From Hyunsoonleella aquatilis (GTDB lineage Bacteria; Bacteroidota; Bacteroidia; Flavobacteriales; Flavobacteriaceae): DNA of 64,000 bases. Below, piece after piece: positions 1-64,000 of the stretch (positions within the stretch are counted from its first letter, which is position 1; every line of letters begins with the position of its first letter). Both the position numbers and the translations under genes were made by a program. Location of the stretch: positions 432,944 to 496,943 of the forward strand of contig NZ_JACNMF010000004.1 of assembly GCF_014270105.1 (NCBI RefSeq), read 5' to 3'. Under the pieces are notes generated by a model that was given only the letters and a program-made list of their open reading frames with translations, did no database searches and was not told the origin of the DNA.

Positions 1-839
1 TTAAGTGCAATTTGATTGGCCGCTTGAGGGTTCTTTCCCAAAAGGCCACTTAACCAGATGGCAGCGGTAAAAATAGCCACCTCAAAAAACATCTGCATCG
101 CACTTGGCATGCCGAGGTTGACGATTTTTTTCACCATGAATTTATCTAAAATCAAAAACTTTATGTTGGAAACATAATATTTCGATTTCTCTTTTTGCTG
201 TAACAAAAACCAGAGATAGGCCACCATCACAAAACGCGATATCAACGTGCCATAGGCAGCACCGACAATACCCATTTGGGGCATCCCTAACTTCCCAAAA
301 ATCAAAATATAGTTCAAAATGATGTTAATGATATTGGCCAACAATGTGGCGTACATCGGATGTTTCGTCATGGAGAGCCCATCGCTAAATTGCTTAAACC
401 CTTGAAACATAATGAGCGGAATTAAAGAGAACGCCACCAAATCTAAATAAGGAATAGCGAGCGCTACCACCTCATCAGGCTGTTGCATTAAATACATCAA
501 TGGTTTTGAAAAAAATACCATAAGAAACAGTAATACCCCCAACACCGTACATAAAAAAAGACCGTGCTTAAAATATGATTTTCCATTTTCGAAATGCTTT
601 TCAGCATCAGCCTCGGCAATTAAAGGAGTAATCGCCGTTGAAAACCCTATACCTAAGGACATCGCAATGAACATGAAACTATTGCCCAAAGAAACGGCCG
701 CCAATTCAGCGGTGCCCAACTGCCCAACCATGATATTATCGACAAAACTAACAAAGGTATGCCCGAGCATACCAAGCATCACAGGGGATGCCAGTTGCCA
801 GTTATATTTGAATTCTTTGGTATACTGTCGCAATTGCAT
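1..839 (-). CDS. MATE family multidrug/Na+ efflux transporter (3' end beyond window)
   Basis: Predicted inner-membrane cation-coupled exporter of the MATE/NorM family. Only the N-terminal 279 residues are visible because the gene runs off the left edge; full members have about 440-460 residues. The protein starts MQLRQYTKEFKYNW and shows the family's early segments: a GQLGTAELAAVSLGNS stretch in the first repeat and a NIINIILNYILIFG segment in the middle, separated by strongly hydrophobic helices. The start is the first ATG in the frame, and a -7 box ends only four bases before it, so the message may be nearly leaderless. No partner gene is visible on this side. The family call is firm; the substrate is unknown. 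Confidence 0.88.
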   Translation of the reverse strand, partial: MQLRQYTKEFKYNWQLASPVMLGMLGHTFVSFVDNIMVGQLGTAELAAVSLGNSFMFIAMSLGIGFSTAITPLIAEADAEKHFENGKSYFKHGLFLCTVLGVLLFLMVFFSKPLMYLMQQPDEVVALAIPYLDLVAFSLIPLIMFQGFKQFSDGLSMTKHPMYATLLANIINIILNYILIFGKLGMPQMGIVGAAYGTLISRFVMVAYLWFLLQQKEKSKYYVSNIKFLILDKFMVKKIVNLGMPSAMQMFFEVAIFTAAIWLSGLLGKNPQAANQIAL

Positions 840-843
840 TCGG

Positions 844-851
844 CAAAAATA
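844..851 (-). promoter_or_regulatory. -7 box (TATTTTTG) for the MATE gene
   Basis: On the minus strand this reads TATTTTTG, matching the Bacteroidota -7 consensus TANNTTTG. It ends four bases before the ATG, so transcription would begin at or next to the start codon. No clear -33 TTG is seen at the usual distance. Inferred from motif match only. Confidence 0.45.
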
Positions 852-905
852 AAGTTTACGGGTGGCTTTACCGAATTAGGTAGTACGCATTTTAGAAATT
901 TACAC

Positions 906-925
906 TTATTAACATATGTTAATAA
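906..925. promoter_or_regulatory. Perfect 20-bp palindrome, operator-like
   Basis: TTATTAACATATGTTAATAA is a perfect inverted repeat between the leftward MATE gene and the rightward candidate small RNA. It lies about 40 bases upstream of the small RNA's -7 box and about 55 bases upstream of the MATE -7 box, so a dimeric regulator bound here could affect both. Its AT-rich composition means a chance origin cannot be excluded. Confidence 0.35.
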
Positions 926-963
926 TTTTAGTTAAAAAGTTCTGGAGAAAACATGTGTTTTCT

Positions 964-971
964 TACCTTTG
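964..971 (+). promoter_or_regulatory. -7 box (TACCTTTG) for candidate small RNA
   Basis: TACCTTTG matches TANNTTTG and lies about 100 bases upstream of a hairpin terminator on the same strand with no open reading frame between. A start of transcription near 975 is expected. The -33 region lacks a clean TTG. Confidence 0.45.
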
Positions 972-974
972 CTT

Positions 975-1104
975 TGGTAATAAACGTCTCAAAGAAACTA
1001 ATAGCATAAAGGAACTACTGGCTTTCATTTTAAAAGGGATTTAAAAAATAAGAGCTCGAGTTTCGATATTTGAAAAGGGAAAATTTTGGTTTTCCCTTTT
1101 TTAT
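975..1104 (+). ncRNA. Candidate small RNA of about 130 nt (6S-like class possible)
   Basis: This stretch has a Bacteroidota-type -7 box just upstream, no credible reading frame, and ends in a strong hairpin with a T-rich tail, which is the layout of an independently transcribed small RNA. The length is close to that of flavobacterial 6S-type RNAs. I could not verify a 6S fold by hand, so the class is only a suggestion. It could instead be an untranslated leftover whose hairpin merely serves the converging nitronate monooxygenase gene, which ends at 1106. Confidence 0.45.
1073..1104 (+). terminator. Rho-independent terminator
   Basis: An 11-bp perfect stem (AAAAGGGAAAA at 1073-1083 with TTTTCCCTTTT at 1090-1100, six-base loop) is followed by TTATTTT on the plus strand. 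It would end the candidate small RNA. Because it abuts the stop codon of the leftward gene it may also act in the other direction, where the T tail is poorer. Confidence 0.7.
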
Positions 1105-1105
1105 T

Positions 1106-2053
1106 TTAAAATTTGAAATGCTCCGGATTAGTCCTTGCCTCCTCAAATTCGCTCAAAATATCTCGAACAATAGTTTCAACAGGTTTTATATCATGTATCA
1201 TCCCTGATATTTGTCCAATCTCCAATTCGCCTTCCTCCAAATCCCCTTCAAACATGCCTTTTTTGGCACGCCCTCTTCCAAGGAGCCCCCTCAACACTTC
1301 AACACTTGGGCTTTTTTTGTACAGTTCCTGGACATCCTGATAAAACTTATTTTTAATCAATCGCACAGGTGCGAGTTCCTTTAAAGTCAATTGGGTATGC
1401 CCTTCCTTGGCATCAACTATGGCTTTTTTAAAGGCTTCATGCGCCGAACTTTCTTCACTAGCGGCAAATCGACTTCCAATCTGAACACCATCTGCTCCTA
1501 AAATCATACAGGCCAACATGGCGCGCCCGGTTGCAATGCCTCCCGCCGCAATTAAAGGAATCTTAATCTGCTCTTTGACCATCGGGATTAACGTTAGCGT
1601 AGTCGTTTCGTCCCGACCGTTATGCCCACCGGCCTCGAAACCTTCGGCAACAATGGCATCCACTCCAGCTTCTTGGGCTTTCAGTGCAAACTTTACACTG
1701 CTTACCACATGCACTACAGTAATACCTCGTTCCTGCAACCAACCTGTCCAAGTTTTTGGATTTCCGGCAGAAGTAAAAACGATTTTAACTCCTTCCGACA
1801 CAATGATATCCATGATTTTTTCGATGTCAGGATAAAGCATTGGCACATTCACTCCGAAAGGTTTGTCCGTAGCTTTTTTGCACTTTTGAATATGCTCCCG
1901 CAACACTTCGGGATACATGGATCCGGCACCGATCAAACCAAGAATACCAGAATTGCTTGCCGCGGACGCCAAACGCCAACCACTGTTCCAAACCATACCC
2001 GCTTGGATAATGGGGTATTTTATATTGAAAAGTTCGGTTATACGATTCGGCAT
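1106..2053 (-). CDS. Nitronate monooxygenase family flavoenzyme
   Basis: A 315-residue TIM-barrel FMN enzyme of the nitronate monooxygenase (2-nitropropane dioxygenase) family, which oxidises toxic alkyl nitronates in the cytoplasm. The N-terminal KYPIIQAGM segment, the EGFEAGGHNGRDE motif (catalytic-type His near 144), the phosphate-binding GGIATGRA at about 171-178 and QIGSRF at about 191-196 are visible. Its ATG overlaps the stop of the upstream S8 protease gene by one base (TAATG), so translation is probably coupled; mnmA heads the same leftward unit. The enoyl-ACP reductase FabK belongs to the same superfamily, so the substrate is not certain. Confidence 0.88.
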   Translation of the reverse strand: MPNRITELFNIKYPIIQAGMVWNSGWRLASAASNSGILGLIGAGSMYPEVLREHIQKCKKATDKPFGVNVPMLYPDIEKIMDIIVSEGVKIVFTSAGNPKTWTGWLQERGITVVHVVSSVKFALKAQEAGVDAIVAEGFEAGGHNGRDETTTLTLIPMVKEQIKIPLIAAGGIATGRAMLACMILGADGVQIGSRFAASEESSAHEAFKKAIVDAKEGHTQLTLKELAPVRLIKNKFYQDVQELYKKSPSVEVLRGLLGRGRAKKGMFEGDLEEGELEIGQISGMIHDIKPVETIVRDILSEFEEARTNPEHFKF

Positions 2054-3654
2054 TATTGTTTTATGATTTTGAAGGTTTTAGAAACGGTTTCAAGCTGTAC
2101 TTCCGCCAAATATATCCCTTTAGCTAGATAGGACATATCAAGTGTATTCCTATTTGAAATCAAAGCATGTGTTCTGAGATATCTACCCGAAATATCAAAT
2201 AGTCGAAGGCTTCCTTCATCCGCTGAAAATTTAATGAAAAGCTTGTCGGCCACAGGATTGGGAAAGATGTTGATACTGGATTCTGTAAGAGCATTTTCAT
2301 CAACGGATAAAGCAGTATCCAATGCCGATTTTAAATTAGGAATGCCATGACCCAGAAAATTATCTGGCGAACTGAATTGGGACGCCGATTCCCGAACCAA
2401 TTGCATGATTTCGGCATTGGTTTTATTGGGCAAAGCTTGCCACAAACAGGCCACGCCTCCTGCTAAAATTGGTGAGCTAAACGAGGTCCCATTTGCAGTA
2501 AAAATGATATCATTTTCTGAAATCACATAACTGGCCTGGCCTTGCGCCACAATATCCGGTTTTTGGGTAGGTTGATACGCAGTCCCCACCGAGCTAAAAC
2601 TGGCATAGGTGCCTGAAGCATTTACGGCACCTATGGTTAGTACGTTTGGTGAATCGGCCGGCGCAGTAATACCCCAAGCCCCGGAATTACCAGCAGAATT
2701 CACACACAACAACCCTTTTTCAAAAGCAATGTTTGCTCCTCTGGTAATAAATGTTGTAGCTCCGTTCATATCTGCTTGAGAATAGTCATATTTGGTTCCA
2801 TCAAAATCTGAGTAGCCCAACGATGTATTAATGATGTCCACACCCAAACTATCTGCACGCTCCGCTGCTTCCACCCAATAGCTTTCTTCAACTGGGGTTT
2901 CGCTGGTAGCATCCTCCGTGATAAATAAATAATAGGAGGCGTCAGGAGCCGTACCCACAAATTGATTTTCAATATAACCAGCCATATCGCTGAATACCAA
3001 TGTACCATGGTTACTTGTTGTACCAGAATAAATATCGGTATCCCTGCCTACAAAATCATAGCTCCCCAAAAAATTTCCTGCATCCCGTAACCTTTGGAAG
3101 GAAGTCATCGTATTCACATTGGGATACCCGGCATCCAAAAGCGCAATAGTCATGCCCGTACCGGTATAGTTATCCAGATGCAAATCGTCCCCATTAAACA
3201 TTTCAATTTGGTTGGTCGCATTGCCGTAATTGAAAGTGGTCAATTGGGTTTCCAACTTAGATTTATTTTTTTCATTTGAAAATTTATTGGTGTTCAAGCT
3301 TCTGTCCGCAAACTCCACCGAATCCACAAAACTTAGGTTTTCAAGAGCTTCGATATCAGTTTGACTTCCCCTGACGTGTACGGCATTAAACCATTTGGAC
3401 TTCGCCATCACGGTAATTCCCGTGGCATTTTTTAATTGTGTTATATAGCTTTCGTTTACCGGTACATCGCGGGCATCAATACTGACGCCATGGCGATTTT
3501 TTCTATCAATGGCCTTCTGAGTTAAAATGGTAATGGGATTGGCAATGGACATGGCTACATTTTCCTTATCCATTAAATACACCCATGCTTCTTCTTGAGA
3601 ATTCAATATAAATGAAGTGAAATAAAAGAGGATGAGAAAAGTAAAATTCTTCAT
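2053..3654 (-). CDS. Secreted S8 (subtilisin-like) serine protease with T9SS sorting domain
   Basis: A 533-residue secreted protease. A signal peptide covers roughly residues 1-19 (ends FILNSQ). A propeptide-like region follows, then the peptidase domain with the catalytic triad D174 (LLDAGYP), H216 (SNHGTLV) and S391 (NGTSFSSP), and the oxyanion region SAGNSG near 320-324. The C-terminal 75 residues (INIFPNPVADKLFI ... KGIYLAEVQ) form a type A T9SS sorting domain, so the protein is expected to be exported across the outer membrane. It lies 24 bases downstream of mnmA and overlaps the nitronate monooxygenase start. The function of this operon mix is unclear; the secretion system genes are not in the window. 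Confidence 0.93.
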   Translation of the reverse strand: MKNFTFLILFYFTSFILNSQEEAWVYLMDKENVAMSIANPITILTQKAIDRKNRHGVSIDARDVPVNESYITQLKNATGITVMAKSKWFNAVHVRGSQTDIEALENLSFVDSVEFADRSLNTNKFSNEKNKSKLETQLTTFNYGNATNQIEMFNGDDLHLDNYTGTGMTIALLDAGYPNVNTMTSFQRLRDAGNFLGSYDFVGRDTDIYSGTTSNHGTLVFSDMAGYIENQFVGTAPDASYYLFITEDATSETPVEESYWVEAAERADSLGVDIINTSLGYSDFDGTKYDYSQADMNGATTFITRGANIAFEKGLLCVNSAGNSGAWGITAPADSPNVLTIGAVNASGTYASFSSVGTAYQPTQKPDIVAQGQASYVISENDIIFTANGTSFSSPILAGGVACLWQALPNKTNAEIMQLVRESASQFSSPDNFLGHGIPNLKSALDTALSVDENALTESSINIFPNPVADKLFIKFSADEGSLRLFDISGRYLRTHALISNRNTLDMSYLAKGIYLAEVQLETVSKTFKIIKQ

Positions 3655-3678
3655 AAACAGCGATTTGGAATCACTAAG

Positions 3679-4866
3679 TTACGAAATTACTCCAGAACCT
3701 ATAAGTTCCTCATCAATATACCACGCGGCAAACTGCCCTTCTGTTATTGCGGATTGAAATTGTTCAAATTCAATATACAAACCGTTTTCAACCTTATGTA
3801 AAGTAGCTTTTTGCAAGGGTTGTCTGTATCGAATCCTAGCCTGAACCTGCATCGTTTCACCTGCTTTTAAAGCCATATCCTCTCGTATCCAGTGAAGTTC
3901 ATCATTATTGATAAAAAGTGCTTTTTTCAACAATCCAGGGTGGTTTTTGCCTTGGCCCGTGTAAATCACATTCTCCTCAACATCAGTATCAATTACGAAT
4001 AACGGCTCTGGTGTGCCACCAACGGCCAATCCTTTACGTTGCCCTTTGGTGAAGTAGTGGGCACCTTGATGTTTACCGACGATTTCGCCATCTCTAATAG
4101 AATACTCAATCTTTCTCGATAGATATTCCAGCTCTTCTTCTTTTGAAGCGAACTCACTAGCTTTATTTGAATAAAGTCCTTTATCTTCCGAAACCTCGAC
4201 TATAACTCCATCCTTCGGCTTTAGCTGCTGTTGCAAAAAATCGGGTAGTTTTACCTTTCCTATAAAGCATAAGCCTTGCGAATCCTTCTTTTCAGCCGTA
4301 ACCAAATCCAATCTTGTAGCTAGTTCCCTAACTTCAGGTTTTGTTAATTCTCCTATTGGAAACAATGCTTTGGATAATTGTTCTTGCGACAATTGACATA
4401 AAAAATAGGATTGGTCCTTATTATGATCCGCGCCTGACAATAACCGATATATGGTTTCTCCATCGTTTTGAATAGTCCCTTTTCTGCAATAATGACCTGT
4501 GGCCACATAATCGGCTCCCAACTCCAAGGCAATATTCATAAAAACATCAAACTTGATTTCCCTATTGCACAGCACATCCGGATTGGGTGTTCGCCCCTTT
4601 TCATATTCCTTGAACATGTAATCCACAATACGTTCTTTATATTGTTCACTCAAATCAATAGTCTGAAAAGGAATTCCTAATTTTTCAGCCACCAACATGG
4701 CATCATTACTGTCATCTAACCAAGGGCATTCGTTGGAAATAGTCACAGAATCGTCATGCCAGTTCTTCATAAACAGGCCAATCACCTCATAACCTTGCTC
4801 CTTCAACAAATATGCAGCAACGCTAGAATCTACACCACCAGAAAGACCAACTACAACACGTTTCAT
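3679..4866 (-). CDS. mnmA: tRNA-specific 2-thiouridylase MnmA
   Basis: A 395-residue cytoplasmic enzyme that makes 2-thiouridine at tRNA position 34 (Glu, Gln, Lys). The N-terminal PP-loop SGGVDSS (residues 9-15) binds ATP; the two catalytic cysteines are C100 ([11 protein letters not shown]) and C200 ([10 protein letters not shown]); the LNxYF-like GHYCRK and KDQSYFL segments bind tRNA. The C-terminal part (from about 280) forms the family's beta-barrel. Length is slightly above the usual 360-370 because of an insert around residues 215-240, as is common in Bacteroidota. A -7 box lies about 27 bases upstream of the ATG, and the gene heads the leftward operon with the S8 protease and nitronate monooxygenase. 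Confidence 0.96.
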
Positions 4867-4892
4867 TATGGATTATCAAAAATTTTAGCCCA

Positions 4893-4900
4893 CAAAGATA
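4893..4900 (-). promoter_or_regulatory. -7 box (TATCTTTG) for mnmA operon
   Basis: Minus-strand TATCTTTG fits TANNTTTG and would give a leader of about 22 bases before the mnmA ATG. No clear -33 element was seen. Confidence 0.5.
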
Positions 4901-5019
4901 CGGAATTTCATCACTTCTGTTAAAATGAAAAACATCGATGAAATGCACAAAATTGATATTTTGTTTAACTTTTTGAAAATTTTATGAAACATTATTTGGA
5001 TTTTTGTTTAACTTATTTA

Positions 5020-5027
5020 TATTTTTG
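5020..5027 (+). promoter_or_regulatory. -7 box (TATTTTTG) for FAS1 lipoprotein
   Basis: TATTTTTG fits TANNTTTG, preceded by several TTTG repeats (4995-5006) that could supply a -33 element although none is at ideal spacing. The predicted leader is about 16 bases. Confidence 0.5.
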
Positions 5028-5047
5028 CTAAACAATTTAAAATTCTT

Positions 5048-6445
5048 ATGAAAATGAATGCATTAAAAATCCTTAAAAAATTAGCGCTAAGTCTCCTAGC
5101 TGTAACATTTTTAGTATCGTGTGATCTAGATGATGATAACACGGTTACTTTTACTCCAGAAACAATAGCCGAAATTGCTCAGGCAAGCCCAGGCTTAACC
5201 ACTCTTGTCCAAGCTTTGCAACGCGCGAATCTTGTTGGAACTTTAGATGGTCCAGGGCAATTCACTGTTTTTGCTCCCTCAAATACAGCTTTTGACGCAT
5301 TTTTAACAGCTAATAATTTTAGCTCGATTAATGATGTTCCAGTAGATGTATTGACGCAGGTGCTATTAAATCATGTTATAGATGGTGAATTCCCATCTTC
5401 AAGTTTAAGTACCTCTTACATAAAAACGTTAGCTACTCAAGAAGGAACAGGTTTAAACCTTAGTATGTTCGTAGATTTGTCAAGTGGTGTAACATTAAAT
5501 GGGGTTTCCAATGTAGATTTAAATAATGCAAATATTGATGCCACAAATGGTATCATTCACGTTGTAGATGCCGTAATTGGATTACCAACAATTGCCACAT
5601 TAGCTACCGCAAATTCTAATTTCAGCACCTTAACAGGAGCCCTTACCCCAGATTTAGTAACTGTGCTAAGTAGCCCTGGAACCATGACTGTTTTGGCGCC
5701 AGATAACAATGCTTTCAGCAATTTGCCTGCCATTCCATCTGGAGATGCTTTAGTAAATACCTTACTAAACCATGTAATAGGTGATATTGTGCAAGCTTCC
5801 GATATCATTGGTGCAGGAGCAGATTACACCAATACATTAGCTACTGGCCCTAATGATGCAAATATCAGTTTATATTATAGAGTAGTTGACGATGCTGTAG
5901 TATTCAATGGAATGTCAACCGTAACTGCACCAGACATTGTAGCCACAAATGGGATTATCCATGGCATAAGTGAAGTAATCACGATTCCAACTGTGGTAAC
6001 CTTTGCTTTAGCCGATCCTAATTTCTCAACTTTGGTTACTGCTTTAACAACGTTAACTCCTGGAACTCCTTTTGAGCAAGTATTGGCTAGAACGGAAGGT
6101 GGAAACGGTGATATGCTTAATCCTCCTTTTACAGTATTTGCACCTGTTAATGATGCTTTCGCAGCAATCACAGTACCTGAAGAGAGCGTATTGACACAAG
6201 TGCTACTACATCATGTAGTCGGTGGTGCAAATGTGCAATCTGGAGATTTAGACCCATCACAAACGGTAGCTCCAACACTACAAGGTCAGTCTTTAACAAT
6301 CAATTTACCTGGTACAAATGGAAATATTGCTGATGTAACGGACGGTGCGGAAAACTCCGATATTGGAATAGTAGCCGTGGACGTGCAAGCAGGAAATGGT
6401 GTAATCCACGTATTAAATAAGGTAGCTTTACCTAATTTAGATTAA
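5048..6445 (+). CDS. Fasciclin (FAS1) triple-repeat lipoprotein
   Basis: A 465-residue surface or periplasmic lipoprotein. The signal ends in lipobox LVSC with C25 as the lipidated residue, followed by acidic DLDDDN. Three FAS1 domains occur in tandem (about 35-165, 170-305, 310-463). Each has the first conserved box (FTVFAPSNTAFDAF, MTVLAPDNNAFSNL, FTVFAPVNDAFAAI) and the closing box (NGIIHVVDAVI, NGIIHGISEVI, NGVIHVLNKVA). FAS1 domains act in adhesion and protein binding. ATG 5048 is used; an ATG at 5054 is also possible. The gene stands alone and converges on the YwqK-like gene with a shared terminator. Confidence 0.94.
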   Translation: MKMNALKILKKLALSLLAVTFLVSCDLDDDNTVTFTPETIAEIAQASPGLTTLVQALQRANLVGTLDGPGQFTVFAPSNTAFDAFLTANNFSSINDVPVDVLTQVLLNHVIDGEFPSSSLSTSYIKTLATQEGTGLNLSMFVDLSSGVTLNGVSNVDLNNANIDATNGIIHVVDAVIGLPTIATLATANSNFSTLTGALTPDLVTVLSSPGTMTVLAPDNNAFSNLPAIPSGDALVNTLLNHVIGDIVQASDIIGAGADYTNTLATGPNDANISLYYRVVDDAVVFNGMSTVTAPDIVATNGIIHGISEVITIPTVVTFALADPNFSTLVTALTTLTPGTPFEQVLARTEGGNGDMLNPPFTVFAPVNDAFAAITVPEESVLTQVLLHHVVGGANVQSGDLDPSQTVAPTLQGQSLTINLPGTNGNIADVTDGAENSDIGIVAVDVQAGNGVIHVLNKVALPNLD

Positions 6446-6512
6446 GATATTTAGTTTAGTTTGGTTTGTTTAGTATAGGCAAGTTTTAATAAGAATTGTC
6501 TATGAAGAAGGG

Positions 6513-6540
6513 TCCCTTAAAGCAATTTAAGGGGCTTTTT
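6513..6540 (+). terminator. Rho-independent terminator of the FAS1 gene
   Basis: An 8-bp stem CCCTTAAA (6514-6521) / TTTAAGGG (6526-6533) with loop GCAA, plus a flanking T-G pair, is followed by CTTTTTATTTT. The T tract overlaps the last codon of the converging gene. Confidence 0.85.
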
Positions 6541-7234
6541 ATTTTGGCTTATACTTCCCTTCTACGGTAAAATTCTTAGTATAGCTTAACTCCCCGCTTT
6601 CAAAGTAGTTCCAAATCCCATGTTTTTTACCTTTTCTGTACTGCCCCTGCACTATCAGCTCTCCTTTGGGATTATAATATTTTGATGGACCGTGTAGCTC
6701 ACCATTTTCATAAATAAAGGTTTTTAAAACAATACCCTTCAGTGAATAATTAATAGCCTCTCCATGGAGGACACCATCTTTGTAATGCTGCTTTTCAGCT
6801 ATTTCTCCATTTTCGTAGTACACAAATCGTTCGCCATCCAATTGGCCCTTGTCATTGTAATGTTCCAATATCAATAATTTATCAGAATCCTTTTGGAAGT
6901 ATTTCCAAGTGCCAATATAGATTTTACCGTTCATTTGGCCTTCACTGATTATCTTTCCTTTTGAAGTATAAAATTTTACGTCTGCAATAGCACTATTATC
7001 TTTGAAATCCCGTGTAGCGGATAGCACCGGTTTCCCTTTGATGTTTTTATAGAATTTGAAAGTGCCGATTTCCTTTCCATGATGGAACTTGCCTGTATAG
7101 CGTAGCACTTTAGTGCCTTCAAAATGCTTTTTCCAAATGCCGTGACGTTTGCCGTTACTATCAAATTGATTGCTATTTTGGGCAGATGAGAATGCAAAAC
7201 ATAATAAAAATAAGGATATAACAAACTTTTTCAT
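6539..7234 (-). CDS. Secreted YwqK/MORN-like repeat protein
   Basis: A 231-residue protein with a signal peptide (MKKFVISLFLLCFAFSSAQ) and about eight short repeats of the MORN/YwqK kind, seen as recurring GxxxGxWxYY-like strings: KEIGTFKFYK, KIYIGTWKYF, GQLDGERFVYYENGE, GVLHGEAINY, GELHGPSKYYNPKGE, KKHGIWNYFESGE. Such proteins are often auto-annotated as toxin-antitoxin YwqK family antitoxins, but a signal peptide and the lack of a toxin neighbour argue against that role here. A structural or envelope role is more likely. Its stop lies in the terminator of the converging FAS1 gene. Confidence 0.8.
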   Translation of the reverse strand: MKKFVISLFLLCFAFSSAQNSNQFDSNGKRHGIWKKHFEGTKVLRYTGKFHHGKEIGTFKFYKNIKGKPVLSATRDFKDNSAIADVKFYTSKGKIISEGQMNGKIYIGTWKYFQKDSDKLLILEHYNDKGQLDGERFVYYENGEIAEKQHYKDGVLHGEAINYSLKGIVLKTFIYENGELHGPSKYYNPKGELIVQGQYRKGKKHGIWNYFESGELSYTKNFTVEGKYKPK

Positions 7235-7329
7235 AAAAGGAAATTTATAGTTTGAAAACGTTGAGTTTTGGAAATTCTTGTGAATACCTCTTTTGAAAAT
7301 ACCCTAGTGGTTTTAAGGGCTGAGAAAAC

Positions 7330-7371
7330 CCCTCCGCCTGTTGGCACCTCCCCTTATTTAAGGGGAGGAAT
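7330..7371. repeat. Dispersed palindromic repeat
   Basis: The sequence CCCCTCCGCC...GGCACCTCC leads into CCTCCCCTTA (7347-7356) / TAAGGGGAGG (7359-7368), a nearly perfect 10-bp hairpin with flanking T-rich sequence. The same kind of CTCCCC/GGGGAG palindrome occurs inside the macroglobulin gene near 20150, and a reduced copy (CTCCTTT/AAAGGAG) lies at 9324-9338 upstream of yidC. It sits just past the yidC stop region and upstream of the YwqK-like gene, so it may double as a terminator for yidC. Confidence 0.6.
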
Positions 7372-7416
7372 TGTCTTTTAATAATAAAGAAAGTACTGTT
7401 ACGACTTAATCGGTCG

Positions 7417-9309
7417 CTACTTCTTGCGCTTCTGTTGCGCCTGCTTCTGTTGTTCGGCCTGCTCCATCATCTGTTTCATTTTAGCCTGAAACTTGCTTTC
7501 CTTTTTCGGCTTCTTTTTCTTCTCCTGGATTTGGGCATGGATTTTATCCTCGTCCAAAATATAATTCTTAATCACCAAAATGATTCCGATACTGATCAAA
7601 TTCGAAATGAAGTAATACAAACTCAATCCAGAGGCATAGTTGTTAAAGAAGAACAGCATCATGATTGGCGAGAAATACATCATGTACTTCATCATTTTTC
7701 CCATGTCTGGCATACCTTCTTGTTGCGGTTGCGCCTGAACATTTTGACCAGTGGTCAATTGCATATAAAAGAAAATAGCGACGGATGCCAATATTGGAAA
7801 CAAACTGACATGGTCTCCATAAAATGGAATATTGAACGGCAAGTTGGCTACGGTATCATAGGACGATAAATCGTCAGCCCAAAGAAAGCTTTTTTGCCTT
7901 AGATCAAAGGCCGAAGGGAAAAACTGGAACAATGCATAAAACACAGGCAACTGTATCAGCGCCGGCAAACACCCTGCTAACGGACTGGCCCCAGCCTTGG
8001 TCTGCAACGCCATGGTTTCCTGCTGTGCCTTCATTTTATTGTCCTTGTGCTTTTCACGGATGGCATCCAATTCTGGTTTCAGGATTTTCAATTTTGCCTG
8101 AGATAAGAACTGCTTGTACTGTACGAAAGACAATAAGATTTTTACCAAAATGGTCATTACGATAATCGCAATACCGTAAGGCATAAATCCACCCAAAAAG
8201 CTAAATAACGGCATGAAGACATATCGGTTGATCCAACCGAAAATACCCCAGCCAAGTGGCACCAACTCATCCAGATTCCTGTCATAAGCGTTTAGGATTT
8301 TAAAATCACTTGGGCCGTAATACCAATCCATGGTTTCGTTCAACTCGCCACCCTTTAACTCTAGTGGAATGGTTGATGCAAAACTTTTGGTGTACAGCGT
8401 ATCAATTGCCTCGTCTTCCACCAAATCCTTGGACTTAAGATTGACCGTTTTAAATGGTGTGTCGGTTAATAGTACCGAGGAAAAGAAGTGTTGCTTATAG
8501 CCAATCCAAGTCACGTCTTCAACGGTTTCATCCGCATCCCGTGGGCCGGTGTAATCGTCCTTGCCATCGTCGTAGTCGTAATGGATATCAGTATATCTAT
8601 TTTCATAGGAAATACTTTTTGCATGGCGATAGCCTTTTAGTTTCCAATCCAAATTGATGGCATGCGAACTGTTTAGCACATTGCTCAACCCTTGCGAACG
8701 GATAGAGAAGTCGATCATATAATCCCCATCCTTGATATCGTAGCGATACTCCAAAAACTTTGCATCCGAAACCTTTAGTTTCATAGATACTACAGTATTC
8801 CCTTCATTTTTGGTTATGGATGGCTCAAAATATAAATCCTTGGTATTTAAAATACGGTTGTCGGTGGTTCCAAAATTAATGTTGAAAAGGGCATTGTTAT
8901 CCTTAATCAGATAAATTGGGTCCGATTTAAAATCGACAAATTCCTTTAATTTCACTTCGGAAAGGTAGCCTCCTTTGTTGTTGAAGGTCAATTCTAAAAT
9001 GTCACTTTCCACTTTGGTACTTTCGTCCGTGGCATGAATCGCAGAATGCGCAAAAGCGCCTAATTTGTTTGTGAGTTCAATTTGTTGAAGCGAATCCACA
9101 GCACCAACTTTAAAATCTTCAGCAGTGGTTTCAAATGTTGTTTCTACTTCTTTGGCCTTTTTTTCGGCTTCAACCTGTTCCTGTTTTGCCTTTTCTTGGG
9201 CTTCCAACTCCTCAGGTGTAGGTTGGTTCTGCCACAGCATATACGCCAAAATCCCAAAAATCAGTACAAAACCGATAATGGAATTAATATCTAATTTCTT
9301 TTCTTCCAT
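7417..9309 (-). CDS. yidC: Membrane protein insertase YidC
   Basis: A 630-residue inner-membrane insertase that folds membrane proteins with or without SecYEG. The first membrane helix is at about 11-25 (SIIGFVLIFGILAYML), followed by a large periplasmic P1 domain (about 45-360). The conserved insertase core with five helices follows (YVFMPLFSFLGGFMPYGIAI onward), including KILKPELDAIREKHKDN in the cytoplasmic coiled-coil hairpin and GCLPALIQLPVFYALFQFF. The C-terminal tail is very rich in Lys and Gln, as expected for ribosome contact. It lies 86 bases downstream of pyrG on the same strand, a pairing often seen in Flavobacteria, and is probably cotranscribed with it. Confidence 0.97.
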   Translation of the reverse strand: MEEKKLDINSIIGFVLIFGILAYMLWQNQPTPEELEAQEKAKQEQVEAEKKAKEVETTFETTAEDFKVGAVDSLQQIELTNKLGAFAHSAIHATDESTKVESDILELTFNNKGGYLSEVKLKEFVDFKSDPIYLIKDNNALFNINFGTTDNRILNTKDLYFEPSITKNEGNTVVSMKLKVSDAKFLEYRYDIKDGDYMIDFSIRSQGLSNVLNSSHAINLDWKLKGYRHAKSISYENRYTDIHYDYDDGKDDYTGPRDADETVEDVTWIGYKQHFFSSVLLTDTPFKTVNLKSKDLVEDEAIDTLYTKSFASTIPLELKGGELNETMDWYYGPSDFKILNAYDRNLDELVPLGWGIFGWINRYVFMPLFSFLGGFMPYGIAIIVMTILVKILLSFVQYKQFLSQAKLKILKPELDAIREKHKDNKMKAQQETMALQTKAGASPLAGCLPALIQLPVFYALFQFFPSAFDLRQKSFLWADDLSSYDTVANLPFNIPFYGDHVSLFPILASVAIFFYMQLTTGQNVQAQPQQEGMPDMGKMMKYMMYFSPIMMLFFFNNYASGLSLYYFISNLISIGIILVIKNYILDEDKIHAQIQEKKKKPKKESKFQAKMKQMMEQAEQQKQAQQKRKK

Positions 9310-9395
9310 AATTTAAGTTTCAACTCCTTTAAAAGGAGAGAACAATTTCACTTGTCAAAAAACTGTCCAATCTACTGTAGTATGCCACAATGGCA

Positions 9396-11048
<1,653 letters not shown>

Positions 11049-11233
11049 AAACAGTTAATAAAGAAAACCTTTTTAAACATTTGGAGGGAGGTTATTAACA
11101 GTTGTTATTGCAGTAATTATCGAGAAGAAAATTGCTCTTATTAAATATTTCAACTACCTTGAATTCTACAACCTATTTGCTTGAATAAAACAAAACTTAA
11201 ACTCCTTTCCATTATCAACCAACCAATACAAAT

Positions 11234-13051
11234 ATGCCTAAAAAAGACGAAAACAATACCTTAAGCTTCCTTCAGGTTTTTGGGAAAATCGTAAAACTTG
11301 TTCCTCAGTTGCCGCGATTTATAAAAAATATCAAAAAAGCCAAAAGCATCACTCCTGAAAGCCTTCAATCGATTGGGAAGATTATTGAATACAACGCCGA
11401 AAACCATGGAAGTACCATCGCACTGCAATTTGACAACCAAACCTATACCTATAAGCAGTTCAATGAAATCTCCAATAGATATGCCAATTACCTCCTAGAA
11501 TTAGGCGTTAAAAACAACGAAACGGTTATTGTCATTTTAGAAAACAGGCCTGAACTTTTGTTCTTAATTACGGCCTGCGCAAAAATCGGAGCCATCATTT
11601 CGCTCATCAACCCAAATCAAAAAGGAGAGGTACTTATCCATTCTATCGAGCTTGCGACATCCACCCACTTCTTTGTTGGGGAGGAGTTGATTTCGAATTT
11701 TGAAGAAGTGAAATCATCGCTTTCCAATGCTTCAAACCACAAGTATTACTGGATTAGCGATGCCGGATTGAATGATTGCCCAACAGGTTACGTGAATCTA
11801 AAAGAGACTTTGGTTAATGCTAATTCAAACAATCCATCAACCACACAAAACATAAAAGCAGGTCAGGTGTATGCCTATGTTTTTACCTCTGGCACCACAG
11901 GATTGCCCAAAGCCTCGCGACAAACACATAAAAAATGGCTGTCGGCTTACTATTGGTTTGGCAAGGTGAATATGAACCTCAACCCAAACGATGTGATGTA
12001 CGTGCCACTACCTTTTTACCACACCAACGCACTTATCGTGGGTTGGTCTATAACACTTTCGGGACCTTGCGCCATGGTGATGCGAAGAAAATTTTCAGTC
12101 ACTCATTTTTGGAAGGATGTCAGCAAGTATAACGTTAGTGCCTTTATCTACATTGGAGAATTGTGTCGCTATCTCCTGAATGCCCCGGAATCGGATTTGG
12201 ACAGGGCGCACCTTATTAAAAAAATAATCGGAAATGGGCTGAGGCCGGATATTTGGCATCAGTTTAAAAAGCGATTTAACATAGATGGCGTTTACGAATT
12301 GTATGGCGCAGCTGATGGCAATGTTGGGTTTACCAATACTTTGAATTTAGATTGCACAGTTGGGTGGTCGCCTCAAAAATTCAAAATTGTAAAATATGAT
12401 GTGGAAAATGACGCCACGATTAAAGACCAAAATGGATTCCTCATTCCAGTACAGAAAGGCGAAACCGGACTATTGATTTCCGAAATAAGCGAAGCATTTG
12501 TGTTTGACGGCTATGTTAATAAAACGAAAAATGAAGGCAAAATTCTCAGGAACGTATTTAAACAGGGCGACCAATGGTTTAACAGCGGCGACCTGCTTCA
12601 GGACATTGGATACAGGCATGCCAGGTTTGTGGATAGAATTGGGGACACCTTCCGGTGGAAAGGTGAAAATGTGGCTACAGCAGAAGTTGAAGGCGTGCTT
12701 TGCAACTTGGGATGTGTCGAGATGAGTGCCGTTTATGGGGTGCAAATTCCAAATAATGACGGAAGGGCGGGGATGGCAACTATTTTAAAAGATCAGAATG
12801 AACCATTTAATGTAGAGGCAATAGCCGATTACCTATTGAAAAAGTTGCCGAGATATGCCGTTCCAATATTTATAAGGATGAAAGACGAAATGGATTTTAC
12901 CCATACCCATAAAATCAAAAAATCGGATTTAAAGAAAGAAGGTTTTAATTGTAGTGACACAGTTTATGCGATGCTCCCAAAAAGCAATACTTATGTGCGT
13001 TTGGATGATGAGCTTTTAAGTGAGATTAACAAAGGGGCTTATATTTTTTGA
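11234..13051 (+). CDS. AMP-forming acyl-CoA synthetase (FATP-like long-chain type)
   Basis: A 605-residue member of the ANL adenylating superfamily, expected to activate fatty acids to acyl-CoA at the membrane. The ATP/AMP motif is TSGTTGLPKAS at about residues 217-227, the second motif is YGAADGNVGF near 356, and the hinge and C-terminal motif DRIGDTFRWKGENVA lie near 468-482. The RWKGENVATAEVE form of the hinge is typical of the very-long-chain/FATP branch rather than of FadD. The gene is monocistronic and faces away from pyrG. No beta-oxidation genes are adjacent. Substrate length is not determined by the sequence. Confidence 0.88.
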   Translation: MPKKDENNTLSFLQVFGKIVKLVPQLPRFIKNIKKAKSITPESLQSIGKIIEYNAENHGSTIALQFDNQTYTYKQFNEISNRYANYLLELGVKNNETVIVILENRPELLFLITACAKIGAIISLINPNQKGEVLIHSIELATSTHFFVGEELISNFEEVKSSLSNASNHKYYWISDAGLNDCPTGYVNLKETLVNANSNNPSTTQNIKAGQVYAYVFTSGTTGLPKASRQTHKKWLSAYYWFGKVNMNLNPNDVMYVPLPFYHTNALIVGWSITLSGPCAMVMRRKFSVTHFWKDVSKYNVSAFIYIGELCRYLLNAPESDLDRAHLIKKIIGNGLRPDIWHQFKKRFNIDGVYELYGAADGNVGFTNTLNLDCTVGWSPQKFKIVKYDVENDATIKDQNGFLIPVQKGETGLLISEISEAFVFDGYVNKTKNEGKILRNVFKQGDQWFNSGDLLQDIGYRHARFVDRIGDTFRWKGENVATAEVEGVLCNLGCVEMSAVYGVQIPNNDGRAGMATILKDQNEPFNVEAIADYLLKKLPRYAVPIFIRMKDEMDFTHTHKIKKSDLKKEGFNCSDTVYAMLPKSNTYVRLDDELLSEINKGAYIF

Positions 13052-13080
13052 TTCCATCAACCTCCTCAGAACCCAATTTT

Positions 13081-13292
13081 TTTGTCATTCCCCGCAGACA
13101 TTGAGCGTAGACGAAGTGTCATGCGGCATCTGACACGAATGTGTTATTGATATCCTGAATCAAGTTCAGGATTACAGCTATTCAATTATATCTTTCACCT
13201 CCCCAAAATTCAAACCGCTTGTCATTCCGCACTTGATGCGGAATCCATTGTTGAATAATTTACAAGATCCTGAATCAAGTTCAGGATGACAA
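13081..13292. repeat. Cluster of dispersed short palindromic repeats
   Basis: The 246-base gap between two converging genes is almost filled by palindromic repeats. Two identical elements ATCCTGAATCAAGTTCAGGAT occur at 13152-13172 and 13267-13287 (8-bp stems, loop TCAAG). ATTCCGCA / TGCGGAAT with loop CTTGA occurs at 13224-13244, and a degenerate CCCCGCAGAC...ATGCGG unit at about 13083-13132. Each is flanked by GTCATT or GATGACA, the typical border of widespread Bacteroidota repeats. They may act as transcription end points for the two converging genes. No coding capacity. Confidence 0.75.
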
Positions 13293-13297
13293 TACAG

Positions 13298-14653
13298 TTA
13301 ATTGATTAAGCCTTTAACTTCGTCAAAATCCAAACCACCATAATTCCCAGAACTCATCAACAGCAAGGCTTTGTTATTAAAATCTTGGAAAAAGAGAAAT
13401 TCTTTAAAATCGTCTGGATTGGTGTAAATGATTAAGTCATCTCGTTGAAAAGCATCTGCGATTTGTTGATGGGTAACTTCCTCCAGTTTTTTGATTTCTA
13501 CGGCGTGCGGCGAATAAAATACCACCGCAACATCGGCGGCATCTAAAGCCCCTTTGTATTCTTTTAAAAATTCTGCATTGAGACTACTATAAGTGTGCAG
13601 TTCCAAACAGGCCACCAAAGTTCGGTTGTGGTACTGCTCTTTTACGGCCTTTGTTGTAGCTTCAACTTTGCTAGGCGAATGGGCGAAATCCTTAAAAGCC
13701 ACACTATTTTTGCCTTCGGCTATTTTTTCAAGGCGCTTGCTGGCACCTTTAAATGTGGAAATGGCTTCATAAAAATCATCCTCGTCCACACCCATGTGCT
13801 GACAAATCCATTTGGCGCCGGACAAATTATTGAGGTTATGCTTTCCAAAAATTTCGATGGGTAAGTCTCCCTCAGGGGTTTCCAACAGGGTTTGTCCGTT
13901 TTCTACTTTATAAGATGGCGTTTGGTATGGAATTTTCCTAATAGTATTGGTACTGGCTTCCACTACCCGCTTGACTTCTGAGTCTTCTTCATTGTAATTG
14001 ATACTGCCCCCGTTTACAATGGAATCCACAAAAATGCTAAACTGTTCCACGTAGTTGTCATAAGTGGGAAATACATTAATGTGATCCCAAGCGATGCCAC
14101 TTATCAGTGCAATATTCGGTTTGTACAAATGGAATTTCGGCCTGCGGTCAATCGGTGAACTTAAATATTCGTCACCTTCCAAAACGATAAAATCGTTATC
14201 CTCAGTCAATTTTACCATCACGTCAAAACCTTCCAATTGTGCGCCAACCATATAATCCACATCCCTATCGTGATAATGCATCACATGCAAAATCATAGAG
14301 GTAATCGTAGTTTTGCCATGGCTTCCGCCAATTACCACTCGGGTTTTATGTTTGGATTGCTCGTACAAAAATTCGGGATAACTATAAATTTTTAGACCCA
14401 ATTCCTGAGCTTTGAGCAACTCGGGATTATCCGCCTTAGCATGCATGCCCAATACAACGGCATCCAAATCCTCAGTGATTTTTTCGGGATACCAACCGAA
14501 TGTTTCGGGGAGCAATCCTTTGGCTTCCAACCGGGATTTTGAGGGTTCAAAAATAGTATCGTCGCTACCAGTTACACGGTATCCTTTATTGTGAAGGGCT
14601 AAGGCCAGATTGTGCATGGCTGCACCGCCAATGGCTATAAAATGTACGTTCAT
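13298..14653 (-). CDS. mpl: UDP-N-acetylmuramate:tripeptide ligase (murein tripeptide recycling)
   Basis: A 451-residue Mur-ligase family enzyme. The start MNVHFIAIGGAAMHNLALAL has the Mpl form of the N-terminal Rossmann motif rather than the MurC form; the ATP-binding loop GGSHGKTTITS lies near 108-118; DNDFIVLEGDEY and SGIAWDHINVFPTYDNY are the family's middle motifs; KDFAHSPSKVEATTKAV lies in the C-terminal domain. Mpl reattaches the recycled tripeptide L-Ala-gamma-D-Glu-meso-DAP to UDP-MurNAc. Flavobacterial homologues are sometimes labelled peptidoglycan synthetase. The gene stands alone between two repeat clusters. Confidence 0.88.
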   Translation of the reverse strand: MNVHFIAIGGAAMHNLALALHNKGYRVTGSDDTIFEPSKSRLEAKGLLPETFGWYPEKITEDLDAVVLGMHAKADNPELLKAQELGLKIYSYPEFLYEQSKHKTRVVIGGSHGKTTITSMILHVMHYHDRDVDYMVGAQLEGFDVMVKLTEDNDFIVLEGDEYLSSPIDRRPKFHLYKPNIALISGIAWDHINVFPTYDNYVEQFSIFVDSIVNGGSINYNEEDSEVKRVVEASTNTIRKIPYQTPSYKVENGQTLLETPEGDLPIEIFGKHNLNNLSGAKWICQHMGVDEDDFYEAISTFKGASKRLEKIAEGKNSVAFKDFAHSPSKVEATTKAVKEQYHNRTLVACLELHTYSSLNAEFLKEYKGALDAADVAVVFYSPHAVEIKKLEEVTHQQIADAFQRDDLIIYTNPDDFKEFLFFQDFNNKALLLMSSGNYGGLDFDEVKGLIN

Positions 14654-14675
14654 GTAGCAAATATCAAACTCTAAG

Positions 14676-14888
14676 TTTAAAGTTCAAAGTTTAAGGTTCA
14701 AAAATGACGGAAGACCGATGACGGAAGACCAAAATCACTGTCTTAAAATTTTCGCGCAAAGGCGCTAAGACGCAAAGTAATCAGGGACTAAAATTGAAAT
14801 ACAAACTCTGCAAATTTAGTTAGACACATTTCATGGAGATAAAAATATACGCTACCAAACTCTTGGCGACTTTGCGCCTTTGCGCGAG
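14676..14888. repeat. Dispersed repeat cluster with an inverted 26-bp pair
   Basis: Three repeat types share this gap. TTTAAAGTTCAAAGTTTAAGG at 14676-14697 resembles the element at 27377-27416. TGACGGAAGACC occurs twice in tandem (14705-14716 and 14719-14730). A roughly 26-bp element TTCGCGCAAAGGCGC...GACGCAAAG at about 14751-14777 recurs in inverted form at 14862-14887 (ACTTTGCGCCTTTGCGCGA). The inverted pair could form a large stem with an 85-base loop. No reading frame is supported here. Confidence 0.7.
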
Positions 14889-14892
14889 ATTG

Positions 14893-15843
14893 CTACAACA
14901 TCAAAATCTTTTCGCGCTGCACTTTGAACGGCTTTATTTTAGGCAATTCGGCTAAAGCCAAATCTATGTGCTCCAAGGCTTTAGTTTTATTGTTTTTGTA
15001 GGTATGTATCTGAGCCAATCGATAATGCGCCCAAGCCTTTGGCACACCGTCCTCAGCTGAATAATTTTTCAGATATACTTTTAGGCAATGCTCCCCTTTT
15101 TCCAATTCCACATTGTACTCGGCGGCCACTTTTCCGATTTGATAATGCAAAGCATTCCGCTGATGTTTTTTATGAGCTTCCTGTATGGTTTTAATGGCGT
15201 TTTCGGGTTGGTTTTTGTTTTCGTAAAACCGCGTCAGTTTATCAAAACAAGTTAACGATCCGCCCTCACCAATAGCCATTTTATAATACTTTTCGGCAAG
15301 TTCAGGTTCGTCATCATACTCGTAAACATAACCTTTGGCGAGATAGCCATCTACCTTCGACAGGTTTCCCAACTCCTCGGCATATTTCAAAGACATACTC
15401 TTACTACCTCCAAAAATCGCAGGCAATTGCATGTAAAGTTCCACAAGTGCCCAACGCGCATTGATGTGGGTTTTATCTAATTCGGCTGCCTTTGCAAAAG
15501 ACGATTTGATATCCCCAATAAAACCAATAGCCATCAACTTGTTTTCCAAGGCCTTCATACCCAAGGCTCCGCCGTACTTATAGTGGTAATTGGCCACATT
15601 GGGTTTGGCCTCCACCAGTTTTTCAAACTCGTCCGCAGCATTTTCCCATTGTTCTTGATGGCCGTAAAGGTCACCCAAAAGCTCAATAGCTCTTAAATTT
15701 TCGGGGTGTTTGTCCAATTTATTTTTGATAAGGGTTTCTGCGGTTTTGAACTGTTTTTTTTCGAAAAGCGATTCCACCTCATCCAAACTTTGTTGTGATA
15801 CACACAACAGCGGAAATAATAAAAACAGAACAAATCGCATCAT
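14893..15843 (-). CDS. Exported TPR-repeat protein
   Basis: A 316-residue protein with a signal peptide (RFVLFLLFPLLCVSQQ) followed by tetratricopeptide repeats through most of its length, for example KTAETLIKNKLDKHPENLRAIELLGDLYG and WENAADEFEKLVEAKPNVANYHYKYGGA. TPR proteins mediate protein contacts; no enzymatic motif is visible. A -7 box gives a leader of about 18 bases. Two consecutive ATG codons begin the frame (15843 and 15840). No functional partner is adjacent. Confidence 0.8.
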   Translation of the reverse strand: MMRFVLFLLFPLLCVSQQSLDEVESLFEKKQFKTAETLIKNKLDKHPENLRAIELLGDLYGHQEQWENAADEFEKLVEAKPNVANYHYKYGGALGMKALENKLMAIGFIGDIKSSFAKAAELDKTHINARWALVELYMQLPAIFGGSKSMSLKYAEELGNLSKVDGYLAKGYVYEYDDEPELAEKYYKMAIGEGGSLTCFDKLTRFYENKNQPENAIKTIQEAHKKHQRNALHYQIGKVAAEYNVELEKGEHCLKVYLKNYSAEDGVPKAWAHYRLAQIHTYKNNKTKALEHIDLALAELPKIKPFKVQREKILML

Positions 15844-15864
15844 ACATTTAGGGGATAGCTACTG

Positions 15865-15872
15865 CAAAAATA
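15865..15872 (-). promoter_or_regulatory. -7 box (TATTTTTG) for TPR protein
   Basis: Minus-strand TATTTTTG fits TANNTTTG, about 21 bases before the ATG. Confidence 0.45.
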
Positions 15873-16051
15873 AGGCTTTGAAGCTAGATTTTTAATCGAT
15901 TAGGATAATCTTAAGATTTAGCATTTAAGTCATCTTGAGATGAACCACTTTAAAGCCAAAATGATTAACTTCACTCATCCAACGGAAGCTTTCACCCAAT
16001 TATTGTTTTTTGGAACGGCTTTTGAACGTAGTTTGATACAAATTTACAGAG

Positions 16052-19000
16052 ATGAAACATCCCCTTTTTTTACTTATGATGCTATTGTTTTCTATCGTTT
16101 CGCAAGCCCAAAGCCCCAACTATAAGGATTTATGGACTCAGGTCGAAAAATTTGAAACCGATGGCCTTCCCAAGTCAGCCTTGAACGTTGTTGAGGATAT
16201 TGCCCAACTTGCCAAAATAAATGAGAACCATCCTCAGGTGATCAAAACCATGCTCTTCAAAAGTAAATACGCTTTGGTTTTAGAGGAAAATGCCCAATTA
16301 AACATTATCCATGATTTTAAAAGTGAAATTGAATCCAGTTCATTCCCTGTTAAAAATATTCTGGAAAGCATTTTGGCTAATCTGTACTGGCAATATTTCC
16401 AGCAAAACCGATGGAAATTTTATAACCGCACCAAAACTTCTGAAAAAGTAGATATTGAAGATTTCAGGACATGGGACCTGCAAACACTTTTTGAAGAAAT
16501 TCATCTGCATTTTCAAAAGTCTTTGGATAATGGTTTGATGCTCCAGCAGGAAGATTTGAAGACATACAACTCATTGTTGCACGAGCAAAAGGATTCAAAA
16601 ATTTATCGCCCCACATTATTTGATTTCTTATCACATAGTGCCCTTCAATTTTATAAAACGGATGAAACCCATATTACGAAACCCGCATATAAATTTGAAA
16701 TTGATGACCCCAAGTTTTTAGAGGAGGCTAAAACATTTTCTACTTTGGAAATCAGTTCAAAAGACACCTCTTCATTACAACTGAATGCCCTTAAGATTTA
16801 TCAAAATTTAATTGGGTTTCATTTGAATGATGAATCACCAGAAGCTTTAGCGACTGTCAATATTGAACGTATAAAATTTGTAAGTCAACATGCCATTTTT
16901 AATGATACAGAAGCGCTCTTATTAGAAACCTTAAAATCTGAAAGTATTCGCTTGCAAAGCCATGAAGTTTCGGCACTTTATAATTTTGAAATTGCCTCTG
17001 TTTACTACGAGCAAAGCAAAAATTACATACCTCAAAAGAAGGAAGAATATCGTCCCGACAGTTATCGGGAGAAAGCCAAAAATGCCATCGAGATTTGCAA
17101 TAGCGTTATGGCCAAATTCCCTAAAAGCAAGGGTGCCGACAAATGCAAAATTTTAAAGTCCCAAATCGAACAACATACCATCCAGGTCACTTCGGAATTG
17201 GCTTTACCCATCCAAAAAGACGCTCGGGTTTTGGTACGCTATAAAAACTTAAACACCCTTCAATTTAAAGCCTACAAATTATCGGAAAGAGCATTTAAAA
17301 AATTTAACAATACCTATCGCCAAGAGGAGCAATGGGATTTTATTCAAAAGTTGGAGGCCACAACATCGTGGGAAAGCCAACTGAAAAATGAGGGCGATTA
17401 TCAACAGCATACTACTGAGGTGCTACTACCAAAACTGGACAATGGCAGATATCTTTTGGTAGCGACAACCGATAAAGATGGCCCCAACAACTTCGCCTTT
17501 GCCCATGTGCAAGTTACCAATATGGCCTTGGCAGAACATGATACCCGCACGCATCAAGTTTTTCAAATTATTGACAGGAATACTGGTGCGCCAATCGCGA
17601 ACGCAGATATAAAAATGACCTATTATAAAAGTGGCTCGAGAACGGAACATTCCAATAATTACAGCACAAATGAATTGGGTCAAATCAAAATTGGAAAGCA
17701 CAACGATTGGTATAGAAATGTGAAACTGAAAGTGACCTTTGCCAATGAGGTTGCCTATTTTGGTGATTATTATTTAAACCGTTATTATGAGGACAAAAAG
17801 GAAACCGTGTCTTACGAATCCTTTTTGTTTACGGATAGAAGTATATACAGGCCTGGGCAAACTACTTATTTTAAAGGTATTGCGATAAAAACTGAACATG
17901 GGAAATCAGAAGTACTTGAAAAAGAAAATCTACTAGTTACCCTTTTTAATGTAAATAGAGAAATTGTTAGTCAGCAAGAATTGACTACTAATGATTTTGG
18001 CTCTGTTTCAGGCGAGTTTATCTTACCCAACAATGGCCTTAATGGACAATATAACATTCAAATCCATTCTCCAGGACTGCGTTTAAAAAACAACTATTAT
18101 TTCTCTGTTGAAGAATACAAACGCCCAAAGTTTGAAACTAAATTTAATCCTATTACAGACACCTTTAAAGTAAATGATTCCATAACGATAAAAGGCAATG
18201 CATTAGCCTATGCCGGTAGCAATATTACCGATGCCAAAGTGGTATATCGCGTGCATAGAAAAGTGCAATATCCGCGCTGGTATTTTTGGTACCGCCCTTG
18301 GTTTCAAACCGAGCCACAAGAAATTACCCATGGCGAAACCATTACAGATGACAAAGGAGAATTTGAAATCATATTTAAGGCTATCCCAGACCAAAGTGCG
18401 GACAGAAGCAGTTTGCCCATTTTTAATTATGAAATCACGGCCGATGTTACCGATTTGAATGGTGAAACCCGAAGCGCAACTATCATAGTAAATGTAGGCT
18501 ATCATGCGATGACCGCCAATTTGAGTTTGGCCGAACGTTTAGACAAAACCAAAAAAGACCACGAACTGAGCATTGATACCAAAAACCTCAACGGGGAATT
18601 TGTGCCAGCAAAAGGTGTGGTGAAAATCTACAAACTGAAAGCCCCTGAAAACGTTTTGAGAAAACGTCCTTGGCCTGCTCCTGATTACCAGACCTTTTCA
18701 AAAGAAGAATTTAAGACCTTATTTCCGCACGATGCTTATACCGATGAGCACAACTCCAATAATTGGGAAAAAGGCGATTTGGTTTGGGAAAAATCCTTTG
18801 ACACCGGGGATTCCAAAACATTGAAATTAGGCAAGATTAAAAAGTGGCAATCGGGCAAATACCTCATCACTTTAGAAAGCAAGGACAAGTTTGGGCAATT
18901 GTTAAAAGATGAAACACGAACCATAGTATTTAGCAACGACGATAAAGCCCCTGCCGATAACGAATTGTTTACCATTACTACGGACAAAGCTTCCTATGCC

Positions 19001-22000
19001 ATTGGTGAAACGGCTCAAATAACCATTGGGTCCTCTGCCCAAAATTTGAATGTTACTCTATCCGTGGAAAAGGATAAAAACATTATCCGCACTGAGGTGA
19101 TCCAACTCAACAACAATAAAAAAATAATTACGATTCCAGTAACGGAAAATGATTTGGGGGGCTTTGTGGTACATTACAGTTTTGCTGTTTTTAATAGTTA
19201 CCAATCGGGTACACAAACTATAAATGTGCCCTATCCAAAAACGGATTTAGAAATTGAAACACTGACGTTTCGTAATAAATTACAACCGGGCACCGATGAA
19301 ACTTGGTCATTTAAAATTAAGGGACCACAAGGCGATAAGGTAAGTGCAGAGTTGTTGGCCAGTATGTATGACGCGTCATTGGATCAATTTAAACCACATC
19401 AATGGCAGTTTAGGCCTATTGATCAACCTAACTATTATGCCTTTAGTAGTAACAATGCGAACCGTAGTTTTGGCACAGGGAATTTTAGGGTGTACCAAGA
19501 TAGGTTTCGCCTGAATTATAAGCATCAAGGCTATGATCAATGGAATTGGTTTGGGTTTTATTTTGGGAATGGTGGTATAGCTCGATTTAAGGCATCGAGA
19601 CAATATGCCAGAGTCGCAAGTGTTCCAGGAGTTCAAGTTGAATCAAATATAGTTGAAGAAGAAGTGATTACACCTATGACGGTAGCCGATGAAACCGATT
19701 TAGAGGAAAGTGTGGTTGTTGGTTATGGCGTTAAACAAAAAGAGGCCGTCAATACTGGAGCCACAATCAAAACAGAAACACCAAACTTCGACAACATCAA
19801 AATCCGTAAAAACCTTCAGGAAACAGCCTTTTTCTTTCCGCAACTGCAAACCGATAAAGAGGGCAACGTGAGTTTCAGCTTCACCACTCCTGAAGCTTTG
19901 ACCCAATGGAAATTACAACTATTGGCACACACCAAAACCTTGGAAAGTGCTACAAAAAGCTTAACCGCAGTCACCCAAAAGGAGTTGATGGTTATGCCCA
20001 ACGCCCCACGGTTTTTGCGTGAAGGCGATCAAATTACGATTAGCACAAAAATTGCAAACCTTTCGGATAAACAATTGTCAGGGCAAGCAAAACTGATTTT
20101 GATTGACGCTATTTCAGGTGAGAATATAACACACCAGTTGCTCAGTCCTCCCCCTTCGGGGGAGTTAGAGGGGGCTTCCTTTTCAGTTGAAGCATCTGGG
20201 AATACTCAGGTTTCTTGGAAACTCAGTATTCCCGATAATGTACAGGCAGTCCAATATAAAATCCTAGCCAAAGCAGACGACTTTAGTGATGGCGAACAAA
20301 ATGCGTTGCCCGTGCTCTCCAATAGGATGTTGGTTACTGAAACTTTACCAATGTGGGTAAAAAGCAATGAAACGCGAACCTTCACTTTGGATAAATTGAA
20401 AACCAATACTTCCTCCTCCTTAAAGCACCATAAGCTGACTTTGGAAATGACTTCCAACCCAGCATGGTATGCCGTACAGGCCCTGCCCTATTTAATGGAA
20501 TATCCACACGACTGTAACGAGCAAACTTTTTCTAGATATTATGCCAATGCCTTGGCGAGCCATATAGCGAATTCCAATCCAAGGATTCAGGAGGTTTTTG
20601 ACCAATGGAGAAACTCGGATGCTCTCATTTCAAATTTGGAAAAAAATCAGGAATTGAAATCCATTTTGATCCAAGAAACTCCTTGGCTTCGGGATGCACA
20701 AAGTGAAACGGAGCAGAAAAAACGTATCGCCCTTTTATTCGATTTGAATAAAATGAATAATGAACTGCAATCGGCTTTGAACAAATTGAAAGCCAATCAA
20801 ATGCCTTCAGGAGCTTGGGCTTGGTTTAAAGGTGGACGTGAGAACCGCTACATCACGCAACATATTATTGCGGGATTTGGACACCTAGAAAAACTCAATG
20901 TCATTTCGACAGAGCGAGGTACAAGCGACGAGAAATCTCATCAAAAGATGATAAAAAACGCTTTAAAATACTTAGACCAAGAATTCATCCAAGAATACAA
21001 AGACATCCGAAAATACAATGCAAAAATCGATTTAAACATAGACCACTTGAGCCATACGCAATTGCATTACCTCTATATGCGAAGCTTTTTCACTGATATT
21101 AAAATATCCAAAGACGTTGAAGATACCATGGCCTATTACCAAAAGCAAATACAAAAGTATTGGCTTAAACGACCATTATACTCCAAGGGGATGATGGCGC
21201 TAGTATCAAATCGAAATGAGGACACAAAAACGGCTTCCAAAATTTTAAAATCATTAAAGGAAACTAGTATCACCTCTGAGGAATTGGGGATGTATTGGAA
21301 AAACAACACCAACTCCTGGCACTGGTACCAAGCCCCAATTGAAACCCAAGCCTTGATGATTGAAGCCTTTTCGGAAATTGAAAATGACATCGAAATCATC
21401 GATAACCTAAAAATCTGGTTACTCAAAAACAAACAAACCAATCGATGGAAAACCACAAAGGCGACCACAGAAGCTGTCTATGCCTTATTACTTCAAGGCA
21501 GTGATTGGCTAAGTGTTACAGATATGGTGGATGTAGTTTTAGGCGGTCAGCAAGTTTCACCTTCAAAATTAGAAAATGTAAAAGTTGAAGCTGGTACGGG
21601 GTATTATAAAACATCTTGGGAAGCCTCAGAAATCACTCCAGAGATGGGCGAAGTCAAAATCTCCAAAAAAGGAAATGGTATAGCCTGGGGCGGTTTGTAT
21701 TGGCAGTATTTTGAAGATTTAGACAAGATTTCTTCTGCTGAAACACCTTTAAGTTTGAAGAAAAAATTATTCCTAAAAACGAATACCGATACTGGTGAGG
21801 AAATTTCAGAAATAACAGAAAACACAACATTGAAAGTTGGGGATTTGATACGTGTTCGTATTGTACTAAAAAGTGACAGAGCTATGGAATTTCTTCATAT
21901 GAAAGACATGCGTGCCACTGGTTTAGAACCTATCAATGTACTTTCCCAATACAAATGGCAAGATGGTTTGGGTTACTACGAAAGCACAAAGGACGCTTCC

Positions 22001-22165
22001 ACTAATTTCTTTTTTGACTATTTGCCCAAAGGCGTTTATGTGTTTGAATATGATTTACGGGTGAACAATTCAGGCAACATGAGCAACGGCATTACAACCA
22101 TTCAAAGTATGTATGCCCCAGAATTCAGTAGCCATAGTGAGGGGGTTAGAATTGAAGTGGAGTAA
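16052..22165 (+). CDS. Bacterial alpha-2-macroglobulin family protein (2037 residues)
   Basis: A very large exported protein with signal peptide LLMMLLFSIVSQAQ. An N-terminal helical region (about 20-390) is followed by macroglobulin domains; FTDRSIYRPGQTTYFKG near 595-605 marks the MG2 type. The A2M core starts at IRKNLQETAFFFPQL (about 1250). The thioester site is C1488 in HDCNEQTFSRYYA; family members mostly have C-[LG]-E-Q, so Asn here is a variant. These proteins trap attacking proteases in the periplasm. There is no lipobox and no adjacent pbpC. Residues 1218-1226 (EESVVVGYG) resemble the SusC/RagA signature. Three dispersed-repeat fragments are present in frame (near residues 335, 1366-1376 and 1617-1631). 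The frame is intact. Confidence 0.93.
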   Translation: MKHPLFLLMMLLFSIVSQAQSPNYKDLWTQVEKFETDGLPKSALNVVEDIAQLAKINENHPQVIKTMLFKSKYALVLEENAQLNIIHDFKSEIESSSFPVKNILESILANLYWQYFQQNRWKFYNRTKTSEKVDIEDFRTWDLQTLFEEIHLHFQKSLDNGLMLQQEDLKTYNSLLHEQKDSKIYRPTLFDFLSHSALQFYKTDETHITKPAYKFEIDDPKFLEEAKTFSTLEISSKDTSSLQLNALKIYQNLIGFHLNDESPEALATVNIERIKFVSQHAIFNDTEALLLETLKSESIRLQSHEVSALYNFEIASVYYEQSKNYIPQKKEEYRPDSYREKAKNAIEICNSVMAKFPKSKGADKCKILKSQIEQHTIQVTSELALPIQKDARVLVRYKNLNTLQFKAYKLSERAFKKFNNTYRQEEQWDFIQKLEATTSWESQLKNEGDYQQHTTEVLLPKLDNGRYLLVATTDKDGPNNFAFAHVQVTNMALAEHDTRTHQVFQIIDRNTGAPIANADIKMTYYKSGSRTEHSNNYSTNELGQIKIGKHNDWYRNVKLKVTFANEVAYFGDYYLNRYYEDKKETVSYESFLFTDRSIYRPGQTTYFKGIAIKTEHGKSEVLEKENLLVTLFNVNREIVSQQELTTNDFGSVSGEFILPNNGLNGQYNIQIHSPGLRLKNNYYFSVEEYKRPKFETKFNPITDTFKVNDSITIKGNALAYAGSNITDAKVVYRVHRKVQYPRWYFWYRPWFQTEPQEITHGETITDDKGEFEIIFKAIPDQSADRSSLPIFNYEITADVTDLNGETRSATIIVNVGYHAMTANLSLAERLDKTKKDHELSIDTKNLNGEFVPAKGVVKIYKLKAPENVLRKRPWPAPDYQTFSKEEFKTLFPHDAYTDEHNSNNWEKGDLVWEKSFDTGDSKTLKLGKIKKWQSGKYLITLESKDKFGQLLKDETRTIVFSNDDKAPADNELFTITTDKASYAIGETAQITIGSSAQNLNVTLSVEKDKNIIRTEVIQLNNNKKIITIPVTENDLGGFVVHYSFAVFNSYQSGTQTINVPYPKTDLEIETLTFRNKLQPGTDETWSFKIKGPQGDKVSAELLASMYDASLDQFKPHQWQFRPIDQPNYYAFSSNNANRSFGTGNFRVYQDRFRLNYKHQGYDQWNWFGFYFGNGGIARFKASRQYARVASVPGVQVESNIVEEEVITPMTVADETDLEESVVVGYGVKQKEAVNTGATIKTETPNFDNIKIRKNLQETAFFFPQLQTDKEGNVSFSFTTPEALTQWKLQLLAHTKTLESATKSLTAVTQKELMVMPNAPRFLREGDQITISTKIANLSDKQLSGQAKLILIDAISGENITHQLLSPPPSGELEGASFSVEASGNTQVSWKLSIPDNVQAVQYKILAKADDFSDGEQNALPVLSNRMLVTETLPMWVKSNETRTFTLDKLKTNTSSSLKHHKLTLEMTSNPAWYAVQALPYLMEYPHDCNEQTFSRYYANALASHIANSNPRIQEVFDQWRNSDALISNLEKNQELKSILIQETPWLRDAQSETEQKKRIALLFDLNKMNNELQSALNKLKANQMPSGAWAWFKGGRENRYITQHIIAGFGHLEKLNVISTERGTSDEKSHQKMIKNALKYLDQEFIQEYKDIRKYNAKIDLNIDHLSHTQLHYLYMRSFFTDIKISKDVEDTMAYYQKQIQKYWLKRPLYSKGMMALVSNRNEDTKTASKILKSLKETSITSEELGMYWKNNTNSWHWYQAPIETQALMIEAFSEIENDIEIIDNLKIWLLKNKQTNRWKTTKATTEAVYALLLQGSDWLSVTDMVDVVLGGQQVSPSKLENVKVEAGTGYYKTSWEASEITPEMGEVKISKKGNGIAWGGLYWQYFEDLDKISSAETPLSLKKKLFLKTNTDTGEEISEITENTTLKVGDLIRVRIVLKSDRAMEFLHMKDMRATGLEPINVLSQYKWQDGLGYYESTKDASTNFFFDYLPKGVYVFEYDLRVNNSGNMSNGITTIQSMYAPEFSSHSEGVRIEVE
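17053..17070. repeat. Palindromic repeat within macroglobulin CDS
   Basis: TCCCGACAGTTATCGGGA (stem TCCCGA/TCGGGA) matches a common dispersed Bacteroidota palindrome. It is read in frame as RPDSYRE, in the N-terminal region of the macroglobulin. Confidence 0.5.
20145..20177. repeat. Palindromic repeat within macroglobulin CDS
   Basis: CTCCCCC (20148-20154) TTC GGGGGAG (20158-20164) is followed by TTAGAGGGGGCTT, a frequent intergenic element of Bacteroidota. It is read in frame as SPPPSGELEGA, giving a Pro/Gly insert unlike its surroundings. Confidence 0.65.
20899..20942. repeat. Dispersed repeat fragment within macroglobulin CDS
   Basis: GTCATTTCGACAGAGCGAGG followed by CGACGAGAAATCTCAT is a recognisable form of the widespread GTCATTTCGA...GAGAAATCTCAT repeat. 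It is read in frame as about 15 residues around ISTERGTSDEKSH. Confidence 0.65.
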
Positions 22166-22228
22166 TGGCTTTTTGTCCTTTGAGGAACCGAAACTAAATC
22201 TACTCCAACAGCTCTTTTTTTATTTTAT

Positions 22229-22236
22229 TAACTTTG
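22229..22236 (+). promoter_or_regulatory. -7 box (TAACTTTG) for lipoprotein-M64 operon
   Basis: TAACTTTG fits TANNTTTG and predicts a leader of about 30 bases before ATG 22270. It separates this pair from the upstream macroglobulin gene. Confidence 0.5.
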
Positions 22237-22269
22237 TGTTTCATTTTTAAGTTGCTTATTTAAAGAGAC

Positions 22270-22776
22270 ATGTATTACGGACGCCCCAAAACCATTAATA
22301 CGGCCAAGCCATTGATAATGCTTTGGGTTGCATTCTTATTGTCGTCCTGTAGCCCCAAAATCAAATCTTCAGCAAATGCAAATACCACAAAAGAACAACC
22401 TCCTCAACTCATTTTTTTGAATTATAGTATTGCCCAAAATTCAAACGGGATAAAAACTGTCAAACTCCTTAGTTCTAAAAAAGTAGAAGGCAAAATTAAA
22501 GGCGGGAAGTTTAAAAACAATATAACCCAAAACGATTTAATTTGTTATCAACTTAAGAATAAATCCTCCGTGATATCCAAAATTGTTATTGAAGATCCAC
22601 TGCATAAACGTGTGGAATACCTTGACGAATCTCGAAGTTTTAAAGTTGCCCAAATTGAGTCGGATAGCGCGTACTTTTCCATAAGGTTGCAATTAAACCC
22701 TGAGACAAGGTATATTGCCATAGGAGATAATACTTCCGAAAACTATTTTTTACTTTCTAAAGTGAAGCCCCTATGA
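22270..22776 (+). CDS. Small lipoprotein of unknown function, partner of M64 peptidase
   Basis: A 168-residue protein whose signal ends in lipobox LLSSC (C27), followed by a polar linker and a beta-rich domain of about 120 residues (LIFLNYSIAQNSNGIKTVKLL ... SENYFLLSKV). I recognise no named family. Its TGA stop overlaps the ATG of the M64 peptidase gene (ATGA), so the two are translated together and the lipoprotein may anchor, chaperone or inhibit the peptidase. That link is inference from the overlap. Confidence 0.72.
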   Translation: MYYGRPKTINTAKPLIMLWVAFLLSSCSPKIKSSANANTTKEQPPQLIFLNYSIAQNSNGIKTVKLLSSKKVEGKIKGGKFKNNITQNDLICYQLKNKSSVISKIVIEDPLHKRVEYLDESRSFKVAQIESDSAYFSIRLQLNPETRYIAIGDNTSENYFLLSKVKPL

Positions 22777-24209
22777 AGCGGTATCTACTTTTTTTAGTTT
22801 TCCTGTTCAGTTTGAATTTGATTTCGGCACAGGTTTTTGATGTGGAAACCTTAAAATTTTCGGGACCAAAAGATAAGCGCATTAATTTAGTTATTTTAAG
22901 TGAAGGTTACCAAACTAGTGAACTCAACCAGTTCATAACAGATGCCGCAAGAGTCAGCAACGACATGTTTATGGAATCTCCCTTTTCAGAATATGCGGAT
23001 TACTTTAACGTTTTTGCCATAAAAGTGCCCTCCACCGAAAGTGGGGCAGACCACCCAGGCACCAGCACAGAGCCTTTGGAATCTACCATTTCGCCAATAG
23101 TTCCCATACAAACCGTGGATACCTATTTTAATGCCACCTATGATTCCTTTGGGTTCCATAGATTATTATATTACGAAATTGATGACGCCAATGCGAACAA
23201 TACGGAGGCCAAAATAATGATGGTTTTGGCTGACAACCTACCGGAATACGATGCCGTTGTACTTCTTGTGAATTCTGATGAGTATGGCGGTAGCGGGGGA
23301 AATTTTGCTATGAGTTACTCGGGATTTTATGCGCCCGATGTAGCCATGCACGAAATGGCGCATTCTCTGTTCTCATTAATAGACGAATATTTTCCTATAG
23401 ATGAAACCTTAGCGGTTGAAGGTATCAACATGACACAAGAAACTGACCCGAACTTGGTTAAATGGAAAAATTGGATAGGCATAGACGGTGTTGGGATATA
23501 TCAACACGAGGACGATGATGGCAACCCCAAGCCCTGGTACAGGCCACACCAAAGTTGTAAAATGAGAAGGGTAGATTGGGATTTTTGTGCAGTCTGTAAA
23601 GAAGGAATGATTGAAAAAATTCATGATTTGGTCTCGCCAATTGAATCTTTTACTCCAAACAACACTACAGTGAACAATCCATCGTTGCCTTTGGACATTC
23701 AGCTTAATTTAATAAAACCAATTCCTAATACCTTAAAAAGCGAATGGACTTTAAACGGATCAAACTTCGCGAATGATGTTGATGATATTTCCTTGACTTC
23801 ATCAGATTTAGTGGAAGGCAATAATACATTAACAGCTGTTGTCCATGACGATTCGCCTTTACTAAAAGTGGACAACCACTCTACCTCCTCACATGTTTAT
23901 ACGGTAACCTGGGCTATCAATTATTCTTCTTTGAGCCTAGAAGACATTCAAAGCAAAACGAATAATTATAGCATCTTGCTTTACCCCAATCCGGTTGCCG
24001 ACATTTTGAATGTAAAGATAGAAAGCAATACACCTGCAGACTTAAAAGTTAATATTCTAAGTTTCGATGGTAAAAATATTAAGGAATTTAGGCTATCAAG
24101 TGGCGTCCATCAAAGGATAAATATCGATCAATTGAGCCAAGGGATTTACCTGATTAATTTTTATGCGAACAACGCATTAATCGACAGCAAAAAATTTGTA
24201 AAACAATAA
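22773..24209 (+). CDS. Secreted M64-family zinc metallopeptidase with T9SS sorting domain
   Basis: A 478-residue secreted protease of the IgA-peptidase M64 family. A signal peptide (LFLVFLFSLNLISAQ) precedes RINLVILSEGYQ, typical of M64. The zinc site is H193-E194-x-x-H197 (MHEMAHSLFSLIDEY), with D204/E205 following at the family spacing. Four cysteines in CKMRRVDWDFCAVCKEGM may form disulfides or bind metal. A linker or Ig-like region (about 290-395) leads to a T9SS type A domain (LLYPNPVADILNV ... QGIYLINFY). Translationally coupled to the lipoprotein upstream. Substrates in environmental Bacteroidota are unknown. Confidence 0.92.
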   Translation: MKRYLLFLVFLFSLNLISAQVFDVETLKFSGPKDKRINLVILSEGYQTSELNQFITDAARVSNDMFMESPFSEYADYFNVFAIKVPSTESGADHPGTSTEPLESTISPIVPIQTVDTYFNATYDSFGFHRLLYYEIDDANANNTEAKIMMVLADNLPEYDAVVLLVNSDEYGGSGGNFAMSYSGFYAPDVAMHEMAHSLFSLIDEYFPIDETLAVEGINMTQETDPNLVKWKNWIGIDGVGIYQHEDDDGNPKPWYRPHQSCKMRRVDWDFCAVCKEGMIEKIHDLVSPIESFTPNNTTVNNPSLPLDIQLNLIKPIPNTLKSEWTLNGSNFANDVDDISLTSSDLVEGNNTLTAVVHDDSPLLKVDNHSTSSHVYTVTWAINYSSLSLEDIQSKTNNYSILLYPNPVADILNVKIESNTPADLKVNILSFDGKNIKEFRLSSGVHQRINIDQLSQGIYLINFYANNALIDSKKFVKQ

Positions 24210-24210
24210 T

Positions 24211-24936
24211 CTATTTTGAAGGTGGCGAAGTTGGCCTCACCTCAATTTTACTTGGTAATGTTCGGGGATGCATCTCCAATAAATCCACTACCAATTTCCC
24301 GATGTCCTCAATTTGAATTTTCCAGGCATCCTTTTCGGCAGGTTCGTTTCCATTGAAATAAGTAGATACTGATCCGGGCATTATTGTGCTCACTTTCACA
24401 CCCTTTTGTCGCAAATCCAGCATGACAGCTTGCGTAAACCCGGTAACCCCAAATTTGCTGGCGTTGTAGGCTGAACCCCCAGCAAAAAAGTTGGTACCCG
24501 CCAAACTTGAAATCGTAATAAAATAACCTTGGGATTGTTTTAAGGCCTCCACCCCTGCTTTAATAGAATAAAAAACTCCCGTTAGGTTGGTATCAATCAC
24601 TTCGTTCCAGTCCTGAACAGACAAATCCTCGATACTTCCAAAACGCCCCAAACCGGCATTAGCAATCAAAACATCCAGTTTACCGAAATGCTCCAAAACG
24701 CTGGAAACGGCCTCCTGCTGACTTTCAAAATCCCGAACATCGGCTTTAATTCCGATAGCCTTTGCGCCTGAAGCACTATCTTTATTTAATTGGTTTGAAG
24801 CTTCGTTGGCAGATGCCTCAGTACGACTGGTTATCGCTACATTTACCCCTTTTTTCATAAGTGCCTCGGCTATACCGTGACCTATTCCTTTTGAACCTCC
24901 GGTGATCAATGCAACCTTATTTTGAATGGAATTCAT
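24211..24936 (-). CDS. Short-chain dehydrogenase/reductase (FabG-like)
   Basis: A 241-residue cytoplasmic NAD(P)H oxidoreductase of the classical SDR family. It shows the cofactor loop GGSKGIGHGIAEA, NAGLG, the catalytic Ser in TISSLAG and the YNASKFG (YxxxK) pair. Sequence resembles 3-ketoacyl-ACP reductases but context gives no pathway. Its stop is two bases from that of the converging M64 gene. Confidence 0.88.
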   Translation of the reverse strand: MNSIQNKVALITGGSKGIGHGIAEALMKKGVNVAITSRTEASANEASNQLNKDSASGAKAIGIKADVRDFESQQEAVSSVLEHFGKLDVLIANAGLGRFGSIEDLSVQDWNEVIDTNLTGVFYSIKAGVEALKQSQGYFITISSLAGTNFFAGGSAYNASKFGVTGFTQAVMLDLRQKGVKVSTIMPGSVSTYFNGNEPAEKDAWKIQIEDIGKLVVDLLEMHPRTLPSKIEVRPTSPPSK

Positions 24937-25021
24937 AGTTTATTGCTTTAGAAGTAAAGCTACGAAACAAATTGAAAATAAATCTAATTAAAAGACAATG
25001 AGTATTGTTGAATTTGAGTTA

Positions 25022-25543
25022 TTAGGATTTAGGCGGATACTTTTTAAATACCTTTTCAACAATCGCCCTAAAACGTTCCTCTCGTTTTTCCGGGGTTGCC
25101 TTAAAATTAAAATTGGATTCGCTTTTGGCTTGCCAAAACAATTGTTTGTTTGAGCTGTCCACAAAATCAAACACAATTTCCCGGGTCATACTGCCCTGTC
25201 CAACAGGGATGCCAATAGAAATACCACCACCAACATTACCGCCTCCACCGCCGACACCAACGCCAACAGTTTCCCGCTGTGGATTTTGATAATCTACACT
25301 TTTGATGTCAATTAGAAAATCTGGATTCTCAGAAATACCGAAACCATTGGCTTTCAACTTTTCATCCAGAACGTCCAGCAAGCGTTTGGTGTCCAATTCA
25401 CTTAAGCCCGTATCCATATCTCCGAAGTATTGGTAGGTTTTATACTTTGAAAAATCAGCTGTCTTTTCGTAATCATAATTCACATAAATTGGCGCACATG
25501 ACATTAAGAAAAGTGTGATGAGGATGGATAGAACGTATTTCAT
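25022..25543 (-). CDS. DUF4136 lipoprotein
   Basis: A 173-residue lipoprotein with lipobox LMSC (C16). The start of the mature region (NYDYEKTADFSKYKTYQYF) and the end (FRAIVEKVFKKYPP) are typical of the DUF4136 family. A Gly-rich loop (VGVGVGGGGGNVGGGISIG, about residues 95-113) sits in the middle. Members are outer-membrane or periplasmic lipoproteins of unknown function. No operon partner is close; the channel gene upstream is 51 bases away on the same strand and may be cotranscribed. Confidence 0.85.
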   Translation of the reverse strand: MKYVLSILITLFLMSCAPIYVNYDYEKTADFSKYKTYQYFGDMDTGLSELDTKRLLDVLDEKLKANGFGISENPDFLIDIKSVDYQNPQRETVGVGVGGGGGNVGGGISIGIPVGQGSMTREIVFDFVDSSNKQLFWQAKSESNFNFKATPEKREERFRAIVEKVFKKYPPKS

Positions 25544-25594
25544 AACTTTTGATTTTTTTCAGATAAATGTAATCAAAAATTATTCCAAGGGCTT

Positions 25595-26317
25595 TCAATT
25601 CTCTTCTGAAGTATGTTGATTTTTATCCACCGATTTGGTCAAAGCCGAAGAAATAATTCCAGTTGGAATGGCCACAATGCCCAAACCAATCATCAAAATA
25701 ATAAAAGTAAATACTTTGCCTCCAACGGTAATCGGATAGACATCACCATAACCTACCGTAGTTAATGTAATTATCGCCCACCACAAACTATCAAAAATTG
25801 AGGAAAAATGCTCGGGCTGCGCTTTATTTTCAAAATAATAAATACCCACAGCCGAAAAATAAATTAGTATTAATGTGATAAACAAAAAGAGGAAAATCTC
25901 TTCCTTGGCAGATTTTATTGCTGTAGTAAAATGATTCATCGCCCGATTGTAGCGTACCAGTTTAAATATTCTAAAAAGCCTAAGAAAACGCAAAGCTCGT
26001 AACGAACGTAGATCTACACCAAATGATAAATAAAAAGGCAATATGGCTAGAAAATCTATAATCCCAAAAAAGCTAAAAATGAACTTTGGCTTACTGTCTG
26101 CCACATAAATTCTCAGAACATATTCAATAGAAAATACAATAACACTAAACCATTCAATAATTTGAAGTATGGTTTTTGTTTGCGGTTTTAAATTGGGAAT
26201 GGTTTCAACAGAAAATGTGATAACGGATATTAAAATAAGCCCCTGAATAAAGAAAGCAAAATATCTGCTCTTTTTATTGTCGTTAATTTCTACAATGTTT
26301 TTCAGGTACTGTTTCAT
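25595..26317 (-). CDS. Voltage-gated potassium channel-like ion transporter
   Basis: A 240-residue six-helix channel. S1 is near 21-37 and S4 carries five regularly spaced arginines (R104, R107, R110, R113, R116) followed by K119, a complete voltage sensor. The pore helix and selectivity filter TLTTVGYGD (filter 187-192) indicate K+ selectivity, followed by an S6 helix (FTFIILMIGLGIVAIPTGI). There is no cytoplasmic regulatory domain after S6, only about 15 residues. The family is clear; physiological role is inferred. Confidence 0.92.
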   Translation of the reverse strand: MKQYLKNIVEINDNKKSRYFAFFIQGLILISVITFSVETIPNLKPQTKTILQIIEWFSVIVFSIEYVLRIYVADSKPKFIFSFFGIIDFLAILPFYLSFGVDLRSLRALRFLRLFRIFKLVRYNRAMNHFTTAIKSAKEEIFLFLFITLILIYFSAVGIYYFENKAQPEHFSSIFDSLWWAIITLTTVGYGDVYPITVGGKVFTFIILMIGLGIVAIPTGIISSALTKSVDKNQHTSEEN

Positions 26318-26373
26318 CCGAAAACTTTATTGTAAAAAAACGAAAAAAATGCTTGAAATAAAATTCAGGGCAA

Positions 26374-27372
26374 TTAATCGTTCAACATTTTCCATAACTT
26401 ATCTTTCAGTTCGGTAATGCCTTTTTGGGCAACTGATGAAATAAATAGATAAGGAATAGGAATTTCATTATCTAGTTCAGCCTTAAGCTCTTGCTTTAAT
26501 TCAGCATCCAGCATATCGCTTTTTGAAACGGCTATCAATCGATCTTTGTCCAACATTTCAGGATTATAACGTCTCAATTCATCCAAAAGGATATCGTATT
26601 GTTTTTTGATATCATCGGCATCTGCAGGAATTAAAAACAATAATACCGAATTACGTTCGATATGGCGCAAAAAATAATGTCCCAAACCTTTGCCCTCGGC
26701 CGCACCTTCAATAATACCGGGAATATCGGCCATAACAAACGTTTGAAAATCACGATACTCTACTATTCCCAAATTAGGCTTTAGAGTGGTAAACTCGTAA
26801 TCTGCAATTTTTGGTTTAGCAGAAGTAATAACAGAAAGCAGTGTTGATTTTCCTGCGTTAGGGAACCCCACTAATCCAACATCAGCCAGTACTTTAAGCT
26901 CCATGGTGATGTATTTTTCTTCCATGGGCAGACCGGGTTGCGCATAGCGCGGCGTTTGGTTAGTCGAGGATTTAAAATGCCAATTGCCTAGGCCGCCTTT
27001 ACCACCCTCTACAATAATTTTTTCCTCACCGTGTTCGGTAATTTCAAAGATAACATTATTGGTTTCAGTATCCCGAACCACTGTGCCCAAGGGGACATCA
27101 ATATACGCATCTTCGCCATCGGCTCCAGTGCTCCGGCTACTACTCCCATGCTCGCCATGACCAGCGCGTATATGCTTTTTGAACTTTAAATGATGAAGTG
27201 TCCAAAGGTTTGAATTCCCTCGAATAATAACATGACCTCCGCGACCACCATCTCCTCCGTCGGGGCCTCCTTTAGCAATATATTTTTCTCGATGTAAATG
27301 TGCAGAACCCTGCCCTCCCTTTCCGGAAGCCACATACATTCTTACGTAATCGACAAAATTTCCTTCGGTCAT
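26374..27372 (-). CDS. obgE: GTPase Obg
   Basis: A 332-residue ribosome-assembly GTPase. The Gly-rich Obg domain ([20 protein letters not shown] ... to about 158) precedes the G domain with G1 [12 protein letters not shown]3 DIPGIIEGA and G4 SKSD. The C-terminal OCT extension seen in some Gram-positive members is absent, as usual for this phylum. It lies 56 bases downstream of the hpt-adk fusion, separated by a small palindrome, and is probably cotranscribed with it. ObgE-Adk adjacency is common in Bacteroidota. Confidence 0.96.
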
Positions 27373-27376
27373 ATTC

Positions 27377-27416
27377 GAGTTTAAAGTTTCAAGTTCAAAG
27401 TTTCAAGTTTAAACTC
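27377..27416. repeat. Intergenic palindromic AAGTTT/CAAG repeat
   Basis: The ends GAGTTTAAA and TTTAAACTC are inverted, and the interior repeats TTTCAAGTTCAAAG-like units. The same family appears at 14676-14697. It lies between hpt-adk and obg, where it may trim or attenuate the message. Confidence 0.5.
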
Positions 27417-27428
27417 TCGTAAAAAGCA

Positions 27429-28538
27429 CTATAATGCGTCTATTACGCTACTTAACCTTTTGGTTATTTCTTCAATACTACCTACGCCATTAACGCCGTA
27501 ATATTTATCCTGTGCAGTATAGTAATCCTTCAAAATTGCAGTTTCGGCGTAGTACACCTTTATTCTATTTCGGATAACAGATTCGTCCGCATCATCAGCC
27601 CTGCCACTGGTTTCACCTCGTTTTAAAAGACGTTCAACCAAAATTTCGTCATCAACCTCTAAAGCAATCATCGCATTGATTTGAGAGTCCTTACTATCCA
27701 TCAACTCATCTAGAGCATCAGCCTGCGCATTGGTTCTTGGAAATCCGTCAAAAATAAACCCATTGGCATCCGTATTTTTTTCAACTTCGGCATTTAGCAT
27801 ATCGATAGTAACCTGATCCGGCACCAAAGCACCTTTATCAATATATGATTTGGCCAACATGCCAAGAGCGGTTTCATTTTTAATATTATATCGAAAAACG
27901 TCACCCGTAGAAATATGAACGAGGTTATACTTTTCCTTTAAAAAATCGGCTTGCGTGCCTTTACCTGCTCCCGGAGGGCCAAATAATACTAGATTAGTCA
28001 TGTGTTGCGTTTCTTTTATTTGATATATTTCTGGTAAATCCCTACCCAAATGGTCATAATCCAAGCCATAACCAACTATGAATTTATCAGGAATTTTTAT
28101 GCCTACATAATGTAATTTAAAGTCTTTTTTGTATGCCTCGGGCTTGAAAAAAAGTGTAGCAATTTTCAAGGTTTTCACCTTTTCATTTTTAAAAATACGA
28201 TACACTTCTGCAAGTGTTTTCCCCGAATCAATTATATCTTCAAGGATTATTACCGTCCTTCCAGTCAAATCCTGTGTTAATCCAATTAAGCGCTGAATGT
28301 CTTCGGAGGATTTCAAACCTTCGTAAGAGGCCAATTTTATAAAAGTGACTTCGCAAGGATGGGGATATTTCTTCACAAAATCACTGGTAAACATGAACGA
28401 ACCGTTCAAAACCCCCACAAAAACAGGAACTTCGTCTGCAAAATCGTTTGCAATTTCAGCCACCAATCTGTCCACCGCGGTTTCAATTTCTTCGGCAGAA
28501 ATAAATGGTTTAAAAAATTTATCGTGAAGTTGAATCAC
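27429..28538 (-). CDS. Fused hypoxanthine phosphoribosyltransferase-adenylate kinase
   Basis: A 369-residue protein joining two purine enzymes. Residues 1-178 form a hypoxanthine phosphoribosyltransferase with the PRPP loop VIILEDIIDSGKT (about 97-108). Residues 180-369 form an adenylate kinase beginning MTNLVLFGPPGAGKGTQ (P-loop 187-195), with the AMP-binding FDGFPRT motif and a short LID (RGETSGRADD). M180 could serve as an internal start for free adenylate kinase. The fusion couples base salvage (IMP/GMP formation) with nucleotide balance (ATP+AMP to 2 ADP). A -7 box lies 23 bases upstream; obg follows. The frame is intact, so the fusion is genuine unless a single-base assembly error joins two genes. 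Confidence 0.93.
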   Translation of the reverse strand: MIQLHDKFFKPFISAEEIETAVDRLVAEIANDFADEVPVFVGVLNGSFMFTSDFVKKYPHPCEVTFIKLASYEGLKSSEDIQRLIGLTQDLTGRTVIILEDIIDSGKTLAEVYRIFKNEKVKTLKIATLFFKPEAYKKDFKLHYVGIKIPDKFIVGYGLDYDHLGRDLPEIYQIKETQHMTNLVLFGPPGAGKGTQADFLKEKYNLVHISTGDVFRYNIKNETALGMLAKSYIDKGALVPDQVTIDMLNAEVEKNTDANGFIFDGFPRTNAQADALDELMDSKDSQINAMIALEVDDEILVERLLKRGETSGRADDADESVIRNRIKVYYAETAILKDYYTAQDKYYGVNGVGSIEEITKRLSSVIDAL

Positions 28539-28560
28539 CTTTTGGTTAGTTTGAAAGATG

Positions 28561-28568
28561 CAAAGATA
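28561..28568 (-). promoter_or_regulatory. -7 box (TATCTTTG) for hpt-adk-obg
   Basis: Minus-strand TATCTTTG fits TANNTTTG with a leader of about 18 bases. Behind it lies a tandem of GATTTGCGATTTGCGAT-like units at 28576-28610. Confidence 0.5.
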
Positions 28569-28644
28569 ATTAAATGATTTGCGATTTGCGATATTTTCGA
28601 TTTACGATTTCTACTCAACAGTATTCGTATGAATTGCTATGAAA

Positions 28645-28680
28645 CAAAAAAGGCCACAACATCCAAGTTATGGCCTTTTA
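28645..28680 (-). terminator. Rho-independent terminator of LamG/T9SS gene
   Basis: On the minus strand AAAAGGCCATAAC pairs with GTTGTGGCCTTTT (one G-U pair, six-base loop), followed by TTG after a run of T. It begins 20 bases after the stop of the gene at 28700. Confidence 0.82.
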
Positions 28681-28699
28681 AAAATTATTTATTTCGAAT

Positions 28700-29620
28700 T
28701 TATCTTTTGAAGAATTTTACGGAACGTTCACTATCTAGTCTGAGAAAATACATTCCACTTTTTAATGAGCGGACATCGATTTCTCCATTTGTACCAACTG
28801 CACTTCTCATTAATTGTTTGCCCAGAATATCATGTACACTAAAAGTTCTATTTGCAAAGGTTTTTGATAACTTAATATAGTCTGATGTTGGGTTTGGGTG
28901 TACGCTCAATTTATTTTGATCCAAGTCATCAGAAGTGAGGGTTGTACAAATCTCTGCTAACCAAGTCCCACTTAATCCTTCAAATGGCATCCCCGGTAAA
29001 TTAAAGTTTACGGCTAACAACAATCCAATTTCCGCATCCGAGGTAATTACTGGAGGGGATGAAATAAATTGGTGGATTAAAACCTGTGCTAGCGGGTCTT
29101 CAAACAATGCAAATTCACTGATGACAAATCCACCCAAATCCTTCAAATTTCCTTTAATGGTTGCAGGGTTGACAGTACCCATCAGGCCAGCCAATTCTAC
29201 CAGGTTGATCTGAGTAGAAATTTCCGCTACCCCGTTTACATACAAGGTGATCAGACCAGCATCACATACCACTGCAAGATGGTGACACCCGGATTCCAAT
29301 GATGTGTGAGAGGTAATCTGGTAATTTATGGCAGGGATACTAAAATGCAACCTGAAATCATCGGTAATGGTAATAGACGAAAAGACCTGTCCTTCTTCAT
29401 TGGACCAGGTAAACAAGTTAGACCCGGCAATATTGATCTTTATTTTTGCCATTACCGTAAAATCCGGAGTCAATGGCAAATTATAGGGCAAGTTGTTTTC
29501 ATCAGCAAATACCGTGTTCTTTCCGTAATCAGCAATATCTTCCTTCCCAAAGCTAATTCCAGTAAACAATAGCACCAAACAAAATGCACCGAAATATTTT
29601 AAAAAAGTAGTTTTCTTCAT
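28700..29620 (-). CDS. Secreted LamG-like lectin-fold protein with T9SS sorting domain
   Basis: A 306-residue exported protein. A signal peptide (FGAFCLVLLFTGISFG) precedes a concanavalin-A/LamG-like domain (about 45-215) recognised by PDFTVMAKIKI, SGCHHLAVVCDAGLITLYVNG and a closing LGGFVISEFALFE segment. The last 75 residues (LSVHPNPTSDYIKLSKTF ... KSGMYFLRLDSERSVKFFKR) are a T9SS type A domain. Likely a surface adhesin or carbohydrate-binding protein; no catalytic residues are visible. Monocistronic with its own promoter and terminator. Confidence 0.85.
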   Translation of the reverse strand: MKKTTFLKYFGAFCLVLLFTGISFGKEDIADYGKNTVFADENNLPYNLPLTPDFTVMAKIKINIAGSNLFTWSNEEGQVFSSITITDDFRLHFSIPAINYQITSHTSLESGCHHLAVVCDAGLITLYVNGVAEISTQINLVELAGLMGTVNPATIKGNLKDLGGFVISEFALFEDPLAQVLIHQFISSPPVITSDAEIGLLLAVNFNLPGMPFEGLSGTWLAEICTTLTSDDLDQNKLSVHPNPTSDYIKLSKTFANRTFSVHDILGKQLMRSAVGTNGEIDVRSLKSGMYFLRLDSERSVKFFKR

Positions 29621-29661
29621 GGGGTAATCTTTAATTTAATGGCTTAATTAATAGTATATTA

Positions 29662-29669
29662 CAAACCTA
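29662..29669 (-). promoter_or_regulatory. -7 box (TAGGTTTG) for LamG/T9SS gene
   Basis: Minus-strand TAGGTTTG fits TANNTTTG, about 42 bases before the ATG, in the 261-base divergent gap before purK. Confidence 0.45.
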
Positions 29670-29835
29670 GCATTAAATCGGAAAATTATATCCGAGTTTT
29701 TATTCCACTTATCGAATATTACACCTAAGTTTTTGGTCACATTATCGATAAACCCAGTGTTCACAATGGATTCAAGAATTCTCTTCATCTTCTGGAACTT
29801 CACATTTTTGGTGCTGTACGTTCCATTTTTAAATG

Positions 29836-29843
29836 TATTTTTG
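29836..29843 (+). promoter_or_regulatory. -7 box (TATTTTTG) for purKE
   Basis: TATTTTTG fits TANNTTTG and predicts a leader of about 34 bases before the purK ATG. An upstream TTTG at 29808-29811 is a few bases too far for a standard -33. Confidence 0.5.
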
Positions 29844-29881
29844 CAGTAGTTTAAAATTCAGATTTCAACTAAAATTTTACG

Positions 29882-31036
29882 ATGAATTATTTTTCTTCAA
29901 ATTTCAAACTGGGTATTTTAGGAGGCGGTCAATTAGGCAAAATGTTGCTATATAATACCCGGAAATTTGATATTTATTCCTGTGTTTTAGAAGCCAGTGA
30001 AGACGCCCCGTGCAAAATAGCATGTGATGAATTTCATTTGGGAAGTTTAATGGATTACGATGCTGTTTTCAACTTTGGCAAAAACGTGGATGTTTTGACT
30101 ATAGAAATTGAAAACGTAAACGTAGATGCGCTGGAAGCTCTCGAAAAAGAAGGCGTAAAGGTTTATCCTGCATCGAAAACTTTGCGCACCATCCAAAACA
30201 AAGCCAAACAGAAGTTGTTTTACAGGGACAATGATATCCCTACTTCTGATTTTACGCGATTTGCATATCTTTCGGAAATTGAGGATGCCTTACAAAATGG
30301 TGGATTGGAATTGCCTTTTGTTTGGAAGGCGGCTCAATTTGGATATGACGGCAATGGGGTAAAAATTGTAAGGACTTTAGAAGATTTGGACGGCTTGCCA
30401 AAAGGAGAATGTATTGCTGAAGAATTGATTCCTTTTAAAAACGAACTCGCCGTGATTGTTGCAAGAAATGCCTCTGGCGTCACAAAAACCTTCCCTGTTG
30501 TTGAAATGGAATTTCACCCCGAAGCTAATCAGGTGGAATACGTAATTTGCCCAGCTAGAATTGCGGATAATGTGGCCACAAAAGCGCGTGAAGTCGCTTT
30601 AAAGGTTTCCCAAGCTTTTAGTCATGTTGGTTTGTTGGCGGTAGAAATGTTTCAAACCCAAGAGGACGAAATTCTTGTTAATGAAGTAGCTCCAAGACCC
30701 CATAACTCTGGTCATCAAACTATTGAGGCTAGCTACACCTCCCAGTTTGAACAACATTTACGAGCCATTTTGGATTTACCTTTAGGAAGAACAGATAGCA
30801 AAGTGGGAGGTGTGATGGTAAATTTGGTGGGTGCCGAAGGCTTCACCGGAAATGTAGTTTATGAAAATATTGAAAATATTATGACCATGGAGGGTGTTAC
30901 GCCACATATTTATGGCAAAAAACAAACCCGCCCGTTTAGAAAAATGGGTCATGTAACCATCGTAAATGAAGATTTAAATGAGGCCCGAAGAGTTGCTGAG
31001 GAAGTTAAAAAATCGATTAAAGTCATAAGTGGATAA
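29882..31036 (+). CDS. purK: 5-(carboxyamino)imidazole ribonucleotide synthase
   Basis: A 384-residue ATP-grasp enzyme of de novo purine synthesis that carboxylates aminoimidazole ribonucleotide to N5-CAIR. The N-terminal GILGGGQLGKML motif, the ATP-grasp FVWKAAQFGYDGNGVKIV and the metal-binding VNEVAPRPHNSGHQTIEAS motifs are all present. It is followed by purE, the next enzyme of the pathway, 79 bases downstream. Confidence 0.97.
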   Translation: MNYFSSNFKLGILGGGQLGKMLLYNTRKFDIYSCVLEASEDAPCKIACDEFHLGSLMDYDAVFNFGKNVDVLTIEIENVNVDALEALEKEGVKVYPASKTLRTIQNKAKQKLFYRDNDIPTSDFTRFAYLSEIEDALQNGGLELPFVWKAAQFGYDGNGVKIVRTLEDLDGLPKGECIAEELIPFKNELAVIVARNASGVTKTFPVVEMEFHPEANQVEYVICPARIADNVATKAREVALKVSQAFSHVGLLAVEMFQTQEDEILVNEVAPRPHNSGHQTIEASYTSQFEQHLRAILDLPLGRTDSKVGGVMVNLVGAEGFTGNVVYENIENIMTMEGVTPHIYGKKQTRPFRKMGHVTIVNEDLNEARRVAEEVKKSIKVISG

Positions 31037-31115
31037 ATCACGACAACTAAAAACCAAATTCCAATAGGTTCAATTAAATAATTTTTGGGATTTGGAATTT
31101 CAAAATTTGGAATTT

Positions 31116-31598
31116 ATGAATAAAGTAGGCGTAATCATGGGAAGTAAAAGTGACCTTCCCGTAATGCAAGATGCGATTGACATCTTAAAAGGTTTTGATA
31201 TTGAAGTTGAGGTAGACATCGTGTCCGCCCATCGCACTCCAGAAAAGCTTTTTGACTATGGCAAAAATGCTCACACCCGAGGTTTTGCGGTAATTATTGC
31301 TGGTGCTGGGGGTGCGGCACACTTGCCAGGAATGATTGCATCCTTGTCGCCTCTGCCGGTTATCGGAGTGCCCGTGAAAAGTAGTAATTCTATTGATGGA
31401 TGGGATTCCGTGTTGTCCATTTTACAAATGCCCGGGGGTGTTCCCGTAGCCACAGTAGCCCTTAATGGTGCAAAAAATGCAGGGATTTTAGCAGCACAAA
31501 TCATAGGTTCCAGCGACCCCTGTGTTTTGGACAAAATTATAGCTTACAAGGAAGGGCTGAAGGTAAAGGTAAACGAATCTGCCAAAGGCCTAAAATAA
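31116..31598 (+). CDS. purE: N5-CAIR mutase
   Basis: A 160-residue enzyme that converts N5-CAIR to CAIR, acting right after PurK. The conserved GVIMGSKSDLP, VSAHRTPE and IAGAGGAAHLPG motifs are present. ATG 31116 is preferred over an in-frame TTG at 31092, because the intervening bases (GGAATTTCAAAATTTGGAATT) are a repetitive AT-rich leader that would add eight non-conserved residues. A clear terminator follows. Confidence 0.97.
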   Translation: MNKVGVIMGSKSDLPVMQDAIDILKGFDIEVEVDIVSAHRTPEKLFDYGKNAHTRGFAVIIAGAGGAAHLPGMIASLSPLPVIGVPVKSSNSIDGWDSVLSILQMPGGVPVATVALNGAKNAGILAAQIIGSSDPCVLDKIIAYKEGLKVKVNESAKGLK

Positions 31599-31603
31599 AG
31601 AAA

Positions 31604-31625
31604 CCCCGACAAATCGGGGCTTCAT
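31604..31625 (+). terminator. Rho-independent terminator of purKE
   Basis: Stem CCCCGA (31604-31609) / TCGGGG (31614-31619), loop CAAA, with AAA before and CTTCATT after. It begins five bases after the purE stop. Confidence 0.7.
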
Positions 31626-31743
31626 TAGCTATTAACAATAATTCTTACGAGTCTTTCAACTCCTCTGAAAAATCTGTGCAAAAATATACAAAATGTACAA
31701 TGCTAGCATAACAAATTGAAACTTTAACATTTTTTTATTATCA

Positions 31744-33789
31744 ATGAATTCAAACGCTCTGCTCCAACCCTTCAATACACCTTACGAAACTGCTCCCTTT
31801 TCAAAAGTAAAGGACGAAGATTTTTTGCCCGCCTTCAAACAGGCTATCGCCGATGCTAAAATTGAAATTGCTCAAATAGCACAAAATAACACGGTGCCTT
31901 CTTTTGAGAATACCATTGAAGCCTTGGATTTTTCAGGGAAGCAATTGGAACGTATTTCGAGCGTCTTTTTCAATTTGAACGCGGCCGAAACAAATGAAAA
32001 CATTCAAAAAACAGCGCAAGAAGTCTCTCCTCTTCTTTCTGAATTCAGCAATGACATTACCTTAAATGAAGATTTGTTCAAACGTGTAAAGGCAGTTTAC
32101 GATTTAAAATCTAGTCTCAATCTGACCATCGAACAAGAAACCCTTTTGGACAAAAAGTATAAAAGTTTCTCCAGAAATGGAGCTAACCTTCCAAAAGAGA
32201 AAAAAGAGCAACTGCGCGAAATCGACAAAAAACTGAGTCAGTTAAAATTGAAATTTGGCGAAAACGTTCTGGCGGAAACCAACAAGTTTGAAATGTTGAT
32301 TACAAATGAGGTAGATTTATCAGGACTGCCCGATGGCGCTAAAGAAGCCGCTAAACAATTGGCCGAATCAAAAGACAAAGAGGGCTGGTTATTCACCTTG
32401 GACTACCCAAGTTATATCCCTTTTGTAACTTACGCCGACAATAGGGAACTACGCAAAAAAATAACGCTTGCGGCAGGGAGCAAATCTTTCAAAAATGATG
32501 AGTTGGACAACCAAAAGAATGTTCTTGAAATTGCAAAGTTACGTCACGAACGCGCTAAGCTTTTGGGTTATAAAACCCATGCACATTTTGTGCTGGAAGA
32601 GCGCATGGCAGAGACTCCGAAAAATGTACAAAAGTTCCTCAATGAACTCTTGGAAAAAGCAAAGCCTGCGGCAGAAAGGGAATTTAAAAAGCTCCAGGAG
32701 TTTGCAAAAGAATTAGATGGGATTGAACAACTTCAAAAGTGGGATGGCTCATATTATTCTGAAAAACTGAAACAAAAACTGTTCAGTTTGGACGATGAGC
32801 TATTGAAGCCCTATTTTAAATTAGAAAATGTTATTGATGGTGCTTTTACGATTGCTAATAGACTTTTCGATTTGAAGTTTGAGGAAATTGACTCCATTGA
32901 TAAGTATCACGAAGATGTATTGACCTATAAAGTGACCGATACCAAAGGCAATTTTGTAGCCATTTTTTATGCGGACTTTTTCCCAAGACCCGGAAAACGC
33001 AACGGGGCGTGGATGACGGTTTACAAACCTCAGTACATTAAGAATGGTGAAAACAGCAGACCACATATTTCCATAGTTTGCAATTTTACCAAGCCGACAA
33101 AAACCAAACCATCGCTTCTAACTTTTAATGAAGTTACCACATTGTTCCATGAGTTTGGACATGCCCTTCACGGGATGTTGGCCAACACTACTTATCCAAG
33201 TTTGTCGGGAACTAGCGTGTTTTGGGATTTTGTGGAACTGCCCAGTCAGGTAATGGAAAACTGGTGTTATGAAAAAGAGGCTTTGGAACTCTTTGCCAAA
33301 CACTACGAAACCGGGGAAACCATCCCCATGGATTTGATTGAAAAAATTAAAAAATCATCCACGTTTTTGGAAGGCATGCAGACGTTGCGCCAATTGAGTT
33401 TTGGCTTGTTAGACATGAGTTGGCATGGGCAAGATCCAGGCGGTATTGCCGATGTTAAAGCACATGAATCCAAAGTTTTTGAAAACACTACTTTATACCC
33501 CAAAACTAAAGAAACCTGCATGAGTACAGCGTTCTCGCACATTTTTCAAGGCGGGTATTCCTCTGGATATTATAGCTACAAATGGGCTGAAGTTTTGGAT
33601 GCCGATGCGTTCGAGTATTTCAAGGAAAATGGGGTTTTTAACAAATCCATCGCTGACAAATTTAAGGAGCATGTATTAAGCAAAGGGGGTACTGAAAACC
33701 CAATGACCCTTTATAAACGTTTTAGGGGGCAAGAACCCAGACCTGAGGCTCTATTGAGACGTGCCGGCCTATTGGAAGAAGTGTCCTAA
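31744..33789 (+). CDS. M3-family metallopeptidase (peptidyl-dipeptidase Dcp / oligopeptidase A type)
   Basis: A 681-residue cytoplasmic oligopeptidase. The zinc site is H469-E470-x-x-H473 (FHEFGHALHG) with E498 (DFVELPSQ) as the third ligand, all at the M3 spacing. The C-terminal HIFQGGYSSGYYSYKWAEVLD motif is the substrate-binding region. There is no signal peptide, so it acts on internal peptides during protein turnover. The neighbouring aldo/keto reductase converges on it with one base between the stops. Length fits Dcp/OpdA. Confidence 0.94.
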   Translation: MNSNALLQPFNTPYETAPFSKVKDEDFLPAFKQAIADAKIEIAQIAQNNTVPSFENTIEALDFSGKQLERISSVFFNLNAAETNENIQKTAQEVSPLLSEFSNDITLNEDLFKRVKAVYDLKSSLNLTIEQETLLDKKYKSFSRNGANLPKEKKEQLREIDKKLSQLKLKFGENVLAETNKFEMLITNEVDLSGLPDGAKEAAKQLAESKDKEGWLFTLDYPSYIPFVTYADNRELRKKITLAAGSKSFKNDELDNQKNVLEIAKLRHERAKLLGYKTHAHFVLEERMAETPKNVQKFLNELLEKAKPAAEREFKKLQEFAKELDGIEQLQKWDGSYYSEKLKQKLFSLDDELLKPYFKLENVIDGAFTIANRLFDLKFEEIDSIDKYHEDVLTYKVTDTKGNFVAIFYADFFPRPGKRNGAWMTVYKPQYIKNGENSRPHISIVCNFTKPTKTKPSLLTFNEVTTLFHEFGHALHGMLANTTYPSLSGTSVFWDFVELPSQVMENWCYEKEALELFAKHYETGETIPMDLIEKIKKSSTFLEGMQTLRQLSFGLLDMSWHGQDPGGIADVKAHESKVFENTTLYPKTKETCMSTAFSHIFQGGYSSGYYSYKWAEVLDADAFEYFKENGVFNKSIADKFKEHVLSKGGTENPMTLYKRFRGQEPRPEALLRRAGLLEEVS

Positions 33790-33790
33790 A

Positions 33791-34723
33791 TCACAAATTT
33801 TTAATAAGACTATACATATTCTCTCGAGTTTTTGTATCTGGCATTCTACCGAAACCTGCCATCATATTATCCAAAGCATGTTTCGGTTTCGAGGTTCCGG
33901 GAATCACGCAGGTCACCAATTCATTCGATAAAATAAACTTCAGAAAGAATTGTCCCCAGCTTTTGATATCATAATCCAGGCACCATAAGGGCATTGGCTT
34001 GCCTTTAGTTTTTCCGAAAAGCGAACCACTTTCAAAAGGACGGTTGATTAATACGGCCGTGCCATTTTTTTCTATCGTATGAAAAAGTGATTTTTCAGCA
34101 TGTCTATTCCTAATCGAATAATTGAACTGCACGAAATCAGGCTTTTCAGCTTGAATCACTTTTTCCAATGCCTCATGGGCCGAATCCAAATAATGCGTGA
34201 TGCCCCAATACCGGATTTTCCCTTTTTCTTTCCAATCCCTTAAAGTTTTTACATGGGTTTCCCAATCCACCAAATTGTGAATTTGCATCAAATCCATTTG
34301 TTTTCGTCTCATCAATTGAAAGGACTTTTCCATTTGCTGTATACCTTTTTCCTTTCCAGAAGTCCAGACTTTTGTAGCATAAAAGTAATCATCGGCAATA
34401 CCCATTTTTTTCGTCAAATCACCAACTACCTCTTCTGATCTTCCATACATCGGCGACGTATCAATGACGCTACCTCCTTGTTCCCTTAAGATTTCTAGGA
34501 CCTTTACCAGTGTGGTATCAACTGTAGGTGAGCTTTTAACATCAAAGGTTTGCCAGGTACCCAGTCCGATTACCGGCAGTTTTTCATTGGATGAAAAAAT
34601 CGAGCGCTTTAACATTGTATTGGATAAATTAAATGACATGGCATTTTGCGACATTAAAAGACCTAATGCAGATAAGCCTGTCAATTTAGCCATTTCCCTC
34701 CGGGTGTATATTTTTGAATTCAT
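33791..34723 (-). CDS. Aldo/keto reductase with Tat-type signal
   Basis: A 310-residue NADPH-type oxidoreductase. The N-terminus SKIYTRREMAKLTGLSALGL looks like a twin-arginine signal (RR then a hydrophobic stretch), implying export of the folded cofactor-loaded enzyme. The AKR tetrad is recognisable: D in VIDTSPMYG with the following Y, K in FYATKVW, and H in LMQIHN. NYSIRNRHAE and IPGTSKPKH are barrel and cofactor segments. Converges on the M3 peptidase gene. The substrate is unknown. Confidence 0.87.
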   Translation of the reverse strand: MNSKIYTRREMAKLTGLSALGLLMSQNAMSFNLSNTMLKRSIFSSNEKLPVIGLGTWQTFDVKSSPTVDTTLVKVLEILREQGGSVIDTSPMYGRSEEVVGDLTKKMGIADDYFYATKVWTSGKEKGIQQMEKSFQLMRRKQMDLMQIHNLVDWETHVKTLRDWKEKGKIRYWGITHYLDSAHEALEKVIQAEKPDFVQFNYSIRNRHAEKSLFHTIEKNGTAVLINRPFESGSLFGKTKGKPMPLWCLDYDIKSWGQFFLKFILSNELVTCVIPGTSKPKHALDNMMAGFGRMPDTKTRENMYSLIKNL

Positions 34724-34897
34724 TGCAAATTATATTTGGTCGAAACTTCTTCAATTTAATAAATTAAGACAGGACAAATTAATATACCTGCAACCTTTAT
34801 GAAAATTTTAAGGGTTGGATAGGCAATCAAAAAATATGAATATGAACATATTAATTGGAAGTGTTATACGTTTAAAAGTCAAAACGTTTAAGCCATT

Positions 34898-35683
34898 GTG
34901 AATCTTCTTAAGTTAATAAAACACCTTTTTATTTTTACTTTCCTTACTTGCCTCACTCAGATTGGTGGGTTGATTTGGTTGCTTAGTATTGGGGTTTCAA
35001 AACACATGAGCATTCGAAAACGATTTGTGTTTCCAATACTTTATTTACTTTTCAATATTGCTATTATACCCCCTATCGCTAAATCCTTTGGCAGGGAAAA
35101 ATTACCAACCTTCAGTAAAGAAATAAAACCTAGAAACTGGTGCTACCCCTTATTGTTCAGAAATTATGTCGCACCCAACCTAAAGAAACAATTGCAAAAT
35201 GACGCATCGGTTTTTTATAAATCTACTAGCATGCCCATCACCTATCTGGATGCCAACTTCCCATTTATTGACGGCTTCCCTTTGTTTCCGCATTTAAGTC
35301 ATAACGATGGTAAGAAAGTAGACCTTTCCTTGATGTATTTAGATGAAAAGAAAGAGTCTACGGACAAAAAGCCATCGGTTTCAGGTTATGGGGTTTATGC
35401 AAATTCTGAAGATAATTATACTGTAAAAAGATGTCGAAACAATGGATATCGGCAGTACGACTTTACCAAATACCTTTCTTTTGGAACTATCCATGAATTG
35501 GATTTCTATCAAGAAGGAACCAAACACCTTTTACAACAGTTACTTTCCAATTCGTCAACTCAAAAAATATTTATAGAGCCCCATTTGAAGCAGTCGCTAG
35601 GATTGTCAAATGAGGCTCGAATTAGATTTCATGGCTGTCAAGCTGTGCGTCATGATGACCATATTCATTTGCAAATTAAATAA
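34898..35683 (+). CDS. Putative membrane-anchored LAS-type metallopeptidase (MepA/M74- or M15-like)
   Basis: A 261-residue protein starting at GTG. Two membrane helices lie at about 8-31 and 42-60, followed by an exported domain. That domain carries the zinc ligand pattern of the LAS superfamily (penicillin-insensitive murein endopeptidase, D-Ala-D-Ala peptidases): H135-x6-D142 (SHNDGKKVDLSLMY) and a C-terminal H255-x-H257 (RHDDHIHLQIK). IFIEPHLKQSLGL (224-236) matches the strand and helix before the last histidines in MepA. A peptidoglycan hydrolase is therefore likely, but overall similarity to named families is low and this is a motif-based inference. The gene is single, with a palindromic repeat just after its stop. 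Confidence 0.6.
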   Translation: MNLLKLIKHLFIFTFLTCLTQIGGLIWLLSIGVSKHMSIRKRFVFPILYLLFNIAIIPPIAKSFGREKLPTFSKEIKPRNWCYPLLFRNYVAPNLKKQLQNDASVFYKSTSMPITYLDANFPFIDGFPLFPHLSHNDGKKVDLSLMYLDEKKESTDKKPSVSGYGVYANSEDNYTVKRCRNNGYRQYDFTKYLSFGTIHELDFYQEGTKHLLQQLLSNSSTQKIFIEPHLKQSLGLSNEARIRFHGCQAVRHDDHIHLQIK

Positions 35684-35692
35684 TGCTACAAG

Positions 35693-35723
35693 ACCTACAA
35701 GGTTTTTGAAACCTTGCAGGTCA
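35693..35723. repeat. Dispersed palindrome, possible bidirectional terminator
   Basis: GACCTACAAGGTTT (35693-35706) pairs with AAACCTTGCAGGTC (35710-35723) with one mismatch and a three-base loop. This is a form of a widespread Bacteroidota element. It sits between two converging genes, ten bases after the first stop, so it may end both transcripts. Confidence 0.65.
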
Positions 35724-35753
35724 GCTAAAAATTTAAGTGTTGCAAAAGAACTA

Positions 35754-36125
35754 TTACCCCTGTTGCATCGGCGTAAAAAAGAATTCCTCGTGCACAATTT
35801 TGCCACCCTCAACTTGATACAAACAAATTTCTTCCATGGTCATTCTTGGGGCACCCTTAAAGGTAACATCCATTTTCATACTGCAAGAAAAAAACTTGTC
35901 CGCCACTACTGGATCTGATACTTCATTGCCATGGACTTCCTCTGTCATTTCTTGAAATTGTTGTCCTTTTGCAATCACAGCCTCTATGCCTTCACATACT
36001 TTTACGGGCGCCCCATCGGGCTCAATACTTACGATATTTGGTGAGTACAACTCTTGTACAGCCTCGGCGTACTGCCCTTGCCTGCAATAATTTACTAGCT
36101 TTTCAGCAACTTCTTTTGTTGTCAT
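35754..36125 (-). CDS. SnoaL-like / NTF2-fold protein
   Basis: A 123-residue protein of the NTF2-like cone-barrel superfamily, seen from the helix MTTKEVAEKLVNYCRQGQ, the YAEAVQELYSPNIVSIEP segment and the strand-rich half ending GGKIVHEEFFFTP. These proteins are small ligand-binding or isomerase-like proteins; no specific function is assignable. ATG 36125 is chosen over an in-frame start 54 bases upstream because homology-like sequence begins there and a -7 box lies in between. It is divergent from a GlxA-type regulator that may control it; that link is inference from position. Confidence 0.78.
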   Translation of the reverse strand: MTTKEVAEKLVNYCRQGQYAEAVQELYSPNIVSIEPDGAPVKVCEGIEAVIAKGQQFQEMTEEVHGNEVSDPVVADKFFSCSMKMDVTFKGAPRMTMEEICLYQVEGGKIVHEEFFFTPMQQG

Positions 36126-36131
36126 AATGTT

Positions 36132-36139
36132 CAAATGTA
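36132..36139 (-). promoter_or_regulatory. -7 box (TACATTTG) for SnoaL-like gene
   Basis: Minus-strand TACATTTG fits TANNTTTG and ends six bases before ATG 36125, so the message would be almost leaderless. It supports the shorter start. Confidence 0.42.
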
Positions 36140-36288
36140 TTGATGAATATTTATTTTCTTTGCTTTGACTTCCTTTCAAAAATATAAAATCATCAAATCG
36201 GTTACAGTGGGCAAATTTGACACTTTAGGGTGTTGATTACGACAGATAAATGTGCTACTTTTAAAAGCCACTTTTACAATCATTTATA

Positions 36289-37287
36289 ATGACAAAACAT
36301 GTAACAATTTTGGTTCCTAGGGCAAATGCAATTCTAAGCAGTGTGGTTGGGCCTTATAAAATTTTTAGTGCCGTCAATGATTTTTATACCCAATCGGGAC
36401 GGAGCACATCGCCAATGTTTAAAATCGATTTGGTAGGGATACACAAAGAGTCCATATTGTATGATGGGGCATTTTCCATTCATAGTACTGCCACGCCTGA
36501 GGACATCGAGAAAACAGACCTCATCATCATTCCCGCCGTGTTGCCCCAGAGTGTAATTCAAGATGTAGAAGCCAACTATGATTTTATTCCATGGATCCAA
36601 CAGCAGCGGTTGGTGCACAATGCAGAAATTGCCAGTTTGTGTATGGGTGCTTTTTTCTTGGCGGAAACCGGTTTAGTCGATGGTAAGCAATGCGCTACGC
36701 ATTGGGCGGGCATCGAACTGTTTAAACAACGTTACCCCCATATTGACGTAAAACCCGAAAAGATTGTAACCGACCAAGAAGGCATCTACTCCAGTGGGGG
36801 TGCCTATTCTTTTTTGAACCTCATTGTGCATTTGGTTCAAAAATACTGTGGAAAAGAAGTGGCCATTTATATCTCGAAACTATTTGAAATAGATATCGAT
36901 AGGGACAACCAAAATCAGTTTGCTATTTTTATGGGACAAAAGGAACATTCCGACACTACAATAAAAGAAGCGCAGACCTACATTGAGGAACATATTGACA
37001 AGAAAATTTCGGTGGATGCCCTGTCCGAACAATTGGCCGTGAGCCGAAGGAATTTTATTCGCCGATTTAAAAAGGCTACAGGCAATACCCCTTTGGAATA
37101 CATACAACGTGTAAAAATTGAAGTAGCTAAAAATGCATTGGAATCCTCCCCTAAAACCATCAATGAGGTAATGTTTTCAATTGGATATTCCGACACCAAA
37201 GCATTTCGTAATTTATTCAAACGACATACAGGGTTAACACCTGTAGCCTACAAACAGAAGTATAATAGGGAGTTGGTGAGTTATTAA
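36289..37287 (+). CDS. GlxA-family transcriptional regulator (DJ-1/PfpI domain plus AraC HTH)
   Basis: A 332-residue regulator. Residues 1-195 form a DJ-1/PfpI-type domain (VTILVPRANAILSSVVGPYKI; the nucleophile-elbow region EIASLCMGAFFLAETGLVDG near 110-130; ATHWAG). Residues 225-330 are an AraC/XylS DNA-binding domain with two helix-turn-helix units (ISVDALSEQLAVSRRNFIRRF and TINEVMFSIGYSDTKAFRNLF). Such regulators sense small molecules, often in amino-acid or osmolyte catabolism. It is divergent from the SnoaL-like gene, its likely target by position. Confidence 0.92.
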   Translation: MTKHVTILVPRANAILSSVVGPYKIFSAVNDFYTQSGRSTSPMFKIDLVGIHKESILYDGAFSIHSTATPEDIEKTDLIIIPAVLPQSVIQDVEANYDFIPWIQQQRLVHNAEIASLCMGAFFLAETGLVDGKQCATHWAGIELFKQRYPHIDVKPEKIVTDQEGIYSSGGAYSFLNLIVHLVQKYCGKEVAIYISKLFEIDIDRDNQNQFAIFMGQKEHSDTTIKEAQTYIEEHIDKKISVDALSEQLAVSRRNFIRRFKKATGNTPLEYIQRVKIEVAKNALESSPKTINEVMFSIGYSDTKAFRNLFKRHTGLTPVAYKQKYNRELVSY

Positions 37288-37325
37288 CTCTTTAAATATT
37301 GTAAATATTCAAAAGCACCCAAAAT

Positions 37326-37351
37326 AAACTTTCAATAATTATTGAAAGTTT
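37326..37351. promoter_or_regulatory. Perfect 26-bp operator palindrome
   Basis: A perfect inverted repeat with half-sites AAACTTTCAATAA and TTATTGAAAGTTT. It covers the -33 TTG (37342-37344) of the promoter below and lies immediately upstream of a GbsR/MarR regulator gene, the classical layout for autorepression. A second copy of its core, ACTTTCA-N8-TGAAAGT, lies downstream of the same gene. Confidence 0.8.
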
Positions 37352-37371
37352 AGAAATTATTTCTATCTTTG
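37342..37371 (+). promoter_or_regulatory. Promoter of the GbsR operon (-33 TTG, -7 TATCTTTG)
   Basis: TTG (37342-37344), a 19-base spacer, and TATCTTTG (37364-37371) match the flavobacterial consensus very well. This is the best-formed promoter in the window. The -33 element lies inside the right half of the palindrome, so a bound repressor would block it. Confidence 0.75.
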
Positions 37372-37396
37372 TATCAGAAACCTAGAATTAAGGATT

Positions 37397-37900
37397 TTGG
37401 AATATCAAGAAGCGAAAGAAAAATTTATTAGTACATGGGGCAGTTTGGGCACACTATGGGGCATCAACAAGGCTATGGCTCAGATTCAATCCCTGCTTTT
37501 TATATCAACCAAACCACTGTCCATGGAAGAGATTATGCAGGAGCTCAAGATTTCCCGCGGCAATACCAGCATGAATTTACGTCAGTTAATGGACTGGGGC
37601 ATTGTTACCAAAGAGTTGGTTCCAGGTGAGCGCAAAGAATTTTTTACCACTGAAAAAGATGTACAGGAACTGGCAAGACACATCGCCAAAGAACGTAGCC
37701 GCAGGGAAATAAAGCCAGTTATAAAAGTATTAAAAGAAGTAAGTTCAATAAAAGACGATGGCACAACAAAAACCAAAGAATTGATTAAACAAACCAAAGC
37801 ATTACACGATTTAGCGGATACGGCAGATGCCTTACTGAACAAAATAGCAAACCAAGAACAAACCTGGATTACTAAATCTTTAATGAAATTAATAAAATAA
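37397..37900 (+). CDS. GbsR/MarR-family transcriptional regulator
   Basis: A 167-residue winged-helix regulator of the GbsR type. FISTWGSLGTLWGINKAMAQIQSLLF is the family's N-terminal helix pair, and MEEIMQELKISRGNTSMNLRQLMDWGIV is the recognition HTH, followed by a helical dimerisation tail. The start is TTG at 37397: no ATG is available before residue 27, and the promoter's -7 box lies 26 bases upstream, which excludes an earlier TTG at 37370. The gene is flanked by two copies of the same palindrome (37326-37351 and 37916-37937) and heads a cassette of three small membrane proteins, which are its likely targets. Confidence 0.88.
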   Translation: MEYQEAKEKFISTWGSLGTLWGINKAMAQIQSLLFISTKPLSMEEIMQELKISRGNTSMNLRQLMDWGIVTKELVPGERKEFFTTEKDVQELARHIAKERSRREIKPVIKVLKEVSSIKDDGTTKTKELIKQTKALHDLADTADALLNKIANQEQTWITKSLMKLIK

Positions 37901-37915
37901 AAAATTTTAAATTTT

Positions 37916-37937
37916 ACTTTCAATATTTTCTGAAAGT
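37916..37937. promoter_or_regulatory. Second operator copy (ACTTTCA-N8-TGAAAGT)
   Basis: ACTTTCA (37916-37922) and TGAAAGT (37931-37937) have the same half-sites and the same 8-base spacer as the operator before the GbsR gene. It lies 17 bases before the first membrane-protein start. The -33 TTG of the first site is changed to CTG here and no -7 box is found at the matching distance, so it may act as a roadblock or on a non-consensus promoter. Confidence 0.65.
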
Positions 37938-37953
37938 TTAAAAATAGTTAAGA

Positions 37954-38307
37954 ATGAATTATAATATCCTTACATACACATGTTACATTCCCATGATATG
38001 CTACATAACGATTTATGTTGGATGGCTATTCTATAAAAATGGCGAAGTATTTCTCATTCATCTCTTAAGTAACAACATCTCACTTGCCAAAAGTATTAAC
38101 AACATCCTATTAGTGGGGTACTATTTGGTGAATTTAGGATATGCGATAGTGACTATAGCCTTTTGGGAAAATATTGGTTCAATATCACAACTGCTCAATA
38201 GTCTAAGTTATCATCTAGGAATAGTAATTATGGGGCTTGCGGTATTACACTACAACAATGTGCTCTGTCTTAATTATCTAATAAAATCAAAAGTTTTAAA
38301 TCTATAA
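37954..38307 (+). CDS. Small three-helix membrane protein (paralogue A)
   Basis: A 117-residue hydrophobic protein with predicted helices near 8-27, 48-69 and 83-104. It is related to the next protein: both have TIYV...LFYKNGE/LFKNGK, then a gap, then GYYLVNLGYA/GFYLINIGWA. No named family is recognised. It follows the second GbsR operator and is spaced three bases from the next gene. A role in membrane stress or signalling together with the regulator is inference. Confidence 0.68.
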   Translation: MNYNILTYTCYIPMICYITIYVGWLFYKNGEVFLIHLLSNNISLAKSINNILLVGYYLVNLGYAIVTIAFWENIGSISQLLNSLSYHLGIVIMGLAVLHYNNVLCLNYLIKSKVLNL

Positions 38308-38310
38308 ATT

Positions 38311-38700
38311 ATGGAAAATTCAAAAATCATTATCGGTTATTTAATCTATCTACCAATCGTCATCGCATTAACAATTTATGTGTCCAAAATGCTTTTTAAG
38401 AATGGCAAACTATTTATGATTGACATCTTTAAGGGAAAGGAAGACATAGCAATGGCCACAAATAAGTTATTCGAAATAGGCTTCTATCTAATTAATATTG
38501 GCTGGGCAATGCTCATTCTAAAAATCACGTATTACGGCAATAATGAAATGAGTTACCAATACCTCATCGAGATATTAAGTAAAAAAATAGGAGGTTTTTC
38601 AATTTACTTGGGAATAATGTTGTTCATCAATTTGTTTTTCTTTTTCAGAGGAAGGCGGATTTCTAGACAGTCTAAACGGATTCAAAAAGCTCAACACTAA
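38311..38700 (+). CDS. Small three-helix membrane protein (paralogue B)
   Basis: A 129-residue paralogue of the preceding protein, with helices near 8-28, 50-70 and 92-112 and a basic C-terminus (FRGRRISRQSKRIQKAQH) that should lie in the cytoplasm. The two form a tandem duplication diverged well below 40 percent identity by eye. Spacing of three bases from A and eleven from the next gene indicates one transcript. Confidence 0.68.
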   Translation: MENSKIIIGYLIYLPIVIALTIYVSKMLFKNGKLFMIDIFKGKEDIAMATNKLFEIGFYLINIGWAMLILKITYYGNNEMSYQYLIEILSKKIGGFSIYLGIMLFINLFFFFRGRRISRQSKRIQKAQH

Positions 38701-38711
38701 TATTTCGTCAT

Positions 38712-39077
38712 ATGAAAATACTACATTACATAAACTGTTTTGCATATTTGGTTACTCTGGTCCTTTATGCCAGCGTTATTTACATCCTGATAGGCATGTA
38801 CGCCCAATTTTTTCTGGGTATAACACAATTAATATTGGCCATTATTTTAGTTTTCTTAAGAAATAAATTCACGGATATCGTAAAGGTTCATTTGAAAAAA
38901 TACTGGCTTTTGGCTTTTATCAACATTTCTTTAATAGCAACTCTTTTTTACATTGGGTTATTTGAAAATAATGTTATTCAAATCACAATCGCATTTGTAT
39001 TTCCAATGCTAATTGCTTCGTACTTTGTATTCATAACATACCTAATCAATAAACAAAGAAAAAATTCAATTATTTAG
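38712..39077 (+). CDS. Small four-helix membrane protein
   Basis: A 121-residue protein with four predicted helices (about 9-30, 32-48, 65-82, 88-110) and a basic tail (NKQRKNSII). It is not obviously related to the two proteins before it. Unknown family. It ends three bases before the -7 box of the sigma-factor gene. Confidence 0.62.
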   Translation: MKILHYINCFAYLVTLVLYASVIYILIGMYAQFFLGITQLILAIILVFLRNKFTDIVKVHLKKYWLLAFINISLIATLFYIGLFENNVIQITIAFVFPMLIASYFVFITYLINKQRKNSII

Positions 39078-39079
39078 CG

Positions 39080-39087
39080 TATTTTTG
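39080..39087 (+). promoter_or_regulatory. -7 box (TATTTTTG) for the ECF sigma gene
   Basis: TATTTTTG fits TANNTTTG, 25 bases before ATG 39113. It implies the sigma gene has its own housekeeping promoter in addition to read-through from the GbsR cassette. Confidence 0.5.
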
Positions 39088-39112
39088 ATTTTCAAAAAAA
39101 AGCGCTATCTGA

Positions 39113-39664
39113 ATGCCCGAACATAAAATAGATCCTAATAAGTGGATTGACCTATATTCCGACTACCTTTTTAACTATACTATTACGCGTGTTAGCGATA
39201 GGGAAATGGCACAAGATTTGGTGCAGGAAACTTTTTTGGCGGGGCTGAAATCCATGAAAAACTTTAAGGGAGAGGCCAGCGAGCGCACATGGCTCATTTC
39301 GATCCTAAAAAGAAAAATTATAGATTATTACCGGAAAATTAATTCTAACAAGGGCAAAGCCGAAGTGCGGATTAATTACAAGGATGCCGAGAGCGAGGGC
39401 GACTGGCTAGAAGAGCGTGTGGCGGATCCCTTTGATAAAACTGCCGAAGACACGTTGCAGAACAATGAACTTGGAGACGCAATTCATAACTGTTTGGGCA
39501 AATTGCCTAAAAAACAAGCGGATGTTTTTAAAATGAAAACCATTTTAAATTACGAAACTGAAGTAATTTGTAATGAACTAAATATTACAGCGTCTAACCT
39601 GTGGGTAATCATCCATAGAGCGAGAACTGCATTGGCGGATTGTCTCGATAAAAATTGGTTTTAA
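39113..39664 (+). CDS. ECF-type RNA polymerase sigma factor
   Basis: A 183-residue sigma-70 factor with only regions 2 and 4. Region 2 is seen as DREMAQDLVQETFLAGLKSM followed by FKGEASERTWLISILKRKIIDYYR, the core- and -10-binding helices. Region 4 is LPKKQADVFKMKTILNYETEVICNELNITASNLWVIIHRAR. The insertion NSNKGKAEVRINYKDAESEG separates them. It is followed two bases later by a small gene that is its likely regulator or partner. Confidence 0.93.
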   Translation: MPEHKIDPNKWIDLYSDYLFNYTITRVSDREMAQDLVQETFLAGLKSMKNFKGEASERTWLISILKRKIIDYYRKINSNKGKAEVRINYKDAESEGDWLEERVADPFDKTAEDTLQNNELGDAIHNCLGKLPKKQADVFKMKTILNYETEVICNELNITASNLWVIIHRARTALADCLDKNWF

Positions 39665-39666
39665 CA

Positions 39667-39921
39667 ATGAAGAAAAGGTTTTTATTTATAAGCTGTGAAG
39701 AGGCACAACATATATGCGATAAAGCGCAATATGATGAGGCTAGCGGATGGGAAAAAATCAAACTGAATATTCGCCTGTCGTGGTGCAGGATAACCCGCGC
39801 CTATTACAAGCGCAACACTAAACTTACCGAGGCTGTAAAGTCTGCTAAACCTGATTGTTTGGATCCTAAAGCGAAGCAAGCCATGGAGGCCAAATTTAAT
39901 GAGGAATTAGCCAAACATTAA
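39667..39921 (+). CDS. Small Cys/His protein paired with ECF sigma (putative anti-sigma-like)
   Basis: An 84-residue soluble protein. The motif FISCEEAQHICDKAQY followed by LRLSWCRITRAYYKRN resembles a degenerate zinc-finger anti-sigma (zf-HC2) core with C, H, C and C residues, but without a membrane helix. ATG 39667 is used; an in-frame TTG four codons earlier lies inside the sigma gene's end and is less likely. Position two bases after the sigma gene suggests a cytoplasmic modulator. Its last 15 bases overlap the converging UbiA-like gene. Confidence 0.7.
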   Translation: MKKRFLFISCEEAQHICDKAQYDEASGWEKIKLNIRLSWCRITRAYYKRNTKLTEAVKSAKPDCLDPKAKQAMEAKFNEELAKH

Positions 39922-40725
39922 AAGCAGGATAAGCCAAAGCATTGGAATCCCTTCCACCCAAAACGCACTGTAATATTTCCCCTGGCTTACCTTTGAAAAC
40001 GCTACAAAGATTCCCGTAATAACAGCAATCACGAGCAACACAAAAATGTAGGACACACGTGTTTCATCCTTAAAAAACTCCATTACAAAAAATAGTATCA
40101 AAAGAAAAATACCTAATCGCTTTGCTCCTTTTAGGCCTAGTTTTTGAGGTAATGTTCCCAATGTTGCAGTATCATATTTTAAATCCCGAATTTCAAAAGG
40201 CAACATCAGCACAACTATAAAAAGGAAACGCTTTAGCATCATCAAAACAATATCTGCATTCATTTCCAAATTCAATTCTACCAAAGGCAACATTACCGTT
40301 ACGCCTGCCCATGTGAAAGCAATCACATAAACTTTTAAGCCGCTAATATTTCGTAAAGCAAATTTTCTGTTGGAAGACAATGGAATGGCATACAGAAATG
40401 TCAAAACACTTAATACAAGGCTAACTGCAAGTGTTTTCAATTCAAGATAAAATCCATAATAACACATCAGCGCAAAGCAGAAGAATGAGAACACTTGAAT
40501 CCACTTCAAATAATCTGCCAACTGCCTATGATGAAACCTCGCTATCCCAAAATACTTCACAAAGTTATACCCTGTGATAGAGGCATAAAAAATAAAATAC
40601 AGTAGGTTTTCATCATAATCCAGCTCCAACTCCAGAAGTGTTATCCATGCCAATGCATACACGGCCAAAGCCACATGAATACTACTATTGATATAGAAAT
40701 TAAAAAGTTGTTTCAGGAAAGACAT
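39907..40725 (-). CDS. UbiA-like integral membrane protein
   Basis: A 272-residue protein with about eight membrane helices. The second Asp motif of UbiA prenyltransferases is present in LPFEIRDLKYDTATLGTLPQKLG, but the first motif (NDxxDxxxD) is replaced by ITGYNFVKYFG, so one of the two metal-diphosphate sites is missing. It may be a non-catalytic or altered relative. A -7 box lies four bases before the ATG, so the transcript may be nearly leaderless. The 3' end overlaps the small sigma-partner gene by 15 bases on the opposite strand. Confidence 0.7.
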   Translation of the reverse strand: MSFLKQLFNFYINSSIHVALAVYALAWITLLELELDYDENLLYFIFYASITGYNFVKYFGIARFHHRQLADYLKWIQVFSFFCFALMCYYGFYLELKTLAVSLVLSVLTFLYAIPLSSNRKFALRNISGLKVYVIAFTWAGVTVMLPLVELNLEMNADIVLMMLKRFLFIVVLMLPFEIRDLKYDTATLGTLPQKLGLKGAKRLGIFLLILFFVMEFFKDETRVSYIFVLLVIAVITGIFVAFSKVSQGKYYSAFWVEGIPMLWLILLLMFG

Positions 40726-40729
40726 GATG

Positions 40730-40737
40730 CAAAAATA
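40730..40737 (-). promoter_or_regulatory. -7 box (TATTTTTG) for UbiA-like gene
   Basis: Minus-strand TATTTTTG fits TANNTTTG and ends four bases before the ATG, predicting an almost leaderless message. Confidence 0.42.
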
Positions 40738-40886
40738 CTTATACTTTACCGTTAGCGAATAGGCAACCGGGAAAGATCGTCTTTCATTTTATGATAAATT
40801 TAAGATTATTGCTTAATGATGTTAATAAAGCTTTCAAAAAGTTAAAAACTTTCGTTTTTATGCAATAAAACACCGCCTTTATTACT

Positions 40887-40894
40887 TAATTTTG
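40887..40894 (+). promoter_or_regulatory. -7 box (TAATTTTG) for gcvP
   Basis: TAATTTTG fits TANNTTTG, 44 bases before the gcvP ATG. I looked for a glycine riboswitch in the 213 bases upstream and saw none. Confidence 0.48.
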
Positions 40895-40938
40895 CGAATT
40901 ACATAATGAAGTGAATAACACTTTTATTAAATTTTGCT

Positions 40939-43788
40939 ATGAATACAAACGCTTTTGCACTGCGTCATGTTGGGCCAAGGGAAGAGGATCAAAAATTGAT
41001 GCTCGAGGCCATTGGTTTGGATACTTTGGATGAATTGATTAACGAAACCATCCCCAAGGAAATACGTTTAAAAAACGGTTTGAATTTGGAAGAACCCATG
41101 ACCGAGCATGAATATTTGCTGCATATCCATGAGCTTTCAAAAAAGAATAAAGCGTACAAAACTTACATCGGTTTGGGCTACCACCCAACCATTATGCCGG
41201 CAGTAATCCAACGCAATATTTTGGAAAATCCAGGCTGGTACACGGCTTATACCCCGTATCAGGCCGAAATTGCACAAGGAAGATTGGAAGCACTTTTGAA
41301 TTTCCAAACTATGGTAACCAACCTAACGGGAATGGAGTTAGCCAATGCTTCTCTCCTGGATGAAAGTACCGCAGCCGCCGAAGCCATGGGTTTGCTATTT
41401 GCTGTTAGGGAACGCGACCAGAAAAAAGCCGGAATTAACAAATTCTTTGTTTCGGATAATATTTTGCCTCAAACCCTTTCTTTACTGAAGACACGGGCAA
41501 CACCTATAGGTATTGAGTTAGTGGTAGGGGATGAAAATGAATTTGATTTTTCAACAGAATTCTTCGGAGCCATCTTACAATATCCCGGTAAAAATGGTCA
41601 AGTTTCGGATATCAAATCTTTCATCGAAAATGCCAATAACTCTAGAATTAAAGTAGCTGTTGCTGCCGATATTTTAAGTTTGGTGAAATTGGAAGCGCCC
41701 GGTAAATTTGGGGCAGATGTAGTGGTTGGCACCACCCAACGTTTTGGGATCCCCATGGGTTACGGTGGCCCACATGCCGCTTATTTTGCCACCAAGGAAG
41801 CTTACAAGCGAGAAATCCCTGGCCGTATTATAGGGGTAACCAAAGACACCAACGGCAATAGAGCGCTTAGAATGGCGCTTCAAACTAGGGAGCAACATAT
41901 TAAACGGGATAGAGCCACGTCCAATATTTGCACTGCCCAAGTACTTTTGGCCGTAATGGCTGGAATGTATGCGGTTTACCATGGACCGAATGGCTTGCAA
42001 TTTATTGCGGATCAAGTTCATTATAAAGCTGTTGTTGTGGCCAAGGCGTTAGAAAAATTAGGTTATTCCCAGGTGAATACCTCTTATTTTGACACGCTTC
42101 AAATAAAAACAAAAGCGAAAGCCATTAAAAAAGTAGCTACTGAGAAAAAGGTCAATTTATGCTATCCCGATAAGGAAACCGTTACTATTTCCATCAATGA
42201 AGCTACTTCTGTAAGGGATATCAATTATTTGATTTCTGTGTTTGCAACTGTTGCCAAAACCGAAACGATTGTGATTTCTTCTATCGAAGAGGAAAATCAC
42301 ATTTCAAAAGGACTACAAAGAACATCGGAGTTTTTAACCGAACCTATCTTTAACAGCTATCATTCGGAAACCGAATTGATGCGATATATTAAATTTTTGG
42401 AACGAAAAGATTTGGCATTAAACCATTCCATGATTTCTTTGGGCTCTTGTACGATGAAATTGAATGCGGCTTCCGAAATGTTACCTTTAAGTTGGTTCAA
42501 ATGGGGGAACATCCATCCTTTTGCACCACTGAAACAGGCCAAAGGTTATCAAATCGTTTTAAAAGAATTGGAAGACCAACTGACAGAAATCACAGGTTTT
42601 GCCGCCACTTCCTTGCAACCCAATTCAGGCGCCCAAGGTGAATTTGCGGGCCTAATGGTCATCAAAGCCTATCATGAATCTCGTGGTGACCATCATAGAA
42701 ATATTTGTTTGATTCCATCCTCAGCACATGGTACTAATCCTGCAAGCGCGGTAATGGCAGGTATGAAAGTTGTTGTTACAAAATCCACAGTGGAAGGCAA
42801 TATCGATGTTGTCGATTTAAGACAAAAGGCCGAGCTGCATAAGGACAATCTTGCAGCCTTAATGGTTACCTATCCGTCAACCCATGGCGTATATGAATCC
42901 GCTATCAAGGAAATCACAAAAATTGTACACGACTATGGCGGGCAAGTGTACATGGATGGTGCCAACATGAATGCTCAAGTAGGATTGACAAATCCTGGAA
43001 ACATTGGTGCTGACGTGTGTCACCTCAACTTGCACAAAACTTTTGCCATTCCTCATGGTGGAGGTGGCCCAGGTGTTGGGCCAATTTGTGTTGCTGAACA
43101 ACTCGTCCCATTTTTACCAGGTAATCCAGTACTTAAAACTGGTGGCGAAAAAGCAATTACAGCCATTTCGGCCGCACCTTTTGGCTCTGCCCTAGCCTGT
43201 TTGATTTCATACGGATACATCAAAATGCTTGGTGCAGAGGGATTAACGGAAGCTACAAAAGTTGCGATTTTGAACGCCAACTACATAAAACATAGGTTGG
43301 ATGGCTACTATAACACGCTGTATTCAGGTGAAAAAGGGAGAGCGGCCCATGAAATGATTGTGGATTGCAGACCTTTTAAAGTAAACGGCATAGAAGTAAC
43401 AGATATCGCCAAACGATTGATGGACTATGGATTTCACGCACCTACGGTATCCTTTCCAGTGGCAGGAACATTAATGATTGAGCCTACGGAAAGTGAAGGC
43501 AAAAACGAATTGGATCGTTTTTGTGATGCTATGATTTCCATTAAAAATGAAATTGATAGTGTCTCAAAAGATGATGACAATAATGTTTTGAAAAATGCAC
43601 CTCACACCTTAGAAATGATTACTGCTGATGAGTGGTATTTTCCATACTCTAGGGAGGAAGCAGCATTTCCATTGGCATACATACGTGAAAACAAATTTTG
43701 GCCAAGTGTAAGGCGTGTAGATGATGCCTATGGCGACAGAAATCTTATTTGTACATGTACCCCGATTGCCGATTACGTAGAGACATAA
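40939..43788 (+). CDS. gcvP: Glycine dehydrogenase (aminomethyl-transferring), P-protein
   Basis: A 949-residue pyridoxal-phosphate enzyme, the P-protein of the glycine cleavage system, which decarboxylates glycine and passes the aminomethyl group to GcvH. It is the fused form (N- and C-terminal halves in one chain). The cofactor lysine is K700 in HLNLHKTFAIPHGGGGPG; VGYHPTIMP-like GLGYHPTIMP and GRLEALLNFQTM are N-terminal landmarks; SAHGTNPASAVMAGMKVV is in the C-terminal half. gcvT and gcvH are not in the window. Monocistronic. Confidence 0.98.
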   Translation: MNTNAFALRHVGPREEDQKLMLEAIGLDTLDELINETIPKEIRLKNGLNLEEPMTEHEYLLHIHELSKKNKAYKTYIGLGYHPTIMPAVIQRNILENPGWYTAYTPYQAEIAQGRLEALLNFQTMVTNLTGMELANASLLDESTAAAEAMGLLFAVRERDQKKAGINKFFVSDNILPQTLSLLKTRATPIGIELVVGDENEFDFSTEFFGAILQYPGKNGQVSDIKSFIENANNSRIKVAVAADILSLVKLEAPGKFGADVVVGTTQRFGIPMGYGGPHAAYFATKEAYKREIPGRIIGVTKDTNGNRALRMALQTREQHIKRDRATSNICTAQVLLAVMAGMYAVYHGPNGLQFIADQVHYKAVVVAKALEKLGYSQVNTSYFDTLQIKTKAKAIKKVATEKKVNLCYPDKETVTISINEATSVRDINYLISVFATVAKTETIVISSIEEENHISKGLQRTSEFLTEPIFNSYHSETELMRYIKFLERKDLALNHSMISLGSCTMKLNAASEMLPLSWFKWGNIHPFAPLKQAKGYQIVLKELEDQLTEITGFAATSLQPNSGAQGEFAGLMVIKAYHESRGDHHRNICLIPSSAHGTNPASAVMAGMKVVVTKSTVEGNIDVVDLRQKAELHKDNLAALMVTYPSTHGVYESAIKEITKIVHDYGGQVYMDGANMNAQVGLTNPGNIGADVCHLNLHKTFAIPHGGGGPGVGPICVAEQLVPFLPGNPVLKTGGEKAITAISAAPFGSALACLISYGYIKMLGAEGLTEATKVAILNANYIKHRLDGYYNTLYSGEKGRAAHEMIVDCRPFKVNGIEVTDIAKRLMDYGFHAPTVSFPVAGTLMIEPTESEGKNELDRFCDAMISIKNEIDSVSKDDDNNVLKNAPHTLEMITADEWYFPYSREEAAFPLAYIRENKFWPSVRRVDDAYGDRNLICTCTPIADYVET

Positions 43789-43891
43789 AAAGCGCTTTGG
43801 GCATCGTAAATAATTATTCTAATTGATGGAGCTTACATCAAAAGAAAGTATATTGCTATAAATCGACTAATTAATAGCAATTTTCACACTT

Positions 43892-44950
43892 ATGTCTATC
43901 AAGATTACCGGGACGGGCAGCTATATTCCGTCCAATATTGAAAAAAATAAAAACTTTCACAACCATACATTTTTAAATGCGGACGGTTCCTCCATCAATT
44001 CACCAAATGAGGTGATTGTTGAAAGGTTTAAATCTATAACAGGTATTTCTGAACGTCGATACGCCGACAACGATTTAAATTCCTCCGACATAGGCTCCAT
44101 TGCGGCCGAAAAAGCAATTACCGATGCCGATATCGACCCTGAAACCATTGACTATATCATTGTGGCTCATAACTTTGGAGATGTAAAACACAATACCATC
44201 CAGAGCGATATGCTCCCGTCTTTGGCATCTCGTGTAAAGCACAATTTAAGAATTAAAAACCCAAAATGTGTGGCTTACGATATTCTTTTTGGTTGCCCAG
44301 GTTGGGTTGAGGGCTTAATTCAAGCCAAGGCGTTCATCCAGTCCGGAATGGCGAAACGCTGTTTGGTCATTGGTACCGAAACTTTATCTAGAGTGGTGGA
44401 CAAACACGATAGGGATAGTATGATTTATTCGGATGGAGCGGGCGCTACAATAATCGAAGAAACCGACGAGGATGGTGGTATTTTAGCCCATGAATCGGCT
44501 AGCTACACATATGACGAAGCCTATTACCTCTTCTTTGGACATTCCAATAATCCAGGGCTAGACAAGGATACCCGCTACATAAAAATGGACGGCAGAAAAA
44601 TCTATGAATTTGCATTGACAAATGTTCCAAAAGCAATGAAAACCTGTTTGGGCAAAAGTGGTGCGCACATTAAAGATGTAAAAAAGATTTTCATTCATCA
44701 AGCTAATGAAAAAATGGATGAAGCTATACTAAATCGTTTTTATCGACTCTACAGAACCGAAATTCCTGAAAACGTAATGCCGATGAGCATCCAAAAACTA
44801 GGCAACAGTTCAGTAGCTACTGTTCCCACCCTGTATGACTTGGTAAAAAATAATAAGATGAAAAATCATAAGGTCGAAAAAGGTGATATCGTTATTTTTG
44901 CCAGCGTAGGTGCAGGCATGCATATTAATGCTATTGTATATCAAGTTTAA
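43892..44950 (+). CDS. 3-oxoacyl-ACP synthase III (KAS III)-like enzyme
   Basis: A 352-residue thiolase-fold condensing enzyme. Active-site residues are C135 (LFGCPGWVEG), H269 (FIHQANEKM) and the Asn in KLGNSSVATVPTLYDL near residue 301. This is the Cys-His-Asn triad of KAS III, but the sequence around Cys (GCPGW) and the long length differ from the housekeeping FabH. Homologues in Flavobacteria often occur as extra copies outside fab clusters and may prime special lipids or polyenes; the substrate is unknown. The gene is not in a lipid operon. Confidence 0.88.
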   Translation: MSIKITGTGSYIPSNIEKNKNFHNHTFLNADGSSINSPNEVIVERFKSITGISERRYADNDLNSSDIGSIAAEKAITDADIDPETIDYIIVAHNFGDVKHNTIQSDMLPSLASRVKHNLRIKNPKCVAYDILFGCPGWVEGLIQAKAFIQSGMAKRCLVIGTETLSRVVDKHDRDSMIYSDGAGATIIEETDEDGGILAHESASYTYDEAYYLFFGHSNNPGLDKDTRYIKMDGRKIYEFALTNVPKAMKTCLGKSGAHIKDVKKIFIHQANEKMDEAILNRFYRLYRTEIPENVMPMSIQKLGNSSVATVPTLYDLVKNNKMKNHKVEKGDIVIFASVGAGMHINAIVYQV

Positions 44951-44953
44951 CAA

Positions 44954-45919
44954 CTAAAGCAAAGCGAATTTCTTTGAAATTATTTGTCCATTGAAAGAAA
45001 GCTTTACGAAATATATCCCTTTTGCTTGTCTTTTTAAATGTATATCTGAAGCATGAGCACCGTAATAAACACGCTCTCCTAAAGTATTAAATATTGCTAC
45101 TTTATCAAAATCAATACTAGACTTAATTTTTATGACTCCCGTACCAGGAATTGAATAAACTTTTACGTCTTGTGCTACTTGCGAAAAATTGGAAGCACTT
45201 AAATAAGTGCAAAGGCTTTCAACTTCTTTCTGCGTTAACTCTCTATTCCAGTATCTAAAATCATCCAAGGCTCCCTTAAAATAATTTGCTGGAATACCTA
45301 TATCTCTGTCATGCCTTCCAATACTTCCAGGAGTATCAGAATATTTCAACTCCCCTCCAGAACCAGAATATGTACCACTAATTTCAGCACAATCTACATA
45401 TATCTTCATATTTAATCCCGAACTTACGATACCAATAACATGATGCCATTCACCTACTTCAATAACAGAATTGGAAACATAAGTTTTCCGGGTCGCCGAA
45501 GTGTAGATACTTGAACCATCCCCATAATTTACAGCATACTTACCAGTTGAAGCCTGAGAATTAAAGACTACGCCTGAGCTTTCGTCTTCTTTGAAAGAGG
45601 TGTTAAATACGTCTCTATCCTTGTAATCATTACTGTCATATCTTATCCAAAATGAGAAAGATACTGGCAAAGCAGGTTTTAGCTCCAATAGATTGGGCAA
45701 ATCAATATAGCTGTCTATTCCGTTGAAAAAAGCGGCCGAAAAGGGATTCCCAAATCTATCATTTACAAAACTTGTTCTATAATTCGTTCCGTGATATTCA
45801 TTTCCACTACTATCATCCGCATTTCCATCAAACTCATATTCAAGCAATAACCCATTATTTATATTTTGTGCTAGTGCACCCGTACCTAAAAAAATTAATA
45901 ACAAAATAATTTTATTCAT
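44954..45919 (-). CDS. Secreted LamG-domain protein with T9SS sorting domain
   Basis: A 321-residue exported protein. A signal peptide (LLLIFLGTGALAQ) precedes a LamG/concanavalin fold: LLLEYEFDGNADDSSGNEYHG, AAFFNGIDSYIDLPN, VGEWHHVIGIVSSGLNMKIYV and the ALDDFRYWNRELTQKEVESL closing motif. The C-terminal 75 residues (VYSIPGTGVIKIKS ... AKGIYFVKLSFNGQIISKKF) form a T9SS type A domain. A glycan- or surface-binding role is likely; no catalytic residues are evident. It converges on the KAS III gene with three bases between the stops. Confidence 0.87.
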   Translation of the reverse strand: MNKIILLLIFLGTGALAQNINNGLLLEYEFDGNADDSSGNEYHGTNYRTSFVNDRFGNPFSAAFFNGIDSYIDLPNLLELKPALPVSFSFWIRYDSNDYKDRDVFNTSFKEDESSGVVFNSQASTGKYAVNYGDGSSIYTSATRKTYVSNSVIEVGEWHHVIGIVSSGLNMKIYVDCAEISGTYSGSGGELKYSDTPGSIGRHDRDIGIPANYFKGALDDFRYWNRELTQKEVESLCTYLSASNFSQVAQDVKVYSIPGTGVIKIKSSIDFDKVAIFNTLGERVYYGAHASDIHLKRQAKGIYFVKLSFNGQIISKKFALL

Positions 45920-46033
45920 CTTCTTTTTTCTATGAGGTTTTAATACTTTAATATTGTCAGATATATGCTCAAATCAAAATCTTAGCTCAGATTTCTTTTT
46001 TCAATTTGGGGAATCAAATTTCTTATCTAAAAT

Positions 46034-46942
46034 ATGGAACTCAAACAAATCGTTTATAAAATAATCTACCAAAGGCAAATAAACTATGTCGTAAGAAACT
46101 TACTTCTTGTATTAAGGCTCATTCTGCCAAAACATTTTCGCCTCCCGCCTACAGGAAATCTTCAGGTAAATTTAGACTCTGGGAAAGTAAAGTTGGCTAC
46201 TAACCAAACAAGCTATCTTACACAATTGCTTTTTTGGGAAGGATATAAAAGTTTTGAATACTCTGAAATATTTGAAAAACTATCCAAGAAAATAAACACA
46301 TTTTTGGACATAGGCGCAAACATTGGATACTACTCATTGATTGCCGCAAAAGCAAACCCTAATATTAAAGCCTATGCTTTCGAGCCAGCTCTTGGACCAA
46401 AATTTTACCTCAGAAAAAATATAGCATTAAATAATTTTGAACAAAATATTAAGGCCCTTGATGTCGCACTAAGTAACACATCAGGAAAAATTGATTTTTA
46501 CGAGGTGGAAAACGTAAAATACAAGTACCTAAAACATAATCTGGCTGGAGAAGGGAATGCCGGTACAAAAACTACTTCTAGGAACTTCGTAAAAAACACC
46601 GTAAACGCCATAACTCTGGAAAAATTTGTCGCAAAAGAAGGAATAAAAAAAATAGACCTTATAAAAATTGACACTGAAGGCACGGAGATTGATATTTTGC
46701 AATCCGGAAAAGAGGCTCTATTAGAATTTGAGCCAATCGTCATTTGCGAAACATTGTTTAACACCATAGAGAATGAATTAGACTCCTTTTTTAAGGATCT
46801 TAAGTACTCATTTTTCAACCATACCGAAAAAGGCTTAAAAAGGGTATCATCAATACAAAGGTCGGAGGATGACGGAATAAGGAATTGTTTTTTTGTTCCA
46901 GAATCCAAATTGCATATAATATCTGAATTTATAACCGACTAA
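46034..46942 (+). CDS. FkbM-family methyltransferase
   Basis: A 302-residue SAM-dependent methyltransferase. Motif I FLDIGANIGYYSLIAA (about 91-106) and the IDLIKIDTEGTEIDILQSG motif are the FkbM signature. Such enzymes O-methylate sugars in surface polysaccharides or secondary metabolites. It is followed three bases later by a GT2 glycosyltransferase, which fits glycan methylation. Low-complexity AT-rich upstream sequence shows no clear promoter. Confidence 0.9.
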   Translation: MELKQIVYKIIYQRQINYVVRNLLLVLRLILPKHFRLPPTGNLQVNLDSGKVKLATNQTSYLTQLLFWEGYKSFEYSEIFEKLSKKINTFLDIGANIGYYSLIAAKANPNIKAYAFEPALGPKFYLRKNIALNNFEQNIKALDVALSNTSGKIDFYEVENVKYKYLKHNLAGEGNAGTKTTSRNFVKNTVNAITLEKFVAKEGIKKIDLIKIDTEGTEIDILQSGKEALLEFEPIVICETLFNTIENELDSFFKDLKYSFFNHTEKGLKRVSSIQRSEDDGIRNCFFVPESKLHIISEFITD

Positions 46943-46945
46943 TTC

Positions 46946-47794
46946 ATGAACTTCTCTATCGTCATACCTGCCCACAACGAAGCTGATTCTATTGGTCTCA
47001 CACTTTATTCATTGGTTAATCAGACGTTACAACCCAAAGAGATTATTGTAGTAAACGACAATTCAACTGACGAGACGCAATCGGTAGTTGACGGTTATGC
47101 CGAAAAACACAGGTTCATTTCATTAGTAAACATCAAATCTTCAGACGAACACTTGCCAGGCTCAAAAATTATTAATGCTTTTTACAAGGGTTACGAAAAC
47201 CTGAATATTGAATACGATATTATCTGCAAGTTTGATGCTGATTTGGTGTTTCCTGAAAACTACCTCCAGAAATTGGCCGAGCATTTTAACACAAGCCCCC
47301 AACTAGGAATGGCTTCGGGTTTTTGCTATATTGAAAGGGAGGGTGAATGGTTATTGGAAAATCTAACAAGAAAAGACCATATTCGTGGCGCTTTAAAGGC
47401 CTATAGAAAAGATTGCTTTCATCAAATTGGCAAATTAAAACCCTCAATGGGTTGGGATACAGTTGATGAATTATTGGCAAAATACTATGGCTGGACCATT
47501 TTAACCGACCCATCCTTGCAAGTGAAACACCTGAAACCGACAGGAATCAACTACAATAAAGCTTCAAAGCACTTGCAGGGTGAAGCGATGTACAAAATGC
47601 GCTATGGCCTAATTATTACCTTAATTTCAGCTTTAAAATTGGCTTATAAAAAAGGAAAATTGTCGTTATTCAAAGATTACATGGCCGGCTATTTTAAGGC
47701 GAAAAAAGAAAATATGGGTTTTTTGGTGTCTGAGGACGAAGGCAAATTCATTAGAAATTTGCGTTGGAAAGGCATGATCGGAAAATTAAAATAG
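46946..47794 (+). CDS. Family 2 glycosyltransferase
   Basis: A 282-residue GT-A-fold enzyme. It starts FSIVIPAHNEADSIGLTL, has the metal-binding DxD in CKFDADLVFP (near 93-95) and a downstream MGWDTVDELL segment that likely holds the catalytic acid region. No membrane helices are evident except a weak hydrophobic stretch (LIITLISALKL). Coupled to the FkbM gene; together they probably build a methylated surface glycan. The acceptor is unknown. Confidence 0.9.
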   Translation: MNFSIVIPAHNEADSIGLTLYSLVNQTLQPKEIIVVNDNSTDETQSVVDGYAEKHRFISLVNIKSSDEHLPGSKIINAFYKGYENLNIEYDIICKFDADLVFPENYLQKLAEHFNTSPQLGMASGFCYIEREGEWLLENLTRKDHIRGALKAYRKDCFHQIGKLKPSMGWDTVDELLAKYYGWTILTDPSLQVKHLKPTGINYNKASKHLQGEAMYKMRYGLIITLISALKLAYKKGKLSLFKDYMAGYFKAKKENMGFLVSEDEGKFIRNLRWKGMIGKLK

Positions 47795-47809
47795 CTCCTT
47801 CCTCTCCGA

Positions 47810-48616
47810 CTAAAATCCCCACCCTTTATAACTACTAGAAGCCTCAAGTTTAGTCTCAATTTCATCTCCTAGTTCCGGGAAAAAGTCTATTCCAGTGAGT
47901 GTTTCAATATTATCTACGGACTCTACAAATTCATACAATGGCATATTAGAATCCTTGTGGGGGATTAAAAAGCCAATCATTTTTGGTTTGCCGCTATTAA
48001 AATCCAAAAGCACTTTATAAAAATAGTCGGGAACAGAAACATCTTCGTTCCCAATAGTTTTTAAATCCCCATTCAAAACGCCTCCCGTTACCACAAAGAC
48101 GCCGTCATATTTTGAGGACCAATAGCGTACTTTTTGTTCCAACCTGTTCCAAACACCAGAATTAAATTGATGTTCCTGCGGACTAATATTACTGGTTAAA
48201 AATGTTTCATCATGGGCTGATTTGCTAAATCTCCTATCTCCTGCCGGACACAAATGCCCCTTATCAAATCCAGAATTTTTATAGTTTCTCCAACTGGCCG
48301 CTCCTGTTTTTACTGCCTTATCAATTTCGAAATACGGACGTTTATGATTTGTATTTGAAAGATGAGATTTCTTCAATTCATAAGCCACCCATTCCGCCTG
48401 TTCATGGGCTTCGCTATAAGACAATGAATAGGTTTCATGATGCACAATTTGCCCGGTAGTACTTGAGGGCAAGAAGAATGTATTCGTATCAGTTTTAGTT
48501 TTTTCACCCTGGCTGACAATTTCTTTTTTCTCTTCTTCAGCCAGAACATATTCGAAAGCGTAAATACCCAGAATTATCAGCAAAGCTACTAAAGTGAAAA
48601 GTGTTCTCTTTTTCAT
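47810..48616 (-). CDS. Membrane-anchored DNA/RNA non-specific endonuclease (NUC1 family)
   Basis: A 268-residue nuclease with an N-terminal membrane anchor or uncleaved signal (FTLVALLIILGIYAFEYVLA). The active-site box is DKGHLCPAGDRR with catalytic H121; the usual DRGH is DKGH here. TSNISPQEHQFNSGVWNRLE holds the metal-binding Asn and partners. It should degrade nucleic acids outside the cytoplasm. Its ATG overlaps the stop of the phosphatase gene by one base (TAATG), so a nuclease and a phosphatase are made together, consistent with phosphate scavenging from nucleic acid. Confidence 0.9.
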   Translation of the reverse strand: MKKRTLFTLVALLIILGIYAFEYVLAEEEKKEIVSQGEKTKTDTNTFFLPSSTTGQIVHHETYSLSYSEAHEQAEWVAYELKKSHLSNTNHKRPYFEIDKAVKTGAASWRNYKNSGFDKGHLCPAGDRRFSKSAHDETFLTSNISPQEHQFNSGVWNRLEQKVRYWSSKYDGVFVVTGGVLNGDLKTIGNEDVSVPDYFYKVLLDFNSGKPKMIGFLIPHKDSNMPLYEFVESVDNIETLTGIDFFPELGDEIETKLEASSSYKGWGF

Positions 48617-50244
48617 TATTCAAAAACAAATTCCAATGGTTGACCTGTAGCTCCATTTGGAAATGCGATGCCCAAGAGTGCTGATATTGTTGGTGCTATA
48701 TCCGGTATTACGGTTTTTTGAAGGGTCTCTCCATGCTTTATACCTTTTCCAAAAAACAAGAGGGGTACATGGGTGTCATAATTAAATCCTGAACCGTGCG
48801 AAGTCCCTGTTTTTCTAAAATAAATATGACTAGGGTTCGGAACAATCAAAACATCGCCAGAGCGCTTTTGATTGTATCCATTTTGTAAAGATGCTTCTAC
48901 CTCTACCCCATCGGAAAAAGATGTAGTGCTCATTGTGGTCGCAGAATACACTTTATACACTTCATCGTAGCCAATAATTTCATTTACTATGGCCTCCTGG
49001 ATATCTACTAAATCCAAGCCTAAAGTTTTTATTTTACTCCTATTTAGGAATATCTGATTGTTGCTCATATTTTCAATTAAATCATCAGCTTGAAACTTAC
49101 CTTGAAGAAAAGTCTTCAACTGCTTTCTTAAATCTGCATATCTCACATATCCCGCCGGTATTTTTTCGGATTTCAAATAATTTGGCACATGAACGGCACC
49201 GTGATCGGATGTCAAAAACAAGGTATAATTCCCAATACCAACCTCCTCATCAAGGGCTTTCAGAAAACGCTCCAAATCCTTATCCAATCTCAAATAAGTA
49301 TCTTGAATTTCTTTTGAATTCACTCCAAATCGATGCCCCACATAATCCGTACTCGAAAAGCTTACCGTTAAAACATCTGTATCGTTATCTTTTCCTAAAT
49401 TTTCTGCCTTTAGGGCTTCGATGGCAAAATCGGCAAGTATGCTATTTCCAAAGGCGGTCTCCTTTAAAATATCATATCCCATATTTTTATCCATTAACGC
49501 TTTTAAATCATATGGGAATGTTGGTTCATCCTTTCCACTAAATCCACCTTCAAACGCATTAGAATCAGCTCCACTTTCGGTGTAAGTCGTAATGTCATAT
49601 AAAGTATTCCACTCCTTAAGATAAGATTCAACCGCTTCAGAACTATTAAATTTTTTCACCCATTTTGGCAGTTCTTTCATGTAATAAGTACTCGAAATGA
49701 ACTTACCTTCATTTTTTCCTCTGAACCAATACGCAGCAGTCGCAGTATGACCCGCTGGAAATACAGCCCCTCGGTCTTTTATAGAAATGCCTATGGTTTT
49801 ACCACGCATTTGAGTGAATAATCGGTTTTCATCCGTAAAAGTCGTCGTTTTCATTCTGTGGGGAGACATGCGCTCTTTTTCCGAAGTACTACCAACCGCC
49901 AAAACAGAATCATCTTTTGCGCAGTACACCATTTTTTTTAGTTCCTTATCATAAAAATCATTGGCAATAATACCATGATTTTTAGGCGTAGTCCCTGTGA
50001 ATACGGAAGCATGTCCCGGCCCTGTATAAGTCGGTATATAATTAAAATGATTGTTCTTGCAATTATACCCTTCTCTCATCAACCGCTTAAAACCACCTTC
50101 TCCATATCTATCATAAAACCGAGTGAGGTAATCATAGCGCATTTGGTCAACCACAATTCCAACCACCAACTTAGGCCTTTCTTCTTGTGCCACAACGAGA
50201 AATCCCCATAAAAAAAGTACTAAAACTGAAAATAAACGTTTCAT
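48616..50244 (-). CDS. pafA: PafA-type alkaline phosphatase
   Basis: A 542-residue secreted phosphomonoesterase of the alkaline phosphatase superfamily. The signal peptide is LFSVLVLFLWGFLVVAQ. VVDQMRYDY begins the metal site. The nucleophile is Thr (T74 in PTYTGPGHAS), with N96 (IIANDF), K157 and R159 (SIKDRGA) as in PafA; the spacing T-to-K of 83 matches the known enzyme. SDHGAVHVP and TSHGSGFNYDTHVPL carry zinc ligands. PafA enzymes act without phosphate repression in Bacteroidota. The gene is translationally coupled to the nuclease. A -7 box lies 24 bases upstream. Confidence 0.9.
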   Translation of the reverse strand: MKRLFSVLVLFLWGFLVVAQEERPKLVVGIVVDQMRYDYLTRFYDRYGEGGFKRLMREGYNCKNNHFNYIPTYTGPGHASVFTGTTPKNHGIIANDFYDKELKKMVYCAKDDSVLAVGSTSEKERMSPHRMKTTTFTDENRLFTQMRGKTIGISIKDRGAVFPAGHTATAAYWFRGKNEGKFISSTYYMKELPKWVKKFNSSEAVESYLKEWNTLYDITTYTESGADSNAFEGGFSGKDEPTFPYDLKALMDKNMGYDILKETAFGNSILADFAIEALKAENLGKDNDTDVLTVSFSSTDYVGHRFGVNSKEIQDTYLRLDKDLERFLKALDEEVGIGNYTLFLTSDHGAVHVPNYLKSEKIPAGYVRYADLRKQLKTFLQGKFQADDLIENMSNNQIFLNRSKIKTLGLDLVDIQEAIVNEIIGYDEVYKVYSATTMSTTSFSDGVEVEASLQNGYNQKRSGDVLIVPNPSHIYFRKTGTSHGSGFNYDTHVPLLFFGKGIKHGETLQKTVIPDIAPTISALLGIAFPNGATGQPLEFVFE

Positions 50245-50267
50245 TTTTTAAGTAGATATTTTGAATT

Positions 50268-50275
50268 CAAAAATA
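50268..50275 (-). promoter_or_regulatory. -7 box (TATTTTTG) for pafA-nuclease operon
   Basis: Minus-strand TATTTTTG fits TANNTTTG with a leader of about 19 bases. Confidence 0.48.
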
Positions 50276-50345
50276 ACATATTTAGGGCATCATTGTTTTA
50301 AACAGTCTCTAAGTTTTTTATACTTTAGCACCAATAATCGGACGA

Positions 50346-51083
50346 ATGACTTACCTGCACAATATAGGCGCATATTTTTTGATGATTGCTGAGATGTTCC
50401 GCAAACCGACAAAATGGTCGGTAATGCGACAATTGATCTTGAAGGATATTGAAGACCTTATCATTGGTTCGCTGGGGATTATCGCATTTATTTCCTTTTT
50501 TGTGGGTGGTGTAATTACTATTCAAACGGCGTTAAATATTGACAACCCCTTAATCCCTAAATATTTGGTAGGTTTTGCTACTAGACAATCGGTGATTTTG
50601 GAATTTGCCCCTACTTTCACCTCCATTATTATGGCCGGTAAAGTAGGCTCCTTTATAACCTCGAGTATTGGCACTATGCGAGTTACCGAACAAATAGACG
50701 CCCTAGAAGTGATGGGAATCAACTCATTAAATTATTTGGTATTTCCTAAAACTGTTGCGCTGATGCTTTATCCATTTGCAATTGCTGTAGGTATGTTTTT
50801 GGGCATTTTGGGCGGGATGGCCGCCTGCGTTTTTGGGGGCTACTCTACACTTACCGACTATATCACTGGGATTCAAACCGATTTTGATACTTTTCATGTA
50901 ACTTATGCATTTATAAAAACCTTTATTTTTGCTTTTGTATTGGCCACAATCCCTTCATTTTATGGCTATTATATGAAAGGTGGAGCTTTGGAAGTCGGGA
51001 AAGCAAGCACCACGTCCTTTGTATGGACCAGTGTGGTTATTATTTTGATAAATTATATTATTACCGGAATGCTATTAGGCTAA
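50346..51083 (+). CDS. MlaE-type lipid ABC transporter permease
   Basis: A 245-residue inner-membrane permease with about five helices. FFVGGVITIQTALNI and EFAPTFTSIIMAGKVGSFITSSIGTMRVTEQIDALEVMGIN are the MlaE family core motifs. With the ATPase that overlaps it by one base (TAATG) it forms an ABC pair that moves phospholipids between membranes. The substrate-binding MlaD/MCE protein is not adjacent; in Bacteroidota it is often encoded elsewhere. Confidence 0.93.
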   Translation: MTYLHNIGAYFLMIAEMFRKPTKWSVMRQLILKDIEDLIIGSLGIIAFISFFVGGVITIQTALNIDNPLIPKYLVGFATRQSVILEFAPTFTSIIMAGKVGSFITSSIGTMRVTEQIDALEVMGINSLNYLVFPKTVALMLYPFAIAVGMFLGILGGMAACVFGGYSTLTDYITGIQTDFDTFHVTYAFIKTFIFAFVLATIPSFYGYYMKGGALEVGKASTTSFVWTSVVIILINYIITGMLLG

Positions 51084-51850
51084 TGATTGAGGTTACAGAT
51101 TTACATAAGTCATTTGGCGATGCCCATATTTTAAAGGGCATCAGTACTACTTTTGAAAAAGGCAAAACCAATTTGATTATTGGACAAAGTGGTTCTGGCA
51201 AAACGGTGTTTTTAAAATGCCTTTTGGGGCTTTTCACTTATGAATCTGGCTCAATTTCATATGACGGGAAAGTTTTTTCTAACTTATCCGAAGGCGAAAA
51301 GCGGGATTTGCGGGCCGACATTGGCATGGTATTCCAGGGTAGCGCCCTATTCGATTCAATGACCATTGCTGAAAATGTGATGTTTCCTTTACGGATGTTT
51401 ACAAAAATGAACAAAAGCGAAATGGAAGATCGGGCTGATGTTGTCCTGAAACGGGTCAACCTTCCTGATGCCCACCAAAAGATGCCCAGCGAAGCCTCTG
51501 GAGGCATGCAAAAACGTGTTGCAATTGCACGCGCAATAGTTAACAATCCGAAGTATTTATTCTGTGATGAACCCAACTCGGGCCTTGACCCAAAGACGGC
51601 TATTGTGATCGATAATTTAATTCAAGAAATTACGGATGAATATCAGATAATTACGGTAATCAATTCTCATGATATGAACTCCGTTATGGAAATTGGCGAA
51701 AAAATTGTATTCCTGAAACATGGCATTAAAGAGTGGGAGGGCTCTAAAGACACTATTTTCAAAACAGACAACCAAGCGGTTACGGATTTTGTATACTCCT
51801 CAAACTTATTTAAAAAAGTACGCAAAATGTATATAGATGAAAATCTTTAG
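51083..51850 (+). CDS. MlaF-type ABC transporter ATPase
   Basis: A 255-residue ATP-binding subunit with Walker A GQSGSGKT (about 38-45), signature ASGGMQKRVAIARAI and Walker B YLFCDEPNSGLDP, followed by the switch His in INSHDMN. ATG 51083 is chosen; it overlaps the permease stop and gives the standard MIEVTDLHKSFG start, whereas an upstream start lies inside the permease gene. Powers the MlaE permease in retrograde or anterograde lipid traffic. Confidence 0.95.
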   Translation: MIEVTDLHKSFGDAHILKGISTTFEKGKTNLIIGQSGSGKTVFLKCLLGLFTYESGSISYDGKVFSNLSEGEKRDLRADIGMVFQGSALFDSMTIAENVMFPLRMFTKMNKSEMEDRADVVLKRVNLPDAHQKMPSEASGGMQKRVAIARAIVNNPKYLFCDEPNSGLDPKTAIVIDNLIQEITDEYQIITVINSHDMNSVMEIGEKIVFLKHGIKEWEGSKDTIFKTDNQAVTDFVYSSNLFKKVRKMYIDENL

Positions 51851-51962
51851 CATTTAATACCCCTCACTAAAGATTTTCGCAACTCGTGACAATACAATCT
51901 TCTATTGTCTTTATTATTCAAATTTTCAAAAAGAAATATTTGTGATTATTATCAATCAAAGA

Positions 51963-53231
51963 TTAATCCAAGTTCTTTTGTCGGTTATATAATTTACCCA
52001 TCCAAAGGCCAACTCCAGCCCATAATGCCGCAATACCAGCTCCAATTAAACCTACTGCGGTAAATCCAAGCCCCAATCCTTCAGTTAACCCTGTAAAAAT
52101 CCATGCCGTTGCCATATCTCCACCTCGATAGACCACAACATCGATCACTGGTTTTGCCTTAAATCTCGTTTCCTTGTCCACTTCGGTAAATAGCATTTCA
52201 CGCGCTGGTTTGGTTACTGCATAGTTTCCTGCCCTACGTGCTACTTGAAGCGCCAAAAGCACCACTATAATTGGGGCAAATGCCAAAACCAAAACTCCGG
52301 CACATACTATTATCGGCATAAGTGCAAGCGTAAAACCCATTCCTATTTTTTTGACAATTCTGGACGTTGCAAAGAATGCGACCCCAAAGGTCAAAACATT
52401 AACAATCCAATCTATACTGCCCAAAATCTGGGTTCTGGCAGACCTATCATATTCGGCCAATAAATTTTTCTGCTCAAAGTACACAAACGTACTTATCATA
52501 GTGTAAAGCAAAATAAATATTCCAATGGCTAAGAGATAAGGATTAGTTACAAAATATTTAAACCCAGCAAACGGGTTTCCGCCAATTTTGTACTTACTTT
52601 TATCTGTTGCTTCATCTTCATTCATTAATTCACTAGCTTTCAGCCTGGTTAAAGTTAGTATAATTGGGATCGGAATTAAAAGCAACAATGTGGCCACCAA
52701 AATGAGATTGTCCGTTCCTATTCCAGCGAACAAGGTTGGAATCATAGGCCCAATCAAAGCTCCGGCACTGGCACCTGCCGCAATCGTTGCAAAAAGCCTT
52801 CTTGCCTGATCCTTATTGAAAATATCAGACATAAAGCTCCAGAATACCGAAAGGTGGAACATGGCAAATACACTTAACCAAACATAAAAGCACTTGTCTA
52901 CGAATTTACTATCGTCTATAGCCGACATCGAGGAATAAAAAAGAATAAAAGTGATGGCAAAAAATACATAAACACTTGGCACCAAAAACTTAAAGTTTAT
53001 TTTAGAAACTGCAATTCCGTATAGTGCTACAACTCCCGTGCTAAGAAAGAAATTTAGTGTCCACAATTGACTCACCTCCGAATCAGACCAGTCGCTAGCC
53101 ATGGCGTCCCTAATGGGCCTCAAAATATAATAAGCCAACATTAGAAGAAAAACAAACAGAAAAGATAATACTGTTGCTTTTATTTCGTGTGCTTTTATTT
53201 CAGAGGTCTTATTAAGAATGTTTTTTAGCAT
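51963..53231 (-). CDS. Npt-like/MFS-like nucleotide or metabolite transporter
   Basis: A 422-residue membrane protein with 11-12 predicted helices. The N-terminal LLMLAYYILRPIRDAMASDW segment and the arrangement of helices resemble the Npt/TLC ATP-ADP translocase family, and NCBI-style annotation of relatives varies between Npt and MFS. In free-living Flavobacteria its substrate is unknown. No partner genes. Confidence 0.72.
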   Translation of the reverse strand: MLKNILNKTSEIKAHEIKATVLSFLFVFLLMLAYYILRPIRDAMASDWSDSEVSQLWTLNFFLSTGVVALYGIAVSKINFKFLVPSVYVFFAITFILFYSSMSAIDDSKFVDKCFYVWLSVFAMFHLSVFWSFMSDIFNKDQARRLFATIAAGASAGALIGPMIPTLFAGIGTDNLILVATLLLLIPIPIILTLTRLKASELMNEDEATDKSKYKIGGNPFAGFKYFVTNPYLLAIGIFILLYTMISTFVYFEQKNLLAEYDRSARTQILGSIDWIVNVLTFGVAFFATSRIVKKIGMGFTLALMPIIVCAGVLVLAFAPIIVVLLALQVARRAGNYAVTKPAREMLFTEVDKETRFKAKPVIDVVVYRGGDMATAWIFTGLTEGLGLGFTAVGLIGAGIAALWAGVGLWMGKLYNRQKNLD

Positions 53232-53365
53232 TTTAATCCATTTTACTTTAAAAATAAGCTTATTAAATTGTCAAAATCCTTGTAAATTTTCATTCAAAAA
53301 ACTTATGGCGCTTTCGTATTGATCACTAATTCCAATCGATCGGTATCACACCTTCAATTCCTCGT

Positions 53366-54580
53366 TCACTTTTTTGGATTTCGATAAGACTCCGTTTGCA
53401 AGCTAAACGAAAAAATATGTGCTTTTAATCCATTGGAACGATACATAAAGTTGTACCGAATTACCATAGCATTTAATAGTCTCTTTCGCTTTAAACTATT
53501 GTGAGGGTTCAATTTTATGCCTAGTCCTGCGTTGTAGGTTTGGAATTCTGAAAGGTCAAAGTCAGAGGTATAGAATTCCGAATTGACATCATGTTGCATG
53601 AACTCATCAAAATATTTAGAACCCTTTTGTGTATAAAATCGAATGTTGGGCAATAATTGAAATTCCGGTTTTAGTTTAATGACAGTTTCATTTTCAAATG
53701 ATACGGCAACTATCCCAAAATTATCTGCATACCCGTTGAGTACATTTTTTAAAATGATATTCCCCAAAAGAAATCTGTTCCATTTTACTGCCAAGGCTCC
53801 TTTCCATCGCTCATCTGGCAACTGCTCAACCCCCAAAGTGCCATCCGAAAAATAAATACGATGAAACGGCGTTGCCAATAGGCCTTCCTGATACGTGATT
53901 TCAGGATAGAACCCTAAAATATTCTTTTTATCAATTGGCCTTGAAACCCCCAATCTTAAATTGAAAGAATTCCTTTTTACTTCATCGTACCATTCTTGAA
54001 ATCTCAATTCTTCGGGATATATCAAATTTGAGGGACCATTATTCGTTTTAGAATTCAATCTACCCCAGCGCAAGTCGTCATTGAACATTTGAAATTGGGC
54101 GGAATAAGTAGTCAAGGTTTTTTTATCTTCTTTTACCAATCCAATCTTGGTTCCAACGGAAAAATAATCGCTCTCTATAGAAAAACCGATACCGCCGTAC
54201 AGTAGCATGTTGTGAACTGGCAGATTCTTTTCAAAAGAAGTAAAGGCATAAGTCCTAGCATCCAATCGCGATGCGGAAGACATAATCATATCAATATTAT
54301 CGGTGGAAGCGGAGGAAATCACGTCCGTCCCAAGATTAAAAGAAATGGCATTGGTTTTCCAAGATTTTTTCATGCTGAATGAAGGACCATACACAATTAA
54401 GCGCTCAGTACCAACCCCACCCGTAACTGCCGAATTATCCCCATCCTGAAGATAATGGTTGTATACCAACTCTACCTCGGATTTGTTCAAACGCTCCTGC
54501 TGTGCATTCTCTTTTGCCTGCGCCCTTGCCATCAATTGCATGAAAGCAAAACTCCCGACCATCAAAAGTTTTTTGTTCAT
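53366..54580 (-). CDS. DUF3570 outer-membrane beta-barrel protein
   Basis: A 404-residue secreted protein with signal peptide MVGSFAFMQLMARAQ. DUF3570 is recognised by the conserved start VYNHYLQDGDNSAVTGGVGTE (residues 40-59; D46 G47 D48 N49 S50 A51 V52 T53) and by alternating strands ending in an aromatic-rich C-terminus typical of outer-membrane barrels. It is the last gene of the thioredoxin-ApbE-DUF4266-DUF3570 unit, nine bases after DUF4266. Function is unknown; the unit suggests an envelope redox or flavin role. Confidence 0.85.
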   Translation of the reverse strand: MNKKLLMVGSFAFMQLMARAQAKENAQQERLNKSEVELVYNHYLQDGDNSAVTGGVGTERLIVYGPSFSMKKSWKTNAISFNLGTDVISSASTDNIDMIMSSASRLDARTYAFTSFEKNLPVHNMLLYGGIGFSIESDYFSVGTKIGLVKEDKKTLTTYSAQFQMFNDDLRWGRLNSKTNNGPSNLIYPEELRFQEWYDEVKRNSFNLRLGVSRPIDKKNILGFYPEITYQEGLLATPFHRIYFSDGTLGVEQLPDERWKGALAVKWNRFLLGNIILKNVLNGYADNFGIVAVSFENETVIKLKPEFQLLPNIRFYTQKGSKYFDEFMQHDVNSEFYTSDFDLSEFQTYNAGLGIKLNPHNSLKRKRLLNAMVIRYNFMYRSNGLKAHIFSFSLQTESYRNPKK

Positions 54581-54589
54581 CCCCCAGAT

Positions 54590-54799
54590 TTAATTACAGC
54601 CACAGCCCCCGCTACCTTTGGCACTTCCGACCGGAGTCGCACCCTCCCGAATCGATTGCACATAAAGGTTAAAATTTCTCCCCGCATCATTTTGCATTTG
54701 CATCTCGGGGTCACTTACATATTGCCGTTCATAAGGTTTTACCGTTTTGCAGGACGACAGCAATATTGCTGACAAAAGACTAAGCCACAGGATTTTCAT
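54590..54799 (-). CDS. DUF4266 small lipoprotein with C-terminal CGC
   Basis: A 69-residue lipoprotein with lipobox LLSSC (C17) followed by TVKPYERQYVSDPEMQMQ, the DUF4266 signature, and a C-terminal GSGGCGCN that offers two reactive cysteines. ATG 54799 gives a standard lipoprotein signal; an in-frame start 39 bases upstream would add a polar stretch before it. It overlaps the ApbE gene by 20 bases. The CGC tail could be a substrate of the co-encoded thioredoxin or a metal or flavin site; this is inference. Confidence 0.82.
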   Translation of the reverse strand: MKILWLSLLSAILLSSCKTVKPYERQYVSDPEMQMQNDAGRNFNLYVQSIREGATPVGSAKGSGGCGCN

Positions 54800-55712
54800 A
54801 GGCCATTTTTTTAGAGAAAAACAATTGGTTGTCGTCATTTATTATGATACAATAGGTTTGAGGTAATTGATTGATAAATTCTAATCCTTTGGCAACCCCT
54901 TTAACATAAACCGCCGTGGCCAAGGCATCCGAAAGTTCAGCGCTTGGGGATACGACTGTTACACTTTTAATGCCAGACAAGGGCATCCCAGTGTGCGGGT
55001 TGATATTATGAGAATAGCGTTTCCCTCTCCATAAAAAATACTGTTCGTAATCCCCTGATGTTGCTACCGAGGCATTGACCAGTGGAATATTCAAAAGAGC
55101 TTCTTTCTTCATATCTGGATTGGCAATACCGATGTTCCAATGGGAACCATAAGGCTTTTGCCCAAAAGCAGTTAAATCCCCGCTAGCATTTATAAATCCG
55201 GAGATAACGCCGTACCCTTTCCATAGCTTTTTTACCCTATCAGATGCATAACCTTTTCCAATAGCATTAAAGCTGATTTTCATGTCTTTTGCTTTAAAAG
55301 CTACCTCTTGCTTTTCTTTATTCAAAATGATATTTTGAAATCCAATCGAATCCAAAGTCTTTTTTATCAAACTTTTAGATGGCATTTCAAAATCCGTGTT
55401 CTTAAAATTGAACAGTCTTTTTAAGGGACCAACAGTAATATCAAAATCACCCTTGGTTAATTTTGAAATCGCTATGCTCCGCTCCAAAAGTGAAAAGGTT
55501 TCTTCATCAATGGCTACCTTACGTTCTTCTGCAAAAGCATTAATATTTGAAGTGACCGAAGTGGTTTTGTATTCAGAAAGTAAATTCTCAATTCTCTTAA
55601 TTTCATCAACCCCCTTTTTGAGCCAATGTTTTGCCTCTTGCTCATCTTCTGCCACAACGCCCAAACTGAATGCCGTACCCATCAATTTTTCCTTGTGGAC
55701 AAAAGTTTTCAT
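54780..55712 (-). CDS. apbE: FAD:protein FMN transferase (ApbE) without signal peptide
   Basis: A 310-residue ApbE-family flavin transferase that attaches FMN from FAD to Thr/Ser in target proteins. MGTAFSLGVVAED, SFNAIGKGYASDRV, INASGDLTAFG and HNINPHTGMPLSGI are the family motifs. Most ApbE proteins are periplasmic lipoproteins, but here the frame is closed by a stop three codons upstream of the ATG, so no signal peptide can be encoded; it is predicted cytoplasmic. ATGA overlap with the thioredoxin gene, and overlap with DUF4266. No classical NqrC/RnfG or FMN-binding target is encoded nearby. Confidence 0.9.
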   Translation of the reverse strand: MKTFVHKEKLMGTAFSLGVVAEDEQEAKHWLKKGVDEIKRIENLLSEYKTTSVTSNINAFAEERKVAIDEETFSLLERSIAISKLTKGDFDITVGPLKRLFNFKNTDFEMPSKSLIKKTLDSIGFQNIILNKEKQEVAFKAKDMKISFNAIGKGYASDRVKKLWKGYGVISGFINASGDLTAFGQKPYGSHWNIGIANPDMKKEALLNIPLVNASVATSGDYEQYFLWRGKRYSHNINPHTGMPLSGIKSVTVVSPSAELSDALATAVYVKGVAKGLEFINQLPQTYCIIINDDNQLFFSKKMAYENPVA

Positions 55713-56128
55713 TTCAAGACTTTAAGTTGAGTTAGAATAAGGTCTTGCATCCCCTTACTATCCTGTTTTTTGTTGTAGTAAAGTTTTCGATAGTACAAGG
55801 TATCGCTTCTCGAAAGAATCAAAGTGGGGAAAACACCATCAAAATTATAGCGTTCCGCCAATAGTTCGTTGTTCTTTTTCACTTGACTATTCTGTTTTGT
55901 TCTTTGAGGAAAGTCTACTCTGGTTAGTGTGATTTGTTTTTCATCTAAAAATGAAACAAAAGTTGTATCTGACAGGATATTTTTTTCAAGTCTTCGGCAA
56001 TTAACGCACCAATCAGAGCCCTCAAAAACAAAAAGATTGAATGTTCTTGATGAAAGCGATGGGTTTGAATAACTACTGGTAGTCAACCAAACTAAAATGA
56101 CAACTACAATTAAAACTAGATTTTTAAT
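55709..56128 (-). CDS. Exported thioredoxin-like protein with non-standard start
   Basis: A thioredoxin-fold protein with active site C-V-N-C in GSDWCVNCRRLEKN, of the DsbD-gamma/thioredoxin-7 kind, and the cis-proline strand FDGVFPTLILS. The first NTG codon in the frame (TTG, 56086) would begin inside a hydrophobic signal. Upstream codons read IKNLVLIVVVILVWLTTSS, a clear signal peptide or anchor, bounded by a stop at 56171-56173. The only plausible start is ATT at 56126-56128, a rare initiator; a single-base assembly error is the alternative. First gene of the unit with ApbE (ATGA overlap), DUF4266 and DUF3570. Confidence 0.78.
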   Translation of the reverse strand: MKNLVLIVVVILVWLTTSSYSNPSLSSRTFNLFVFEGSDWCVNCRRLEKNILSDTTFVSFLDEKQITLTRVDFPQRTKQNSQVKKNNELLAERYNFDGVFPTLILSRSDTLYYRKLYYNKKQDSKGMQDLILTQLKVLK

Positions 56129-56201
56129 AAGGTATAGGGTTTTTGGTTGCCTTAAAATTAAACCTTTTTCTCAAAATGAAATATGGAATGGCTATTTTAT
56201 C

Positions 56202-57674
56202 CTAGTTTAGCCGCTTAACGACAAGGGTATCCAAATCTAATTTGAATTTCAGCCAATTTTCTAGTTTTGATTTATCTTTTGCCCGCGATTCATTGTTGGA
56301 CAAGGAGTCTACCCATTTTACCTCAAACACCGACAATGTATCCATCTTTGAAAAATTGGAACTGATAACATTTGAATATGATATGCTTTCAATAGCATCA
56401 TAATTTATCTTCATTTCCTTGGTCAATTCATCAAATGCAAAATAGTTTTTTTCTAAAACGGCCAATTGTTTCACCTTGCTTTCCAAAAAGGCAATTTTCT
56501 CGCTTTGCGATAGAATATCCAAAGAATCCCTTGCCCGGAGTTCCTTCATGTATTTAAAATTGTCTAGGCCAGTACTTTTACTTTGGTTAACGATGAGCTG
56601 AGTGTTGCTCGCTAATGATGGGTAACTGGCCAAACGGGTGCGCAATACCTCAATTGTTGTTTCAGGGATTTCATCCAACCCGAAAGAATTCAACAAAATC
56701 TTACTGTCCTCATCCGCTTCATATTTATAAGATGAATTATTTTTGATGTACTCAGCATGTGGTAGGGCATCCAATTCTTTATCAATAAAATTAGCCGCAT
56801 CGCGTTTAAAATTACTTTCTTTATACACATCGATAAATGTGAAACCTGCCGGAATCATAACCACAATAGCCAAAATAGTAGCCACCCTAGAAATCATCCG
56901 CCGCTTTTTAGAATTGGCATATCGCAACATGGGAAATCGTAATAACTTCAATACCAAAAAGGTGGCCAAGGCAATAAAAATGGTATTTATAGTGAACAAA
57001 TACATGGCCTGCCAAAAAAAGGCAAAGTTAGCCTTGGCAAGTCCGTAACCCGCCGTACACAAAGGAGGCATCAAGGCTGTAGCAATGGCAACACCAAAAA
57101 TCACAGAGGCAATCGTACCCTTTTTAGTTCGGGCAATAATAAGGGCCAAACCTCCAAAAAAGGCAATTAAAACATCCCGAATATCAGGTTTTACCCGGCC
57201 TAAAAGTTCTGATGTATCTTCGCTAAGCGGAAAAAATCTGAAGAACAGAAATGCGGTCAATAAACTCAACACAATCATAATGGCCAAGTTGGTTAACGAC
57301 CGGCGTAAGGTATCAATATCATTTATGGCAATTGAAAGCCCTACTCCCAAAATAGGTCCCATTAAAGGAGAAATTAACATGGCACCGATAACAACGGCAG
57401 TAGAATTGGCGTTGAGTCCCACGGAAGCCACAAAAATTGAACATATTAAAATCCAAGCCGTGGCGCCTTTAAAGGAAATATCGCCTTTTATGGCCTGAAT
57501 GGTGGCATCCCTGTCGGTATCCTCCCTGAAATCTAAAAGTTCATTCAGAAATTTTTTGGTGCTGGCATATAATCCCTGGGCACCTTTTCTAACTTCCTCT
57601 TTGGATTCCTCTACTTTTTGCTCGCTGTTTTTTTCTTCTGGCTCCTCAGAAAAATTGAATTTACTTTCTTCCAT
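56202..57674 (-). CDS. DUF389 integral membrane protein
   Basis: A 490-residue protein. An acidic N-terminal tail (about 1-60) leads to the DUF389 membrane domain with about six helices, including FKGATAWILICSIFVASVGLNA, AVVIGAMLISPLMGPILGVGL and VIFGVAIATALMPPLCTAGYGLA. The C-terminal 190 residues are soluble (TIEVLRTRLASYPSL ... KFKLDLDTLVVKRL) and may sense or bind a ligand. Bacterial DUF389 function is unknown. Standing alone on the minus strand. Confidence 0.9.
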   Translation of the reverse strand: MEESKFNFSEEPEEKNSEQKVEESKEEVRKGAQGLYASTKKFLNELLDFREDTDRDATIQAIKGDISFKGATAWILICSIFVASVGLNANSTAVVIGAMLISPLMGPILGVGLSIAINDIDTLRRSLTNLAIMIVLSLLTAFLFFRFFPLSEDTSELLGRVKPDIRDVLIAFFGGLALIIARTKKGTIASVIFGVAIATALMPPLCTAGYGLAKANFAFFWQAMYLFTINTIFIALATFLVLKLLRFPMLRYANSKKRRMISRVATILAIVVMIPAGFTFIDVYKESNFKRDAANFIDKELDALPHAEYIKNNSSYKYEADEDSKILLNSFGLDEIPETTIEVLRTRLASYPSLASNTQLIVNQSKSTGLDNFKYMKELRARDSLDILSQSEKIAFLESKVKQLAVLEKNYFAFDELTKEMKINYDAIESISYSNVISSNFSKMDTLSVFEVKWVDSLSNNESRAKDKSKLENWLKFKLDLDTLVVKRLN

Positions 57675-57748
57675 TGTATTTAAATTGGCTCATACCTCAC
57701 GAATATAAGACAATTTAAAATACAACGGACTTAAAAAAATGTTAGGAA

Positions 57749-58828
57749 TTACCCATATTTCTCACCAAACTTGTCCTTAACTTTTTGCAGTGTTTTTTTA
57801 ATATCCTGCTCCTTGGCTTTAGGATAAATAAGCAACACATCTTCCTTATCTACAATAATGTAGTCGCTGATGCCGTCTACAACCACTATTTTTTTCTTTT
57901 CCGTGCGAATCATATTTCCGGAGGCCTCTTCGGCCAAAACCATGGCATTTACTAATGCATTATCCGATTCACTTTTATCCAATTTATCGTAAAGGCTTCC
58001 CCAAGTACCGAGATCGTTCCAATCAAATTCAGCGGCAATCACAAATACATTTTTGGACTTTTCCATGATGGCATAATCCACAGAAACGTTTTCCGCTTTT
58101 GGATAATTTTCAGAAATAAAGCTCTTTTCGGCATCGGTATTATATGAGGCCATGCCACCCTCAAAAAGTTCAAATAAGTTAGGCTGATTATTTTTAAATG
58201 CATTCACCACACTCTTCACGCTCCACATGAAGATACCAGCATTCCAGAGAAAATTACCTTGTGCAATAAATTCCTTGGCGGTGTTGTAATCTGGTTTTTC
58301 CCTAAATTGATTTACAGGTTTTATCTCTGTTGAAGACGATTTATCATATTCGATATAGCCATATCCTGTGTTTGGAAAAGTTGGTTGAATCCCTAAAGTC
58401 ATCAACGCATCGTTTTCCGAGCAGAACTCAAAAGCCTGTGTTACATTTTTGGCAAAGGCTTTCTCATCCTCAATCCAATGGTCGCTCGGTGCCACTATCA
58501 TTACCGCATCCGGATTTTCCTTTTGGATTTTCAATGAAGCATACAGTATACATGGTGCCGTATTGCGCATCGCTGGTTCCAACACTACTTGGTCCGGGTT
58601 TAATATGGGTAGCTGTTCCAAAACCAGATCGTTGTAACGTTCATTGGTCAATATCAGAATATTTTCCTTTGGGATAAAACTTGCCAACCTGTAAAATGTT
58701 TTTTGGAGCAAGGTATCTCCAGTCCCCAACATATCGTGAAATTGTTTTGGGAAATCCCGGGTGCTTACAGGCCAAAAACGTGACCCTACACCTCCGGCCA
58801 TTAATATCGCGTAATAATTTTTATTCAT
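57749..58828 (-). CDS. manC: Mannose-1-phosphate guanylyltransferase
   Basis: A 359-residue nucleotidyltransferase that makes GDP-mannose from GTP and mannose-1-phosphate. The signature AGGVGSRFWPVST is at residues 12-24, then the substrate loops FPKQFH, LVLEPAMRNTAP and APSDHWI, and the NWNAG-like FLWNAGIFMW. It has only the transferase domain, without the phosphomannose isomerase domain found in bifunctional ManC. It precedes no polysaccharide cluster but could feed the FkbM/GT2 pair elsewhere in the window. The SprT gene ends four bases upstream of its start. Confidence 0.93.
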   Translation of the reverse strand: MNKNYYAILMAGGVGSRFWPVSTRDFPKQFHDMLGTGDTLLQKTFYRLASFIPKENILILTNERYNDLVLEQLPILNPDQVVLEPAMRNTAPCILYASLKIQKENPDAVMIVAPSDHWIEDEKAFAKNVTQAFEFCSENDALMTLGIQPTFPNTGYGYIEYDKSSSTEIKPVNQFREKPDYNTAKEFIAQGNFLWNAGIFMWSVKSVVNAFKNNQPNLFELFEGGMASYNTDAEKSFISENYPKAENVSVDYAIMEKSKNVFVIAAEFDWNDLGTWGSLYDKLDKSESDNALVNAMVLAEEASGNMIRTEKKKIVVVDGISDYIIVDKEDVLLIYPKAKEQDIKKTLQKVKDKFGEKYG

Positions 58829-58832
58829 GATT

Positions 58833-59429
58833 CTAATTTATCAGTTCTACTTCTGCGTTTGAGTTAAATAAATATATTTTTCCCGTTCTCACCTCAACGC
58901 ACTCAAAACGTTTTGTGCGTTTTTTGCCCATTTGAAATACTTTGCCGTTGTATAATTTGAATGTGCTACCCTCAGGCACTTCAAAAATATAGGTTTTATC
59001 ATTAGGCGCATCAAATTGTTTCAATGCTAATGATAACTTAACATCGGTATCGCTACTGGCTCTTGGATTTTTAAAATGCTTAGCCAAAAGAGGCAATACT
59101 TCCATTGGAAATACTTCTGGATTCAAAAATGGTAGCATTAAACGCTGAAAGGTACGTTTCCATTCCATACCGTGGGGTTTAATAAATCTGCCATGTTTTT
59201 GATAAGCCTCAAAATGGGCAATCTCATGGATTAAAGTGATTAAAAACCGGTACGGATTTAAGTTTGAGTTGATGGTGATTTGGTGTTGTCCATTTGGTAA
59301 CGGCCTGTAATCGCCGTGTTTAGTTTTGCGTTCATTCTTAATTTTGACCAGAAGATTGTCATGTTCCAAAAGCTTTTCAACTTCGGGTAAGGCCTTATTG
59401 GGGATATTGCTTTCCAGAGCGGTTTGCAT
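58833..59429 (-). CDS. SprT-like zinc metalloprotease-fold protein
   Basis: A 198-residue protein with the zinc motif HEIAHFEAYQKHGRFIKPHG (HExxH plus a distal H), the SprT/Spartan fold, which in eukaryotes cleaves DNA-protein crosslinks. The C-terminal zinc ribbon (normally CxxC-CxxC) is not preserved: only one Cys remains near the end. ATG 59429 is chosen because a -7 box overlaps the region further upstream. It lies four bases before manC and probably shares its transcript. Confidence 0.88.
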   Translation of the reverse strand: MQTALESNIPNKALPEVEKLLEHDNLLVKIKNERKTKHGDYRPLPNGQHQITINSNLNPYRFLITLIHEIAHFEAYQKHGRFIKPHGMEWKRTFQRLMLPFLNPEVFPMEVLPLLAKHFKNPRASSDTDVKLSLALKQFDAPNDKTYIFEVPEGSTFKLYNGKVFQMGKKRTKRFECVEVRTGKIYLFNSNAEVELIN

Positions 59430-59434
59430 TAGTA

Positions 59435-59442
59435 CAAAAATA
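59435..59442 (-). promoter_or_regulatory. -7 box (TATTTTTG) for sprT-manC
   Basis: Minus-strand TATTTTTG fits TANNTTTG and ends five bases before ATG 59429, again predicting an almost leaderless message and arguing against the start 18 bases upstream. Confidence 0.42.
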
Positions 59443-59537
59443 ACCAATTTTAGCCATTTTTAATAGCTGAATTACGCTTTCTTTTAGCAGGATAATTCAT
59501 AAAAAATACAGAAATTGCACCCTATAAACTCTTAATT

Positions 59538-60110
59538 ATGCACCGCAAGTTTTACTCCATATTTTTCATATCCGCACTTAGTCTAATAGTTGCAACCTCT
59601 GCGTATGCACAACCGCAAAAAGGCAGGTTTATAAATGCCTCCATTGGGATAGGTATCACTTTTCCTTATGATGATTTTGATATTTCGGGATCAGGGTTTT
59701 ATGCCCAGGCTGAATACGTAATGGGCATAAAAACATGGTTTGGCGTTCGCCCGTATGCAGGGTTTATATTTACATCTCCTGCGGATTCGGACAATCCCAA
59801 TTTAGCCGATTTTAAAGTATCTTCAAAAGCCTTCATGTTTGGTGGCAAAGTAAGAGTTGTGGCACCTATTCCTTGGGTAGCTCCTTTTATTGAAATTGGG
59901 GTTGGTGCATCTATTGGAACTTTTGAAACCTTTACACCTTTAACCAATATTGACGAAAGCGGGGTTTTCATTCATATCCCCTATTCGCTTGGGTTAGCTT
60001 TAGGCCCCAAACATAATGTTGAACTCGCTGTAACCTATTATGAACACCCTTCCTTAGAACAGGTCAATGGAGGTGTTGGCATAACGCTATCCTTTCCTCT
60101 AAGAAATTAA
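59538..60110 (+). CDS. Small secreted outer-membrane beta-barrel-like protein
   Basis: A 190-residue protein with a signal peptide (IFFISALSLIVATSAYAQ). The rest alternates amphipathic strands (FINASIGIGITFPYDDF, GFYAQAEYVMGIKTWFGVRPYAGF, AFMFGGKVRVVAPIPWVAPFIEIGVGASIG, GVGITLSFPLRN) and ends near an aromatic/polar residue, as in an eight-stranded outer-membrane barrel. The family is not recognised by name. No operon partner. Confidence 0.7.
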   Translation: MHRKFYSIFFISALSLIVATSAYAQPQKGRFINASIGIGITFPYDDFDISGSGFYAQAEYVMGIKTWFGVRPYAGFIFTSPADSDNPNLADFKVSSKAFMFGGKVRVVAPIPWVAPFIEIGVGASIGTFETFTPLTNIDESGVFIHIPYSLGLALGPKHNVELAVTYYEHPSLEQVNGGVGITLSFPLRN

Positions 60111-60127
60111 AAGAATGGATTGATAAA

Positions 60128-60763
60128 TTAAATCATCCCCAAAAACCTATCCATACTATCAAAAGTTTGTGTAGCCAAGGCTTTAAGTTCATTTTTATAG
60201 TCATGTTCGGTATAGCCAAACACATCAAATCCTCCAGCTTTTGCTGCCTTTATCCCTGAAACGCTGTCCTCAACCACTAAGCACTCCTCAGGCTGAAAAC
60301 CCATAGTTTCTGCCGCCCATAAAAAAATATCGGGCTCTGGCTTCCATTTTTGGATGTCGTAGCAACTAAATATCTTGCCATCGAAATAAGGCAACAGACC
60401 TGTGATTTCCAGATTTAAGCGTATTTTGTTGGCGGGGCCGCTGGATGCGGTACAAAATGGTATTTCTAGGTTTTCAACCACTTCCTTAATCCCTTCAATG
60501 GGTTTAATATCCTTCCGGAATGCTTCAAAGGTATTGATACGATAATCGGGTTCAAAATTAACGGGGAGCGGTTTTTCAATACGCTCAGAAATCAACGCCA
60601 TACAGGAGTTTAGCGATTTCCCCTTTAAATCAATCAAAGAAGTTTCAAATTCCATATTGGCACCCAAATCATTGGCCATATCCACTAAAATACCTATGGC
60701 GATGGATTCGCTATCGATTAAAACCCCGTCGCAATCAAAAATGATGCATTTGTATTTGCCCAT
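60128..60763 (-). CDS. HAD-superfamily phosphatase/phosphomutase (beta-phosphoglucomutase-like)
   Basis: A 211-residue cytoplasmic hydrolase. Motif I FDCDGVLIDSE, motif II TASSGPAN, and motif III/IV KPEPDIFLWAAE ... VVEDSVSGIKAA are all present, with a helical cap between. The cap type is shared by beta-phosphoglucomutases and small phosphatases, so the substrate is open. Three bases separate it from the SDR gene downstream on the same transcript. Confidence 0.9.
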   Translation of the reverse strand: MGKYKCIIFDCDGVLIDSESIAIGILVDMANDLGANMEFETSLIDLKGKSLNSCMALISERIEKPLPVNFEPDYRINTFEAFRKDIKPIEGIKEVVENLEIPFCTASSGPANKIRLNLEITGLLPYFDGKIFSCYDIQKWKPEPDIFLWAAETMGFQPEECLVVEDSVSGIKAAKAGGFDVFGYTEHDYKNELKALATQTFDSMDRFLGMI

Positions 60764-60766
60764 AAA

Positions 60767-61450
60767 TTAAGGTGTAGAATTGGAAACTTGTAACAGTTTT
60801 CCGTTGTAGTATTTATTTCCGTTTAACGAAAAATCGAAGATGTACTGCGCCATTTCTGGGGCTGTGATTGGGGCTTGATAACCAGGAAAAGCCTCCTCCA
60901 GCATTTCGGTTTGCACTGCACCCAAAGCCAAAACGTTGAATGAAATACCGAAATCTTTATATTCCTCGGCCAATAATTCTGTTAAAGTGATAACAGCCGC
61001 TTTGCTGGAACTGTAAGCCGCCAAACCGGGGAATTTCATACTGCCTTGAACCCCGCCCATAGAACTTATAGTTACTACATGACTTCCATCTTTCATAAAT
61101 GGTAAAACGGTCCTCGTCAGTTCGGAAACGCCGTAAACATTGGTTCTATATACCCTTTCAAAATCTGAAATTGTTGTTTCTGAAAACGGTTTATTCAGAA
61201 GCGCACCAGCATTATTGATTAGGATATCCACTTGATCCCATTTCTTTTTAATAAGGTCTTTTACATTCTGATAGGCTTCGGAATCATTCAAGTCAAAAGA
61301 AAAACAAGATACATTTTCAAGATTTAAGTTTTGAACAGCCTTTTCATTCCTTGAAAGCGCCAAAACCTCATGACCTGCTTTGGCAAACAATTGTACCAGC
61401 TCAAAGCCAATACCCCTGCTTGTTCCTGTAATTATAATGTTTTTACTCAT
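60767..61450 (-). CDS. Short-chain dehydrogenase/reductase
   Basis: A 227-residue SDR enzyme with GTSRGIGFELVQ, NNAGALL, TISSMGG and YSSSKAAV (YxxxK). It overlaps the M28 peptidase by eight bases and precedes the HAD gene by three, forming a leftward operon M28-SDR-HAD. The substrate is unknown. Confidence 0.88.
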   Translation of the reverse strand: MSKNIIITGTSRGIGFELVQLFAKAGHEVLALSRNEKAVQNLNLENVSCFSFDLNDSEAYQNVKDLIKKKWDQVDILINNAGALLNKPFSETTISDFERVYRTNVYGVSELTRTVLPFMKDGSHVVTISSMGGVQGSMKFPGLAAYSSSKAAVITLTELLAEEYKDFGISFNVLALGAVQTEMLEEAFPGYQAPITAPEMAQYIFDFSLNGNKYYNGKLLQVSNSTP

Positions 61451-62387
61451 TGATAAGTTTAATTTCCTGTGTTGGGGTATTGCTCATTTTTTCAATGGCT
61501 GGAATCGTTCTATTGATAAGGTTTGCCATAAAATTGAAATCTAATTTATCGACTTCATCATCCACGTGATGGTAATAATCAAAATTAGACATATCACATG
61601 AAGAAATAGTTTGACACGGCACATTAAACTCCAAATAAAAAGGATAATTATCAGACCGTTTGAACAATTGATATTTAACAGCCACGTCTGATTTCCCAAT
61701 TAAATTTGATCCAGCGTAATCATTAATTTGTTTTGCCATATTCGACATGTCGTAACCGGTCAAAAAAGCTTTATAATCCCTATCTTTAAAAGGCACGCCT
61801 ACCATTTCAAAATTCACCATGGTATAAAGATTTAGGTTTTCTTCTTTTAATCGTTTTGCCAAATGTTTTGAACCCAATAGTCCTTTTTCTTCTGCTGAAA
61901 ATAAAGCGAAAATAATACTCCGTTTGTTGTTCTTTTTATTGGCAAAATATTTTGCCATCACCATCACGGCACTTGTTCCCGCTGCATTATCGTTGGCGCC
62001 GTTGGCTATGGAATCGCCCTCAACCTTTTTGCTATAACCAATATGGTCGTAATGAGCACCAAGAATGATGAATTTATCTTTTAGTTTTTCATCTGTTCCT
62101 TCCAAATACCCCACCACATTAAAAGCATCCAAACTATCTACCATAAAATTATCCCGATAGGTTTCAAAATATGGTTTAACACCCAAATGATTAAATTGAT
62201 TTTCAATATAGCTTGCGGATTTATCTATACCTTCTGTACCGGTATCCCTTCCTTTTAAGCTATCGGAAGCCAAATAACTGACTATGTTCTGCACATCTTC
62301 AGAAGTAATGGTAATAGGCTTTGCTTTTACCTCGCTTTTGCAACAGCAAAACAACAAAGGCAGCATTAATATGAGTAACTTTTTCAT
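61443..62387 (-). CDS. M28-family zinc aminopeptidase lipoprotein
   Basis: A 314-residue exported peptidase. The signal ends in LLFCCCKSE; one of C14-C16 is the lipidated residue. Zinc ligands of the M28 fold are seen in LGAHYDHIGY (His), NGANDNAAGTSAV (bridging Asp) and FSAEEKGLLGSKH (catalytic and metal Glu). A C-terminal segment FDYYHHVDDEVDKL carries the last His. It probably trims peptides in the periplasm. First gene of the M28-SDR-HAD operon. Confidence 0.92.
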   Translation of the reverse strand: MKKLLILMLPLLFCCCKSEVKAKPITITSEDVQNIVSYLASDSLKGRDTGTEGIDKSASYIENQFNHLGVKPYFETYRDNFMVDSLDAFNVVGYLEGTDEKLKDKFIILGAHYDHIGYSKKVEGDSIANGANDNAAGTSAVMVMAKYFANKKNNKRSIIFALFSAEEKGLLGSKHLAKRLKEENLNLYTMVNFEMVGVPFKDRDYKAFLTGYDMSNMAKQINDYAGSNLIGKSDVAVKYQLFKRSDNYPFYLEFNVPCQTISSCDMSNFDYYHHVDDEVDKLDFNFMANLINRTIPAIEKMSNTPTQEIKLINE

Positions 62388-62514
62388 CTTTCAATTTTAA
62401 AATTTAAAGATACATAATTCGAACATGAAACGCCCATAAACTCTTTTAAACAGTATTATCGAATTATTAAAAAATATTTCCTAATTTTAGTAAGTTCCAC
62501 AAATACAAAATGTT

Positions 62515-63603
62515 ATGCCCATATACATGGATAGGCACGATCTACCAGGAGTTACCTTAAAAGACGCCGCTGAAGCGCATTCGCAAGATTTAATCCATCA
62601 AGATAAATATAGTTGCAAAGCGTTAACATATTGGGTGGACGAAGATCGTGAAAATGCTTTTTGTTTGATTGAAGCCCCCAACAAAGATGCTGTAACAGAG
62701 TTACATTATAATGCCCACGGTTTAATTCCCCACGAAATTATTGAGGTTGATAGTAAATTGGTTAAATCATTTTTGGGGCGGATTCATGACCCAGAGTCAA
62801 ACACTGAAATTGTAGATTCGGCCTTTAGGGCCATCATGGTTATTGAATCCAGCAATTTTATTCATCGATTAGACAATAATCAGTTTGACCTTTTTTATCA
62901 ACGTTATCATAACAGTGTTGGCAAATGCATCAGCAAATACAATGGAAAAGTAGTGCTTCTCAAGAGCAATAGTTACCTCGTTTCGTTTAAAACTGTGGAT
63001 GACGCCGTAATGTGTGCTCTACAAATAACACACAATATTAAATACATCACTCCAAACTTTGATAGCTCCTACAAAGAACTAAATATCGGTATAAGCACCG
63101 GAGAACCAGTTATTGAGAAAAAAGAGTTATTTGAAGATGCTATTGCACTTTCTACATATTTATGTGAAGTTGTACAAGGTCATATAGCAATATCTGCTGA
63201 AGCAAAAACACAATATCAAAAGGAGCACAAACATGCCAAAATAGACGAGTCGCTTATACGTTCCTTAAAATACACGGAAGAAGTTTTTTTAGTTAAACTT
63301 ATGGATTTCGTTGAAAAGCACTGGAATAATTCGGCATTCAACGTAAGTGATTTCAGTACCAAAATGGGGTACAGCAAGTCACAGCTTAACAGGAACATTA
63401 AAAAACTTACAGGGCACTCCCCAAATAATTTCATTAAACAATTACGCCTTCAACGTGCCATGAAGCTTTTATATAATGGAAAAGGGAACATTTCGCAAAT
63501 AGCTTTTGAAACAGGTTTTAATACGCCGTCCTATTTTTCAAAATGCTTTTTAAATTATTTTGGGCTCTTACCATCCACTTTCTTAAAGCAATACAGCAAT
63601 TGA
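62515..63603 (+). CDS. DUF4242 - degenerate cyclase-homology - AraC transcriptional regulator
   Basis: A 362-residue protein with three domains. Residues 1-90 are a DUF4242/SCO4226-like domain (YMDRHDLPGVTLKDAAEAH, TYWVDEDRENAFCLIEAP, HNAHGLIP-like YNAHGLIPHEII). Residues about 104-235 match a class III nucleotide-cyclase homology domain (RAIMVIESSNFIHRL ... KVVLLKSNSYLVSFKTVDDAVMCALQI ... ELNIGISTGEPVI), but the two metal-binding Asp positions are E111 and N152, so it is probably catalytically dead and used for sensing. Residues 262-360 are an AraC HTH pair. The next gene encodes a DUF4242 lipoprotein, its likely target or partner. Confidence 0.87.
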   Translation: MPIYMDRHDLPGVTLKDAAEAHSQDLIHQDKYSCKALTYWVDEDRENAFCLIEAPNKDAVTELHYNAHGLIPHEIIEVDSKLVKSFLGRIHDPESNTEIVDSAFRAIMVIESSNFIHRLDNNQFDLFYQRYHNSVGKCISKYNGKVVLLKSNSYLVSFKTVDDAVMCALQITHNIKYITPNFDSSYKELNIGISTGEPVIEKKELFEDAIALSTYLCEVVQGHIAISAEAKTQYQKEHKHAKIDESLIRSLKYTEEVFLVKLMDFVEKHWNNSAFNVSDFSTKMGYSKSQLNRNIKKLTGHSPNNFIKQLRLQRAMKLLYNGKGNISQIAFETGFNTPSYFSKCFLNYFGLLPSTFLKQYSN

Positions 63604-63615
63604 TGGTTACCACAA

Positions 63616-63643
63616 AAAAAGCGCGTCAAATTTGCTGCTTTTT
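63616..63643 (+). terminator. Possible weak terminator
   Basis: AAAAAGC (63616-63622) can pair with GCTTTTT (63637-63643) around a 14-base loop, 13 bases after the regulator's stop. The stem is AT-rich, so it is a weak candidate. Confidence 0.32.
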
Positions 63644-63679
63644 GAACCAATAGTAGAATTTCCATTTAAGCATCTATTC

Positions 63680-63687
63680 TAATTTTG
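63680..63687 (+). promoter_or_regulatory. -7 box (TAATTTTG) for DUF4242 lipoprotein
   Basis: TAATTTTG fits TANNTTTG, 25 bases before ATG 63713. It implies independent transcription of the lipoprotein, consistent with control by the regulator upstream. Confidence 0.5.
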
Positions 63688-63712
63688 AGTTATTAATTTA
63701 AAACTCTTTATT

Positions 63713-64000
63713 ATGAAAACTCTAACGTTATTTACACTATTTGGCTCCCTCCTGCTTTTCAATTGCTCCAACAAGACCAATTCTGTTCCCAATCAATTAA
63801 AGGCAGAATTAAATAAAAATGACGGTCAACTTTTTGTTATTGAAAGAAATATTCCTGATGCCGGACAACTTACCGCAGAGCAATTACAAAGCATCTCTCA
63901 AACCTCATGTGATGTTTTAGACGAACTTGGCAATGATATAAAATGGTTGCACAGTTATGTCACTAACGACAAAGTATTTTGTGTTTACAAAGCCAGCAAT
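63713..64000 (+). CDS. DUF4242 domain lipoprotein (3' end beyond window)
   Basis: Ninety-six residues are visible before the right edge. The signal FTLFGSLLLFNC has a lipobox-like LLFNC (C18). The mature part GQLFVIERNIPDAGQLTAEQ ... IKWLHSYVTNDKVFCVYKASN matches the DUF4242/SCO4226 fold, the same domain as the N-terminus of the upstream regulator. In Streptomyces a related protein binds nickel, so a metal or small-ligand role is possible. It has its own -7 box. Confidence 0.8.
   Translation, partial: MKTLTLFTLFGSLLLFNCSNKTNSVPNQLKAELNKNDGQLFVIERNIPDAGQLTAEQLQSISQTSCDVLDELGNDIKWLHSYVTNDKVFCVYKASN

Follow-up and report, generated by a model that had tools for sequence, protein, structure and literature searches.

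The gene pair and its domains

The window, a stretch of 64,000 nucleotides of Hyunsoonleella aquatilis DNA, ends in two neighbouring genes that are separated by a conserved site and a promoter box. The features are as follows.

62515 to 63603, plus strand: regulator gene, 362 amino acids, a fusion of DUF4242, pseudo-cyclase and AraC domains (open reading frame list, Pfam, profile)
62524 to 62748, plus strand: DUF4242 or SCO4226-like domain, regulator residues 4-78 (PF14026, 1.2e-17; Foldseek match 4oi6_A)
62827 to 63264, plus strand: cyclase homology domain, about residues 105-250, predicted to be catalytically dead (profiles, model)
62845 to 62847 and 62968 to 62970, plus strand: codons of E111 and N152, which occupy the metal-Asp columns of the cyclase homology domain
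63274 to 63591, plus strand: AraC-type DNA-binding domain, about residues 254-359 (HTH_18; PDB match from residue 254)
63620 to 63660, plus strand: predicted operator, 41 bp (matrix score 24.2; ranks first in the genome under model R1)
about 63622 to 63632 and 63643 to 63653, plus strand: predicted operator half-sites, a direct repeat of period 21 bp
63680 to 63687, plus strand: predicted -7 promoter box TAATTTTG (TAnnTTTG), beginning 60 bp after the first base of the operator
63713 to 64000, plus strand: DUF4242 lipoprotein, first 96 of 128 amino acids, lipobox LLLFNC (Pfam, SCO4226 fold)

The first-pass annotation, made from the letters of the sequence, had the coordinates of the gene pair right, the lipoprotein frame being clipped by the window end. 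The gene runs on, and the complete partner of 128 amino acids is found at L010:8657-9043 (contig G000:C16). Two further claims of that annotation hold: PF14026, cyclase homology and HTH_18 are fused in one protein of 362 residues, and the gene from 63713 combines the same Pfam domain, PF14026, with a lipobox. The partner matches PF14026 at 6.1e-17 when cut at the window end and at 8.3e-26 when complete, and both proteins exceed the gathering score of 28.5 bits (regulator 64.3, partner 90.4 bits). These two genes are the only PF14026 matches at E<=0.001 in the genome. The signal peptide of the partner, MKTLTLFTLFGSLLLFNC, has a Cys at the cleavage site (lipobox pattern).

HTH_18 matches the regulator at residues 281-359 (1.7e-21) and HTH_AraC matches it at 2.7e-7; Pfam and the AraC-type chains of the PDB thus both place the C-terminal double helix-turn-helix of the AraC/XylS family in the protein. 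This domain is common to the AraC/XylS one-component regulators and the window regulator, which differs from them in that its sensor part consists of a DUF4242 and a dead cyclase domain.

A conserved operator and promoter between the genes

The gaps between regulator and partner genes of 11 loci, otherwise unlike, have one ungapped block in common. With an operator matrix trained on 10 loci, the window excluded, the window site scores 24.2, and the maximum of 2000 dinucleotide shuffles is 10.0. When each of the 10 training sites is left out in turn, it beats its own 300 shuffles, the smallest margin being that of L020 (37.5 against 22.6). A site above 15 bits is found within 450 nt downstream of 87 of 132 regulator genes and within 350 nt upstream of 3, a count that covers the training loci and two locus sets with genomes in common; 32 counted matches, among them repeats in tandem copies, lie elsewhere in 1.3 Mb.

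An untrained set was obtained by removing L111, L114 and L119, which hold training sites, from 41 family loci; the window is one of the 38 that are left. Sites above 15 bits occur in 29 of the 38 loci, 33 sites in 460,703 bases, and all 33 are on the strand of the regulator and none on the opposite strand. The remaining nine loci, including the partner-type loci L117, L121 and L122, have no site above 15 bits. The box TAnnTTT[AG], which is outside the 41-bp matrix, starts at exactly offset 60 in 29 of the 33 sites. Over all loci and training sites there are 83 distinct sites above 14 bits, with the box at offset 60 in 68 and at other positions of the scanned stretch 6 times; since the loci are related by descent, neither these nor the preceding operator and box counts are independent trials.

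The block has the character of a direct repeat of period 21 (score 5.0, against a maximum of 4.5 in 2000 column shuffles). AraC itself uses direct repeats about 21 bp apart, and the predicted repeats beside a promoter would, if the regulator binds them, be a second likeness of the locus to those of AraC/XylS regulators. An inverted-repeat operator was rejected, its symmetry being equalled by 618 of 2000 column shuffles, as was an RNA element, the consensus RNA structure of the block having 0 pairs. Consensus sigma-70 promoters were set aside too, 7 being present against 7.3 expected; the sigma-70 consensus is not the promoter consensus of the phylum Bacteroidota.

PMC9723704 gives TAnnTTTG as the -7 motif that the housekeeping sigma factor of a flavobacterium recognises, spanning -12 to -5. 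With the box so placed, transcription in the window is expected to begin near 63692, which would put the downstream half-site at about -50 to -40. The interval from operator to box is little conserved, and a -33 element of its own does not show up in it.

In L112, L115 and L116 the partner comes before the regulator and the site precedes the partner. The site would thus belong to the target operon, which in the window is the lipoprotein gene. The predicted operator and promoter strengthen the tie between the regulator and the lipoprotein gene beyond what the first-pass annotation had claimed.

Target range in the genome

A second model, R1, was built from sequence only and contains 32 sites. 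The window site is one of them, so the genome ranking leans toward it; the 10-locus matrix was made without it. In the window's genome (G000), where 150 of 8490 first-look candidates were scored, R1 gives the window site an E value of 1.7e-6 and the next site 0.022. A second target in this genome does not stand out by sequence.

R1 was also applied to 20 further genomes, picked by hand; 14 of them have a PF14026 regulator and 6 lack one. In 12 of the 14 the top-scoring site is at a regulator locus (3.2e-8 to 0.0024), and in G103 and G169 it is elsewhere. The sites of G024, G133 and G049 themselves are apparently inside R1, as is another site of G034. In the six genomes without the regulator the best values range from 6.4e-4 in G132, a genome of the window's own genus that has no PF14026 match, to none in G007. 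The at-locus match of G155 (0.0024) is thus weaker than the best match of G132.

The middle domain

The window protein has no match to Pfam Guanylate_cyc, a family that at E<=0.01 matches only one of 55 aligned regulators, the window included. Other searches do reach the cyclases. Residues 106-220 match PDB chain 3mr7 by phmmer (8.6e-5), the profile of the 55 regulators matches Ma1120 (4.2e-14) and 3mr7 (1.5e-13), and the PADLOC cyclase profile PycC matches the regulator at 2.7e-5. In the AlphaFold2 model (mean pLDDT 83.6, pTM 0.67) Foldseek finds the class III cyclase Ma1120 (4wp8_B) at 4.6e-6 with a TMt of 0.69; the best E value, 2.0e-8, is that of a photoactivated cyclase, though at a TM-score of 0.3. 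These profile, PycC and fold matches, together with the rhizobial homologues described below, two of which do match Guanylate_cyc, indicate that the middle domain, about residues 105-250, is a cyclase domain.

The first-pass annotation had proposed a dead cyclase fold, and this proposal stands up: the searches above match cyclases, the model resembles class III cyclases, and the two metal-Asp columns are occupied by E111 and N152. Unlike active class III nucleotide cyclases, the window protein is without both metal-binding Asp residues, and its cyclase domain is predicted to be catalytically dead. In 81 aligned rows (80 relatives and the window) the first column (111) has E in 36, G in 18 and D in 1, and the second column (152) has D in 16. 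Both catalytic Asp residues are present in one row (L056), and neither in 65.

Rhizobial and Agrobacterium plasmids encode homologues that cover regulator residues 1-217 or more. Three of them were compared, L101 (5001-5669) being covered in part only. They are 31-38% identical to the window regulator over the DUF4242 and cyclase domains, which come in the same order. Two of the three encode proteins of 272 residues (L099:5001-5819) and 271 residues (L100:5001-5816), both without an AraC domain, and match Guanylate_cyc at 2.2e-13 and 6.8e-13. FTDIVGST and GDG, which hold the two metal Asp residues, are kept in all three. After the first strand the window stretch is three residues shorter than that of the rhizobial proteins. 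Because both metal Asp residues are present, the rhizobial proteins are possibly active cyclases; this and the lack of the AraC domain distinguish L099 and L100 from the window regulator. Where they are annotated, the rhizobial DUF4242-cyclase proteins are called 'nickel-binding protein'.

Spread of the family and its neighbour genes

Of 197 relatives, 80 (L016-L095) were kept for comparison of loci. All match from regulator residue 1 to 354 or beyond, except L063, whose match ends at residue 210 near the end of its stretch. Partner genes, 18 in number, were found in 17 of the 80 loci, each of them downstream of the regulator and in its orientation, a count limited to the fetched flanks, many of which end at contig ends.

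Co-occurrence was surveyed in 199 genomes of the family, from 198 genera, PF14026 frames of at least 340 amino acids being taken as regulators. PF14026 matches occur in 49 of these genomes. A regulator is present in 40, a shorter DUF4242 gene in 28 and both in 19 (Fisher p 1.9e-9, a nominal value, as the genomes share ancestry and that of the window is among them); 21 genomes have a regulator and no short gene, and 9 the reverse. In 16 of the 19 genomes with both, the genes lie within 6 kb of each other. They form 19 pairs, all on one strand, with the partner downstream in 15 and upstream in 4. The pairing of regulator and partner genes is real. The first-pass annotation had named two outcomes that would refute it, a middle domain unmatched to cyclases in profile searches and genes that do not co-occur, and neither came about.

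The commonest neighbours of the family are oxidase, globin and cupin genes. Among 81 loci, the 80 and the window, the regulator is followed by a flavin-oxidase family gene in the same orientation in 51 and by a cupin gene in 19. Truncated globin genes occur in 29 loci and number 30; of these, 29 are downstream in the orientation of the regulator and one is upstream on the opposite strand. The same site that precedes the lipoprotein gene in the window elsewhere precedes EncM-like oxidase, globin and cupin genes. A second set of 40 stretches from 39 genomes, mostly one each, was drawn from 58 regulator-length matches. With the window it makes up 41 loci, of which 16 have a partner (before the regulator in 4), 19 an oxidase, none both and 6 neither; one of the last, L126, is a pair of 221-residue matches in G154 and not the regulator of that genome. 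In the first set partner and oxidase are found together in at least four loci (L021, L024, L029 and L031). Of the proteins with solved structures, EncM is the nearest to the L021 oxidase (2.4e-99) and group 1 truncated haemoglobins are the nearest to the L021 globin (3.6e-26); the cupin of this locus is Cupin_2 by Pfam. At L021:5202-8306 and L031:5272-8140 the globin, EncM-like oxidase, cupin and DUF4242 lipoprotein genes follow the regulator in a row.

Tandem arrays of 2 to 4 regulator genes are present in five genomes, at L131 (G129:C18), L133 (G189:C16), L142 (G184:C7), L129 and L138. Those of L131 and L133 adjoin genes that we read as cytochrome c, DsrE-like and TauE-like.

An EncM-like oxidase acting in trans was rejected for the window's genome, where the best of three matches, on contig C15, is 40% identical; no globin, cupin or DUF4242 gene is seen in the 4.4 kb around it (L096). 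An anti-phage role was likewise rejected, as PADLOC gives only a cyclase profile for the regulator and nothing for the partner.

The recurrent neighbours bear on the nature of the signal. Conceivably the regulator is a sensor of redox state, nitric oxide or electrophiles, in which Cys50 and the His and Asp residues of DUF4242 react with or bind a reactive compound that the target operon then removes. The frequency of the oxidase, globin and cupin genes points in this direction, as do the invariance of Cys50 and the apparent equivalence, by eye, of C90 in the partner. However, the window operator has the lipoprotein gene alone behind it, and the genes beside the L131 and L133 arrays indicate diverse outputs; the proposal is a tentative one.

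The two DUF4242 domains

SCO4226 of Streptomyces coelicolor is the characterised DUF4242 member found in the literature searched. In PMC4186839, its dimer is described as binding four Ni, with the Ni-1 site formed by Asp43, Ser46 and His76, and nickel as inducing its gene. As far as can be judged from the models, both window proteins have the SCO4226 fold: Foldseek aligns the regulator model to 4oi6_A with a TMt of 0.86 and an rmsd of 1.2, and the partner model with a TMt of 0.80 (5.4e-5). SCO4226 is a free protein of 82 residues, whereas the window copies are a regulator-fused domain and a lipoprotein. In sequence searches of the PDB the regulator matches it at 0.0097 alone and at 8e-9 by profile. 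The partner does not match it in these searches, its likeness being one of Pfam and fold only. Both proteins miss the equivalog cut-off of NCBIfam NF033706, 125 bits (regulator 37.6, partner 16.7 bits).

The two window domains do not align with each other in BLASTP. A tree of 48 rows splits into two groups at 100/100 support, one made up of the regulator DUF4242 domains and the rhizobial cyclase-linked ones, the other of the partners and solo DUF4242 proteins of plasmids. Because the rhizobial domains are nested in the regulator group, the tree fits a gain of the AraC domain in Bacteroidota as well as its loss in rhizobia. The invariant residues include D6, R7, H8, H22, D25, C34, W40, D42, C50, H64 and H68 in the regulators and E44, R45, S62, C66, H80, K87, C90, H103 and G107 in the partners; by eye, the C50/C90 and H64/H103 positions seem to be common to both. 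SCO4226 also has D6, H8, H22, D25, W40, D42, C50 and H64 of the regulator.

The export signal of the partner varies. By our own lipobox and Sec pattern, which is not a signal predictor, the 18 regulator-adjacent partners of the genome_contigs loci comprise 9 with a lipobox, 5 with a Sec-like signal and 4 with none. The 20 rows of the family set (one gene twice) comprise 2 with a lipobox, the window being one, 8 Sec-like and 10 with neither, some of the last looking like signals missed by the pattern. This mixture means that the membrane arrangement is not constant. The closest relative found is that of Hyunsoonleella aestuarii (L016), at 83% identity; there an internal deletion has reduced the partner gene to a 32-residue frame (L016:5103-5294), and the operator and -7 box remain.

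The first-pass annotation had suggested that regulator and lipoprotein are a sensing pair, each protein binding the same compound on its own side of the membrane. The domain and fold in common with SCO4226, the strong gene adjacency and the export signals of 14 of the 18 partners would agree with such a pair. It has not been borne out: the failure of the two domains to align, their separation at 100/100, their different invariant residues and the partners without a signal all argue against it, as do the 19 of 41 loci with a flavin oxidase and no partner and the near loss of the partner in L016 with regulator and operator kept. The sensing pair is therefore unlikely.

It has about the same low probability that the regulator DUF4242 domain senses nickel and induces a nickel-sequestering lipoprotein, after the manner of SCO4226. 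The nickel binding of SCO4226 and the induction of its gene by nickel (PMC4186839), the rmsd of 1.2 to 4oi6 and the invariance of D6, H8, H22, D25, C34, C50, H64 and H68 speak for nickel. The Ni-1 site, however, is not kept in the window regulator but reduced to its Asp: D42 is present in 81 of 81 rows, Ser46 of SCO4226 aligns with R45 (R in 80 of 81), and His76 aligns with I76 (I in 80 of 81) if HEV is set on IEV by hand, the HEV motif being taken from a primer given in PMC4186839. In addition, the partner is without a sequence match to SCO4226 in the PDB searches, what recurs beside the regulator is oxidase, globin and cupin genes, and no nickel genes were noticed among the neighbour clusters listed.

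Proposed mechanism

The explanation that we consider probable as a whole is that the regulator is a one-component AraC-type activator of the neighbouring operon, acting through the operator at 63620-63660. The N-terminal DUF4242 domain is the likely receiver of the signal, and the dead class III cyclase domain is likely to serve in dimerization and coupling. The AraC domain would bind the two direct repeats, 21 bp apart, and the 3' end of the conserved block may stand in for a -33 element. On its signal, the regulator would recruit polymerase to the neighbouring promoter and so presumably activate, rather than repress, the adjacent operon; the target in the window would be the DUF4242 lipoprotein gene. 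Since the operator is positioned between the genes, the spacing to the box is fixed and no near-equal site is present in the genome, the regulator very probably activates the adjacent lipoprotein gene directly.

A site at -50 to -40 can also serve a repressor, and the block follows closely on the stop codon and overlaps the promoter region; nevertheless, a role for it in repression or as an RNA element (leader or terminator) is unlikely in view of its unpaired RNA consensus, its end before the -7 box at fixed spacing, the lack of a separate conserved -33 element and the 21-bp direct repeats, which fit tandem AraC-type binding.

No paper on such a DUF4242-cyclase-AraC regulator family was found in the literature searched. 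A wider proposal, made with considerable reserve, is that the regulators are an undescribed activator class of Bacteroidota, in which a DUF4242-cyclase signalling enzyme, its catalytic Asp residues still present in rhizobia, might have gained an AraC domain, lost catalysis and come to switch nearby genes through an operator grammar of its own, the targets being operons of the detoxification type. The window lipoprotein would then act in the envelope on the same compound. The family would show how, in nature, the fold of a signalling enzyme has been built into a transcription factor, and its rhizobial relatives may still be active. As it now has a sequence-defined predicted operator, promoter and target, its signal can be searched for with an ordinary reporter. 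The family also offers a way toward finding out what DUF4242 proteins do.

The solo DUF4242 genes of plasmids (7 of 13 records) have mixed neighbours, from which no shared function emerges. On the Ilyobacter plasmid pILYOP02 (L103:1-8156) the solo gene lies amid hydroxylamine reductase, rubredoxin and metallo-hydrolase genes, and it is also near multicopper oxidase and cupredoxin genes.
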